Of a DNA stretch of 50,243 nucleotides, positions 1 through 50,243 are shown one piece after another. A model generated the notes under the pieces. The model searched no databases and was not told where the DNA came from. It saw only the letters and a list, made by a program, of their open reading frames with translations. The stretch spans positions 1 to 50,243 of the forward strand of contig JAKSRF010000005.1 in NCBI GenBank assembly GCA_024403755.1. The letters run 5' to 3'. This DNA comes from Clostridia bacterium (lineage in GTDB: Bacteria; Bacillota; Clostridia; Saccharofermentanales; Saccharofermentanaceae). The translations under genes were made by a program, and so were the position numbers. Position 1 is the first letter of the stretch. Each line of letters opens with the position of its first letter.

Positions 1-66
1 GAGTCATATATTTCTGAAAAAGCATACGGTGAGTGTTGTAATATTGAATTTCCTTTTATGATTTGA
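1..66 (+). CDS. Possible 3' end of an upstream gene (partial)
   Basis: Frame 1 is open from the window edge to a TGA at 64-66 and would encode about 21 C-terminal residues with ordinary composition. A second frame is also open to about base 60, so this is weak. No function can be given. Confidence 0.2.
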   Translation, partial: ESYISEKAYGECCNIEFPFMI

Positions 67-123
67 CGTTGTTTACCTGTACTTACGTAGGCAGAACGCG
101 TTTGACCGTAAGATGTCTGAGTG

Positions 124-153
124 CTGACATAAAGTAGTCGGTTGTGATATAAT
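124..153 (+). promoter_or_regulatory. Sigma-A type promoter for the dnaD operon
   Basis: A -35 CTGACA at 124-129 and a -10 TATAAT at 148-153 are 18 bp apart, with an upstream TG (extended -10). The start point is predicted near 160, giving a short leader before the dnaD start. Confidence 0.7.
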
Positions 154-177
154 ACATAAACTATTTAGACATATCGG

Positions 178-1248
178 ATGGTAATTGGACGGATGGCAAA
201 CGCTGCTGATGAATTGAGTTTATTAATTGGAGACATACAGATACCTGAGATTTTTGTAGTTCAGTACATGGAGAGACTCAGCAAGGATGCTGTTTTCTTT
301 TATCTTTGGATTAAGACTATACTTAACGATAAAGATTTCAGTGAAGAAGAAGCTCTTAAAGCGGCTCCGTATCCTGAGAATACGATTCGCGAGATTCTTG
401 CTGAGCTTATTACAGCCGATATTATTTTTAAGAAGGATGATAAATACTGTTTTGTAGATTTGAAGAGACGTGAAGTCAATTCTTATTGTAAGGCGGTTGC
501 CGCTTTGGGAATAAATCCTGATACCTTACAGCTTACTGCTGACGAACAGACGCGTAATGTGCTTGCTGAGAGCATAAATAAGACCTGCTTTTCGGGAAAA
601 ATGGGATACGCTTACTATGTGCTTATTGATAAATGTATCGGTGAGTACGGTTTCAGTAATGAGGTAGTTTATTGCCTTTTTGAGATAGGAAAACAAAAAA
701 AGATTCAGTTTATATTGCAGCGAATGAGCAAGCTTGCTGAGGAATGGTATAAGCTTGGAATAGTCAACATGGAAATGGTTGACCGCTATATGAAACGCGA
801 AAAGGATATTGAGAAGATGACTAAGCTTGTAGGAAAGCTTACAAGAAAGCATCTCAATGATTTTGATATTGAGCGTATTCGAAAATGGGTTATCGACTAT
901 AATCTCGGCTCTGATATTGTCGAGCTTGCATTCCGAACCAATGAATACAGAGGAAATATCACCACACAGATGGTTGAGGATACTCTTACGCTTTGGATGG
1001 AAAACGGTGTTAAGACAGTTGATGAGGCTAATATTTTCGAGGAAGAGAAACACAAGGAAAATAAGCGCAAGGCTGTAAAGAGAAAGAGCAGAAATTCGGC
1101 ATGGAAGACCGGTGCGGAGGCAGGAATCGACAATGAGGAAGTTTCCGACGTGAAGAAAGATGAAGTGAAGGAAACAAAAGAAGAAAAGCCTCAGGATGAA
1201 GCTGACGACATACTTGATTTTTTTGGTGATGATGATGAGGACGATTGA
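178..1248 (+). CDS. dnaD: DnaD/DnaB-domain replication initiation protein
   Basis: This 356-residue protein looks like the Firmicute DnaD/DnaB primosome family, which remodels origin DNA and helps load the replicative helicase. A winged-helix-like N-terminal half is followed by a helical DnaD-type domain near residues 200-275 that includes a conserved YxxxK/R-type region and a W-I-x-x-Y-N segment. The C-terminus is lysine-rich, then strongly acidic, ending in a run of aspartates. The gene overlaps the next gene, a DnaC/DnaI-like ATPase, which supports a helicase-loading role. The start is uncertain: ATG 178 and ATG 193 are both in frame and neither has a clear ribosome binding site. The predicted transcript start near 160 allows either. 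Confidence 0.8.
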   Translation: MVIGRMANAADELSLLIGDIQIPEIFVVQYMERLSKDAVFFYLWIKTILNDKDFSEEEALKAAPYPENTIREILAELITADIIFKKDDKYCFVDLKRREVNSYCKAVAALGINPDTLQLTADEQTRNVLAESINKTCFSGKMGYAYYVLIDKCIGEYGFSNEVVYCLFEIGKQKKIQFILQRMSKLAEEWYKLGIVNMEMVDRYMKREKDIEKMTKLVGKLTRKHLNDFDIERIRKWVIDYNLGSDIVELAFRTNEYRGNITTQMVEDTLTLWMENGVKTVDEANIFEEEKHKENKRKAVKRKSRNSAWKTGAEAGIDNEEVSDVKKDEVKETKEEKPQDEADDILDFFGDDDEDD

Positions 1249-2110
1249 TTATTATATAGCGAAGATAAAAGAACAAAGGGAGATAGACAGATCGGTTTTG
1301 CATGAGGCATTCTTGGAAGATTTCTATGCAAAAAACAAAGAATTGCAAGGAATTGACAGAGATATCGTAGCTCAAAGAACCAATAAAATAATTGCGACTT
1401 TGGATGGCGATGTGGAAGCGGCACGCGTCGCTGATATTTTAAAAATCAGACTCTGTGAGAGAAGAGAAGAATATCTTAAGGCACATAATATCAGACCTGA
1501 TTATGAGACTGAGCTCCCTATATGTGATAAGTGTAATGATACCGGTTTTTACATAGGCAGTAAGGGAAGAAGAAGAGTATGTAAATGTATGAACGAGGCT
1601 CTTGAGGAGTGTTACGAAGCTTCCGGTCTCGGTAATTTTACCAGAATCAGTAAAAAGAATTATGATGAGAATTATTGCCAAAATAAAGACAGACGCAGAG
1701 CAGTTTTGACAAAGATTACCAAAATTTATCAGCACATGGTAGAAAGCAGAAATAATATTTGGCTTTATATAGACGGTATTCAATCCGGAAAAACTTACTT
1801 GTCGGTGTTTCTTGCCAAGCAAATTATCGGGGTGGGAGACAGCTGTGCATATATTAAGCTTGAGGATATCTCGGATATGTCGGAAGTAATGTCTGAGATT
1901 GTTAAAGGCTGTGATATTTTATTTATTGATGACTATTCGGGTGCACTTACTTCTTCAGGCAGTATAGGAACCGATTTGAACAATATTCTTGAGATGAGAT
2001 CGGGAATGGATGTTCCGACTGTAATTATTACAAATGAATCTTTGGCAGAGATTATTGCCGAGTCTGATGTCAGAATTTCAGGAAAACTTAAATTTGCAGA
2101 GAGAGTCTGA
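1229..2110 (+). CDS. dnaI: DnaI/DnaC-like helicase-loader ATPase
   Basis: About 293 residues related to the DnaC/DnaI AAA+ helicase loaders. A cysteine cluster (CxxC then CxC, about 20 residues later) matches the zinc-binding N-domain of the family. The ATPase part has a hydrophobic strand ending in two aspartates (Walker B) and a sensor-1 strand ending in T-N. The P-loop is non-canonical: it keeps G187-K188-T189 but has D182 and Q185 where family members have glycines. The start lies inside the dnaD acidic tail, where a GAT repeat gives three consecutive ATG codons (1229, 1232, 1235) in this frame. There is no clear Shine-Dalgarno, so translation is probably coupled to dnaD. It ends 4 nt before the next gene. 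Confidence 0.75.
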   Translation: MMMRTIDYYIAKIKEQREIDRSVLHEAFLEDFYAKNKELQGIDRDIVAQRTNKIIATLDGDVEAARVADILKIRLCERREEYLKAHNIRPDYETELPICDKCNDTGFYIGSKGRRRVCKCMNEALEECYEASGLGNFTRISKKNYDENYCQNKDRRRAVLTKITKIYQHMVESRNNIWLYIDGIQSGKTYLSVFLAKQIIGVGDSCAYIKLEDISDMSEVMSEIVKGCDILFIDDYSGALTSSGSIGTDLNNILEMRSGMDVPTVIITNESLAEIIAESDVRISGKLKFAERV

Positions 2111-2113
2111 TTT

Positions 2114-3403
2114 ATGTTGAGAAGTAAATCCAAAAAGAATAATTCCGGCACGGGAAGTCAGACAGAGGATAACAGAGGAGTACCTTCTTTTCTCGGCTTG
2201 AGCGGCCCAAAGAAAGAATTTGATTATGAACCTCAAAATCCTGATAAGGGAATAAGACATAATGAGTCCCTTGATATCCCGATGGAGGATATAATTCAGG
2301 ATACCAATGAGTATGGTACGGAACAGGATTTAAAAAGTGAGTGGAATCTTCAAAAGAAGGATTCAGGCATATTTAAGCCGCAAAAAAACAGACTTATCGG
2401 ATTTATCGTTGCTATTGTTATTTTTGCACTTTTATTGACATCGATTTTTGTTGTGTTGCCTAAGGTGCTTCCGGGAGTGTTTAAGGGTTCGCAGATTGAG
2501 CTTTTCGCAGAGAAAAGAGTTAATTTGGTTTATGATGATCATTATCTTGTAGTGATGTCTGTAGCAGAAAATATAATGTCAGAACCGGATATTAAGTCAG
2601 AACGTATAACACAGGTTCTTTATAATGATGTTGTAAGACTGACTACAAACAGTACATATAACAGTTCTGACGGTAACAAATACTATAAGGTAACTACCGC
2701 GGACGGAATAGAAGGTTATATTAACTGTTCTCATTTAACTGATGATACAGTATCAGTTGAACCGGATTATCATGAATATAAGATAGTTGTATCCGATACA
2801 GTAAAAAATGTTATGACTCATGCAACCAACGGAACGCTTATTACAAAAGTAATGATGAATACTGTTCTTTATGCAGATGTAAAACGAGACGGTGTTTATG
2901 AGGTTTGTCTTCCGAACGGTGATAAGGGCTGGATAGGATCTTCCGGTGTAATCGAGCTTGATGTAAGAGGGACAATCGAAGAGGTATCAACGCGCTATTT
3001 TGTCAGTTCCGCACTGACATTTGCCAATGCTACTTATCTTGACAACGGTGTTACCATGAATGGTATATCGGTAAACGGTATAGTGTATGTATGTGCTCAG
3101 GTTAACGGTGTTAACGCTCCGAGAACGCTGGAAGAACAAATGCAGATGGGTGTTGATATACCGCTTCAATATGATGTGGTAACCGGAGAATTAATGATAG
3201 ATTCAATAGAACCCGGTGATTTGGTATTCCTGAAATCTGCCAACAGTACGGATGACACTGTGACTGAGATGGCAATATGTACGGATACCGGAACCTTATT
3301 GATGCTTTCGACGGCCAGAACCACAATAAAATTGCGCAATTTCAAGCCCTCTGATAATATCAGCAACAGGATTGTGCAGGTAAGAAGAGTATTTAATCAA
3401 TAA
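2114..3403 (+). CDS. Membrane SH3b-NlpC/P60-like protein lacking catalytic residues
   Basis: A 429-residue protein with a charged cytoplasmic N-terminus (about 1-93), one membrane helix (about 94-118), two SH3b-like domains (about 135-215 and 220-280) and a C-terminal region that aligns with the NlpC/P60 domain of the gene at 15654. Shared landmarks are a P-G-D-x-V turn and a final R-R segment. The active site is gone: V320 sits where the catalytic cysteine should be, preceded by S319 in place of aspartate, and E385 sits where histidine should be. It is therefore probably a wall-binding pseudoenzyme rather than an endopeptidase. It starts 4 nt after dnaI and is likely cotranscribed with dnaD-dnaI. 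Confidence 0.7.
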   Translation: MLRSKSKKNNSGTGSQTEDNRGVPSFLGLSGPKKEFDYEPQNPDKGIRHNESLDIPMEDIIQDTNEYGTEQDLKSEWNLQKKDSGIFKPQKNRLIGFIVAIVIFALLLTSIFVVLPKVLPGVFKGSQIELFAEKRVNLVYDDHYLVVMSVAENIMSEPDIKSERITQVLYNDVVRLTTNSTYNSSDGNKYYKVTTADGIEGYINCSHLTDDTVSVEPDYHEYKIVVSDTVKNVMTHATNGTLITKVMMNTVLYADVKRDGVYEVCLPNGDKGWIGSSGVIELDVRGTIEEVSTRYFVSSALTFANATYLDNGVTMNGISVNGIVYVCAQVNGVNAPRTLEEQMQMGVDIPLQYDVVTGELMIDSIEPGDLVFLKSANSTDDTVTEMAICTDTGTLLMLSTARTTIKLRNFKPSDNISNRIVQVRRVFNQ

Positions 3404-3428
3404 GTTTAGTAAAAAATACAAATTGTTG

Positions 3429-3457
3429 TTGCATAATTAGAATTCTTGTGGTATTAT
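3429..3457 (+). promoter_or_regulatory. Promoter of rpmB
   Basis: TTGCAT at 3429-3434 and TATTAT at 3452-3457 are separated by 17 bp, just upstream of the L28 gene. Transcription should begin near 3464. Confidence 0.75.
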
Positions 3458-3496
3458 TTCATACGCGCGTTAAAGACTAATAGGAGGTGTTACCAT

Positions 3497-3694
3497 ATGG
3501 CTAAGTGTGAGATTTGTCAGAAAGATACTTTCTTCGGCAGAAAGATTAGAATTACGCGTTCGCAGATTTCGCGTCGTGCATTGACACAACAGCAACCAAA
3601 CGTTCACAGCGTTAAAGTAGTTGTTGATGGCACCCCTACAACTATGAAGGTTTGCACACGTTGTCTCCGTTCAGGACTCGTAAAGAGAGCTTAA
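3497..3694 (+). CDS. rpmB: 50S ribosomal protein L28
   Basis: A 65-residue protein of the zinc-binding (C+) type of bL28, a component of the large ribosomal subunit. Two CxxC pairs, one starting at residue 4 and one near the C-terminus, make the zinc site, and the C-terminal segment CTRCLRSG is typical of the family. The start at 3497 is set by the family N-terminus MAKCEIC and a strong AGGAGGTG site at 3483-3490; an upstream in-frame extension to 3446 lies within the promoter. The gene forms its own transcription unit between a promoter at 3429 and a terminator at 3722. Confidence 0.97.
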   Translation: MAKCEICQKDTFFGRKIRITRSQISRRALTQQQPNVHSVKVVVDGTPTTMKVCTRCLRSGLVKRA

Positions 3695-3721
3695 TGCGAA
3701 CATATAATTTGACAGAATTAC

Positions 3722-3746
3722 AGCCTGCCTTATCGGCAGGCTTTTT
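3722..3746 (+). terminator. Rho-independent terminator of rpmB
   Basis: A perfect 8-bp stem (3722-3729 with 3735-3742) has a 5-nt loop and is followed by a T run. Confidence 0.9.
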
Positions 3747-3802
3747 CTATGCTTATAAACATTACATATAACTGACAATAAATGTACAGGCAGTGAAGAG
3801 TA

Positions 3803-4369
3803 TTATTCTTTTATAATTATTTTTCTTTCTGTTCCGCAGAACGGACAGACAATTTTTGTGAGATTGGATTTGAATTTCATATTGGCACCGCAATTTTCAC
3901 AGGTGTAGGATTTCTCAACAATAATTTGAGACAGAATTTCTTTCTCGTATTCTTCATCTATGAAAGGTATTGATTCTTTACGAGATGTTATATATTTATC
4001 TATGTGTCGAAGTCTTTTATCTTCTCCTGACGAGATATTTGCGTCTGCACGAGCAGCTTCATTTGCTGCACAAAGCAGATTTTCTGCATCTTGTATATTC
4101 AAACGGTCGAGAAGTTCAATGATTCTTTCCAAGCGTATATTTGGATTTTCTTTTATTAACCTGACTTCATTTCTGAAGTCCTCCGGAATGTATGTGTTAT
4201 TCAGGTAATCGTTTATTTTATTGTCTACAAACTGCTTCTCTTTTGTGTTAATATCTTTGTCAGCATTTATGATGTAGTAATAGATTGCTATTTCTGCCAA
4301 TGCCTTATTAAAGTATATGTTGAGAGGATCCCTATCAGGAGTACTTTTAAAGAGTATATCTAGTAGCAT
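3803..4369 (-). CDS. TerB-like protein with C-terminal zinc ribbon
   Basis: A 188-residue protein, apparently soluble. Residues about 20-130 form an all-helical region resembling the TerB/tellurite-resistance-like fold (an A-x-Y-Y-Y-I-x-x-A-D-x-x-I/L pattern followed by K-E-K). Residues about 155-180 carry a zinc ribbon with two CxxC pairs. Function is unknown; TerB-like domains are often linked to membrane or stress complexes. It starts at ATG 4369 behind a good GGAGGTG site. It diverges from the gene at 4557, a paralogue with the same layout plus an N-terminal hydrophobic segment. The two probably work together. Confidence 0.65.
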   Translation of the reverse strand: MLLDILFKSTPDRDPLNIYFNKALAEIAIYYYIINADKDINTKEKQFVDNKINDYLNNTYIPEDFRNEVRLIKENPNIRLERIIELLDRLNIQDAENLLCAANEAARADANISSGEDKRLRHIDKYITSRKESIPFIDEEYEKEILSQIIVEKSYTCENCGANMKFKSNLTKIVCPFCGTERKIIIKE

Positions 4370-4556
4370 AGTGCACCTCCGATACTATTTTCATTCAAAT
4401 AAATTACAACATAATTGTACAACGAAATAAAAGATAATTAAACATTACCCGGTGCGAGATATTGATATATAAACTTGTATTTCCGTATATTCCTTTCTCC
4501 TTCGAAAATGGTACAATATCATAGTAAAATTCTGAAACATTATATGAGGTATACTT

Positions 4557-5219
4557 ATGTTTTTACTACCGTTTATTATGATGGCCATTGTAATTGGTCA
4601 AGTTAAGAAGCGTAACAATCAAATTAATAATATGCGGGATTTTCTTGATCCTGATTTAATATCCAATCGAGTGAGTGAGATATTCGGAAATGTTACCGGT
4701 ACAATGGGTAATAATGTAAATGCTGATTTCCGTGCAACTAATTCTGCAGCGGATGCTACATTGGCAAAGATAGCTATATGTTATTATATTGCTAAAGCTG
4801 ACGGAGTGCTGTCACGAGAAGAGCAGATTGCATTGGACGGTGTAGTCGGAGCAATTTTGAATTCTCCGTCACTTCCGAGATATTACAGAGATGAGATAAA
4901 AAAGATTTCTGAAGACAAAACCAATAGTTTTTTATTTACAGAACAGTATCTGAATAAAGTAAATCCTGAGGTCCTTATATCATTTTTGGATACAGCTAAG
5001 GCAATTGCAACTGCCGATAATCAGCTGTCTTCATATGAACAGCAGGCACTCTCGGTGTTTGAGGAGTATCTTTCAGGTAAAACGGGATGTTCTTATGAAA
5101 GCAATAAGTCCGCAGTTGATACAAAATGTGAGTGTTGCGGCGGTACAATGAAGCCTGATTATTCGACTATGAAGCTTAACTGCCCATATTGCGGTAATGC
5201 CAGATTATTCAGAATGTGA
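4557..5219 (+). CDS. Membrane-anchored TerB-like protein with C-terminal zinc ribbon
   Basis: A 220-residue protein with a short hydrophobic N-terminal segment (about 2-14), a linker, a TerB-like helical domain (about 68-170; I-C-Y-Y-I-A-K-A-D-G with a following S-R-E-E) and a C-terminal two-CxxC zinc ribbon (about 192-215). It is a paralogue of the divergent gene ending at 3803. The start is supported by a GAGGT site at 4546-4550. A TACAAT at 4512-4517 could be a -10 element, without a good -35. Function is unknown. Confidence 0.65.
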   Translation: MFLLPFIMMAIVIGQVKKRNNQINNMRDFLDPDLISNRVSEIFGNVTGTMGNNVNADFRATNSAADATLAKIAICYYIAKADGVLSREEQIALDGVVGAILNSPSLPRYYRDEIKKISEDKTNSFLFTEQYLNKVNPEVLISFLDTAKAIATADNQLSSYEQQALSVFEEYLSGKTGCSYESNKSAVDTKCECCGGTMKPDYSTMKLNCPYCGNARLFRM

Positions 5220-5302
5220 GAACTGTAGATTCATGTGCGAAAGGTGTTTTTTTTGATGCGAGAGAATCAGCGGCAGCAGGCGTGTCGGAGTGAGATTATA
5301 CA

Positions 5303-5331
5303 TTGCCAAAATCCACCTTCGGGAGTATACT
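5303..5331 (+). promoter_or_regulatory. Promoter of pta-ackA
   Basis: TTGCCA at 5303-5308 and TATACT at 5326-5331 are separated by 17 bp. The predicted leader is about 75 nt and contains a short CAGCG/CGCTG inverted repeat that I cannot interpret. Confidence 0.7.
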
Positions 5332-5413
5332 TGAATTTGTGCAATCTTGCGTCAGCGGTTAATAAACGAATCGTTCAGGCGCTGCAAAATATATAAATTA
5401 CGAGGTGGAAACT

Positions 5414-6412
5414 ATGGCATTTATTGACACTATTAAAGCCAGAGCTAAGGCAGACAAGAAGACAATAGTTCTTCCTGAATCAATGGATAAGAGAACTTTT
5501 GAAGCTGCTGAGAAGATTATTAAGGAGGATATTGCAAATGTTGTAATTATCGGTACTCCTGAAGAAATTGCAAAGAACGGTGCCGGCTATGATATATCCA
5601 AGGCAACAATAATCGATCCGTTTAATGATCCTAATAAGCAGAAGTATATTGATAAATTTGTTGAATTAAGAGCAAAGAAGGGTGTTACACCGGAAGATGC
5701 TCAGGCTCAGATGGAAAAGGATTATATGTACTATGCATGTCTTATGTGTAAGTGCGGTGATGCAGACGGTGCTGTATCCGGTGCATGTCACTCAACCGGA
5801 AATACAATCCGTCCGGCTCTTCAGCTTTTGAAGACAAAGCCGGGTATCAGTTCTGTATCAGGTTTCTTCCTTATGGAAGTACCGAATTGTACTCTCGGTG
5901 AGAACGGAATGTTCGTATTTGCTGATTGTGCAGTTAATACTGACGTTGATTCAGAGAAGCTTGCAGAGATTGCTAAGTTGTCTGCAGAGTCATTTGAGGC
6001 TCTTGCCGGCAAGGATGCAAAGGTTGCTATGCTTTCATATTCAACAAAGGGTTCTGCTAAGCATGACGATGTTACTAAGGTTGCTGAGGCAGTAAGAATT
6101 GCAAAAGAGAAGTTCCCTGATCTTGTAGTAGACGGTGAGCTTCAGTTAGATGCAGCTCTTATTCCTGAGGTTGCAAGTCTTAAGGCTCCGGATAGTGATG
6201 TAGCAGGTAAGGCTAATACTTTGGTATTCCCTTCACTTGAGGCAGGTAATATCGGTTATAAGCTCGTTCAGCGTCTTGCTAATGCAGGTGCTTACGGACC
6301 GGTTCTCCAGGGCTTGTCTATGCCTGTAAATGATCTCTCAAGAGGTTGCGTTGCAGATGATATCGTAGGTACAGTTGCAATTACTGCTGTACAGGCTCAG
6401 ATGCAGGGCTGA
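5414..6412 (+). CDS. pta: Phosphate acetyltransferase
   Basis: A 332-residue enzyme of normal length for the short Pta type. It interconverts acetyl-CoA and acetyl phosphate in the cytoplasm, the first step of acetate formation. Family signatures include the D-G-A-V-S-G-A-x-H-S-T region near residue 120, the G-E-L-Q-x-D-A-A motif and the C-terminal N-D-L-S-R-G segment. An in-frame GTG at 5405 lies inside the Shine-Dalgarno GAGGTGG (5402-5408), so ATG 5414 is the start. It is followed after 58 nt by ackA with no terminator between them, so the two form one operon. Confidence 0.97.
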   Translation: MAFIDTIKARAKADKKTIVLPESMDKRTFEAAEKIIKEDIANVVIIGTPEEIAKNGAGYDISKATIIDPFNDPNKQKYIDKFVELRAKKGVTPEDAQAQMEKDYMYYACLMCKCGDADGAVSGACHSTGNTIRPALQLLKTKPGISSVSGFFLMEVPNCTLGENGMFVFADCAVNTDVDSEKLAEIAKLSAESFEALAGKDAKVAMLSYSTKGSAKHDDVTKVAEAVRIAKEKFPDLVVDGELQLDAALIPEVASLKAPDSDVAGKANTLVFPSLEAGNIGYKLVQRLANAGAYGPVLQGLSMPVNDLSRGCVADDIVGTVAITAVQAQMQG

Positions 6413-6470
6413 TAAATAAGTAGTATCTAATAGATTAATAACTAAACAGAATAAAGGAGATTTATTTCCA

Positions 6471-7664
6471 ATGAAGATTTTGGTAATTAACTGTGGCAGT
6501 TCATCATGTAAGTTCCAGTTGTTTGAGACTGAGACCGGTGATGTTCTTGCAAAGGGTAACTGTGAGAGAATCGGTATTGACGGTAAGCTCACATATAAGG
6601 CACCTGGTAAAGAGGATTTTATCTCAACTGAAGCTATGCCTGACCATAAGGTTGCCGTAAAGATGATTCTTGATGCTTTGGTAGATAAGGATCACGGTGT
6701 TCTTTCAGATATCAGTGAGATTAAGGCTGTCGGCCACAGAGTACTTCACGGTGGTAAATACTATAGTGAGTCCGTTATTGTTAATGATGACGTTAAGAAA
6801 GTAATCAGAGACTGTTTCCCATTAGGACCTCTTCATAATCCTGCTAACCTTACAGGTATTGAGGCATGCGAGGCAGTTCTTCCTGCCGGTACTCCGCAGG
6901 TTGCAGTATTTGATACGGCTTTCCATATGACAATGCCTCCTAAGGCATATACTTATGCTCTTCCTACAGAGATTACTGAGAAGTATTCGATTCGTCGTTA
7001 TGGTTTCCACGGTACATCACACCGTTATGTATCAAGAAGAGTTGCTGATTTCCTTGGTAAGAAGTATGAGGATCTTAAGATTATTACATGTCACCTTGGT
7101 AACGGTTCTTCATTCGCAGCTGTTAAGAACGGTAAGTGCGTAGATACTTCCATGGGTCTTACTCCTTTGGCAGGTATTTGTATGGGTACACGTTGCGGTG
7201 ATATCGATCCGGCTATTGTTCCTTTCCTTATGAAGAATGAGAATTTGTCAGCAGATGAGGTTGACAATCTCCTTAATAAGAAGTCAGGTGTACAGGGTTT
7301 GTCTGAGGTATCTTCTGACTTCCGTGATCTTGAGAAGGCTTCTAAGGAAGGTAATGAGAAAGCTACGCTTGCTCTTGATATGTTTGAGTATCAGGCACGT
7401 AAGATTATCGGTTCATATGCTGCTGCAATGCAGGGAGTTGATGTAATCGTATTTACTGCAGGTATCGGTGAGAATACCGACTACATCCGTGCTGCTGCTT
7501 GTGAAGGTCTTGAGTATATGGGTGTAAAGATTGATCCTGCCAAGAACAACGGTAACAGATCTGAGTCTGTTATTTCTGCAGATGATTCTAAGGTTACAGT
7601 TTGCATTATTCCTACAAATGAGGAGCTTGCAATCGCTCAGGAAACAGAGGCTCTTGTTAAGTAA
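6471..7664 (+). CDS. ackA: Acetate kinase
   Basis: A 397-residue enzyme, full length for the family. It transfers phosphate from acetyl phosphate to ADP, giving acetate and ATP. The N-terminal N-C-G-S-S-S-x-K-F motif, the R-Y-G-F-H-G-T-S-H segment near residue 185, the H-L-G-N-G phosphate-binding motif and the F-T-x-G-I-G-E-N motif near the C-terminus are all present. A GGAG site sits about 11 nt upstream of the start. It ends the pta-ackA operon before a strong terminator. Confidence 0.98.
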
Positions 7665-7685
7665 TTAATTACGACTTATTTACTG

Positions 7686-7726
7686 ATACAGCACATCACA
7701 TTTGGTGTTTGTGCTGTATTTTTTTT
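7686..7726 (+). terminator. Rho-independent terminator of pta-ackA
   Basis: A perfect 9-bp stem (7686-7694 with 7711-7719) with a structured loop is followed by eight T residues. Confidence 0.92.
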
Positions 7727-7763
7727 GGTTATTTTTTATGCTCGAAAAGCAGAGTTTTTAGTG

Positions 7764-7769
7764 TATAAT
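7764..7769 (+). promoter_or_regulatory. -10 element placing the start point at the ATG of the next gene
   Basis: A perfect TATAAT ends 6 nt before ATG 7776, so the predicted +1 is the A of the start codon. No good -35 is visible at 16-18 bp. This suggests a leaderless mRNA. Confidence 0.5.
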
Positions 7770-7775
7770 CTCCCT

Positions 7776-8324
7776 ATGGAAAACAGTAATCGATATAAAA
7801 TCAGAGTAATAGCTTGTTGTGCAATTGTTGCTGCGTTGGTATGTGCAGGAACATTTATCAGAATACATTTGCCGCCTGTAGGGCACGTCAACTTCGGCGA
7901 TGCTTTTATACTTATTTGTGTATATTGTTTGCAAAAACCTCAGATATCACATATAAAACATTTAAATAAATCAAAGTTACGCGTGACGGATGCAGAAGTA
8001 TTATTTGCTTTGTCCGGCGGACTGGGTTCTGCACTTTGTGATTTGCTGACCGGTTATGCCCATTTTGCTTTGGCTACGTTGATTATTAAGTCGCTTGTAG
8101 GATTAGCTGCAATAAAATCTGTAAATGTAAAGCTTAAAGTCCCTTTATTTACCTTGGCTGAGATTATAATGGTAGCAGGATATTTTATTGCGGAAATTTT
8201 TATTTACGACCTTACGTATTCCGTAGGTGCGATATTTCCAAATGTTTTGCAGGGCGCGTGTGCGGTTATTATAGCATTGACAGTAACTGCAGCCGTTGAC
8301 AGAATTTTGAAAGCAGATAAATAA
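7776..8324 (+). CDS. ECF transporter S component (PF07155-like)
   Basis: A 182-residue membrane protein with five or six hydrophobic helices. It resembles substrate-binding S components of energy-coupling-factor vitamin transporters, particularly the riboflavin-type family with a V-N-F-G-D-A motif after the first helix, then G-G-L-G-S-A-L-x-D-L-L-x-G-Y-A and a T-L-I-I-K-x-L-x-G segment. The vitamin cannot be named from sequence. The ECF ATPases and T component are not in the window. ATG 7776 fits the family N-terminus and the -10 element; the upstream in-frame extension runs through the ackA terminator region and is rejected. There is no ribosome binding site. It ends 15 nt before pcrA. Confidence 0.7.
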   Translation: MENSNRYKIRVIACCAIVAALVCAGTFIRIHLPPVGHVNFGDAFILICVYCLQKPQISHIKHLNKSKLRVTDAEVLFALSGGLGSALCDLLTGYAHFALATLIIKSLVGLAAIKSVNVKLKVPLFTLAEIIMVAGYFIAEIFIYDLTYSVGAIFPNVLQGACAVIIALTVTAAVDRILKADK

Positions 8325-8339
8325 TCGGAGACAGAAACA

Positions 8340-10826
8340 GTGGATGATACAAATGAATTAGATTTCCTCGAAGGCTTGAATGAAGCATATGAGGAGACTT
8401 TAGTTGATAGCGAAAGCAGTGATGCTGATAAACTTCTTGAGGAATTGAATCCCGAACAGAAAGAAGCAGTTAAGACTATAGACGGACCGCTTTTGATTCT
8501 TGCGGGAGCAGGTTCAGGTAAAACCAGAGTAATCACATACAGAATCGCATATATGATAAAGAAACACGGCATATATCCGGGTTCAATCATGGCTATTACC
8601 TTTACCAATAAAGCTGCAAATGAGATGAGAAGCAGAATAGGAAGCCTTATCGGAGAAGAGTCTAAGTATCTTTGGTGCGGCACCTTTCACAGTATTTTTG
8701 CGCGTATTTTGAGAAGACACGCGGATCTTTTGGGCTATGACAAAAACTTCAAGATTATTGATACTGATGATCAACTTAAGGTGATAAAGGAAGCACTTAA
8801 GGAATTGGATTTGTCAGATAAGACATATACGCCGAGATCGATACAAAGCGTTATTTCCGATTCCAAGAATCACATGCAGACTCAGGAGGAGTTTTCTGCA
8901 CTTGCCGGAACAGATCCATATTACAGAGCCTGTGCACTTGTTTATAAAAAATACGAGACCAAGCTCAAACAAAACAATGCCATGGATTTTGATGATATTC
9001 TTTTATACACTGTTAAACTGTTCAGAGAGAATCCGGATGTGCTTAATATTTATCATAAAAGATTCAGATATATAATGGTTGATGAGTATCAGGATACCAA
9101 TAATCCGCAATATGAAGCAATAAAGATGCTGTCGGCATACAGCCGTAATATCTGTGTTGTAGGTGATGATGACCAATCAATATATGCTTTTCGAGGCGCG
9201 AATGTACAGGTAATACTTGATTTTGAGAAGGACTTCGAGAATGCCAAGGTAGTAAAGCTTGAACAAAATTATCGTTCAACCAAGACTATTCTTGATGCGG
9301 CAAATGAGATTATTGCCAATAATACCAGTCGTAAGGAAAAGACATTGAGGACAGCGAACGAAGAGGGAAGTCCGATTATTGTAATGAATGCGGATTCACA
9401 GATAGATGAAGCAAATTTTACAGCCAATATGATTCAGAATTTCGTGAAGAAAAAGCAGTTTACATATTCTGATATGGCAATTCTTTTCAGAATGAACTCT
9501 TTGTCACGTTCTTTGGAGATTGCGCTTAGAGAGAAGGGTATACCTTATAAAATTTACGGTGGTACACGATTCTACGATCGTAAAGAAATAAAGGATGTAT
9601 TGGCTTATTTGAGACTTATTGCAGATGATAAGGACGATTTGGCATTCGGACGAATTATTAATGTTCCGATGCGAGGAATAGGTACTACCACGGTAACAAG
9701 AATACATGAAATCGCGATAATGAATAATATATCGTCGATGGAAGTGTGTAAGAACATATACAGTTTTCCTGAGTTGTCTCGTTCTGCAGGGAAAATAGGT
9801 GAATTTGTTCAGCTTATTGAGATGTTCAGAAATATGCTTAATGCCAATGATATGTCATTTGATGCTTTTATTTCTGAAGTTCAGGAGAAATCCGGAATTA
9901 TTGATGAGATAATCAGAACAAAGGAAAAGAAGAACGAAGTAACAGATCGTGTTGAGAACCTGAAGGAGCTTCTTTCAGAAGCTATAGAGTTTGAGAAGAA
10001 AACAAGGACTCCGGCAAATTCCGCTGTTACCGTAAATTCTGACAGGAATGATGCAGACAATCCGGATGCCGATTATGAGGATATAGAGAATCAGACTGCA
10101 GATACTCTTGCAGGTTTGCTTAATTTATACCTGACAAATGTGGCTTTATATTCGGAGGGTGATAATTATACCGAGAGCGATGATTTTGTTAAGCTCATGT
10201 CTATTCACAGCAGTAAAGGCTTGGAGTTCGGCGTGGTTTTCCTTGTGGGACTTGAGGAAAGCATTTTTCCGAGTTATAAATCAGAAACCCTTAAGGAGTT
10301 GGAAGAAGAAAGACGACTTATGTATGTTGCCGTTACCAGAGCCAAGAAGAAGCTTCTCATCCTTCTTTCTCAGAGAAGAACTTTATTCGGACAGACGCAG
10401 ATAAATCCGCCTTCCAGATTTCTTAAAGAAATAGATCCTAAGCATTTGTATAAAATGGGTCATCAGCGTGAGCAGGTTAAGGATGATACTCCGCTTCCTG
10501 CAGATTTACGCAAAAAATCGCAGGAACAGATTGCTTCGGCCCTGTCTACCGGTTTCCTTAACGGTGCCAAGGCAAGCGGCGTCAAAGCGGTAAACAGGAA
10601 TCGCGCTCCTGTTGCAGAGATAAGAACAAATGCTGCTTCTGCGAAGGCAGCTGATTCTGTTTCTGTATCTGAGGCTGTTGTCGGACTTAAAATATTACAT
10701 CCGAGATTCGGAGAGGGTATTATTGTTAAGGCAGAACCGATTGCAGGCGATGCTCTGTTGACTTTGGATTTTGACGGAATGACGAAGAATCTTCTTCTCA
10801 GCACAAGCGGAATTAAGAAAGCATAA
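8340..10826 (+). CDS. pcrA: ATP-dependent DNA helicase PcrA/UvrD
   Basis: An 828-residue superfamily 1A 3'-5' helicase used in repair and conflict resolution. The canonical motifs are in order: Walker A with K61, the D-E-Y-Q-D Walker B motif, G-D-D-D-Q-S-I-Y-A-F-R-G, an N-Y-R-S motif, the I-H-S-S-K-G-L-E-F motif and the V-A-V-T-R-A-K motif. The last 50 residues form a Tudor-like segment (H-P-x-F-G-x-G) that in PcrA homologues contacts RNA polymerase. An acidic 35-residue extension precedes the helicase core. The start codon is GTG 8340 behind a GGAG site. It is probably cotranscribed with the ECF gene. Confidence 0.95.
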   Translation: MDDTNELDFLEGLNEAYEETLVDSESSDADKLLEELNPEQKEAVKTIDGPLLILAGAGSGKTRVITYRIAYMIKKHGIYPGSIMAITFTNKAANEMRSRIGSLIGEESKYLWCGTFHSIFARILRRHADLLGYDKNFKIIDTDDQLKVIKEALKELDLSDKTYTPRSIQSVISDSKNHMQTQEEFSALAGTDPYYRACALVYKKYETKLKQNNAMDFDDILLYTVKLFRENPDVLNIYHKRFRYIMVDEYQDTNNPQYEAIKMLSAYSRNICVVGDDDQSIYAFRGANVQVILDFEKDFENAKVVKLEQNYRSTKTILDAANEIIANNTSRKEKTLRTANEEGSPIIVMNADSQIDEANFTANMIQNFVKKKQFTYSDMAILFRMNSLSRSLEIALREKGIPYKIYGGTRFYDRKEIKDVLAYLRLIADDKDDLAFGRIINVPMRGIGTTTVTRIHEIAIMNNISSMEVCKNIYSFPELSRSAGKIGEFVQLIEMFRNMLNANDMSFDAFISEVQEKSGIIDEIIRTKEKKNEVTDRVENLKELLSEAIEFEKKTRTPANSAVTVNSDRNDADNPDADYEDIENQTADTLAGLLNLYLTNVALYSEGDNYTESDDFVKLMSIHSSKGLEFGVVFLVGLEESIFPSYKSETLKELEEERRLMYVAVTRAKKKLLILLSQRRTLFGQTQINPPSRFLKEIDPKHLYKMGHQREQVKDDTPLPADLRKKSQEQIASALSTGFLNGAKASGVKAVNRNRAPVAEIRTNAASAKAADSVSVSEAVVGLKILHPRFGEGIIVKAEPIAGDALLTLDFDGMTKNLLLSTSGIKKA

Positions 10827-10953
10827 ATATTTACAGTATATATCCGATTCAGACTGCTAAAAGAAACAAAACTGATACATAACTGAGTACAAATAAATAT
10901 ATAATAATATCAGGAAGTTTTGGTTTGTGATAATTCTTTGATAGGCAGGTTGT

Positions 10954-12198
10954 ATGATGAATAACAGTAATATGTTTGATATGTTTGCAGATGAATTTGA
11001 CAAGGTACAGGCAAATCCCAATCTTGTGGACAATGAGATTGATACCAATCTTATATTTTCTCTGCGTGAGGAAAGAGAGAAGAGTCTTGCCTCGGGAGCT
11101 TGCAGGAGCAGTATGTCGCAGGGACGCCTCACCGAAGAGTCTCCGTGTATAGTAAGAAGTTGTTATGAGAGAGATATCGGAAGAATAATCTATTCCGAAG
11201 CGTTCAGAAGGTTAAGACATAAGACGCAGGTTTTCTTCAATCCGAATAATGATCATTTCTGTTCGAGAATAGAACATGTTAATTATGTCAGTTATATTTC
11301 ATGTATTATAGGACGTGGACTTAATCTGAATACGGATTTGATTCAGGCAATAGCGCTCGGTCATGATGTCGGTCACGCACCTTTCGGACATTCCGGAGAG
11401 AGAATGTTGTCTGAATGTCTTAAAAAGGTTAATCCGCAATTATCATTCAGTCATGAGGTGCAAAGCCTTCGTGTATTGGATTATTTGGAGGAACATAATA
11501 ATCATTACGGATTAAATCTGACCTTTGAAGTAAGAGACGGAATTGTATCTCACTGTGGTGAGTCTTACGGAGAACAGGCATTGTTCCCGAGACGTGATAA
11601 AGTGAAGGAGAAGCTTTATGAGTACGCAACAGATCGTACTATTGCTCCGGCAACATTGGAAGGTTGTGTAGTAAGATTTGCAGACAAGATTGCTTATGTA
11701 GGCAGAGATATGGAAGATGCAATGCGTGCCGGCATTCTTGATAATATTGAGAGTTTTCCTAAGGAAATAATGACAAGACTCGGCTCAGGAAATTCTCAAA
11801 TAATTAATACGCTTGTTGCCGATATTATTCATACTTCACGTAAACTCGGCGGTGATGTAATATCGTTATCCGACAATAACTTTGAAGCGTTTAACAAGCT
11901 TCTTATTTGCAGTAAAGATAACATATATCTTAACGAGCGTATTAAGACTTATGAGAAGAAAACAAATTTGATTATTGAGGAACTTTTCAATAAATTCAGC
12001 GATTTGTTAGATGATGCAATTAACGACTGTGAGAAGCTCTTGAATTCCAATAATGATATGGTTAAGCAGTTTGCGGAGTATGTTAAAAAGCATCCGAAGC
12101 GTGAGAATGAAGATAAGATAATCATTGTTTCCGATTATATTTCCGGAATGACCGATAATTATGCGACTGAATGTTTTGAACGGATTTTCGGTGTTTAA
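10954..12198 (+). CDS. dgt: dGTPase-like HD-domain deoxynucleoside triphosphohydrolase
   Basis: A 414-residue cytoplasmic protein of the dGTP triphosphohydrolase family, which removes triphosphate from dNTPs. The metal site is visible as an arginine/histidine motif R-I-E-H-V, the paired G-H-D-x-G-H-A-P-F-G-H motif and the later aspartate in V-R-F-A-D-K-I-A-Y. The upstream R-R-L-x-x-K-T-Q-V segment is typical of the family. Two adjacent ATG codons (10954, 10957) can start it. It is followed by a second HD-domain nucleotidase, suggesting a nucleotide-pool or sanitation role. Substrate range cannot be read from the sequence. Confidence 0.85.
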   Translation: MMNNSNMFDMFADEFDKVQANPNLVDNEIDTNLIFSLREEREKSLASGACRSSMSQGRLTEESPCIVRSCYERDIGRIIYSEAFRRLRHKTQVFFNPNNDHFCSRIEHVNYVSYISCIIGRGLNLNTDLIQAIALGHDVGHAPFGHSGERMLSECLKKVNPQLSFSHEVQSLRVLDYLEEHNNHYGLNLTFEVRDGIVSHCGESYGEQALFPRRDKVKEKLYEYATDRTIAPATLEGCVVRFADKIAYVGRDMEDAMRAGILDNIESFPKEIMTRLGSGNSQIINTLVADIIHTSRKLGGDVISLSDNNFEAFNKLLICSKDNIYLNERIKTYEKKTNLIIEELFNKFSDLLDDAINDCEKLLNSNNDMVKQFAEYVKKHPKRENEDKIIIVSDYISGMTDNYATECFERIFGV

Positions 12199-12302
12199 AT
12201 GTTTTTTTGTAACAGCTTAAGATATTCTTAAAGGAATTATAGGGTTAATGCAGATATCTAATCGCTATAATGTATTTACATCGATGTGAAAGAGGAACTT
12301 AT

Positions 12303-12932
12303 ATGAATGATGTTAATAAATGCGGATTTTTTGCAATGCTTGACAGAATGCAGTACATCAATCGCTGGGGTCTGATGCGTAACAGCAATTACGAGAACAT
12401 TAAGGAACACAGCTTTGATGTAGCGGTTATTGCACATGCCTTGTGCCTTATTAACAACAATCTTAATAAGGATAAGGAAGGTGCTTTGTTACCTGATCCT
12501 TACAAGGTTCAGGCCTTGGCTCTGTATCATGATTGTACAGAGATAATAACGGGTGATTTGCCTACACCTATTAAGTATCGTAATAATGAGATAAAGAATG
12601 CATATCGAGAGGTGGAGTATGAGGCAGCTACTACGCTTACAAATCTTTTGCCGGAAGATATGCAACAGATTTATATGGACTTACTTGCTCCTCATTTTGA
12701 ATCTGAGGAAGATATTTTATGCAAACGTTTGGTAAAGGCTGCTGACAGAATATCTGCATATATTAAGTGTATTACCGAGATACAGTCCGGTAATAAGGAG
12801 TTTATCAGTGCCGGTGAGACCATAAAGAAAACTATAGACGACATTGATATTGAAGCAGTAAAGATATTCATGGAGAAATTTGTTCCTGCTTACGGAATGA
12901 CATTGGATGAGATAAGCGGAGGTAATTCATGA
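12303..12932 (+). CDS. yfbR: 5'-deoxynucleotidase YfbR-like
   Basis: A 209-residue HD-domain protein closely resembling E. coli YfbR, which hydrolyses deoxyribonucleoside 5'-monophosphates. The shared stretch begins with I-N-R-W-x-L-M-R, continues with E-N-I-x-E-H-S and the Y-H-D motif, then T-G-D-L-P-T-P-x-K-Y, and ends with the F-V-P-x-Y/F and L-D-E-I-S tail. The start is ATG 12303 with AGAGGA upstream; an earlier in-frame start (12270) overlaps a likely -10 TATAAT at 12266-12271. Its stop overlaps the start of the next gene by 4 nt (ATGA). Confidence 0.92.
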   Translation: MNDVNKCGFFAMLDRMQYINRWGLMRNSNYENIKEHSFDVAVIAHALCLINNNLNKDKEGALLPDPYKVQALALYHDCTEIITGDLPTPIKYRNNEIKNAYREVEYEAATTLTNLLPEDMQQIYMDLLAPHFESEEDILCKRLVKAADRISAYIKCITEIQSGNKEFISAGETIKKTIDDIDIEAVKIFMEKFVPAYGMTLDEISGGNS

Positions 12933-15508
12933 GAATAAAAGCCAAAGAGTATTTGGTTTTGATTATTTTATTGTGCATCGGCTGTGCGGCAAGTATAGTT
13001 TTGTGCCTTGCTGTTTTTAAAAATTTGTCAGGGAATAAGCGAGCAGCACTTACTGCGGACGGTGTATCTGTTATAAACAGAACACTTGAAGTAACCGGTG
13101 GTTCTGAAGATGATTCCGAGGTTATTATTTCCAGAATAGACAGCGGAATGATGACAGTCGGTGACTATGTGACGAAAGCTTTGACTGATGCCGAATTTAT
13201 TCTGAATGACAGCAGTGATGACTGTTTTGCTCAGAGTCTTGCGCGAATTTTGTATGGAGATGAAGCTTCGGAGAATGATAGTAATGAGATTAAGTCTATG
13301 CTTCGGGAACATTCAAGACAGTATGTAATTGCCGAAGAAATAGCATTTATCAATTCTGATTATGCACCTGTCAATTCGGTTGATGACAGCAATATGAGCA
13401 GATTCAACAGCTGCACAATAGACCGTCCGCTTACCGGCAGTGATGGTTATACGATAGGAATCAGACTTGTTAGGGGCCATTTTGATATTGAAGGTGATGA
13501 AGTAAGAACGGATTTTTTTGTTGACGGAACCTTATATCAGGGATATTTAAAAATATCCGAGGAGAACGAGTCATCCAAAGATTTCAGTCTGGCATGGGAT
13601 ACATCTGGAGTAAGTGAAGGTGAACACAAAGTCAATGTCTTGCTTCGAACCTCTGACGGAAACGGAGTAGTGCTTGACGGCGGTGATATATATATTCCGC
13701 ATATCATGCCGCTCAAAAACGACAATGTGCAGCACGGAAGTGTCCAACCTGAAAGTGATTGCTCATGGTACTATCTTGATGCTCAGGAACGTAATGCCTA
13801 TGTAAACTTTGTCGATATGAATGAGGATGTTAAGGCTACCATATATGATGCATACGGCGATGCTATCGGTTGTAATGATATTCCTAATATGAAGAATAAT
13901 AAGCTGGTGAATTATGAGATTCTGAGAGGACATAAACAGGATACCGATCAGATTTCAGAGGAGACAGGAATCAGCAGTGTGGCTAATGTTTTTTACATAA
14001 AGGTAGAACGAGGCGAGCAATACGGTCTTTCGGGTTCAGACAACGGCAGTGAAGAAGTTGAGATAAAGCCTCTTGAGTACACTATGGTTCAAAGTCGTGA
14101 TGCTGCAATTTATAACGGAAATTTTGTATCTGTGAATTATATGCCGGACGGATATACTGCTGTTCTTACCGATTTGAATCTTAATACATATGAAACAGCA
14201 ACGAGCGACTTTAGTGTTTTGCCTGTTAACGGTAGACTTATCGGTACGGATTTTGTAAATTCTTCAAACGGCAACAATGTAAATGTGATGCCTGTTTTTG
14301 ATAAAGATACATTCAATTATGCATTCTATTCTTCCAATCCGATTAATGTAGCAGTTAACTGTAAAATTCAGGATGGCTATTGCGGTCAGTTGAAGATTGT
14401 AAGCAGACACGGTATCGATTCCGATTCACTTATGCAGGGACAGAACACTGAGGTAACAATGGGTGAATCTGTTGTTGACATAGAGGTTACTGATTTTGAC
14501 GGTGAAGTTAATACATACAGAGTGTATTTTCTTGTAGGTGATGATAGTGGTGATTTTTGTGAGACAACACTTGCGGAGTTTCCTGAATCATATTATTCAG
14601 GCTTATGGCTTTTGCATTCTCTTCATCCTGACTATATATTCAGGGCATATAACACCGGTTTAAGCTTTCAGACTGTTATGAATAATGAGGATAACGGAAG
14701 CAGAAGCCTGGCTAATGTAAATTCACATCCGGGATGGACCGTATCCTCCAGTCCTGTTTATGATAACGGCGGTTGGAAAATGGCTAAGACTTCTGTAGTT
14801 CAGTATTTTGTTGACCCGCGTAATATGCTTGACGAGAAACATATATTTGCATTTGAGCTGCAGTCTTTTGATGCAAGCTGTCAAACGATTGAAGGAGTTA
14901 AATCCATGATTGAAGGCAGCTTTATGGATACAAGCGAAGAGGATTATGCTCAGATAATATATGATGCCGGAGCCAATGCCAATGTATCACCGTATCTTCT
15001 TGCCAGCAGAATTATTCAGGAAATGGGTTACGGCGGAATATCTGATTTGTGTCATGGTACCGTACCGGGATATGAAGGATACTACAATTTCTACAATATC
15101 GGTTCCACACCTGATCCTAATGTTGCAAACGGTGCTGTAATTAACGGTGCAAAGTATGCAATGTGGGGCAAGAATCCTGAAGAACAGGAGATTACACCTG
15201 AGGAAGCGTCACTCTATTTGCCTTGGAATTCTCCGAGAAATGCAATCTTCGGAGGTGCACTGTGGATTGCATCAAGATATACTGCTCAAGGACAGGATAC
15301 CTTGTATTTTCAGAAGTTTGATGTAGTAGACGATGAGAATGGTCTGTATGAACATCAATATGCACAAAATATATCAATGGCATATACAGAAGGCGTCAGA
15401 TATTATGACAGCTATGCAGCAATAGATATGATTGATTCCGGATTTACATTTCTTATTCCTGTATATACAGATATGCCTGTGAGCTTCGGAGTAATGCCTG
15501 AAGCATAA
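12929..15508 (+). CDS. Membrane-anchored N-acetylglucosaminidase
   Basis: An 859-residue exported protein with an N-terminal membrane helix (about 8-30). Long beta-rich regions follow, including a probable cadherin-like sandwich near residues 440-535. A F-P-x-S-Y-x-x-x-L-x-x-L-H-x-x-x-P repeat-type segment near 550 comes before the C-terminal glucosaminidase domain (about 640-830). E698 in the I-I-Q-E-M segment is the likely catalytic glutamate, and the Y-N-F-Y-N-I-G and L-P-W-N-S-P motifs are typical of the family. It should cleave glycan strands of peptidoglycan. The start overlaps yfbR (ATGA), so translation is coupled. The next gene is an NlpC/P60 endopeptidase, a functional neighbour. 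Confidence 0.85.
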   Translation: MRIKAKEYLVLIILLCIGCAASIVLCLAVFKNLSGNKRAALTADGVSVINRTLEVTGGSEDDSEVIISRIDSGMMTVGDYVTKALTDAEFILNDSSDDCFAQSLARILYGDEASENDSNEIKSMLREHSRQYVIAEEIAFINSDYAPVNSVDDSNMSRFNSCTIDRPLTGSDGYTIGIRLVRGHFDIEGDEVRTDFFVDGTLYQGYLKISEENESSKDFSLAWDTSGVSEGEHKVNVLLRTSDGNGVVLDGGDIYIPHIMPLKNDNVQHGSVQPESDCSWYYLDAQERNAYVNFVDMNEDVKATIYDAYGDAIGCNDIPNMKNNKLVNYEILRGHKQDTDQISEETGISSVANVFYIKVERGEQYGLSGSDNGSEEVEIKPLEYTMVQSRDAAIYNGNFVSVNYMPDGYTAVLTDLNLNTYETATSDFSVLPVNGRLIGTDFVNSSNGNNVNVMPVFDKDTFNYAFYSSNPINVAVNCKIQDGYCGQLKIVSRHGIDSDSLMQGQNTEVTMGESVVDIEVTDFDGEVNTYRVYFLVGDDSGDFCETTLAEFPESYYSGLWLLHSLHPDYIFRAYNTGLSFQTVMNNEDNGSRSLANVNSHPGWTVSSSPVYDNGGWKMAKTSVVQYFVDPRNMLDEKHIFAFELQSFDASCQTIEGVKSMIEGSFMDTSEEDYAQIIYDAGANANVSPYLLASRIIQEMGYGGISDLCHGTVPGYEGYYNFYNIGSTPDPNVANGAVINGAKYAMWGKNPEEQEITPEEASLYLPWNSPRNAIFGGALWIASRYTAQGQDTLYFQKFDVVDDENGLYEHQYAQNISMAYTEGVRYYDSYAAIDMIDSGFTFLIPVYTDMPVSFGVMPEA

Positions 15509-15616
15509 TTAGTTAAGTAACGTTGTACTGTAAATGAGCTTTGTTATTGAAACGTGAGTATCGAACCTATCTTAAAATGTCACCAAACTGAAATCAAATA
15601 ACATGTTTTTCAGTAA

Positions 15617-15622
15617 TATAAT
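15617..15622 (+). promoter_or_regulatory. -10 element before the NlpC/P60 gene
   Basis: A TATAAT lies here without a convincing -35. It puts transcription start near 15629 and so excludes the in-frame start at 15627 in favour of 15654. Confidence 0.45.
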
Positions 15623-15653
15623 TTAAATGGTAAGTTTTGAAAAGGATTTTAAT

Positions 15654-16985
15654 ATGAATAGAAAACGTAATTCAGTTCAATATATTTTGGTAATAGCAGT
15701 TACGGCAATTGTTACCGCACCTGTATTATCATTGCCGTTGGGCATAATGAATAATATACTGCCGTCTACGATGGTACGTAATGCATATGCAGATACTTAT
15801 GAGCCTGTTCCTGAGGATGAAGAGCCTGAGGAAAGATTAATAGAGGGTTGGTCATATTCAGAGACAACTAACGGTCAGATGGTATCTGCTATTCAGGGCG
15901 GAGTTGTTCAAGCGACATATTTGGAAGGCTATGGTCCGGAAGATGGAGAAACTGCGTATGTGGACAATTCAATATATAATGATGTTCCTACATATACGGT
16001 AGTACAGAAATATGACGAAGCCGATCTTCCGATTGAATTGTTGTCTACTGATGTTTTTGCACCTGATGATACACCGTATTATATAGCGGCAAGAGATTCA
16101 ATTCTCAAGGAAACACCTGATATGAGTTCTGTTACTGTGGCTACGTTAAATTACGGATCGCAGATACAAAGAATCGGTATAGGTGATACATGGTCAAAAA
16201 TCAAAACCGAAAGCGGTGCTGAGGGTTATGTTCTTACATCATCACTTTCATACCAAATGGTTTGGGTAGATTGCGATTTTACTGTTTGGGTTGATACCGG
16301 AAGCCTTATTCTCAGAAGCGAAGCTTCAGTAGACAGTGAAATTATTGCCAATCTTTATGATGAGACAAAACTTCATGTTATAGCAGCTGCGGATAAGTGG
16401 TTTAAAGTCGTAACCCCTGACGGTGAAACAGGTTATGTTTATCGTTCATTTACAACGGAGACTCCTCCTCCGACCCCTACACCGACTCCGACTCCGACGC
16501 CTAAGCCGCAGAGCACAGCTGGAAACGGCGGCGGTGGAAACGGCGGCGGTGGTTCGTCTTCTTCAAGCGGTGGATACAGCGGTTCTACAGGCGATGTGTC
16601 GTCACTTCCTGTTATTACCGGATGTAATGGTCAGAGTGTTGCCAATGTTGCTGAATCTATGGTAGGTAAGCCGTATGTTTGGTGCGGTGAATCTGCCGAC
16701 GGTGTTGATTGTTCCGGACTTGTTGTTTACTGCTACAGACAGGTTGGTGTTGACGGACTTCCGCATTTTGCAAATTCTTTGGCTACATGTGGTGTTTCAG
16801 TTGCGCGTGAAGATGTAATGCCGGGCGATGTTGTATGTTATGAGACATCACCTGGATATTCAGGACATTGCGGTATTTATGTAGGTAACGGTCAGATTGT
16901 ACATGCTTCTACATATTCTACAGGTGTTATCTATGCAAATATAGATCGTAAGCCAATTCTTGCAATAAGAAGAATAATTCAGTAA
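15654..16985 (+). CDS. Secreted SH3b-NlpC/P60 cell-wall endopeptidase
   Basis: A 443-residue exported peptidoglycan hydrolase. It has a signal peptide with a likely cut after A46 (A-Y-A then D), two SH3b domains (about 140-200 and 205-265), a Pro-Thr and Gly-rich linker, and a C-terminal NlpC/P60 domain (about 325-443). The catalytic residues are present: C353 in D-C-S-G, H405 in G-H-C-G and H417. It should cut within stem peptides. The start at 15654 has AAAGGA upstream. Its TAA overlaps the ATG of the comB-like gene by one base. It is the active relative of the pseudoenzyme at 2114. Confidence 0.93.
   Translation: MNRKRNSVQYILVIAVTAIVTAPVLSLPLGIMNNILPSTMVRNAYADTYEPVPEDEEPEERLIEGWSYSETTNGQMVSAIQGGVVQATYLEGYGPEDGETAYVDNSIYNDVPTYTVVQKYDEADLPIELLSTDVFAPDDTPYYIAARDSILKETPDMSSVTVATLNYGSQIQRIGIGDTWSKIKTESGAEGYVLTSSLSYQMVWVDCDFTVWVDTGSLILRSEASVDSEIIANLYDETKLHVIAAADKWFKVVTPDGETGYVYRSFTTETPPPTPTPTPTPTPKPQSTAGNGGGGNGGGGSSSSSGGYSGSTGDVSSLPVITGCNGQSVANVAESMVGKPYVWCGESADGVDCSGLVVYCYRQVGVDGLPHFANSLATCGVSVAREDVMPGDVVCYETSPGYSGHCGIYVGNGQIVHASTYSTGVIYANIDRKPILAIRRIIQ
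16466..16556 (+). repeat. Pro-Thr and Gly linker repeat within the NlpC/P60 gene
   Basis: Short in-frame CCGACN repeats encode about six Pro-Thr pairs. They are followed by two GNGGGG-type units and a serine run. This is a flexible inter-domain linker and may vary in length between strains. Confidence 0.8.
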
Positions 16986-17728
16986 TGGATATAGATATTT
17001 ACAGATATATAGAAGGAAGTAAAGAAGCCCGAGGACTCACTGTTATCATTGATGTCTTTCGGGCTTTCTCGCTTGAGTGCTATTTGTTTTCCTGGGGTGC
17101 AGAGAAAATATATCCTGCAGGCACAGTTGATGAAGCACAGATTCTTGCCCGGCGACTGGCTGAGGATTATCCCGATAAAAAGATTATTACAATCGGGGAA
17201 CGTCAGGGAATTCCGTTGGAAGGCTTTACTTACGGAAACTCTCCTTCGCAGATAAAAGTCTCGATTACAGAATTCCTTGAAAATACTATTGCCGTACATA
17301 CAACCAGTGCGGGTACACAGGGAATAGTAAACAGTATAAATGCGTCTGAAATAATTACGGGAAGCCTTGTTAATGCCCGTGCTGTTTCCGAATACATTAA
17401 GCGTATCAATCCGGATAAGGTGTCGTTGGTTGCAATGGGAAACAGCGGAATTAAGGAAGCGCCTGAGGATGAATAGTGTGCAGAATATATCAGAGCTTTA
17501 CTTGAAAATGATAATGAGTTTATAAAGTCCGTACTGCCGAGACGTATCGAAGAATTGCGATATCGCGGAGGAAAGCATTTTTTTAATCCGGCAACACAGC
17601 ACATATTCCCTTCTGAGGATTTCTACATGTGCACAGATAACGATCGCTTCGATTTTATAATAAGAAGCAAGAATGAGAATGGTATTTTTGTAAATAATGC
17701 TATTGAAGTAAAACAATCATGTGAGTAG
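16985..17728 (+). pseudogene. comB: ComB-like 2-phosphosulfolactate phosphatase interrupted by an amber codon
   Basis: The frame encodes a ComB-family protein: an N-terminal I-D-V-F-R-A-F segment, G-E-R motif, T-T-S-A-G-T region and A-M-G-x-x-G, then P-E-D-E. TAG at 17474-17476 stops it after 163 residues. The same frame continues open for 83 more codons to TAG 17726-17728, resuming with C-A-E-Y-I-R-A-L-L, exactly the expected family continuation. Full length would be about 247 codons, the normal size. A single base change (for example TTG to TAG) explains it. It could be a recent pseudogene, a sequencing error or a suppressed stop. ATG 16985 overlaps the stop of the NlpC/P60 gene, so translation is coupled. 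Confidence 0.8.
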
Positions 17729-17765
17729 AATTATCTCTGTAGTTGTTTTCGAAAAGGAGCATTAA

Positions 17766-18926
17766 ATGAGTCGACTGGACACAATGCATTTTGGTAATAA
17801 TTGCTTGAAGTTTTTCAGCGGTACGTTGCTACTGGCAGCAGCGGTTTTTTTAATAAACCTGAGCAGCATTACCGATAATTTTGTCCCATGGCTTATAAGC
17901 GGAATTATTATTGCCGTAATAGAATTTATAGTTTTCTGGATAGGAATAATTACTGTTTACACTACATCGGTTCAACTCGGTTTGAAAATCAGAGTTCTCG
18001 GTGTCATTTTCGGATGGATTCCGATAGTTCATCTCGTAATGCTCGGAAAAATTATTACTGTTGTAAGTAAAGAGTATCGCTTTGAGAAGAAAAAAATCAA
18101 GTTGAATAACTCACGTGCCTCTGAGAATATATGCAGTACTAAGTATCCGATACTCATGGTACATGGTGTCTTCTTCAGAGATTTTGAGCATTTGAATTAT
18201 TGGGGGCGCATTCCGCATGAACTCGAAGCAAACGGTGCACGTTGTTTTTATGGGAATCATAACAGTGCTTCAAGTGTGGATGACAGTGCATCTCAGTTGT
18301 CTGCCAGAATTATGGAGATATTAAAAGAGACCGGTGCTGAAAAGGTGAATATTATTGCGCATTCAAAAGGCGGCTTGGATTCAAGAACTGCAATAACTAA
18401 GTGTAATATGGATAAGTATGTTGCTTCACTGACAACAATAAATACACCGCACAGAGGCTGTGAATTTGCCGATTATCTTCTTAATAAAATACCGAAAGAT
18501 AAGCAGGAAAAAATAGCTGCTGCTTACAATTCGGCGGCAACCAAAATGGGTGATTCCAACCCGGATTTTATTGCGGCAGTAACGGATTTAACCTTTAAGG
18601 CATGCGAAAAGCGTAATAAAGAAGTCATGGATTCACCGGATGTTTACTATCAGTCGTACGGCTCTAAGCTGACAAAATCAAGTTCGGGAAAGTTTCCTCT
18701 TAATCTATCCTGTAAACTGGTAGGTCTGTTTGACGGACCTAATGACGGCCTCGTCGGTATAAACTCATTTAAATGGGGTTCTGACTATACATTCCTTGAA
18801 CCAAAAGGTAAAAGAGGAATATCGCATGGTGATGTAATTGATTTAAATCGAGAGAACATTAATGGTTTTGATGTCAGAGAATTTTACGTGAATATAGTTT
18901 CTGAATTAAAGAATAAGGGATTCTGA
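17766..18926 (+). CDS. Membrane-associated alpha/beta-hydrolase lipase
   Basis: A 386-residue protein with two or three N-terminal membrane helices (about 14-100). A lipase-type alpha/beta-hydrolase domain follows, with an I-L-M-V-H-G oxyanion strand and the nucleophile elbow A-H-S-K-G-G near residue 203. The T-P-H-R-G segment after it is typical of triacylglycerol lipases and PHB-depolymerase-like enzymes. H358 or a nearby histidine in the C-terminal S-H-G-D segment is the likely catalytic base. The substrate is unknown. An AAAAGGAG site supports the start. The HAD gene follows after one base. Confidence 0.8.
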   Translation: MSRLDTMHFGNNCLKFFSGTLLLAAAVFLINLSSITDNFVPWLISGIIIAVIEFIVFWIGIITVYTTSVQLGLKIRVLGVIFGWIPIVHLVMLGKIITVVSKEYRFEKKKIKLNNSRASENICSTKYPILMVHGVFFRDFEHLNYWGRIPHELEANGARCFYGNHNSASSVDDSASQLSARIMEILKETGAEKVNIIAHSKGGLDSRTAITKCNMDKYVASLTTINTPHRGCEFADYLLNKIPKDKQEKIAAAYNSAATKMGDSNPDFIAAVTDLTFKACEKRNKEVMDSPDVYYQSYGSKLTKSSSGKFPLNLSCKLVGLFDGPNDGLVGINSFKWGSDYTFLEPKGKRGISHGDVIDLNRENINGFDVREFYVNIVSELKNKGF

Positions 18927-18927
18927 T

Positions 18928-19590
18928 ATGATTAAAGCAGTGTTTTTTGATATGGACGGTGTCCTTTTGGACAGTGAACCTGTACATGATATGATGTTGG
19001 ACAGAATACTCAGTAATCTGGGTGCTGACGCTGAGCCCGGAATAAGACAGAAGTTTATCGGAGCATCTTCCGAAGATTTGTGGCTTTCAATGAAGAACAC
19101 ATTCAATCTTAGTATGTCTATACCTGAATTATTGGATTTGCATTGGGAAACTATGATAAAGATGATTCCGGAGTGTAATGTAACCGAGAGCAGAGGACTT
19201 ACCGAATTACTTAAGTACCTAAAGGGAAATGGTATAAGTGTTGCGATAGTATCCTCTTCAAGACGCGATTTTATAGAATTTGTAATTGACTATCTTGATA
19301 TTCGTAAGTATCTGGATTATGTAGTAGACGGATTTCAGGTACAGCACGGAAAGCCTGCGCCGGATATTTATCTGCTTGCGGCCAAGTTGGGTGGATTCAG
19401 CAACAACGAATGCGTAGTTATTGAGGATTCAACGAATGGGGTAGGAGCGGGAAAAGCAGCCGAAATGACAGTAATCGGATATGATAATCCTACATCATTG
19501 GGACAGGATGTAGGTAAAGCTGATTATATTGTGAAGTCTATGAATCAGATAATTGAGATTTTCGAAGAAAATAAGAATGGATTGAGTTGA
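18928..19590 (+). CDS. HAD-superfamily phosphatase, beta-phosphoglucomutase-like
   Basis: A 220-residue cytoplasmic haloacid-dehalogenase-like hydrolase of subfamily IA. Motif I is F-D-M-D-G-V-L-L-D-S-E near the N-terminus, motif II is the serine run near residue 108, the lysine is in H-G-K-P-A-P-D and motif III is E-D-S-x-N-G. This pattern fits sugar-phosphate phosphatases or phosphoglucomutases of the PgmB/GS1 type; the substrate cannot be assigned. It begins 1 nt after the lipase stop and is probably cotranscribed. Confidence 0.85.
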   Translation: MIKAVFFDMDGVLLDSEPVHDMMLDRILSNLGADAEPGIRQKFIGASSEDLWLSMKNTFNLSMSIPELLDLHWETMIKMIPECNVTESRGLTELLKYLKGNGISVAIVSSSRRDFIEFVIDYLDIRKYLDYVVDGFQVQHGKPAPDIYLLAAKLGGFSNNECVVIEDSTNGVGAGKAAEMTVIGYDNPTSLGQDVGKADYIVKSMNQIIEIFEENKNGLS

Positions 19591-19647
19591 ATAAACGAGA
19601 AAAAACGAGAAAAACATCAATTTTTGAAGTTTTTTTAAGAAAAAGTG

Positions 19648-19676
19648 TTGACATAAAGAGACTTGGGTAGTAATAT
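19648..19676 (+). promoter_or_regulatory. Promoter of rplM-rpsI
   Basis: A consensus TTGACA at 19648-19653 is 17 bp from TAATAT at 19671-19676, which overlaps a second candidate TATACT (spacing 20). The leader is about 43 nt, with no clear structured autoregulatory element. Confidence 0.75.
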
Positions 19677-19725
19677 ACTCAGGCGCGTATTGAGCGAATA
19701 TATTATTTTTAAGGAGTTAGTCAAT

Positions 19726-20160
19726 ATGAAGACATATGTTGCTACACCGGCTACAGTTGACAGAAAGTGGCTTGTAATAGATGCTTCTGGTAAGACATTG
19801 GGTCGTCTTGCTACAGAGGTTGCTATGCTTCTTCGCGGTAAGCATAAGCCAACATTCACACCATTCGTTGATACAGGTGATAATGTTATCGTTATCAATG
19901 CTTCTAAGATGGTTCTTACAGGAAGAAAGTTGGATCAGAAGATGTACCGTTATCATACAGGTTATGCAGGCGGACTTAAGGAGACAACTTATAGAAATCT
20001 TATGAACAATAAGCCTGAGATGGCTTTGGAGCTTGCTGTTAAGGGAATGCTTCCAAAGAATTCATTAGGTCGTCAGATGTTTAAGAAGCTTCATGTATTT
20101 GCTGGAGCTGAGCATAACATGCAGGCACAGAAGCCTGAAGTTTATGAGATGGCAGATTAA
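19726..20160 (+). CDS. rplM: 50S ribosomal protein L13
   Basis: A 144-residue uL13. Family landmarks are the W-x-V-I-D-A-S/A-G-K-T-L-G-R-L-A segment, the L-R-G-K-H-K-P-x-F-T-P region and G-M-L-P-K-N-x-L-G-R. ATG 19726 with AAGGAG upstream fits the family N-terminus; the longer in-frame frame to 19663 overlaps the promoter. It is followed by rpsI, the standard bacterial pairing. Confidence 0.98.
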
Positions 20161-20176
20161 TAGGAGGAACGTATAA

Positions 20177-20584
20177 ATGGCTAAGAAAGCTGGAAAAGTT
20201 TATTTCTACGGTACAGGTCGTCGTAAAAATGCAGTAGCATGCGTTCGTCTTGTTCCTGGTACAGGTAAGATTGTTATTAACGAGAGAGATATTGATGATT
20301 ATTTTGGTCTTGATACATTGAAGCTCGTTGTTCGTCAGCCACTCGTAGTTACAGCTACAGAGGCTAAGTTCGATATCATTGCTAAGGCTATCGGCGGCGG
20401 TATTTCAGGTCAGGCCGGTGCTATCCGTCATGGTATTGCCAGAGCATTGGTTCAGGCAGACGAGGAAGCTTATAAGGCTGAGTTGAAGAAGGCAGGACTT
20501 CTCACACGTGATGCACGTATGAAGGAGAGAAAGAAACCGGGTCTTAAGAAAGCACGTAAGGCTTCACAGTTCTCAAAGCGTTAA
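20177..20584 (+). CDS. rpsI: 30S ribosomal protein S9
   Basis: A 135-residue uS9 with the G-T-G-R-R-K-x-A-V-A motif, the G-G-G[16 protein letters not shown] motif and the invariant S-K-R tail that reaches toward P-site tRNA. A strong AGGAGG site is 9 nt upstream. It lies 16 nt after rplM in the same operon. Confidence 0.98.
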
Positions 20585-20613
20585 TCGATACATTTTACAT
20601 ATGTATTATCAAG

Positions 20614-20642
20614 GAGCTTCACGATATGTGGAGCTCTTTTTT
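20614..20642 (+). terminator. Terminator of rplM-rpsI
   Basis: A 9-bp stem with one G-U pair (20614-20622 with 20628-20636) is followed by six T residues. Confidence 0.88.
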
Positions 20643-20656
20643 ATATGAATTTTGAT

Positions 20657-20983
20657 TTACTTGAGAGGAAAGAGAAGAATTGTATTCGGTTCTTTGACTG
20701 CTATTTTGTGGCTCTCCGCTTTTTCCTTGGGAAACAGATTGCTAAATAATTTGTAGTTAGTTTTTTGATTCATGATGCTTCGTATAGCTCCTGGATTCAC
20801 TATAATTGCCTTTCCTGCAAAAAACATATTTCGTATTTTATGAACATATCTTGCGGAATTGCCGTCTTCAACCTCAATTTGGAGAAGTTTTACCGGGACC
20901 GGGGCGTGGCGTAGCGTGGGAACGACGATTATTGTTGGTTCAGTGTTGTAAATCAGTTCTTTCTTTGCTTTAGTGTTTGCAAC
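20657..20983 (-). pseudogene. Remnant of an unrecognised gene
   Basis: On the minus strand a frame is open from 20983 to a TAA at 20657-20659 (108 sense codons). The predicted peptide has ordinary protein-like composition, but the only in-frame ATG (20827) lies in the middle and has no ribosome binding site. Upstream, an AAAGGAG site (21005-21011) is followed in the same frame by ATA and then, five codons later, TGA at 20984-20986. This looks like a gene that lost its start and gained a stop. I do not recognise the family. Positions about 20891-20926 are unusually GC-rich for the window. Confidence 0.35.
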
Positions 20984-21061
20984 TCAAACGTTAGAATTTA
21001 TATGCTCCTTTATAAACTCTATCTATTCCCAAGTTTTCCGTAAAGAGCCTATTTTGTGCAT

Positions 21062-21103
21062 AAAAAACGACTGTCTCCTAATATGTTTTGAGACAGCCGT
21101 TTT
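21062..21103 (-). terminator. Terminator of the LppM-like lipoprotein gene
   Basis: A 14-bp stem (21064-21077 with 21090-21103) contains a G-U pair on the minus strand and ends in a T run. It lies just beyond the stop at 21127. The plus-strand side also has a T run, so it may work in both directions. Confidence 0.8.
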
Positions 21104-21126
21104 GTTTTTTAGATTCAGTAAATTAA

Positions 21127-21996
21127 TTAAAGCTCATCATCATCATTGTCTATCGGAGCTGCAGGATCGGCTTCAACAGAAGCAGTGTTATCTGATGCAG
21201 GTGGTGCGAAGCGAGAAGTATCGGCTTCAACAGGCTCATCATTTACTGCAGGAGTATAAGCAGGAACACTGTTTGAAGTACTGTTTGAAGTACTGTTTGA
21301 AATACTTACTGTATCGTCGTCATTGTTTTTATTCTTCTTAGAAGCTGTAATTACAAAATATGCTCCGCAAGGAATGATAATACAGCAGAGAACAATTGCA
21401 ATAATAACAGGTACTGAAACTGAACTGCACTTTGCATACATTTCGCACTCTTCATCCATATCGGTAATGCTCCATGTTACGGTCTTCTTGTCCTCAGATA
21501 ATTCACCGTTTGTTTTGGAAATCTTTTTAGGGAAAGTAACAGAGAATTCAATTCCGATATCGGTATCATATTCCTCTAATTCGGAACTGTCTTCCTGTGC
21601 GTCCATAAATGCTTCAGGATCAAATGTTGCTTCAAAACTCTTATTCGTGATTTTTATATCTTGGAAAGCGTCTTCCATTTCATCCTCGAAGAACTCTGTA
21701 GCTTCATCAAGATCATCAAATTCTTCCGAATCATCACCCTCAATGTAGTAATATTTTTTCTTGCCGCGTTTTACTTCTTCGACATCACTGAGATCGGAAT
21801 CACCTTCATCGGAATACTCGCTGAGACCTTCATATAATTCCTTATCCATGAGCATTCCGTTTGTGAGTTCTGCACTTCCGTCCTTGTTAATTTCAAGTCC
21901 GATGGTGTAAATCATCTCACATCCGCTGAGTGCAAACAACAATGCTGCAGACATACCGATAGTTGCAATTGTTTTTTTGAAATTTCTTTTGTGCAT
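21127..21996 (-). CDS. LppM/DUF3153-like lipoprotein with C-terminal membrane helix
   Basis: A 289-residue protein. The N-terminus is a lipoprotein signal with lipobox L-S-G-C near residue 24. An extracellular domain with an I-x-L-E-I-N-K-D-G-S-A-E-L start resembles the LppM/DUF3153 family. It is very acidic, then has a membrane helix (about 195-220) and a Ser/Asn/Asp-rich cytoplasmic tail. So it would be held at both ends of the ectodomain. ATG 21996 is chosen because it begins the signal peptide and has a GGAGG site 9 nt upstream. Function is unknown. Confidence 0.65.
   Translation of the reverse strand: MHKRNFKKTIATIGMSAALLFALSGCEMIYTIGLEINKDGSAELTNGMLMDKELYEGLSEYSDEGDSDLSDVEEVKRGKKKYYYIEGDDSEEFDDLDEATEFFEDEMEDAFQDIKITNKSFEATFDPEAFMDAQEDSSELEEYDTDIGIEFSVTFPKKISKTNGELSEDKKTVTWSITDMDEECEMYAKCSSVSVPVIIAIVLCCIIIPCGAYFVITASKKNKNNDDDTVSISNSTSNSTSNSVPAYTPAVNDEPVEADTSRFAPPASDNTASVEADPAAPIDNDDDEL
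21268..21303 (-). repeat. Three 12-bp tandem repeats in the lipoprotein tail
   Basis: Three direct copies of a 12-bp unit (21268-21279, 21280-21291, 21292-21303, the last with one change) encode the Ser-Asn-Ser-Thr repeat of the C-terminal tail. Confidence 0.85.
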
Positions 21997-22059
21997 GATA
22001 ATTAACCTCCAAAATAATAAACATGTACAATTCTTTGCATAATACACAAAGCATATTAA

Positions 22060-22303
22060 CATATTTATAATATCATATGAATGCGAGGTTATGAATTGCT
22101 TTTGGTACATAATATTTGTATGTTTATTGCGACGATATTAGTTAATAAGCTCACATATTATGTGTGAAGTCACATTTATGACAAAAAATAATTGCTTTTT
22201 ATACAAATATTTGTAACAATGTATTCGCTTGGAATTAACATTTACAATATAAAATGATGTTGAGGTTATAGAAGAAACAAAAAAATATTAAGCGGGGAGT
22301 GTG
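22060..22303. promoter_or_regulatory. Divergent intergenic region with several palindromes
   Basis: The 307-base gap between the divergent genes contains three short dyads: CACATATTATGTG at 22152-22164, TGTGAAGTCACA at 22163-22174 (overlapping the first) and TACAAATATTTGTA at 22202-22215. A related half-site lies near 22110-22118. These could be operators controlling one or both genes. TACAAT at 22243-22248 is a possible -10 for the plus-strand gene, but no convincing -35 was found. Confidence 0.4.
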
Positions 22304-23866
22304 ATGTCTATGTCAGAAAACAGTGATTCAGGTTTAGGTAGTTTAGGTGCGAGCCTTCAGTTGGGCCGTGCAGATATGTACCTTAGAAGAGGAGATTTTG
22401 ATAATGCAAAATCTTATTATGAGGAAGTAATTAAATCTGATCCTTCCAATGCCAAGGCTTATTTGGGTTTACTTATGGTTGATGTCGGAGTTACGCAGCC
22501 TGAAGCTCTTGCTGAAGATATTGAGGAACTCAAGAGTAATGAATATTACACAAAGCTTGTAGAGTGCGGCGGTAAAGACCTGATTCCGTCTGCAGAGGCT
22601 ATGAGAGCTGCAGCGGCTACAGCTGCTAATGATGCTGCTTTGGAGGAAAAATATAATTCTGCAGTAAGAATTATGAACAGAGCGCGTTATGCACAGGATT
22701 ATGCGACAGCAGCAAGTATTTTTATAACAATCAAGAACTATAAGAATTCAGCAGACCTTTATTCAGAGTGTAATGAGAAGGCTACTGAGGCAGACCGTTT
22801 TGCTACCTATAAGGAAGCAAAGATGAAGATAGGAAGTGACAGTGAAGAAGTTCTTATCTCTGCTATCCAGCAGTTGGAATCTATTGCAGGTTGGTCAGAT
22901 GCAGATAATTTGAAGTCACAGGCTTCTGAAAGACTCAGAGAAATCAGAGCTAAGAGAGCAGAAGAAGAGAATCTTGTATTGAAGCAGAAACGTAAAGAGA
23001 AGAGAGCCGTTGCAATTACTATTCCGTTGGTATTGGTTGTTATTGCAGGTATCATCTTGTGTATCGTATATGTTGTTCCTTCACTTAAATACAAGAAAGC
23101 GGTTGGACTCAAGGATGATGCTAAATATATGGAAGCTGCTGACGCTTTCCGTAATTTAGGTGACTACAAGGATTCCGTTAATATGGTTGATGCTTGTAAG
23201 TATAAGGAGGCTGAAAGACTTCTCGAGGCAGGTCAGTATCAGGATGCCATTGATCTTTTCTATAGCATCGGCGGCTATGGTGATGCTGCTATCCAAGCTA
23301 TTAACTGTGAGAAATCAATTGCTAAGCAGGATGCTTTGCTCAGAGCACAGAGCCAGATAAACAGATTGTCCGGTTCAGCAGTAGGTGATAGCATTGAATT
23401 GGGTGATTATGAGTGGACAGTTCTTGCAATAGAGGACGGTAAAGCACTTGTATTGGCTGATTCAGTTGTAGATATTAAGCCTTATAATGATGAGTTCGGT
23501 TCTGTTACATGGGAAGAATGTTCTCTTCGTAAGTGGTTAAACGGTGAGTTCTATAGTTCTTTTAACAAAGAAATTAAAGACAGAATCCAGCAGACAGAGC
23601 TCACAAATCCTGATAATGCCACATACAGTACCAATGGTGGTGCTAATACAACAGATTTTGTATTCATTTTCAGTAATACAGATGTTGGTGAGTATCTTGG
23701 AAACGGAAATGCTAAAACTTCAGATATGTGGTGGTGGATGAGAACGCCTGGTCAGTATGATTCATATGCAAGCCGTGTTTCAAGTGAAGGCAAGATATAT
23801 CTTGACGGTGACTATGTAAGTGCACTTTGCGGCGTTCGTCCGGCTATGTGGATTAGTATCGAATGA
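22304..23866 (+). CDS. TPR membrane protein with C-terminal DUF6273 domain
   Basis: A 520-residue protein. The N-terminal cytoplasmic part (about 15-225) has TPR repeats; a basic stretch precedes a single membrane helix (about 232-255). More short helical repeats of the A-x-x-F-x-x-L-G-D-Y-K-D-S type follow (about 265-340). The C-terminal domain (about 355-520), with a W-x-x-L-A-I-E-D-G-K-A-L start, W-x-x-C-S-L-R-x-W-L-N and a final G-V-R-P-A-M-W, fits DUF6273. Function is unknown; such domains occur on large clostridial surface proteins. GTG 22301, ATG 22304 and ATG 22310 are possible starts behind GGGGAG. Confidence 0.7.
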   Translation: MSMSENSDSGLGSLGASLQLGRADMYLRRGDFDNAKSYYEEVIKSDPSNAKAYLGLLMVDVGVTQPEALAEDIEELKSNEYYTKLVECGGKDLIPSAEAMRAAAATAANDAALEEKYNSAVRIMNRARYAQDYATAASIFITIKNYKNSADLYSECNEKATEADRFATYKEAKMKIGSDSEEVLISAIQQLESIAGWSDADNLKSQASERLREIRAKRAEEENLVLKQKRKEKRAVAITIPLVLVVIAGIILCIVYVVPSLKYKKAVGLKDDAKYMEAADAFRNLGDYKDSVNMVDACKYKEAERLLEAGQYQDAIDLFYSIGGYGDAAIQAINCEKSIAKQDALLRAQSQINRLSGSAVGDSIELGDYEWTVLAIEDGKALVLADSVVDIKPYNDEFGSVTWEECSLRKWLNGEFYSSFNKEIKDRIQQTELTNPDNATYSTNGGANTTDFVFIFSNTDVGEYLGNGNAKTSDMWWWMRTPGQYDSYASRVSSEGKIYLDGDYVSALCGVRPAMWISIE

Positions 23867-23889
23867 TTTAAGAACTTTGAATTTATGTG

Positions 23890-23922
23890 GGGTTGTCTCA
23901 GTTTGAGTCAACCCTATTTTTT
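23890..23922 (+). terminator. Terminator of the TPR/DUF6273 gene
   Basis: A 10-bp stem with one T-T mismatch (23890-23899 with 23905-23914) is followed by a T run. Confidence 0.85.
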
Positions 23923-24014
23923 AGATATAAATATATAAAAGCACATTGGTTTATAGTCATAACTTATTGTAGAATAAAACATACGACTAAAATCTAGAGG
24001 AGGATTTTCTACCT

Positions 24015-24821
24015 ATGACTTTCTCATTGAATTTGCTTATGATGTTGGTGGCCGCTCTGATTTGCAGTGCCGTAGGATTCTATAAGTATGTCTACTTCAT
24101 TTCTGTCGGTTACGGACTCTCAATAAGCGGTCAAGGCTTAATGATGTTGTTTCTTTATCGAGAGACACTAACCTTTCCGATTGTATTTGTAAGCATCATT
24201 CTTATTCTTTACGGATTCCGTCTCAGCGGATATCTGCTAATCAGAGAAATGAAGAGTAAAAGTTATCAGAAACACATGAAGACAGAGATTAAAGACGGTT
24301 CTTCCATGAAGTTTTTTGTAAAACTGATGTTGTATATTTTCTGCGCTGTTTTGTATGTTGCGATGGTATCACCGGTTTTCTATCGTATTGATAATGGTTA
24401 CAGAGAAGTAAATGCTACTTACATAATCGGGGTAATCCTGATGATTGGAGGTATTGTATTTGAATCTATAGCTGACTTTACTAAGAATCAAGCTAAGAAA
24501 AAGAATCCGAAGCGGTTCTGTGATAACGGTGTATTTAAGTTTGTCAGATGTCCAAACTATTTGGGTGAATTAATCCTGTGGACCGGTGTCTTCATATTCG
24601 GTGTTACTTCTCTCGAGACCGCAGGTCAGTGGATTATTGCACTTCTGGGTTACATTGGAATCGTATTTGTTATGTTCAGTGGTGCCAGAAGACTTGAAGT
24701 GCGCCAGAACAGAAACTACGGTGAAAATCCGGAATATCAGGCATATGTAAAGAGTGTACCAATCTTGATTCCGTTTGTCCCTCTTTACAGTGTTGAGAAG
24801 TACAAGTTTCTGATATTGTAA
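24015..24821 (+). CDS. DUF1295 / steroid 5-alpha-reductase-like membrane protein
   Basis: A 268-residue integral membrane protein with about six or seven helices. The C-terminal half has the conserved K-x-x-N-P-x-x-F-C-x-x-G-V-F-K-x-x-R-x-P-N-Y-L-G-E and W-x-G-x-F/Y pattern and a late E-V-R-Q segment, as in DUF1295 and isoprenylcysteine methyltransferase/steroid reductase-like families. The substrate is unknown. GGAGG lies about 11 nt upstream of the start. It is a single gene between two terminators. Confidence 0.75.
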   Translation: MTFSLNLLMMLVAALICSAVGFYKYVYFISVGYGLSISGQGLMMLFLYRETLTFPIVFVSIILILYGFRLSGYLLIREMKSKSYQKHMKTEIKDGSSMKFFVKLMLYIFCAVLYVAMVSPVFYRIDNGYREVNATYIIGVILMIGGIVFESIADFTKNQAKKKNPKRFCDNGVFKFVRCPNYLGELILWTGVFIFGVTSLETAGQWIIALLGYIGIVFVMFSGARRLEVRQNRNYGENPEYQAYVKSVPILIPFVPLYSVEKYKFLIL

Positions 24822-24846
24822 TTGAGATTATTTTTGTCATTATTAA

Positions 24847-24885
24847 CAGACCTCGCGATATCTCACTGTCACGAGGTTTGTTTTT
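24847..24885 (+). terminator. Terminator of the DUF1295 gene
   Basis: A 9-bp stem with one G-U pair (24847-24855 with 24872-24880) is followed by five T residues. A perfect 22-bp T-rich/A-rich palindrome (24881-24902) follows immediately and probably helps the convergent gene terminate. Confidence 0.8.
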
Positions 24886-24905
24886 CTTTTCGAAAAGAAA
24901 AATCT

Positions 24906-25742
24906 CTATTTCAAAACTCTGGGTAAGACTATATTATCTATTCCATAAGCAAAGCCGTCATCAACACATGAAAGTGTAACAGCGTCTGCAATCTCTAGTA
25001 TATCCTTAGTGGAGTTCTCCATGGCGATGCCTAAGCCTGCCGCCGTAAGCATGGATTTATCGTTATCGCTGTCTCCGAAGGCAAAGGTATTTTCGAGCGG
25101 TATATTAAGATGTTTGGCAACTCGTTTTAAGCCTTCACCTTTTGTTTGACCGGCCGGCATAATATCACAAAAACCGGCAGCGGATGAGACAACCTCAAAT
25201 TCGCTGTTGTTTTTAATAATGTCAGTAAAACTACCGGGAGCATCTATTATTAATAATTTAGTGAAGCAAGGAAAATCTGAGTCCGGAATTGACAGAACAG
25301 AAGGTTCCAAGTTAAACAGAGGAATTTTGAATTCAGGCTTTGCTTTCGCGTTATAGTTGTCAAAAAAATCATTGCGGCAGCTTTCCTTGCGAACATATAT
25401 ACCCTTGGAGGAATAGCCGGTAACGTCAATAAAATTTGCAGAGGCAAAACACATACCAAGGATGTTTTTAACCTGAGTCGGCGTGAATTCTTTTGAATAA
25501 ATACAGTTTTTACTGAGCGGATCATAAAGCGTTCCGCCGTTACAGGCAATTATCGGAACATCTATTTCAAGTTTGTCAATATATGTTCCTGTCATATAAT
25601 GTGAACGTCCTGTTGCAAAGGTAAATGCAATGCCGTGTGAGCGCAGATTCTTTATAGCCTGCATACTCTTTTCTGTGATGTCAGAGTACGGTGGAATAAG
25701 TGTATTATCCATATCGGCTGCTACCAAATATTTATATATCAT
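24906..25742 (-). CDS. Cof-type HAD-IIB sugar-phosphate phosphatase
   Basis: A 278-residue cytoplasmic HAD hydrolase. Motif I is A-A-D-M-D-N-T-L-I near the N-terminus, motif II is F-A-T-G-R, followed by I-A-C-N-G-G. The lysine is in the T-K-G-E-G-L segment and motif III is F-G-D-S-D-N-D. This layout is the Cof/YbiV type with a C2B cap, acting on sugar phosphates or cofactors. It diverges from manC; both strands of the 114-bp gap contain TATAAT-like -10 elements. Confidence 0.88.
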   Translation of the reverse strand: MIYKYLVAADMDNTLIPPYSDITEKSMQAIKNLRSHGIAFTFATGRSHYMTGTYIDKLEIDVPIIACNGGTLYDPLSKNCIYSKEFTPTQVKNILGMCFASANFIDVTGYSSKGIYVRKESCRNDFFDNYNAKAKPEFKIPLFNLEPSVLSIPDSDFPCFTKLLIIDAPGSFTDIIKNNSEFEVVSSAAGFCDIMPAGQTKGEGLKRVAKHLNIPLENTFAFGDSDNDKSMLTAAGLGIAMENSTKDILEIADAVTLSCVDDGFAYGIDNIVLPRVLK

Positions 25743-25856
25743 AAACTGCCTTCGTTGAAAAAATATTGAGAAATTATACGATAAAGTATAGTATAATTAT
25801 TCTGGTTGTTTATTGCAAACAACATATTTCTTTTGAATTATTTGGAGAGTTTTAAT

Positions 25857-26960
25857 ATGCAGAATGATGGCTTAAAGAAGGTTGCAGTAATAATGGCAGG
25901 CGGCGGTGGGACACGTTTTTGGCCTGTATCCAGAATGACAACACCGAAGCAGCTTGCAAAGCTTACAGGTAACGACGTAATGATTAATGAGACAGTTAAA
26001 CATTATGCAGGTGTAATTAATCGTGAAGATACTTTTATTGTTACTAACAGAATGCAGGCTGATTTAATGGATAAAGTTCTCTTTGATGAGATTGACAGAA
26101 GTCATATTCTGGTTGAGCCTGTTCAGCGTAATACTGCTCCGTGTATTATTTATGCTGCCATGACAATGAAGAAGCTTTACGGTGACGCACTAATGGCAGT
26201 TCTTCCTGCAGATCATCATATAAGTGACATCAGAGAGTATGAGAGAGTTTTGAATCTTGCATTTAAGACTGCTGATGAGATGAATAAAATTGTTACTATA
26301 GGAATCTGGCCTACATTTCCTTCAACCGGATATGGTTATATCAGATTTTCGACAAATCCGATAGAAGCAGGAAGTGAAGTTTATCATTTACGCAGATTTG
26401 TTGAGAAACCAAAGCTCGAGGTTGCAAAGGAGTATGTTAATTCAGGTAAATATCTTTGGAATTCCGGTATGTTTATTTGGAAGGCATCTGTAATTCTTGA
26501 TTGCTTTAAGCAGTATCTTCCTGAGATGTATGAGAAGGTAAATTCAATCTATGATAAGCTCGGTACAGCCGAAGAACAGGCTGCAATAGAAGAGATATAT
26601 CCTACATTGGAGAAAATATCTATCGATTACGGAATTATGGAAAAGGCTTCTGATGTGTTCTGCATTCCGGCTGAATTCGGTTGGAATGATGTTGGTTCGT
26701 GGGATGCACTTGAGAATGTGTTTGACAGAGATGATTCCGGCAATGTAGTAATAGGCAATGACGGTCAGGGTATAATTGATTGCAAGAATTCTGTAGTTTT
26801 CGATAACAGCGGAGACAAATTTATTGCGACAATAGGTCTTGAGAATATTGTAGTTGTGCAAACCAAGGATGCTATTCTTGTATCTTCCAAGGATAGAGTA
26901 CAGGATGTAAAGCTTATGGTAGAGAAATTGAAGACTATCGGCAGAGAGGATTTGTTATAA
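25857..26960 (+). CDS. manC: Mannose-1-phosphate guanylyltransferase
   Basis: A 367-residue nucleotidyltransferase that makes GDP-mannose from GTP and mannose-1-phosphate. The N-terminal G-G-G-G-T-R-F-W-P motif, the P-K-Q-L segment, the L-P-A-D-H-x-I motif, the F-V-E-K-P motif and W-N-S-G-M-F are all in place. It is the guanylyltransferase domain alone, without the isomerase extension of bifunctional forms. ATG 25857 has a GGAGAG site upstream. Its stop overlaps the ATG of the next glycosyltransferase (TAATG), so GDP-mannose is a likely donor for that pathway. Confidence 0.92.
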   Translation: MQNDGLKKVAVIMAGGGGTRFWPVSRMTTPKQLAKLTGNDVMINETVKHYAGVINREDTFIVTNRMQADLMDKVLFDEIDRSHILVEPVQRNTAPCIIYAAMTMKKLYGDALMAVLPADHHISDIREYERVLNLAFKTADEMNKIVTIGIWPTFPSTGYGYIRFSTNPIEAGSEVYHLRRFVEKPKLEVAKEYVNSGKYLWNSGMFIWKASVILDCFKQYLPEMYEKVNSIYDKLGTAEEQAAIEEIYPTLEKISIDYGIMEKASDVFCIPAEFGWNDVGSWDALENVFDRDDSGNVVIGNDGQGIIDCKNSVVFDNSGDKFIATIGLENIVVVQTKDAILVSSKDRVQDVKLMVEKLKTIGREDLL

Positions 26961-28144
26961 TGTCTGATTCAATCAGAGTCGGATTTGATGCGGTACCTTT
27001 GGCGAATGACAAAATGACCGGTATCGGTTGGTGTGAAGCCGGCCAGACTGAAGCCCTTGGAAAACTTTTTCCGAATGATAAGTATTCTTATAATCTTTTC
27101 AGATGCCCGACTCAGGAACAGACAGAGTCAGCTATTAAACGTCTGAACGGGTTTTCGCACGGAAATATTGATGTTAATTACAGTGGCTTTCTCGGACGTA
27201 TATACAGAGTTTTGACTTGGTTTTTACCGATACCGTATAATATCTTTTTTGAAGGTAAAAATGATATTGAGCATTTCTTTAATTATATAGTTCCGCCGCT
27301 TACGCACGGAAAAGCTGTTGTTACGGTTCACGATATGATTTATAAACGATATCCGGAGACTGTACGCTTCAGAACAAAGCTGAATTTGAAAATTGCATTG
27401 AAGCGTTCTATGCGACGAGCTGAGGTGATTGTTACCGATTCTGAGTTCTCTAAGAAGGAGATATCATATTTTTACCCGAAGTATGCCTCAAAGATTAAAG
27501 TTGTGCCATGCGGAGTTGATCGCAATCATTTTAAGCCGTGTGACGATATAAAACGTATCAGTACGGTAAAAGAGAAATACCAAATCAGCGGTGATTATTT
27601 TTTGTATGTAGGTACACTTGAACCTCGTAAAAATATTCCTGTAATGATTGATGCATTTTGTGAATTTGTTGATAATTGTAAAACCACCGAACATCCTAAG
27701 CTGGTTATTACCGGTCAGAAGGGGTGGCTTTATGATTCTATTTTCGAGAAGGTTAAGGAGAGAAATGTTGAGTCGGATATTATCTTTACGGAGTATGTAT
27801 CCAGTGAAGATATAAATCCGCTTATGTGCGGTGCTAAAGCATTTGTATATCCGTCAATATATGAAGGATTCGGTATGCCGCCTCTTGAGGCTATGTCATG
27901 TGGGGTACCGGTTATTGTATCAGATGCGGCTTCGCTGCCTGAAGTAGTGGGGGATGCTGCTATATTATGTAAGCCGGACAGTACAGATGCATTTAGGGAA
28001 GCTTTTCTGGAAATTACTTCCGATGAGCAATTACGCGAAAGTATGATACAAAAAGGTCTTCAACGTGCGGAAGAGTTGTCATGGGAGGCCTCCGCTGTGA
28101 AATTGCATAAAATATACGAAGAGATTATGAATGGGGAGAAGTAA
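26960..28144 (+). CDS. GT4-family glycosyltransferase
   Basis: A 394-residue GT-B enzyme. The donor-binding C-terminal half has Y-V-G-T-L-E-P-R-K-N, then Y-P-S-I-Y-E-G-F-G-M-P-P-L-E-A-M (the E-x7-E motif) and S-L-P-E-V-x-G-D. The N-terminal half contains the H-D-M-I-Y segment. With manC immediately upstream and translationally coupled, a mannosyltransferase acting on a lipid or wall glycan is a reasonable inference. Confidence 0.88.
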   Translation: MSDSIRVGFDAVPLANDKMTGIGWCEAGQTEALGKLFPNDKYSYNLFRCPTQEQTESAIKRLNGFSHGNIDVNYSGFLGRIYRVLTWFLPIPYNIFFEGKNDIEHFFNYIVPPLTHGKAVVTVHDMIYKRYPETVRFRTKLNLKIALKRSMRRAEVIVTDSEFSKKEISYFYPKYASKIKVVPCGVDRNHFKPCDDIKRISTVKEKYQISGDYFLYVGTLEPRKNIPVMIDAFCEFVDNCKTTEHPKLVITGQKGWLYDSIFEKVKERNVESDIIFTEYVSSEDINPLMCGAKAFVYPSIYEGFGMPPLEAMSCGVPVIVSDAASLPEVVGDAAILCKPDSTDAFREAFLEITSDEQLRESMIQKGLQRAEELSWEASAVKLHKIYEEIMNGEK

Positions 28145-28145
28145 C

Positions 28146-29279
28146 ATGCAACCCGTTAAAGTACTTCAGGTAAATAAGTTTTATTCACCGGTAACAGGCG
28201 GAATTGAGACTCTTGTTAAACAGTATTCTGAGGAACTCAGTAAGTATGATGATATTGAGCTTGAAGTTTTGTGTTGCCAAAAGGAGAGAGCAAAGACTCA
28301 AATTGAGACAGTAAACGGTATAAAGGTTACAAGAATGAGTTCGCTCGGAACATATTTCTCGTGTCCGCTTTCATTGTCGTTTATTCGTGAATTCAGACGT
28401 AAAGCACGTAATGCCGACGTGATAGAGATTCACGTACCTTTTCCGTTGGCTGATTTTGCAGTCACCTTTTCGAGGATTAAGGGGAAACTTTTTGTAGCCT
28501 GGCACAGTGATATAGTTAAACAAGAGAAGGTTATGTTCTTTATTAAGCCGTTTATGAAGCGACTTCTTGAGAGAGCCAATAATATAATTGTTGCAACAGA
28601 GGGACACATTTCAGGTTCGAAATATTTACCAAGCTACAAGGAGAAGTGCATTGTTATTCCTTATGGAATTGATTCTTCCCAATACAATCCGGACAGTATA
28701 AATCCTGAATATAGAAGTATTCTTACCGAGAAACTTACAAATTCGTCTTCGCGTAAAGCTCTTTTTGTAGGAAGATTGGTTTATTATAAGGGAGTAGATG
28801 TATTGATAAAGGCTTTTGGTGAGGTGCACGATACGGAATTGTTCATTTGCGGTGAAGGACCTCTTGAGAGTAGTTTAAAGAAACTTGCTTCGGATATGAA
28901 TATGTCAGGAAAGATTCATTTTTTGAATTATCTTACGGATGAGAAGCTGAAAGCTGCCTATAACGATTGTGATTTCTTTGTGTTGCCTTCTGTTCAGAGA
29001 TCTGAGGCTTTTGCGCTTGTTCAGGCCGAAGCAATGATTTACGGAAAACCGGTTATAAATACGAATCTTCCTTCAGGAGTACCATATGTAAGCCTTGATA
29101 AGGTTACGGGAATTACGGTGACACCATGTGATACACACGAGTTAGCAGCGGCAATTAACATACTTTCCTCTGATGATGAGCTTCGACATAAATATGGAGA
29201 TAATGCGCGAGAGCGGGTCCTGAATGTATTTAATAAAGATAAAGTTATAGAATATTTACACACTCTTTTTGTTAAGTAG
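28146..29279 (+). CDS. GT4-family glycosyltransferase
   Basis: A 377-residue GT-B enzyme with the glycine-rich acceptor loop near the start (S-P-V-T-G-G-I-E), the V-G-R-L-V-Y-Y-K-G-V strand, and S-E-A-F-A-L-V-Q-A-E-A-M with the E-x7-E pattern. The N-terminus is chosen at ATG 28146 behind GGGGAG; the longer frame begins inside the previous gene. It follows the first GT4 by 1 nt. It probably adds the next sugar to the same product. Confidence 0.9.
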   Translation: MQPVKVLQVNKFYSPVTGGIETLVKQYSEELSKYDDIELEVLCCQKERAKTQIETVNGIKVTRMSSLGTYFSCPLSLSFIREFRRKARNADVIEIHVPFPLADFAVTFSRIKGKLFVAWHSDIVKQEKVMFFIKPFMKRLLERANNIIVATEGHISGSKYLPSYKEKCIVIPYGIDSSQYNPDSINPEYRSILTEKLTNSSSRKALFVGRLVYYKGVDVLIKAFGEVHDTELFICGEGPLESSLKKLASDMNMSGKIHFLNYLTDEKLKAAYNDCDFFVLPSVQRSEAFALVQAEAMIYGKPVINTNLPSGVPYVSLDKVTGITVTPCDTHELAAAINILSSDDELRHKYGDNARERVLNVFNKDKVIEYLHTLFVK

Positions 29280-29410
29280 TATGTTGTTCTCGAAAATGTA
29301 TTTTACAGTCATGTTACAGCATAGGCTGTGATGACGGATTTTTATAATTATTGTGGTAAAGTATATATTAACTTAGTATGTTAGAGTCCGTTCACTATCA
29401 GGAGAAGACA

Positions 29411-30325
29411 ATGGGTATACGACTTAAAATAATTATGAATCCTTCATCCGGAAGGGAACAGGGAAGATTAAATGTAGAGGAAGTTTTAAGCTATTTGCTT
29501 AATCTCGGTCGTTTGGAGCGCGCCGATATTTCATATACAGCAAAACGTTTTGATGCGCGTGATTTTGCCATGAACCTTGATGAAAGTCAGTACGACTATC
29601 TTATGGCAGTAGGCGGAGACGGAACCGTAAATGAGGTAATTTCCGGTCTTCAGATGGGCCATAAAAAAATACCGCTTGCGATTTATACAGCAGGAACGGT
29701 GAATGATTTTGCATATTCAATCGGTATGCCTCAGCTCCCGTCGGATTTTGCAAGAATGCTTCTCAATCCTGAGTTTATAAAGGCTGATTGCGGTAAAGTC
29801 GAGGATTGTTATTTTTTAAATGTCCTTGCCGGAGGAGTAATGACAAACGTTCCGTATTCTGTACCGTCGCAACTTAAAACCAATCTCGGTCCTGCAGCTT
29901 ATTGGTTGTCTGCACTTAAAGAAATGCCTACACTTAATGAGACAATGAATTTGACATTTATTACTGAAGAGAAGACATATAACGTTTCTGATGCTATGGT
30001 TTTTCTTATAGCAAATTCAAGAAGTGTCGGCGGTTTCAGAAAGCTGATGTCATTAGCTGAATTGAATGACGGACTTCTTGATGTTTTGGTGTTGTCAAAG
30101 ATTGAGCCCGGAGATATTTTTCCGCTTCTCGGAAGGATAGTAATGGGTGAACATATAATGGATGACAATGTGACATATTTTCAGACAAGTTATGTAAGTA
30201 TAGTTAATAACGGAAGTAAATCTTTAGTTTTGGATATAGACGGAGAAGAAGGACCTGAACTTCCTCAATGTGTAGAGTGCATTAAGGATGCGGTAACATT
30301 GATTGTACCAAAGACGGAGGGATAG
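29411..30325 (+). CDS. Diacylglycerol/lipid kinase of the YegS/DgkB family
   Basis: A 304-residue lipid kinase. Signatures are the N-terminal I-M-N-P-S-S-G-R, the A-V-G-G-D-G-T-V-N-E nucleotide-binding motif and the later N-S-R-S-V-G-G-F and D-G-L-L-D-V motifs. In Gram-positive bacteria such enzymes recycle diacylglycerol released by lipoteichoic acid or glycolipid synthesis, which fits the upstream glycosyltransferases. ATG 29411 has a GGAG site upstream. A TATAAT at 29343-29348 may give it its own promoter. Confidence 0.88.
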   Translation: MGIRLKIIMNPSSGREQGRLNVEEVLSYLLNLGRLERADISYTAKRFDARDFAMNLDESQYDYLMAVGGDGTVNEVISGLQMGHKKIPLAIYTAGTVNDFAYSIGMPQLPSDFARMLLNPEFIKADCGKVEDCYFLNVLAGGVMTNVPYSVPSQLKTNLGPAAYWLSALKEMPTLNETMNLTFITEEKTYNVSDAMVFLIANSRSVGGFRKLMSLAELNDGLLDVLVLSKIEPGDIFPLLGRIVMGEHIMDDNVTYFQTSYVSIVNNGSKSLVLDIDGEEGPELPQCVECIKDAVTLIVPKTEG

Positions 30326-30329
30326 ATAG

Positions 30330-32300
30330 ATGTTTGGTAAAGATAAGAAATCTTCAAAAACTAAAAATGATACACGAAGTGCAATGTTGAATATCGACAC
30401 GGATTTGGATGTTAAGTTTGAATCAGCCGCGGAGAATAATGAGGAAAACTCAGTAACTGATACTGAAAACAGTGCACAAAGTATTGAGCCGATGGCGGAG
30501 GTTACTGAATCTGCAGCAGAGGTTTCTTCTGAAGCTATAGTTTCAACAGAAACTGAAGATGCGCAGTCCTCGATAAATGAAGTTCCTGCTGTGGAAATCA
30601 CGACTCCGATGCCTACTGCAATATCAGAGAGTAAGGAACCGGATTTTATTGAACCTGATATACCGGTTGATAATAAAGTTGCGCCGATAAAAACCAAGGA
30701 AGTATTTACTGTAGTTTCAAATTATAATGATGATGATCCCGATGTGTTTGACGGTGACAGTATAAAGCTGTCTTCTCGTAAGAGTAAATCAAATACGGAT
30801 TTTACATATAAACCGAATAAAGTTGAACCGGTTAAAGTTGATATAAAAGGTAATCCTGATAATGCTCACAGCACAAATCCTAAGAATCGCAGAAAAGCTT
30901 TGGGTTATATAATTACTTCTGTCATTATTGTGATTCTGGTTGTTTGCGGAACAGTGTTTTATGAAGCAGGAATAAAGGAAAAGCTAAAAAGTCCGCTTAC
31001 CATTAACGGAGTAAATATTGACAGTTCGGAATTCAGTTTTATGTATCACTATATTCTTATTGAGAACGGTGTTGATATATTTGCTTCTGATACTGAAGAA
31101 ATGTTGAATTCCAAATCTGATGATCCTTCTTTCGATACAACGAGAGATTATTTTCTTGATTTAACTGCAAAAGAAATGCAGACAATGCAGATTCTTTATG
31201 ATGATGCGATAAAGCATGGTGAATATATAGGGGATGAACATTATTCTCTTGCACGTGCTTATGTTGATTGGCTTCAGACAAAAGCTTCAGACATAAAGGT
31301 TCCGCTTGATACGTATATAAGCGGTGTTTTCGGAAGTCAGGTTGATGAGCAGTGTGTTCTTAATACCCTAGCAAAGAAATATTTTACAGAAGATTATTCT
31401 TCAGGTGCCAAACTGGTTGAACTCTCTGCTTCTGAAGCTCAAGCAGATGAAGCATATAAAGCGAATCCGAATGCCTATGATCTTGTTGATTATAAGATAG
31501 CACGATTTGTATATGAACAGCGAGATGAACAGTTTATTAAGACTGCTAACATAAGAGCAGATGAGATGATAGCTGCGATGGGAAATGATCCTGATTTGTT
31601 TGAATTGGCTGCGGCACAGAGTTTAGGCAGTAATGATGATTCTGAGGATTTATTGGTAAGCAATGTACGTTATACTGATTTTACATCACATACCGATTTC
31701 AGAGATTGGCTTTTTGATGTGGAGAGACAAAGCGGAGACACGGTCATTTTTCATGATAATGACGGATTCCCGATTGTTTTGTGTTTTGTAAAGCGTCAGC
31801 GCCAAAGTATACCATTGCGTGATGTCAGAATTGTTCAGGTTAATTATGTTTCAACTGAAGAATTTGAAGGCGCAGATCCTTCTGTTTTGGAGAATTTCTA
31901 TTCAGTGGCACAAGCTCAGGAAACTGCACAGAGCATTTATGAATATATTGCATCCACCAATAATGTAGCTGAGGTAGAGAATATCTATACGGATGAAGTT
32001 TTGCGCGGAATAGTAACGGTTACTTCTGACAATAATACCTATGTTGGTAAGTACAACGACGTTTTAAATGATTGGATATTTGATGATAACCGTAAGCCTA
32101 ATGATAAAAAGATTATTGAAGGAGACGGATGCTTTTATGTTGTTTTCTTCGTATCGGAATCTGAGAAACCTGAATGGTATGACAGAGTTAATTCATTTAT
32201 CAGAATGAATAACTATCAGGCATTCATTAATGAAATGGTGACAGAGTACGATTATTCCTTTAACACAAGCGGTCTGGAAGAAATTCGTGATGTTCCTTAA
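30330..32300 (+). CDS. Membrane-anchored PrsA/SurA-like foldase candidate
   Basis: A 656-residue protein. The long N-terminus (about 1-185) is acidic and low-complexity, probably disordered. One membrane helix (about 190-210) follows. The extracellular part begins with a T-I-N-G-V-N-I-D-x-x-E-F segment typical of SurA/PrsA N-terminal chaperone domains, then helical regions and a C-terminal alpha/beta part. I do not see a clear parvulin active site, so a chaperone without isomerase activity is possible. The start has GGAGGG upstream, 4 nt after the kinase. Its stop is 3 bp from the stop of a convergent gene. Confidence 0.55.
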   Translation: MFGKDKKSSKTKNDTRSAMLNIDTDLDVKFESAAENNEENSVTDTENSAQSIEPMAEVTESAAEVSSEAIVSTETEDAQSSINEVPAVEITTPMPTAISESKEPDFIEPDIPVDNKVAPIKTKEVFTVVSNYNDDDPDVFDGDSIKLSSRKSKSNTDFTYKPNKVEPVKVDIKGNPDNAHSTNPKNRRKALGYIITSVIIVILVVCGTVFYEAGIKEKLKSPLTINGVNIDSSEFSFMYHYILIENGVDIFASDTEEMLNSKSDDPSFDTTRDYFLDLTAKEMQTMQILYDDAIKHGEYIGDEHYSLARAYVDWLQTKASDIKVPLDTYISGVFGSQVDEQCVLNTLAKKYFTEDYSSGAKLVELSASEAQADEAYKANPNAYDLVDYKIARFVYEQRDEQFIKTANIRADEMIAAMGNDPDLFELAAAQSLGSNDDSEDLLVSNVRYTDFTSHTDFRDWLFDVERQSGDTVIFHDNDGFPIVLCFVKRQRQSIPLRDVRIVQVNYVSTEEFEGADPSVLENFYSVAQAQETAQSIYEYIASTNNVAEVENIYTDEVLRGIVTVTSDNNTYVGKYNDVLNDWIFDDNRKPNDKKIIEGDGCFYVVFFVSESEKPEWYDRVNSFIRMNNYQAFINEMVTEYDYSFNTSGLEEIRDVP

Positions 32301-32303
32301 TGT

Positions 32304-33095
32304 TTAAGGGTCGTAGTGTCCGAATAAATTCAAAAACAATATCTTAAGTAACTCATAATTTCCTTTAATAGGACTGATTTTTGTCGGTGTTTTGACATTA
32401 ATCGGGTATTCACGCGTTACAGGAATTTCTGTTGCCGTGTAGCCTATACGTGTAGCTCTTGTTGACAGGTAAGCGAGAAGTTCATAGGATACAAAAATAT
32501 CACGAAGCGGATTTACTCTGTTGTCATTAATGTATCTGACAGAATATCCTCTGAAGTTGTTTGTGGTATCCGTAAAACGGTGATGAGCCTTTAAAGATAT
32601 AATCGGAGCATGCAGCAGTTTTACGGCGATTAAGCGAGAGAGCGGTGTATTAATTGCACGACCGCCTTTTATGAATCTTGAACCTTGTATATAGTCAAAA
32701 CCTTCTTTTAATTTTTCGATAAAATCAGGGACATTCTCAATGCTGTCTTTATTGTTTCCGTCAATGGTTATGATACCTTTATAGTTGCGTTTGCTTATAA
32801 AATCAAAGCCCATTCTGAGTTGAGTACCTTGTTTTCCGGCACTTTTTTTAATAAGGAGTGTATTTATATCGAGTGATTTCAATAAAGCTTCTTCGACAGA
32901 ACCATCTGAAGAACCACCGTCAAGAATTATTATATCGACGAATTTGCTGATGCCTGCATTTTGGGCACGTTCCAATTCTGATTTGATTTTTGCGCCTTCA
33001 TTAATAACAGGTATCAGTAAAACATACTCGCATTGCTGTGGTTTGTATTCCATAATCTCATATGAAGGAACACCTTCTCGTTGTTCAATCAGCAT
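32304..33095 (-). CDS. GT2-family glycosyltransferase, dolichol-phosphate-mannose-synthase-like
   Basis: A 263-residue GT-A enzyme: L-I-P-V-I-N-E-G near the start, D-G-G-S-S-D-G-S, then I-D-G-N-N-K-D-S in the usual D-x-D position and Q-G-S-R-F-I-K-G-G. No C-terminal membrane helices are evident. It is the last gene of the six-gene operon and overlaps the previous one by 7 nt. GAGGTG supports the start. It likely uses an activated sugar to modify a polyprenyl phosphate or glycan. Confidence 0.85.
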   Translation of the reverse strand: MLIEQREGVPSYEIMEYKPQQCEYVLLIPVINEGAKIKSELERAQNAGISKFVDIIILDGGSSDGSVEEALLKSLDINTLLIKKSAGKQGTQLRMGFDFISKRNYKGIITIDGNNKDSIENVPDFIEKLKEGFDYIQGSRFIKGGRAINTPLSRLIAVKLLHAPIISLKAHHRFTDTTNNFRGYSVRYINDNRVNPLRDIFVSYELLAYLSTRATRIGYTATEIPVTREYPINVKTPTKISPIKGNYELLKILFLNLFGHYDP

Positions 33096-33886
33096 CCGAA
33101 CACCTCACTTATGTATTTCATGCTGTTCTCCATATCAGTAAGTGACATATCTGATGATTTACCCATTTCAAGAGAGACATAACCGCTATATCCTTCAGAT
33201 TTAAGTATATTTGCTATCTCACTGTGCAGAACGCGTTTTACTATAGGTTTCAGGTAAGGTTCACTGATATGAACGTGATTTATATATTTTACGTATTCGC
33301 GAATTATATCGGCTGACTCATTATTTTGTATCATCGTTCCTATATCGAGATTGACTTTAAAACCGTTAGAATTCACTTTCTTTACTATTTCCAAAGCTTC
33401 TTCGGTGGTATTAATGAAGTTGGTATTATATATAGTCGGATTTGCTTCCATGGAGAAAACTGTGTTGTGTTTTGTTGCAAATTCGGCAATTTCAGTGATA
33501 AATTCGAGTGAATCATCTGAAGTCATGCCGTCAGGTATATTTCTGTTCTTAGGACATCCGAAAACAAGATTTTTGCACCCCAGTGCCTCGGCAAAAAGAA
33601 TAGCTTTCTTTGTATATTGTAATAATACCGTACTGTCGTTCGGAGAAATAAACAGATTTTCTGTTCGTTTGAACCAAATAGATTGCATGGAAGATATATC
33701 AAAGGAATACTTAAAATGCAAATCATCAAACCAGTTTACAGCGTCAGCGATTTTGTCATACGGATTATCACCTACAACAGCCGGCGGAGCTATCTCAAGC
33801 CCTGAGAATCCGTATTTTGTCATCATGCTGTATGCTTCTTCGGCTTTGGCCGATTCCCATGCAATATTAGATACTGAAAGTTTCAC
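33089..33886 (-). CDS. TIM-barrel sugar isomerase/epimerase (AP-endonuclease-2 fold)
   Basis: A 265-residue protein resembling xylose-isomerase-like sugar epimerases: repeated beta-alpha units, a G-L-E-I-A-P segment near residue 30, an M-E-A-N-P strand (metal glutamate), N-L-D-I-G-T, the H-V-H-I-S-E segment and a final Y-V-S-L-E-M strand. The start is GTG 33886 behind AAGGAT, overlapping the SDR gene by 20 nt. The substrate is unknown; an isomerisation for a nucleotide sugar or sugar phosphate of the operon is likely. Confidence 0.75.
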   Translation of the reverse strand: MKLSVSNIAWESAKAEEAYSMMTKYGFSGLEIAPPAVVGDNPYDKIADAVNWFDDLHFKYSFDISSMQSIWFKRTENLFISPNDSTVLLQYTKKAILFAEALGCKNLVFGCPKNRNIPDGMTSDDSLEFITEIAEFATKHNTVFSMEANPTIYNTNFINTTEEALEIVKKVNSNGFKVNLDIGTMIQNNESADIIREYVKYINHVHISEPYLKPIVKRVLHSEIANILKSEGYSGYVSLEMGKSSDMSLTDMENSMKYISEVFGC

Positions 33887-34793
33887 AGAAATCCTTTATC
33901 TCCTTTAAAATATCATTTTTCATCTTTATGTAGCCGTTATTTCCGTTCCATAAAGAATAGTATTTAGTTCTGTAATCATAGTCGGAATAATTGCTGAGAA
34001 TGTTGTTAAACTCTGTTCCTTTAACATATTTATAAATCTCTGCCGCCGAGATTGGTTCTGTAGCGGGATGCCACAGAAGAATATCATTTTGCAAAGCAAT
34101 ATTTATGTCATCCCATAAACTGCTCAAATTGTAGAATTGGAATTTGCTTCTGCTGTCAGTAAAGCTTAGGGCAGTAAAGCCTATTTCAGTGAAGACCTTC
34201 TTCAGGGAAATGCGTTCTTCTTCAGTCAGAACGTTAATTTTATAAAAACCGTTATCCTGCAGTTTATAATATTCCTTTACCAGTGGGTTGGATATGCATA
34301 TCTCATCCATTTTGTCGACCTTTATCATTGCAGGAATAACATTGATTAAATCATAGAGAAAATTCTTCTTCAAACCTTTTCCGAAAAGGGCAGGTAAACG
34401 AATTATCAGTGCATCATTATAGTGTTCTCTTGCCCAAATCTCCAACATATAGCGATTATATCCATAGGCATTTAAGTTCTCGGTGTCAATTGCTGAACTT
34501 TCGTCCATTCCGTTAGGATTGTTTAATACATCCACAGTAGAAATAAGAATGAGTTTCTTAGGTGCAATTTTGCTGATATTCTCTTCTGCTGCCAATATAT
34601 TCTTATAATCCTCTTCCGGATTCTTATTGGCGAGAAATTTCTCTGCTCTTACACCGGCATAAATCAGGATATCCGGTTGTGTATCATACGCTTCGCATAT
34701 GTTTTTTGAGTTATATATATAATCTATACTGTTTTTTCCGCCGGCAAGAATATTGCTTCCGACAAAACCTGTATATCCGACCAATGATACCAT
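33867..34793 (-). CDS. Extended SDR-type NAD-dependent sugar dehydratase/epimerase-like protein
   Basis: A 308-residue Rossmann-fold protein. The N-terminal G-Y-T-G-F-V-G dinucleotide motif is very near the start. An I-S-T-V-D-V strand supplies the active-site serine/threonine. The Y-x-x-x-K signature appears as Y110 with R114 in place of lysine, an unusual change that may affect activity. A GAGGT site supports ATG 34793. It lies between a GT2 and an isomerase in the operon and probably acts on a nucleotide sugar. Confidence 0.75.
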   Translation of the reverse strand: MVSLVGYTGFVGSNILAGGKNSIDYIYNSKNICEAYDTQPDILIYAGVRAEKFLANKNPEEDYKNILAAEENISKIAPKKLILISTVDVLNNPNGMDESSAIDTENLNAYGYNRYMLEIWAREHYNDALIIRLPALFGKGLKKNFLYDLINVIPAMIKVDKMDEICISNPLVKEYYKLQDNGFYKINVLTEEERISLKKVFTEIGFTALSFTDSRSKFQFYNLSSLWDDINIALQNDILLWHPATEPISAAEIYKYVKGTEFNNILSNYSDYDYRTKYYSLWNGNNGYIKMKNDILKEIKDFCETFSI

Positions 34794-34807
34794 ATTTACC
34801 TCTTATA

Positions 34808-35749
34808 TTAATTCAATTTATCTACAGAAGAATAACTGTAGTGCTTGCGTTTGAATACCAGATTAATGATAATCTGCAAATATTTTATAATAACAGTCAA
34901 AATTCCGAACAAACCGAAGAAAGCAACAGAAAGGAATAAAATAGTAGTCGTCCAACCTTCAACAGGATGAACCAACAAATATGTTATGATTGAATACAGA
35001 ATCATAAATATAGACATGAACATCATAATGAAAGTCATAGATATGGAGAATCTGTATCCTAAATCAGTAAAAAGAATAAGTGAATCTATTGCAAGAGCGG
35101 AACGATATTTTTTTTCAGACTTATTTACCGAAGCTGCGATGTTGTTGATTGTCTTATATTTTACATTCTTTACTTTGAGTCCTACATTGGAATAAATCGC
35201 TTTTCGGTAAATAACTGCGATATTCATTGAAGCAATTCTGTTTATAGCTCGACGACTGATTATTCTGAATCTTTCTGTAGTTAATCTTACGGAAGAACGT
35301 GAATAATGCTCAAACAAAGAATAAAAAATTTGAGAAGATAATTTTTCCGACAGGTCAGGTGAAGCACTGACTATGTCATAACCTGAAAGAGCTTCCTGAT
35401 ATACTCGCATAATTTCTTTTGAATCAAAATCGAGAACAGTGTTATCAAATTCCAAAATGTAATCTCCGATAGCAAAATCATCTCCGGCTGTCATGGCAGT
35501 TTCCAAACCATGAAAATAACTCATATTTATGAGACTTATGTTTACGTCGGAAATGCGAGAAGCAAAATCCCTGATTCTGACTTCGCTCTCATCTGTAGAG
35601 GCGTCATTAACGACTACAATCTCAGAATTGATAAAATTAGAACTTAATACAGTAAATAATGTATTGAGAAACGTCTCAATGTGATTAGCTGCGTTGTGAA
35701 CATAAACTACAGCAGATATAAAATTATGTTCTTTCTTAATAGTTTCCAT
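34808..35749 (-). CDS. GT2 glycosyltransferase-like protein with two C-terminal membrane helices
   Basis: A 313-residue protein. The N-terminal domain has the GT-A start (S-A-V-V-Y-V-H-N), V-V-N-D-A-S-T-D-E-S and H-G-L-E-T-A. The D-x-D region is atypical (E-F-D-N). Residues about 230-300 form two membrane helices, like undecaprenyl-phosphate glycosyltransferases. The start has GAGGTG and overlaps the FAD gene by 14 nt. The unusual catalytic motif leaves activity uncertain. Confidence 0.75.
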   Translation of the reverse strand: METIKKEHNFISAVVYVHNAANHIETFLNTLFTVLSSNFINSEIVVVNDASTDESEVRIRDFASRISDVNISLINMSYFHGLETAMTAGDDFAIGDYILEFDNTVLDFDSKEIMRVYQEALSGYDIVSASPDLSEKLSSQIFYSLFEHYSRSSVRLTTERFRIISRRAINRIASMNIAVIYRKAIYSNVGLKVKNVKYKTINNIAASVNKSEKKYRSALAIDSLILFTDLGYRFSISMTFIMMFMSIFMILYSIITYLLVHPVEGWTTTILFLSVAFFGLFGILTVIIKYLQIIINLVFKRKHYSYSSVDKLN

Positions 35750-36872
35750 CTAACACCTCGTCCAAATCATATATTGTATTGATTTTACCGGATAATACGG
35801 AAACGAATACCGGTTTACTTGTGCTGATTTTAATTACAGTCGGTCTTGAATCATCTATTTCCGAGGCCAACAAAATAGGCTTCATGGAGAACAATGATTC
35901 TTTATAATAAAATTCGTATTTGTCAAGAAGATATTTTGATGCAAGGTTGGACATATACGGAAATGCAGATTTAGGCTTAGCTTGACACAAATTGCAATTT
36001 GCCAGATGTTGCGCTGAACAAGAGTTTTCAGAAGCTGCCTGACAGGAAAATACGGGTAATTCCGAATATGAGGTGTGATGAGGCGTAAATGTAACTGATG
36101 TGAGTGAATGAAGACCTGTTTTTCCAAAAGGCATGATTGAGAAAAATGGTCCGTCCATAACCGTTAATCCGAATTCTTTCAGATTATCGGAGGTATTACA
36201 TAGAATAATCTCGCACAACTCATATTTGATTTTAAATTTGTCGAGTCCGGCTTTATCGAGAATTTGATTTACTCCGGCATAAGTGGCATTCAATACAAAT
36301 TCTGAACAATACGAAATACCATCTGCTGTTACTATATAGAAGTATGATGAATCATGATTAATCTCTGTAATTTTTACGTTATACATAACTGTAACATTAC
36401 TAAGATTATTAAGTTCACGAATAAAATAATCACGAAGAATATGAGCATCATAAGTATACTCTTCGGTAATAAACAAACCGTCACACATATCATTTTTTAT
36501 ATATTCGGCAGGATTTATTTCTTCACACCTAATATTGGCAGCTTTGCAAAAACTTTTGAACTGTTTTCTGTCCGTCCATGAATATTGTGCAGAAGTAGCA
36601 TATATTTGTTTGAATTTTGAATTAATGCAGAAATCGTAATCTTCATTAAAACGTTTAAAATATCCGGCGGATTTTAAAGCGGTAGCTAATGATCTTGGAT
36701 AGTGATAACCCTGATGGACACGTGCCTGATTAATATATGTCGCGCGTGTAAACGGAGCAGCTTCACACTCTATAACAAGAATGTTGTCTCCTTTACGTGC
36801 ACAACGATTAGCTGCATACAGTCCGTAGAGACCGGCTCCGATAATTATTTTGTCATAATGTTTGTTCTCCAT
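35736..36872 (-). CDS. FAD-dependent oxidoreductase of the DAO type
   Basis: A 378-residue protein with an N-terminal FAD-binding Rossmann motif I-I-G-A-G-L-Y-G-L-Y-A-A, an I-E-C-E strand end, an R-V-H-Q-G-Y-H-Y-P segment and a middle N-A-T-Y-A-G segment. The D-amino-acid-oxidase-like class includes sugar and amino-sugar oxidases. Several cysteines cluster near residues 270-295. The R-V-H-Q-G-Y-H-Y-P segment near residue 50 recalls UDP-galactopyranose mutase-like proteins only loosely. The role in the glycan pathway is inferred from context. Confidence 0.75.
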   Translation of the reverse strand: MENKHYDKIIIGAGLYGLYAANRCARKGDNILVIECEAAPFTRATYINQARVHQGYHYPRSLATALKSAGYFKRFNEDYDFCINSKFKQIYATSAQYSWTDRKQFKSFCKAANIRCEEINPAEYIKNDMCDGLFITEEYTYDAHILRDYFIRELNNLSNVTVMYNVKITEINHDSSYFYIVTADGISYCSEFVLNATYAGVNQILDKAGLDKFKIKYELCEIILCNTSDNLKEFGLTVMDGPFFSIMPFGKTGLHSLTSVTFTPHHTSYSELPVFSCQAASENSCSAQHLANCNLCQAKPKSAFPYMSNLASKYLLDKYEFYYKESLFSMKPILLASEIDDSRPTVIKISTSKPVFVSVLSGKINTIYDLDEVLDGNY

Positions 36873-36886
36873 CGCAGATATTCCTT

Positions 36887-38401
36887 TTATTTTACTGTCT
36901 CAAACATTGCATATTCATTACCGGTAACAACGGTCTTATATGAATCATTTTGAATCAAATAAGGGAACATGCGATTTCTGGTATCTACAATCAGGTAATC
37001 AAAATCGTATTTATTCAAAAAAGCATCAAATGTCTCATTACAGTTTGAATCGTAATTTCGGAAAAAGGATACATATTCGCTGATGAGATCATAGCCGCCG
37101 TTTACATTCATACAGTAACCTTCGGTACGTGAAGAGAAATATATTTTATAGTCATTCCAAGCTACATATGAGCCGTTGTTAAAATCTGTAAAAAGTATTA
37201 CATCTTTGTCTGCATGGGTATTAAGATAATTTACGGCTTCTGTCGGTGTAACATAGCAATCTATCGGTTGTTCTGCAAAACGTACCGAATAAGGAACATT
37301 TATAAGTAATGAAGCGGAGAATGCACTTACCAGCAAAAATATCAAGAATACAAATACGCGTTTTACTTTAAGTATTTGTTGTTCGATTATATCAATTTTA
37401 ACATCACAAAGAACATCGGCAAGTATCAGTGTTGCACCGACAATGAACATATATTTATTTCGAAGATTACTGACAAGCATAAGTGATGTACCGAGAAATA
37501 AGAAAAGATTGCTTGTGTGGATTTTACGCCTACCGTAACACAAAGCAACGACTATGAGTAAAAGAATCATTACTATTGATATCTCATTATTCAGATTCGG
37601 TGAGGCTAATTCTGATATGTTTAGTTTGCTGATTTCACCTTGCTTGAACAAAATTGTAATGCCATCAAGTCCGTAGGGATTGATAAACAGAGATATAAGC
37701 ATAAGCAGAATCGGAAGAAGTAAATCTTTTATTCTTATATGATTATTTTCAATTTTAACTTTATTACTTATAAAAGTCGGAAGCGGAACAATATAAGGAA
37801 GCAAAAATACAAAATGCGCTATCCATAAAGTAGCATGCAGATTGATCTCAAGTAATGTCAAAAGCGGTAAAAAAAAGAATACTTTCTTGTTGTTTGTTTT
37901 ACGATATTCTTCACACAAAATAAGCTGAATTAACAGCAAACAAATTGTCAGGAGTTCAGGTCGTATTGTTAACATCGGTCGTGAAGCAACGCAAGCAAGA
38001 ATAACTATAATAAATCTGATTCTGTAATCAAGATTATAATACTTGAGCAATTTGTTCAGAAGTAAGGCAAAGCACACTGTAAACAGCAATACGGTAACCA
38101 GTATTCCGATTTTCCCGAAGTTTGCAAATATCTCATAGACTATAAGATTGTACAGCCACTGTTGAATTACAATTTTATGCCCCGGAACAATGAAAAAAAC
38201 ATCCTCTCTTAATATACCGTTACGTGCTATTTCTCTTCCGGCTGTAAGCATATGATAGATATCGCTGTCAAAGAAAATATTTACCATGATACTGAACAAA
38301 AAGGAAAAGACCGCAATGCCAATGGCAATTAATGGCCAATTGTTCTTTATTTTTTTTGAGAATGTGTTTTTTTTGGTCGGTAAACTTTCCTTTGAGTTCA
38401 T
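36887..38401 (-). CDS. Polytopic GT-C-like membrane protein, first gene of the glycan operon
   Basis: A 504-residue protein with about ten to twelve membrane helices and a soluble C-terminal domain of about 110 residues. The first loop contains an F-F-D-S-D-I-Y-H segment, the position of the acidic motif in GT-C glycosyltransferases, and a later W-L-Y-N segment. The C-terminal domain resembles that of mannosyltransferase-like membrane proteins. The frame extends to 38503, but ATG 38401 follows AAGGAAG and lies after the mapped promoter. It probably transfers a sugar from a lipid carrier outside the membrane. Confidence 0.65.
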   Translation of the reverse strand: MNSKESLPTKKNTFSKKIKNNWPLIAIGIAVFSFLFSIMVNIFFDSDIYHMLTAGREIARNGILREDVFFIVPGHKIVIQQWLYNLIVYEIFANFGKIGILVTVLLFTVCFALLLNKLLKYYNLDYRIRFIIVILACVASRPMLTIRPELLTICLLLIQLILCEEYRKTNNKKVFFFLPLLTLLEINLHATLWIAHFVFLLPYIVPLPTFISNKVKIENNHIRIKDLLLPILLMLISLFINPYGLDGITILFKQGEISKLNISELASPNLNNEISIVMILLLIVVALCYGRRKIHTSNLFLFLGTSLMLVSNLRNKYMFIVGATLILADVLCDVKIDIIEQQILKVKRVFVFLIFLLVSAFSASLLINVPYSVRFAEQPIDCYVTPTEAVNYLNTHADKDVILFTDFNNGSYVAWNDYKIYFSSRTEGYCMNVNGGYDLISEYVSFFRNYDSNCNETFDAFLNKYDFDYLIVDTRNRMFPYLIQNDSYKTVVTGNEYAMFETVK

Positions 38402-38432
38402 ATAATCTTCCTTTATTAGTAATTTAAGAAAA

Positions 38433-38461
38433 ATTATAAGATAATATCTATGGTGTGTCAA
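38433..38461 (-). promoter_or_regulatory. Perfect consensus promoter of the six-gene glycan operon
   Basis: On the minus strand TTGACA (38456-38461) and TATAAT (38433-38438) match consensus fully with a 17-bp spacer. Transcription should start near 38426, leaving a leader of about 25 nt with a good ribosome binding site. Confidence 0.9.
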
Positions 38462-38511
38462 AAGAAAAAAGGTATATACAATATGTTTTTTGTATATAAA
38501 CAAAGCATAAC

Positions 38512-38542
38512 AAAACCTCGATATCTGAGCTATCGAGGTTTT
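38512..38542 (-). terminator. Terminator between the PTS IIC gene and the glycan operon
   Basis: A perfect 12-bp stem (38512-38523 with 38531-38542) has T/A ends on both sides, so it can work in both directions. It lies 30 nt beyond the stop of the minus-strand IIC gene. Confidence 0.88.
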
Positions 38543-38571
38543 CTGTTTGTTGTTAGATTATTAAATTGAGA

Positions 38572-39693
38572 TTATACATCTAATTTCATATCACCGGATT
38601 TAATCCAATTCTTTTTGCGCATTAACTCAGATAAGAGAAGTGAGATTATTGCAGGAAGAACAAAATACATAAGAAGAATCTCCAGGAGAAGAATTCCTGT
38701 ATTTGTTGTTTCTTTCATTACCGCAAATGTTTGAAGAGGACCTACAAGACCGGATGTTCCCATTCCTGAGCCTACTGCATTGCCTGTCATTTTTAAAACA
38801 CATGTTGAAATAGGACCGAGAATTGCGCTTGCAACGGTAGCCGGAATCCATATAAGCGGATTGCGAATTATATTAGGCATCTGAAGCATAGAGGTACCGA
38901 GTCCCTGAGAGAGAAGACCGTCCATTTTGTTCTCTCTGTATGAAGCAACAGCAAAACCTACCATTTGACAACAGCAACCTACTGTAGCAGCTCCGGCAGC
39001 AATACCTGATAAACCGAGTGCAACACCGATTGCAGCTGAAGAAATAGGAAGTGTAAGGAAGATTCCCATGAGAACGCTTACTATAATTCCCATTAGGAAC
39101 GGAGCCTGTTCTGTTCCCCAGTTAACCAGGTTGCCAAGCCAAGTCATAAAAGTAGAAACATAAGGTCCTACAAGAATTCCGACAGCAGCACCAGAGATAA
39201 TAGTACAAAGCGGAGTAACAATAATATCGACCTTTGTTTTACCTGATACCAAATGTCCGATTGCTATACCAATAAGTACAGCAATAAATGCTCCGAGCGG
39301 CTCTCCAACTCCGATAAGACCGGAAACAAATGAATTGAGCTGTAAACTTTCTGCGCCTGCAAGTTTATCGGAAACCATAGCCAAAGAATCCTGCATTGTA
39401 AAGAGCTTCGAAGAATATGCGCCTATCATTCCGCATACTGCAGAGGATGTAATAACCAACGGCTTTTCTTTGAATTTAATTGCTACACCGGCACCGATAC
39501 CGGCACCCATAAGGCACTTAGCCATAGTACCGATCATAATTATATATGCACCGAGATTTCCGGGAATATATGAACCAATCTGACCGATGATTGTACCGAT
39601 AATTAATGTACAGAAAAGACCTGAAGCCATTCCTGAGAAACCATCGATAAAAATTTTATTGAGAATGTCTTTTACGGATAATTTATTCTTCAT
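38572..39693 (-). CDS. PTS IIC-like membrane protein (PTS_EIIC_2 type)
   Basis: A 373-residue protein with about ten hydrophobic helices, glycine and alanine rich, resembling the PTS_EIIC_2 (PF13303) family: an I-F-I-D-G-x-S-G-M-A-x-G-L-F start, V-G-E-P-L-G-A near residue 130 and L-P-I-S-S-A-A-I. No IIA, IIB or HPr gene is adjacent, so sugar phosphotransfer by this protein is doubtful; transport or another role is possible. A GGAGGGTG site supports the start. Confidence 0.75.
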   Translation of the reverse strand: MKNKLSVKDILNKIFIDGFSGMASGLFCTLIIGTIIGQIGSYIPGNLGAYIIMIGTMAKCLMGAGIGAGVAIKFKEKPLVITSSAVCGMIGAYSSKLFTMQDSLAMVSDKLAGAESLQLNSFVSGLIGVGEPLGAFIAVLIGIAIGHLVSGKTKVDIIVTPLCTIISGAAVGILVGPYVSTFMTWLGNLVNWGTEQAPFLMGIIVSVLMGIFLTLPISSAAIGVALGLSGIAAGAATVGCCCQMVGFAVASYRENKMDGLLSQGLGTSMLQMPNIIRNPLIWIPATVASAILGPISTCVLKMTGNAVGSGMGTSGLVGPLQTFAVMKETTNTGILLLEILLMYFVLPAIISLLLSELMRKKNWIKSGDMKLDV

Positions 39694-39782
39694 AATTCAC
39701 CCTCCTTATTTATCAATTTAATTATGTATTAGGAGGGGATAATATTCGATACTTATACGCTTGTGCTAGTTGCCGAAAAGCT

Positions 39783-40667
39783 TTACGCAGAGACTTTATT
39801 ATTATGTACAAATGAATAAAATGATGCAGCAATAATTATGATATAACCGCATATACTCCACTTATCCGGTACCTGATTGAGAAATATAAAGCCGAGTATT
39901 GCAGCAAAAATTACAGTGGAATAGTCATATATAGATATTTCCTTTGCAGGACAGTAACCGTATGCTGCGGTTATGGTAATCTGACCGACGCAGGCACTGG
40001 CACCTGCACCGAGAAGACATAATAGTTGATATATTGTCATTGGTTCGTAAGTGAGCACAATAATCGGCAACAGAATAAGACACGAGAAGACGGAGAAAAA
40101 TGCAACGACAACACTGCCGCGTTCACCGGAAAGCTTAGCTTTGCGAAGAAAAGTATAGGCAATTCCCGCACTGATGCCGCCGATAAGTCCGATTAATGCC
40201 GGAAAGTGCGAACTGTCATCTAAAGAAATTAAGAATTGCGGCTTAACAACAAACAGGCTTCCGCAAAATGCAATTATTACAGCGAGCCATTGTTTAAAAT
40301 CTGCATTTTCTTTGAGTACAAAAATTGAAGCAATAATTGCAAAAAAAGGAGACATTTTATTAAGAATTAGAGCATCGGCTACGTTTATTCTTGAGATGGC
40401 GTAAAAGTTGCCGAGAATTCCGATTGTACCGAAAGCTGCACGCATAAATAAACTCGGAAGAGATGATTTGTTAATCTTGAATCCCTTTTCGGATTTAATA
40501 AGCATACCTATAGATATAACAACAGCTACGGCATTGCGGAAGAAAGCTTTCTGCCATACCGGTAAATCACCTGCTATATTTACAAAGATACTCATCACTG
40601 CAAAGGAAAGTGCAGATAACAGCAGGCAAAGAATACCTTTTGTTTTATCAGTTAATCTGTTTTGCAT
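39783..40667 (-). CDS. EamA/DMT-family transporter
   Basis: A 294-residue protein with ten hydrophobic helices in two EamA repeats. The N-terminal L-L-S-A-L-S-F-A-V-M segment and a P-F-F-A segment near residue 105 are typical of the drug/metabolite transporter superfamily. The substrate is unknown. The next in-frame ATG is inside the first membrane helix, so ATG 40667 must be the start. It has no ribosome binding site and sits 7 nt after a -10 element, which suggests a leaderless mRNA. Confidence 0.85.
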   Translation of the reverse strand: MQNRLTDKTKGILCLLLSALSFAVMSIFVNIAGDLPVWQKAFFRNAVAVVISIGMLIKSEKGFKINKSSLPSLFMRAAFGTIGILGNFYAISRINVADALILNKMSPFFAIIASIFVLKENADFKQWLAVIIAFCGSLFVVKPQFLISLDDSSHFPALIGLIGGISAGIAYTFLRKAKLSGERGSVVVAFFSVFSCLILLPIIVLTYEPMTIYQLLCLLGAGASACVGQITITAAYGYCPAKEISIYDYSTVIFAAILGFIFLNQVPDKWSICGYIIIIAASFYSFVHNNKVSA

Positions 40668-40674
40668 AGCACAT

Positions 40675-40703
40675 ATTTTAGTTTATGCAGTTACGATGGT
40701 CAA
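40675..40703 (-). promoter_or_regulatory. Promoter of the EamA gene, leaderless arrangement
   Basis: On the minus strand TTGACC (40698-40703) and TAAAAT (40675-40680) are separated by 17 bp. The predicted start point falls on or one base before the ATG at 40667. Confidence 0.7.
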
Positions 40704-40845
40704 TGATATTTGCATTTTGGCAGTGATTTTTTGGCTATATATACTGTTGAAGATAACAGTAATGACAAAAAATAAACAAAATAACCATTAAACTGTTGTA
40801 TTGATAAAGAAACAATAAAGCAATTCATAAGAATAGTTATTATGG

Positions 40846-40874
40846 TTGAAAACGCATTTTCACTTAGTTATAAT
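40846..40874 (+). promoter_or_regulatory. Promoter of the nfeD-SPFH pair
   Basis: TTGAAA at 40846-40851 and TATAAT at 40869-40874 are separated by 17 bp, giving a start near 40881. Confidence 0.82.
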
Positions 40875-40903
40875 CTTTTCAGTATGAAAGGAGGTATGCA
40901 TAT

Positions 40904-41338
40904 ATGAGTTTATGGATTATTTGGCTTGTGCTTGCTGCGATATTTCTCGTTATAGAATTGGCTACATTGGGACTTGCAACGGTTTGGTGTGTTGTAGGTG
41001 CGATAGTTGCTGCTATTGCTGATTATTGCGGAGCAAGTTTATCTGTTCAAATAGTTTTATTCTGTGTTATTTCTGTTGTGCTCTTTGTAGCATGTTTGAT
41101 TTGGCTCCGACCGATGTTGGATAAAAGATTACAGGGTAAGGTACCGACAAATTCCGACAAGCTTATCGGAAAAAACGGTACTGTAATTAAAAACTTCAGT
41201 TCAGATGATTATCGCGGCCTTGTAAGAGTACAGGGTCAGGAATGGACTGCGGTATCTTCAAAGCAACTGAGAGAGGGCGATAAAATCGTTGTTAACGGAA
41301 TTGAAGGTATTAAACTTATTGTTGAAGAAAAGAATTGA
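40904..41338 (+). CDS. NfeD-like membrane protein
   Basis: A 144-residue short NfeD. Two or three N-terminal helices (about 4-75) with an E-L-A-T-L-G-L motif are followed by an OB-fold C-terminal domain (G-K-x-G-T-V, V-x-V-x-G-x-E-W-x-A) that interacts with SPFH partners in known pairs. A strong AAAGGAGG precedes the start. The SPFH gene follows after 17 nt, the classic pairing in membrane-microdomain organisation. Confidence 0.9.
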   Translation: MSLWIIWLVLAAIFLVIELATLGLATVWCVVGAIVAAIADYCGASLSVQIVLFCVISVVLFVACLIWLRPMLDKRLQGKVPTNSDKLIGKNGTVIKNFSSDDYRGLVRVQGQEWTAVSSKQLREGDKIVVNGIEGIKLIVEEKN

Positions 41339-41355
41339 TATTTTAGGAGGTTTTT

Positions 41356-42255
41356 ATGCCGGTTGTATTAGGAATTATTGCTTTAATTTTTGTTGTAGGC
41401 ATTATATGCTGTATAAAGATTGTTCCGCAGGCTCAGGAGTTTGTTATTGAGCGTCTCGGCGGATATAAAACAACTTGGAAGCAGGGACTTCATCTTAAAG
41501 CGCCGTTTATCGATCGTGTTGCGAAGAGAATTTCTTTGAAAGAAAAGGTAGCAGATTTTGCTCCTCAGGCCGTTATTACCAAAGATAATGTTACTATGCA
41601 GATAGACACGGTTTTGTTCTATCAGATTCTTGATCCTGTTGCTTATACTTATGGTATTGAGAAACCGCTCATTGCTATTGAGAACCTTGCTGCTACTACA
41701 CTTCGTAATATCATCGGTGATCTTGAACTTGATCAGACTCTTACAAGCCGTGATATTATCAATACAAGAATGAGAGAAATTCTTGATGATGCTACAGACC
41801 CTTGGGGTATTAAAGTAAACCGTGTTGAGCTTAAGAATATTCTTCCGCCGCGTGAGATTCAGAATGCCATGGAGAAGCAGATGAAGGCTGAACGTGAGAA
41901 GCGAGAAGCTATCCTTATCGCAGAAGGCCAGAAGGAATCAGCTATTCGTGCTGCAGAAGGTGAGAAGGAAGCTGCTATTCTCAGAGCAGAAGCAAAGAAG
42001 CAGGCTGCAATTCGCGAGGCTGAAGGTCAGGCTGAAGCTATTATAAAGGTACAGGAGGCTACAGCAAGAGGTCTTCAGATGATTAAGGAGGTCGGTGCCG
42101 ATCAGGGCCTTATTGCTATTAAGTCATTGGAGGCTTTCGGCAAAGCTGCTGACGGTAAGGCAACAAAGATTATTATCCCTTCAGAGATTCAGAGCCTTGC
42201 AGGTCTTGCTACTTCACTTAAGGAAGTTATTACTGAAGATAATAAGCAACAATAA
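41356..42255 (+). CDS. SPFH/Band-7 (stomatin-like) membrane protein
   Basis: A 299-residue stomatin/QmcA-like protein. One N-terminal membrane helix is followed by the SPFH domain: V-I-E-R-L-G-x-Y, G-L-H-x-K-A-P-F-I-D, then D-x-V-L-F-Y-Q-I-x-D-P and R-x-x-I-G-x-L-x-L-D. A long alanine, glutamate and lysine-rich coiled coil (about 175-245) leads to a short hydrophobic end. It likely assembles ring-like oligomers at the membrane with the NfeD protein upstream. AGGAGG precedes ATG 41356. Confidence 0.92.
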   Translation: MPVVLGIIALIFVVGIICCIKIVPQAQEFVIERLGGYKTTWKQGLHLKAPFIDRVAKRISLKEKVADFAPQAVITKDNVTMQIDTVLFYQILDPVAYTYGIEKPLIAIENLAATTLRNIIGDLELDQTLTSRDIINTRMREILDDATDPWGIKVNRVELKNILPPREIQNAMEKQMKAEREKREAILIAEGQKESAIRAAEGEKEAAILRAEAKKQAAIREAEGQAEAIIKVQEATARGLQMIKEVGADQGLIAIKSLEAFGKAADGKATKIIIPSEIQSLAGLATSLKEVITEDNKQQ

Positions 42256-42283
42256 CAATGTTGGAATTTTACGCAACTTATCT

Positions 42284-42312
42284 AAAAAGCTGTTCTGCGG
42301 GACAGCTTTTTT
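42284..42312 (+). terminator. Terminator of the nfeD-SPFH operon
   Basis: A 12-bp stem with one G-U pair (42284-42295 with 42300-42311) and a tetraloop ends in a T run. Confidence 0.9.
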
Positions 42313-42379
42313 GTTATGATAGAAAAACAGACAATAAAGTATTATAATTACATATCACTATTTATTAAGGAGAGAACAA

Positions 42380-42862
42380 ATGAGTAATCCGATAGTTACA
42401 ATAAAAATTAAAGACGGCGGAGAGATTAAAGCAGAGCTTTATCCTGATAAGGCGCCGATTACGGTAGAGAACTTCGTTAAGCTTGTTAAGGAAGGCTTTT
42501 ATGACGGACTTATTTTTCACAGAGTAATTCCGGGATTTGTTATTCAGGGTGGTTGTCCAAACGGTAACGGAATGGGTGGCCCTGGTTATTGTATCAAAGG
42601 CGAATTTAATTCCAACGGTGTAAAGAATGATTTAAAGCATACAAGAGGTGTTCTTTCTATGGCAAGAGCACAGAATCCGGATTCCGCAGGAAGTCAGTTT
42701 TTTATTATGCATGCCGATGTACCGTATCTTGATGGTGAATATGCTGCATTCGGTAAAGTAATAAGCGGAATGGAAGAAGTGGATAAGATTGCTTCAACTC
42801 GTACCGATTATAATGATAAACCGTTGGTTGCTCAGGTTATGGAGAAGGTTACTGTTGAGTAA
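42380..42862 (+). CDS. Cyclophilin-type peptidyl-prolyl isomerase
   Basis: A 160-residue cytoplasmic cyclophilin. [13 protein letters not shown] carries the catalytic arginine and phenylalanine; A-R[13 protein letters not shown] completes the active site. AAGGAG lies upstream. TATAAT at 42343-42348 may be its -10, without a clear -35. It begins a run with the YfhO-like and exonuclease genes. Confidence 0.95.
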
Positions 42863-42883
42863 TCTTTTATCGAGGGTAACAGA

Positions 42884-45475
42884 TTGGAACCGGAAATAAA
42901 CACAGCCAGCGTTGAGACTGCAGAATGTGAGGCGATTCAATTGAATGAATCGCCGGTTTTGCGTACAGATAAAAAAAGCATTGTATTAAGAGTGGTTGCA
43001 ATGCTTTTGGCTGTCATTCTGCCGATTATTATTATGGGTGAAATTGTTTTTTCCGGGATTGATTCCGTAAATAAAAGAAGAAATGAACAGGAGATAGCTT
43101 TAGAAGAGAGCAGGAATGCTTCCGAAGCACAGGAAAAGAATCAGAAAGAACGTGATACTTTTTTGTACAGCTTAAAGACAACTTTATACGGAAACGGAGT
43201 GTTCAGCACTTCAATTCTTGCCGGTGTACAAAGAGATATTGATGATGCAAAAGCTTTGGCAGAGGACTATATTGACAGAAAATACATTCTGACCAATCAT
43301 TTTGATCCTTTTTTTCCTGTTTTGGTTCATTATTGCAAAATTAATTCTTCAGAAACATCATTAAATGTGAAGGAAAGTGCAAAAACTCAAACTGAAACAG
43401 TAGAGTATCGGGTTGCACTCAGTATATATGTTTTAAGATTCGGATTGGCTTCACTTGCAATGTTTTGTTTTGCCGCATTTGCAGTGAAACTGAGTAACGG
43501 TAAGTCGGTGCTTCTCGCTTTAGTATATTCTTTGTCGTCAATAAATCTGATTTTTGCGCAGAACTCTTCAATAATGAATCTTGCGATTATTGTACCGTTA
43601 GTTATGATTTCGGTTGCCTGTTTCGTGCGCAAATCGAGTTTTAAGACTTTTGTTTTATTCTCGTTATGTTCCGCTGTTATGTTTGTTTCAGGAATATACG
43701 GCGTAATATTCGGTATTCCTTTTGTTATTGTATTTTCATATTTATATGCCTGTTGTGCAGGTCTCAAGTTAAGTCGATGTTTTAAATATGCACTGCAGAG
43801 TTTACCTGCAACACTTATCGGTTTGGGAATTTCATGTCCTATTTGGATTATTTGGTTCACTGAGTATCATTTGACATCTGCTGAACCGGTGTTTTCTGTC
43901 AGATATACTTTTATGGATTTTCTGTACAGATTTTTTGCTTTTACTGCGATAAATCCTTCCTATGATGTCTCTAAGACCGCTGTTCCGACCGGTGATTTAT
44001 CAATAACCGATATGTTTAAGAGCGGTTCACTGGGGAATAATGCTCACGATATTAATCTTTTCAGAGCACCTTCGATGTATTTTTCTCTCGTTGCATTGCT
44101 GTTGTTGGTTTTATTTTTTATAAGTAAAAGTATTTCCTCAAGGGCTCGAATATCTGCGGCTGTGATTATTTTTATTTATCACCTGTCCTATGCACTGATA
44201 CCGCTGGATTTGATATGCAATATATTTGATATGGGAACGGTAATGGGAATGGTGAGATTTGTTTTCGTTAATGCTATTCTTGTTTTTCTTGTTTCTTTAT
44301 CATTGGAAAATATAGAAGAGAAGTTACATGATATGTCATTGGCGCTTTACATCGTTCTTGGTTTTATTGTTGTCGCCAATGCCGTATTTGACGGTGATAA
44401 AGCTAATTCTGTCAAGTTGATTTTTAATTTTTTTGTACCGATAATCTTGTATTTTGTTATTAAGAATTTTTCAAGAAGCAGTATTGCTGTGTGGATTGCT
44501 GTATTGCTTACTGCAGCAGAATTGGCATTTGTTACGGATGTTAATTTTAAAACCAGCGTTATAGCAACTAATTATACTGTTAATCCTCTTTTCGAAAAGG
44601 AGACAAGAAGAGCATTTGATACATTCGGTGTGGAGGATATAAAGCTTTTGGGCGAAGAAAATGATTTGGAATATGCATGTGTTTCCTATGATTCTGTTAA
44701 AGAGAATGATAGTATACTCGGCTTGATAAACGGTATTTTCTCGGAGAAATACGAGAAAGCACTTTTTAGACCTCTGCCGATTGAGAACACATATACGGAA
44801 TGTCTTGACTGTGAAGGGGATGTATATTCAATAAGCGATTCCGATTACGGAAAGGTAATTCAAGTGCTGTCTTCTGACTGCATTCCGTCCGATGCCAGAA
44901 TTGTTTTGTATTCTCAATATAATGAGAAATCACATTACAATATTATGGATACGGAGCGTAACGGTATCATTGCGAAATCCGGAAGTGAAAACGGTACATT
45001 TATTATAGATATTACTTCTGAGATTAGAACAATAGGTGAGGCTGCAAGCAGTATTCAGATAGAATATGACGTAATGAATAATTCGGGTGATAACAGGTTT
45101 GAATACGGCATATATTATGCAACCAATCAGGATATTGAGAAGTATAACGAACTTTTTGTTAAGGGTTCGACAATGGTTGACGGTGAGCGTCGCTTAAAGG
45201 TAATTACGAATTGTGACTATCAGGATTCGGTTAAGGTGTCTATTGATTTAAGCAATTATGATACATATAATTGTTGTGGTAAGCTTGCCTTTGATATTGA
45301 TTCGAGCGAATTGTCAGGGCATGATATTGATGTTTATGATAAGAATACTGCAGAGATTTTTTCTTATGCAGTTTCATTTATTACTGTGACAGCACTGGCT
45401 GCGTTGACTGTTAACAGAAGATTTGTTATTCGTAAGAATAGGAAAGAAGTCGGTAACGATAGCAAAAATGAGTAA
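42884..45475 (+). CDS. YfhO-like large membrane protein
   Basis: An 863-residue protein with a short cytoplasmic N-terminus, a first helix (about 36-58), an extracellular loop, about ten further helices (to about 560) and a large C-terminal extracellular beta-rich domain, ending in one more helix and a basic tail. This layout resembles YfhO/GT-C membrane proteins that glycosylate lipoteichoic acid or related polymers; the similarity is at topology level. The first codon is TTG 42884, 8 nt after GAGGG; no ATG is near the N-terminus. It overlaps the exonuclease gene by 8 nt. Confidence 0.6.
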   Translation: MEPEINTASVETAECEAIQLNESPVLRTDKKSIVLRVVAMLLAVILPIIIMGEIVFSGIDSVNKRRNEQEIALEESRNASEAQEKNQKERDTFLYSLKTTLYGNGVFSTSILAGVQRDIDDAKALAEDYIDRKYILTNHFDPFFPVLVHYCKINSSETSLNVKESAKTQTETVEYRVALSIYVLRFGLASLAMFCFAAFAVKLSNGKSVLLALVYSLSSINLIFAQNSSIMNLAIIVPLVMISVACFVRKSSFKTFVLFSLCSAVMFVSGIYGVIFGIPFVIVFSYLYACCAGLKLSRCFKYALQSLPATLIGLGISCPIWIIWFTEYHLTSAEPVFSVRYTFMDFLYRFFAFTAINPSYDVSKTAVPTGDLSITDMFKSGSLGNNAHDINLFRAPSMYFSLVALLLLVLFFISKSISSRARISAAVIIFIYHLSYALIPLDLICNIFDMGTVMGMVRFVFVNAILVFLVSLSLENIEEKLHDMSLALYIVLGFIVVANAVFDGDKANSVKLIFNFFVPIILYFVIKNFSRSSIAVWIAVLLTAAELAFVTDVNFKTSVIATNYTVNPLFEKETRRAFDTFGVEDIKLLGEENDLEYACVSYDSVKENDSILGLINGIFSEKYEKALFRPLPIENTYTECLDCEGDVYSISDSDYGKVIQVLSSDCIPSDARIVLYSQYNEKSHYNIMDTERNGIIAKSGSENGTFIIDITSEIRTIGEAASSIQIEYDVMNNSGDNRFEYGIYYATNQDIEKYNELFVKGSTMVDGERRLKVITNCDYQDSVKVSIDLSNYDTYNCCGKLAFDIDSSELSGHDIDVYDKNTAEIFSYAVSFITVTALAALTVNRRFVIRKNRKEVGNDSKNE

Positions 45476-46490
45476 TTTGTTTTCTCCTGAAATTAATAAA
45501 GATACCTCTTTTATTATTTTTGATCTTGAATGGAATCAGCCGTATTCATCAATCAATTATCCGTTTGATACTCACAAATTTAACGGTGAGATAATTGAGA
45601 TAGGGGCAGTTAAAATGAAATTTAATGACAGTATGGAGTTAGTAGTAACCGACAAACTGTCTTTAGATATTAAGCCGGAGTACTATCGCACGTTGCATTT
45701 TCAGGTGAAAAAAATAACACATAAGACAGATGAAGATTTGAAGAAGGGCATAAGCTTTAAAGAAGGATACAGACAATTAATCGATTTGTGCGATAATAAT
45801 TCGATTCTTGTAACGTGGGGAAACGGTGATATCGATATGCTCAAACTTAATCTTGAGCTTTTTGGGTGTGATACTACAATCGGTGTGTCGTATCTTGATT
45901 TACAACCGATGTTTTCGGTATTTACAGAGAAGGTTTATGCACAGCACAGTGTGGAATTTGCAGTGGATTTTTTTAATATTGATAAGTCAGTGGATTTTCA
46001 CAGCGCTTATGCAGATGCATATTATACCTCTATGATAATGAGAAGACTTTTTGCCGATTACGGTTGTGATTTTGTAAGTAAAGAGTGTGCCGGGGCTACC
46101 ATTGATCCTGATATGCCACGTTCTTTTACACGTATGACTGTTCCGGATAAGAATTTGATGCACGCTTATGAAGATAAGCAGAAGTGGAACCGTCTTTGTC
46201 CTGTGTGTCAGAAAAAAAACAAGACAGTAATTTCATCATTCCGAATTCAGAAATCTGCCTACGCTTTATATGAATGTTCCGAACACGGAAGATTTTATAT
46301 AAGAACCAAGGTGAAAAAGAATAAGGAAGGCTTGTATTATGGTGCAATTGTGAAGAGAATGTGTACAACTCAAGACTATATGTTAATAAAAAACAAGAAA
46401 AAAGAGTACGATATATACGGCAGCGATGGGAAGCCACCGTGCCTTAACGAAGGTACAAAGATTGATAATGTAAAATGTGAAGAAAAATAA
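45468..46490 (+). CDS. DEDDh 3'-5' exonuclease with a C-terminal cysteine module
   Basis: A 340-residue protein. The N-terminal domain (about 10-200) is a KapD/DNA-polymerase-III-epsilon-like exonuclease: F-D-L-E-W (exo I), W-G-N-G-D-I-D (exo II) and D-F-H-S-A-Y-A-D-A (exo III with the histidine). The C-terminal part has a C-x-x-C pair, then a C-x-x-H, probably a zinc site that could bind nucleic acid. Whether it degrades DNA or RNA is unknown. ATG 45468 starts inside the YfhO-like gene and has no strong ribosome binding site. Confidence 0.82.
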   Translation: MSNLFSPEINKDTSFIIFDLEWNQPYSSINYPFDTHKFNGEIIEIGAVKMKFNDSMELVVTDKLSLDIKPEYYRTLHFQVKKITHKTDEDLKKGISFKEGYRQLIDLCDNNSILVTWGNGDIDMLKLNLELFGCDTTIGVSYLDLQPMFSVFTEKVYAQHSVEFAVDFFNIDKSVDFHSAYADAYYTSMIMRRLFADYGCDFVSKECAGATIDPDMPRSFTRMTVPDKNLMHAYEDKQKWNRLCPVCQKKNKTVISSFRIQKSAYALYECSEHGRFYIRTKVKKNKEGLYYGAIVKRMCTTQDYMLIKNKKKEYDIYGSDGKPPCLNEGTKIDNVKCEEK

Positions 46491-46508
46491 AACAAAATGC
46501 TTTTAATC

Positions 46509-46537
46509 TTGAAAAAAATGTGAACGTGTAATACAAT
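46509..46537 (+). promoter_or_regulatory. Promoter of the first PilX-like gene
   Basis: TTGAAA at 46509-46514 and TACAAT at 46532-46537 are 17 bp apart. The -35 and first part of the spacer are identical to the promoter at 48401. An AT-rich motif (46485-46498) upstream also recurs there, offset by 9 bp. Confidence 0.85.
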
Positions 46538-46605
46538 ATCATTGGATTTGAAGTTGTGTTTTCTCAATTTTGGGTTAACATTTGCAGAATTTAAGGAGTT
46601 TGTTT

Positions 46606-48249
46606 ATGAGTAAGATTTTTTTTGAGAGAAGAAAAAGCAAACGCGGAGCAATGCTTATACTTGTATTGTTGATTGTATCCTTAGCAGTAATACTTATAGG
46701 TTCAGCATTGACGATGACACGTCAGACCAGAACCAGATATTATTCTTATGCTGAAGGAAGCCAGGCAAGGTTGACAGCAACTTCAATTGCCGAATCTTTG
46801 TGGGATGCAATCTATATTCAGGAAATCGACGATGCTACACTGAAGAAGATGGCCAACGGCGCTGCTGTCCTTAATCTTTCAGGAAGTGTTCCGGGTGCCA
46901 ACGGGGTAAGCCAGGGTAAAGTCGTATTTCATGCTCCTGCAGCTGACGGAAAGATTAATATCGATTGTTCAGCTACTGTAGGCGGTACTACTTCAAATGT
47001 TAGATTAACGTTGGATCCGCCACCTCCGAAGACAGATAAAAATTTGTTTGAGCATGTTTTGAATTTGGCAGGTGGTTCTAATATCACTGAGATGAATATA
47101 GGTGAAGGCGGCGCAGGTAAAACTGATAATACAATTCTTATTCAGGGTGACGGCGTAAATATGAAAGGTACATGTCAAATACATTCTGATATGTTTGTTC
47201 AAGGTGTTTTTACACCGCAAGATAATCAGTATTTGGGTAATTTGATTTTCTGGGGACCTGATGCAAAGATAAATCTTTCCGGAAGTCCTAAGCTTGGAAG
47301 CGCCAGCGGACATGGTTTGTATTTTGTTTCCAACAGCACAAAGCAACAGTCAGTTTTGGATAACGGTGCCAATCTTGACCCTATAGGAAATGGTGGTATA
47401 ACTGAATTTGGACTTTATAATGCAAATTTTGTTATGAATAAAGGTAACGCATTTAATAGTTCAGATTTTATTAAGCAAAAAGGAATCGATACAAGTGCTT
47501 CATACAGCGGTTCGGTTGTCGGAGCAATAGATTCAGCTCCAACATCTATGGAAGCTGCGATTATTGCCAAGGCTATCGAATATGCCAAAAAGGATTTTTC
47601 AGATCATTTCCCGACATTGGATGAAGCACAGAGCGCTTTCGGTTGCTCACCAACGTTATCAGGTACGGCAAAGTATAGTGGTTCATTTAACGGTTGTACC
47701 GATAAAGGTGCAGGTTCGTATGAAGTTACAGGTAATTTGAGTAATGAATTAGTATTTGATCTTAATAATGGTGATTATGTAATTTATGTTAACGGTAAGT
47801 GTGATATAACCGGTAAGATTAAATTTATTAACGGTGGCGCAAGTAACAACTGGGGACGTATAATTTTAAAGCAGGGTATTGAGTTTAGTATTTCTACTGA
47901 TGGTGAGGCCGGCATATACTCTTTTGAAAACGGAAAACCTCATTGTTATGTATATGGTAACGGTAATGTTAAATTCAATATGAATGGTAACGGTGCTTCA
48001 ACAGTTGAAGCTTATGTTGGATTGTATGACCCGGCAGGAACAAGCGACTCGAACAGATCAGTATTTATTTGTTACAATTCTGCTAAGTATGTAATTAAAG
48101 GAAGAATTGCATGCCCATACATCGAGCATAGTACCGGTGGTCACTTGAATATTCCTTATTGTGTCGATCCTACATATGTAGGCGGAGACGGAAAGATTCA
48201 GCCAATTGTGACAGAATATAGTGTAGAGCCGTTTGTATATTTTAGTTGA
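46606..48249 (+). CDS. PilX-like giant pseudopilin/pilus-associated protein, copy 1
   Basis: A 547-residue protein. A basic leader K-R-G is followed by a hydrophobic helix (A-M-L-I-L-V-L-L-I-V) and a helical stretch with R-Q-T-R-x-R-Y-Y and A-E-S-L-W. This matches the PilX-type N-terminal segment that is processed after glycine and inserted into type IV pili or pseudopili. There is no glutamate at mature position 5, as in some tip or minor pilins. The rest (about 90-547) is beta-rich, with asparagine/glycine-rich repeats. It ends in V-E-P-F-V-Y-F-S. It may sit at a pilus tip or on the surface. AAGGAG at 46593-46598 sets ATG 46606. The paralogue follows. Confidence 0.65.
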   Translation: MSKIFFERRKSKRGAMLILVLLIVSLAVILIGSALTMTRQTRTRYYSYAEGSQARLTATSIAESLWDAIYIQEIDDATLKKMANGAAVLNLSGSVPGANGVSQGKVVFHAPAADGKINIDCSATVGGTTSNVRLTLDPPPPKTDKNLFEHVLNLAGGSNITEMNIGEGGAGKTDNTILIQGDGVNMKGTCQIHSDMFVQGVFTPQDNQYLGNLIFWGPDAKINLSGSPKLGSASGHGLYFVSNSTKQQSVLDNGANLDPIGNGGITEFGLYNANFVMNKGNAFNSSDFIKQKGIDTSASYSGSVVGAIDSAPTSMEAAIIAKAIEYAKKDFSDHFPTLDEAQSAFGCSPTLSGTAKYSGSFNGCTDKGAGSYEVTGNLSNELVFDLNNGDYVIYVNGKCDITGKIKFINGGASNNWGRIILKQGIEFSISTDGEAGIYSFENGKPHCYVYGNGNVKFNMNGNGASTVEAYVGLYDPAGTSDSNRSVFICYNSAKYVIKGRIACPYIEHSTGGHLNIPYCVDPTYVGGDGKIQPIVTEYSVEPFVYFS

Positions 48250-48277
48250 TTACTATTAAGCATATTATTTAGTTGTT

Positions 48278-48306
48278 AACAGGGTATCGTGAGATACCCT
48301 GTTTTT
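48278..48306 (+). terminator. Terminator of PilX-like copy 1
   Basis: A perfect 11-bp stem (48278-48288 with 48293-48303), a GTGA loop and a T run. Confidence 0.92.
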
Positions 48307-48400
48307 AATGCAATTTGACTGAAGTATACAAAAATGTCATGACTATTTTATAAATAATATAAAAATTGACATAAATCAGTAATAGAAATAAAACAAAATC

Positions 48401-48429
48401 TTGAAAAAAATGTGAAGATAATGTATAAT
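48401..48429 (+). promoter_or_regulatory. Promoter of the second PilX-like gene
   Basis: TTGAAA at 48401-48406 and TATAAT at 48424-48429 are 17 bp apart. It is a copy of the promoter at 46509 with a better -10. Confidence 0.87.
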
Positions 48430-48493
48430 CCTGAAGGTGTGAAAGGGTTCAAATACCATGCACGAGAAGAAAGTTATATTGAAGGGGGAAGTT

Positions 48494-50107
48494 ATGATTA
48501 AAAAATCTACTGTTAAAGGTAAGCGCGGAGCAATGCTTATCCTTGTTTTATTGATAGTGGCTTTGGCAGTTATTCTTATAGGCTCCGCATTGTCTATGAC
48601 TCGCCAGACACGTGCAAGATATTATTCATATGCAGAGGGAAGCCAGTCAAGGCTGACTGCAACTTCAATTGCAGAGTCGCTGTGGGATGCGATTTATATT
48701 CAAGAGATAGATGATGCTACGGTTGAGGAAATGGCAAACGGTAAAGCAAAATTGCAATTATCCGGTCTGACTGTACCTGGCGCTAATGGTGTAAGTAACG
48801 GCATAGTGGAATTCGAACCACCTAAGGAAGGTAAAATACGTATAAAATGTACAGCAACTGTCGGTGGTACGACTACGACTGTTCAATTGACACTAGTTCA
48901 GCCTGAACCGACTACAGTTACTAATCTATTTGAGCATTTGGTTAATTTGTCAGGTGGTTCCAACATTACAGAAACCAATATAGGTGCAGGTGGTAGCGGT
49001 GCTTCGGATAATACCATTCTTATACAAGGTGATGGTGTAGATATAAACGGTAGTTGTGATATTGATTCAACAACTTTCATCCAAGGTGTATTTAAACCGC
49101 AGGATAACAGATTCAATGCTGATCTGGTATTCTGGGGACCGAAAGCTCAAATGAACCTCCAAGGTGAACCTAAGTTGGGTGGTACGAATATGGGTTTGTA
49201 TTTTGTATCTAACAGTACAAAACAACAGTCAGTTTTGGACAACGGTGCCAATCTTGATCCGAACGGCGAAGGTAAATTAAGCGAATTTGGACTTTATAAT
49301 GCTAATTTTGTTATGAATAAAGGTAACGCATTTGGTAATTCTGATTTTATTTTGCAAAAGGGAATCGATTCCAGTGCTTCATACAGCGGTTCGGTTGTAG
49401 GAGCAATAAATTCAGCTCCAACAACTATGTCAGATGCGATTATTGCCAAAGCAAAGGCTTATGCCGAAAAAGATTTCACTGATCACTATCCGACAATTGA
49501 TGAAGTTTCAGGTGCGTTCGGTTGTTCAACAACACCGACCGGAACAGTAGTTATTTCCGGTGAATACGGTGCCGGTAATTATATAATTAATGGTGATGTC
49601 AGCGGAGATCTTGTATTTGATATAGGCGGTGGTGATTGTACTGTTTATGTAACAAGTAATTGTTATCTTTCCGGTTCTATATCTTTCATCAATGGTGCCT
49701 CAAACCAGTATTGGGGAAGAATAATTCTTTCAAATGGTATCGATTTTACAATTGGCGGTGCAGGTGCCGGAATATATTCTTATGAAAATGGTAAGCCTCA
49801 TTGTTTTGTTTATGGTATGGGAAATATTTTGTTCAGCATCGTTGAAAATGGACCATCGTATCTTGAAGCGTATGTCGGACTTTATGACAGTGATTCTCCT
49901 TCGAGAGATTCTAAGTTCTATGTAGAAGGTTCTCCGGATAAATTTTATTTTAAGGGTAGACTTTCTGCTCCGTTGTATGAACATTATAATGGTGGTCATT
50001 TAAATATACCTTATTGTGTAGATCCAACTGCTCCGGGTAGCGGAGACGGAAAGATTTATCCGATTGTTACCGGTTTTAAAGTTGAACCATTTGTTTACTT
50101 TAGTTAA
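48494..50107 (+). CDS. PilX-like giant pseudopilin/pilus-associated protein, copy 2
   Basis: A 537-residue paralogue of the preceding protein, by eye about 60-65% identical overall and near 90% in the first 65 residues. It has the same K-R-G leader and hydrophobic helix, the same central Q-S-V-L-D-N-G-A-N-L-D and G-L-Y-N-A-N-F-V-M-N-K-G-N-A-F segments and the same V-E-P-F-V-Y-F-S end. Differences concentrate in loops of the beta-rich region. AAGGGGG precedes ATG 48494. No prepilin peptidase or pilus ATPase is in the window. Confidence 0.65.
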   Translation: MIKKSTVKGKRGAMLILVLLIVALAVILIGSALSMTRQTRARYYSYAEGSQSRLTATSIAESLWDAIYIQEIDDATVEEMANGKAKLQLSGLTVPGANGVSNGIVEFEPPKEGKIRIKCTATVGGTTTTVQLTLVQPEPTTVTNLFEHLVNLSGGSNITETNIGAGGSGASDNTILIQGDGVDINGSCDIDSTTFIQGVFKPQDNRFNADLVFWGPKAQMNLQGEPKLGGTNMGLYFVSNSTKQQSVLDNGANLDPNGEGKLSEFGLYNANFVMNKGNAFGNSDFILQKGIDSSASYSGSVVGAINSAPTTMSDAIIAKAKAYAEKDFTDHYPTIDEVSGAFGCSTTPTGTVVISGEYGAGNYIINGDVSGDLVFDIGGGDCTVYVTSNCYLSGSISFINGASNQYWGRIILSNGIDFTIGGAGAGIYSYENGKPHCFVYGMGNILFSIVENGPSYLEAYVGLYDSDSPSRDSKFYVEGSPDKFYFKGRLSAPLYEHYNGGHLNIPYCVDPTAPGSGDGKIYPIVTGFKVEPFVYFS

Positions 50108-50121
50108 TAGTTTGTTTTAGT

Positions 50122-50149
50122 TGGGACGTCGTAAGATGTCCCATTTTTT
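50122..50149 (+). terminator. Terminator of PilX-like copy 2
   Basis: A 9-bp stem with one G-U pair (50122-50130 with 50135-50143) and a GTAA loop is followed by six T residues. Confidence 0.9.
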
Positions 50150-50151
50150 AT

Positions 50152-50182
50152 AAATAAAAGCGGCATGCTGAAAGTGCCGCTT
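50152..50182 (-). terminator. Terminator for a convergent minus-strand gene
   Basis: A perfect 8-bp GC-rich stem (50158-50165 with 50175-50182) has a T run on its minus-strand side. Confidence 0.65.
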
Positions 50183-50204
50183 CTATTTTGATTAAAAAGA
50201 TATC

Positions 50205-50243
50205 TTATTGCAAAGTAACGGTATAAACAATTTCTATTTCTTG
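50205..50243 (-). CDS. Possible 3' end of a minus-strand gene (partial)
   Basis: The minus-strand frame from the window edge is open for 12 codons to TAA at 50205-50207, with ordinary codons, and is followed by a minus-strand terminator. No function can be given. Confidence 0.35.
   Translation of the reverse strand, partial: QEIEIVYTVTLQ

Follow-up and report, generated by a model that had tools for sequence, protein, structure and literature searches.

A tandem pair of ComZ-like modular minor pilins, probable tip subunits, beside a type IV pilus locus of a Clostridia bacterium

Two large pilin-like genes stand in tandem near the right end of the window, by which we mean the whole stretch of 50,243 nucleotides that was analyzed. 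It is contig C114 of a 2.17-Mb draft genome (168 contigs, 1.8% contamination). Which machine do these proteins serve, and what would a cell do with two of them?

Two complete transcription units

Both open reading frames are intact and encode proteins of 547 aa (copy 1) and 537 aa (copy 2), in agreement with the two adjacent genes of about 540 residues described in an earlier note on this DNA, and the proteins are 66-67% identical. The features of the pair and of its upstream neighbor are:

45468-46490, + strand: RNase_T-type exonuclease (PF00929, E 2.1e-10), the upstream neighbor conserved in the family
46485-46498, + strand: 14-mer AAATAAAACAAAAT before copy 1; it includes the exonuclease stop codon and forms the left edge of the duplicated unit
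46505-46537, + strand: promoter of copy 1, AATC-TTGAAA-N17-TACAAT (TTGAAA to TACAAT, 46509-46537)
46505-46524, + strand: shared 20-mer in copy 1
46593-46598: ribosome binding site of copy 1, AAGGAG
46606-48249, + strand: copy 1 (P0001), putative K-type ComZ-like modular minor pilin of 547 aa; the leader spans residues 1-14 and ends in KSKRG; without Glu5
about 48278-48303, + strand: terminator hairpin of copy 1 (-18.7 kcal/mol, z -5.9)
48386-48399, + strand: second AAATAAAACAAAAT, upstream of copy 2, read directly
48397-48429, + strand: promoter of copy 2, AATC-TTGAAA-N17-TATAAT, 11/12 consensus bases (TTGAAA to TATAAT, 48401-48429)
48481-48489: ribosome binding site of copy 2, GAAGGGGGA
48494-50107, + strand: copy 2 (P0002), putative paralogous K-type ComZ-like modular minor pilin, 537 aa; leader residues 1-12
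50122-50143, + strand: terminator hairpin of copy 2 (-15.5 kcal/mol, z -5.8)

The ribosome binding sites were read directly, the promoter sites were scored and the hairpins were folded, and each copy indeed has all three elements of its own, as had been claimed. With 11 and 10 of 12 consensus bases, the two promoters head the list of 16 promoter-like sites in the region, and an identical 20-mer, AATCTTGAAAAAAATGTGAA, lies over the -35 region in both copies (blastn of the two units, E 2e-5). The 12-mer AAATAAAACAAA has exact matches in the window only at the two upstream sites of copies 1 and 2. The AT-rich 14-mer is found exactly where it had been placed, and the stop codon of the exonuclease gene (TAA, 46488-46490) lies inside the one of copy 1. 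Since the upstream region of copy 2 carries the same 14-mer, the duplicated DNA started near that stop codon. The shared 20-mer and 14-mer upstream of both copies also uphold the view that regulatory DNA was included in the duplication. From the copy 1 promoter, AATCTTGAAAAAAATGTGAAC is also found upstream of the single-copy homologue in a relative (G013).

In the tree the two copies are sisters (support 100/99), with a longer branch for copy 2 (0.41 vs 0.17 for copy 1). Over the whole genes dS is 1.4 and dN 0.27, so that the duplication is not recent. One segment differs from this:

47338-47610, + strand: gene-conversion-like tract of copy 1, residues 245-335
49217-49489, + strand: its counterpart in copy 2

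In residues 245-335 dS is 0.44, whereas it ranges from 1.1 to saturated in the other segments, and identical synonymous codons are in excess (permutation p = 0.0002). This pattern fits a gene-conversion event later than the duplication.

Of 188 genomes of the order that were searched with the family profile, 110 have the gene. These belong to five genera of a single family, from which about 115 genomes were included in the search. The gene is single-copy in every one of the 62 named loci, which come mostly from Saccharofermentans-like and other rumen or gut clostridia, and the survey of copy numbers in related genomes found the tandem arrangement in the window's genome only. Matches on two contigs each in G004 and G069 were rejected as tandem copies; these genomes have 6% and 4% contamination. 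The pair could be an assembly artefact of two strains, for which its absence from every other genome, the 168 contigs of the draft and its 1.8% contamination would speak. However, two full genes, each with a promoter and terminator distinct from the other's, follow one another between flanking neighbors in an order conserved in relatives, copy 2 keeps its own upstream relic of the shared motif, and a chimera at a strain switch would yield one copy, not two. We therefore regard an artefact as very unlikely.

The pilus locus beyond the contig edge

It had been stated that no other pilus genes are nearby, which holds only inside the window. Contig C114 stops 136 nt past copy 2, and its last bases are shared with another contig:

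50189-50243, + strand: last 55 nt of the window, identical to G000:C84:1-55

Within the genome this 55-mer occurs only at the ends of C114 and C84. Contig C84 carries a pil locus, and the apparent absence of pilus genes is thus an effect of the contig edge. When the two contigs are joined, which rests on the 55-nt overlap plus synteny, pilB starts at C84:3842, about 3.9 kb past copy 2. The start of C84 holds, on the opposite strand, a DUF6062-type gene, a P-loop/Asp23-type gene and YebC, next to a prepilin-methylase-like gene. Onward from there follow pilB, pilT, pilC, pilM, pilN, a gene in the pilO position, four small pilins and an I-like and a J-like minor pilin. The last two are at C84:13096-13686 and C84:13700-14224. 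The Pfam matches on C84 are PF06750, T2SSE (twice), T2SSF, PilM_2, PilN and N_methyl, and the labels DUF6062, YebC, PilT (as against PilB) and I/J are our own reading of the sequences. In the pil operon, where I- and J-like pilins are present, no K candidate was found besides copies 1 and 2, and only one T4P-type locus was detected in the genome of the window.

The rest of the genome was also searched for pilus genes and a prepilin peptidase, and both the pil genes and a PF01478 peptidase are present. The "PilD" of the pil locus (G000:C84:2785-3630; L051, - strand) has kept the Cys-rich PF06750 half and lacks GxGD, as do seven homologues in the genus. The sole PF01478 peptidase of the genome (G000:C92:26245-27204; L169:746-1705, - strand) is a protein of 319 aa with GMGMGDVKLLG and without a PF06750 match. 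Judged by these motifs, the prepilin peptidase looks split between the C84 and C92 proteins. Between the tip-pilin gene and pilB, the P-loop/Asp23-type gene (L051:814-2019, - strand), whose 401-aa product gave a weak P-loop match and has a C-terminus of the Asp23 type, is conserved across the genus. A second T2SSF/N_methyl cluster is present in some relatives (G005:C1, G011:C28, G014:C44 and others), and it contains very large ORFs that bear N_methyl, of up to 3781 aa (G012:C10).

The block TTGAAAAAAATGTGAA is present in G013 as well as in both copies, and similar sequence precedes two of the C84 pilins. Across the genus no more than 10 of 62 upstream regions contain its core AAATGTGA (shuffle mean 0.87), and the reading of the block as an operator was dropped for this reason. 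Genus-wide, a TTGAAA-N17-type promoter belongs to the tip-pilin gene itself. Sequences like TGACAAAAATGTGAA, from the promoter block that the copies share, are found upstream of two small pilin genes (L051:11357-11376 and L051:12286-12305), and the tip-pilin copies and these two small pilins possibly have a common regulator.

The order YfhO, exonuclease, tip-pilin gene, DUF6062 ... pilB is found in 29 of the 34 loci of the genus. Among all 62 named loci, the gene neighbors the pil locus in 50, either in the same order or with an inverted pil operon; the remaining 12 comprise seven that run into a contig edge and five with different downstream genes. In the window's genus the gene lies upstream of pilB, and in genomes of the sister genus at the I/J end of the operon and on the opposite strand. 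There it directly abuts the I/J minor-pilin end (L183, L185 and L188; also L132 and L186), or one small pilin stands in between (L184). Since the gene adjoins the pil operon in both arrangements, the linkage survived the inversion, and gene order conserved in this way is strong evidence that the gene belongs to the pilus.

The earlier note had suggested a separate surface system that merely borrows the pilus machinery, and the organization of each copy as its own transcription unit, with promoter and terminator, would suit such a system. The family-wide linkage to the pil locus in two different arrangements argues against it, however. In most relatives the gene stands at the edge of the main T4P locus, and in this genome the one T4P-type locus found continues the window by contig overlap. 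A separate system is hence hardly credible, and the pair appears to be an uncommon duplication, of a tip pilin, in a known kind of machine.

A predicted pilin module with an inserted solenoid

Both copies start with a positively charged leader that ends in Gly and is followed by a hydrophobic helix (junctions ...RRKSKRG/AMLILVLLIV in copy 1 and ...TVKGKRG/AMLILVLLIV in copy 2). From its sequence the leader is class-III-like in both, and its Gly is found in 62 of 62 homologues. The canonical Glu5 is absent: mature position 5 is Leu in both copies, and none of the 62 homologues has Glu there. Six C84 pilins have Glu5 (FTLVE, FTLLE or similar). With 547 and 537 aa, the copies also contrast in size with the C84 small pilins, the ORFs of which have 70-81 aa.

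The earlier name "PilX-like giant pseudopilins" is apt in part, as the proteins are pilin-like and unusually large. PilX_N (PF14341), however, has no match in the genome and none in 18 family members, and DUF7305 (PF23981) gave 24.1 and 19.6 bits, under the cut-off of 27, and matches only 2 of the 18 family members at all; the fold is closest to ComZ. By these profiles the family names PilX_N and DUF7305 do not strictly apply to the copies. The GspK family NF037980 has a weak N-terminal match (E 0.0014), with 18.3 and 18.1 bits vs a curated cut-off of 130, and profile searches of PDB sequences gave a chance-level match or none, with ComZ not above the cut-off.

AlphaFold2 models of both copies (mean pLDDT 78.8 for each) start with a 59-residue helix and a pilin sheet of four strands. 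Next comes a beta-solenoid of about 380 residues, after which a C-terminal strand returns to the pilin sheet; the pairing of this last strand with the sheet is inferred from the aligned ranges. In copy 1 the helix comprises residues 12-70 and the strands residues 88-137 plus the C-terminal strand. The inserted module is:

47035-48186, + strand: predicted beta-solenoid of copy 1, comprising residues 144-527 and followed by the last pilin strand (AlphaFold2 model, ranges of the VIA alignment)

Pilin helix and pilin sheet are thus both modeled, and a fold with an ordinary signal peptide and no pilin helix was not found. Model confidence is low at residues 252-313. The gene-conversion-like tract sits in this low-confidence and most variable part of the protein.

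For both models the top Foldseek match is ComZ (6qvi; E 8e-5 and 4.5e-4). It is also the closest solved whole-length structure, with VIA Z scores of 15.1 and 15.0 over 339 and 338 residues. ComZ has the solenoid insertion point and the resemblance to ice-binding proteins (IBP) that are seen in the models of the copies (PMC6561018). For the solenoid, Z lies at 13-15 against ice-binding proteins and at 10-13 against the C-terminal domains of tapirins, and the pilin fold of Streptococcus sanguinis PilA (7o5y_A) was matched over residues 43-547 with Z 8.3. The solenoid is acidic, with a net charge of -11 and -20 in the copies and a median of -12 among 51. Its length is variable (376-628 residues), and between species it is about 25% identical, vs 58% for the helix.

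Proposed role and known systems

The hydrophobic residue 5, the large size and the I/J partners make the copies fit a K-type initiating subunit. For Gram-positive T4P it has been proposed that the filament begins with the one minor pilin that has a hydrophobic residue 5 and far exceeds the major pilin in size (PMC5207764). We consider it likely that copies 1 and 2 are K-type (GspK-position) initiating or tip minor pilins of the type IV pilus, duplicated so that the cell could present two tips.

In such a pilus the prepilin would be cleaved behind its leader Gly and would pack into the pilus core with its hydrophobic alpha-1 helix. With Glu5 missing and a bulky beta-solenoid attached, each protein may be able to take only the first place in the filament, at its tip. 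By analogy to GspIJK and ComZ-PilA2, it would nucleate the pilus there together with the I- and J-like minor pilins of the adjacent operon. The solenoid of about 380 residues, held on two linkers before the last pilin strand, would then bind a ligand at the tip. An adhesin for plant-fibre or cell-surface material of the gut is the likeliest role and a DNA receptor a less likely one, and retraction by PilT would pull in the tip and its cargo. In the window's species the duplication would have copied an ancestral single gene together with its own promoter, as one complete unit, and the pilus may now carry either of two diverging tips, partly homogenized by gene conversion.

The copies share the architecture of Thermus ComZ, which was shown to bind DNA and has been proposed as a receptor for it at the pilus tip (PMC6561018). 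Moreover, the genome encodes ComEC, a ComEA-like protein and PilT, so that a tip receptor for natural transformation can be envisaged, in which the solenoid binds DNA and PilT retraction passes it to ComEA and ComEC. However, the solenoid is acidic in both copies and most relatives, which speaks mildly against DNA, even if ComZ does not have an obvious positive patch either. Neither strong divergence between species nor a duplication would be expected of a generic DNA receptor, and ComEC is present in all ten genera sampled, with or without the tip-pilin gene, and does not track it. We judge a DNA receptor to be rather unlikely. Because the solenoid is acidic, variable in length and only about 25% identical beside the conserved helix, adhesion to variable surfaces is favored over DNA binding as its role.

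The solenoid might also have no ligand and act only as a bulky nucleating cap, with the copies as GspK-like subunits for assembly or length control. Their K-type features agree with this, and XcpX (GspK) controls pseudopilus length (PMC5207764). A fast-evolving, length-variable solenoid beside a conserved helix fits ligand selection better, however, and the retention of two diverged copies would be left unexplained, so that we find this even less probable than a DNA receptor. It is conceivable, though doubtful, that the copies are separately expressed alternative tips of different specificity and that gene conversion in the solenoid makes new variants, as a two-cassette tip switch.

The gene, which curated Pfam and NCBIfam leave nameless, belongs to the single-copy core of the whole family (110 of about 115 genomes), and it becomes assignable to the T4P as a probable tip subunit. 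It is a candidate ligand-binding protein for the attachment of gut clostridia to their surroundings, and the duplicated pair would offer a natural comparison of two tips on one machine.

Among known proteins, DUF3494 ice-binding proteins (4nu2, 6eio) share the core solenoid (Z 13-15 over about 200 residues), but they are secreted ice-binders without a pilin module and their function is presumably unrelated. Tapirins of Caldicellulosiruptor (4wa0, 6n2b, 6n2c), which are cellulose-binding adhesins, are alike in the solenoid fold only (Z 10-13). PilB and PilC of S. sanguinis combine, like the copies, a pilin module with a bulky functional module, and these modular pilins were argued to sit at the tip of the monoderm pilus (PMC8179133). 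In PilB, however, a vWA module is grafted onto the C-terminus, and the module of PilC is of the lectin type, whereas the solenoid of the copies is inserted into the pilin sheet. GspK and other K-type minor pilins of T2SS and T4aP also lack Glu5, are larger than other pilins and have I- and J-like partners, but carry an alpha-helical insert at another insertion point in place of a beta-solenoid. ComZ of Thermus thermophilus (6qvi) has a pilin module with a large IBP-like beta-solenoid inserted before the last pilin strand, a similar length and a proposed tip position. In contrast to ComZ, to which they have no profile-detectable sequence similarity, the copies stand in a Gram-positive-type pil locus, with their own promoter and duplicated; they would carry the ComZ architecture into this type of pilus locus.
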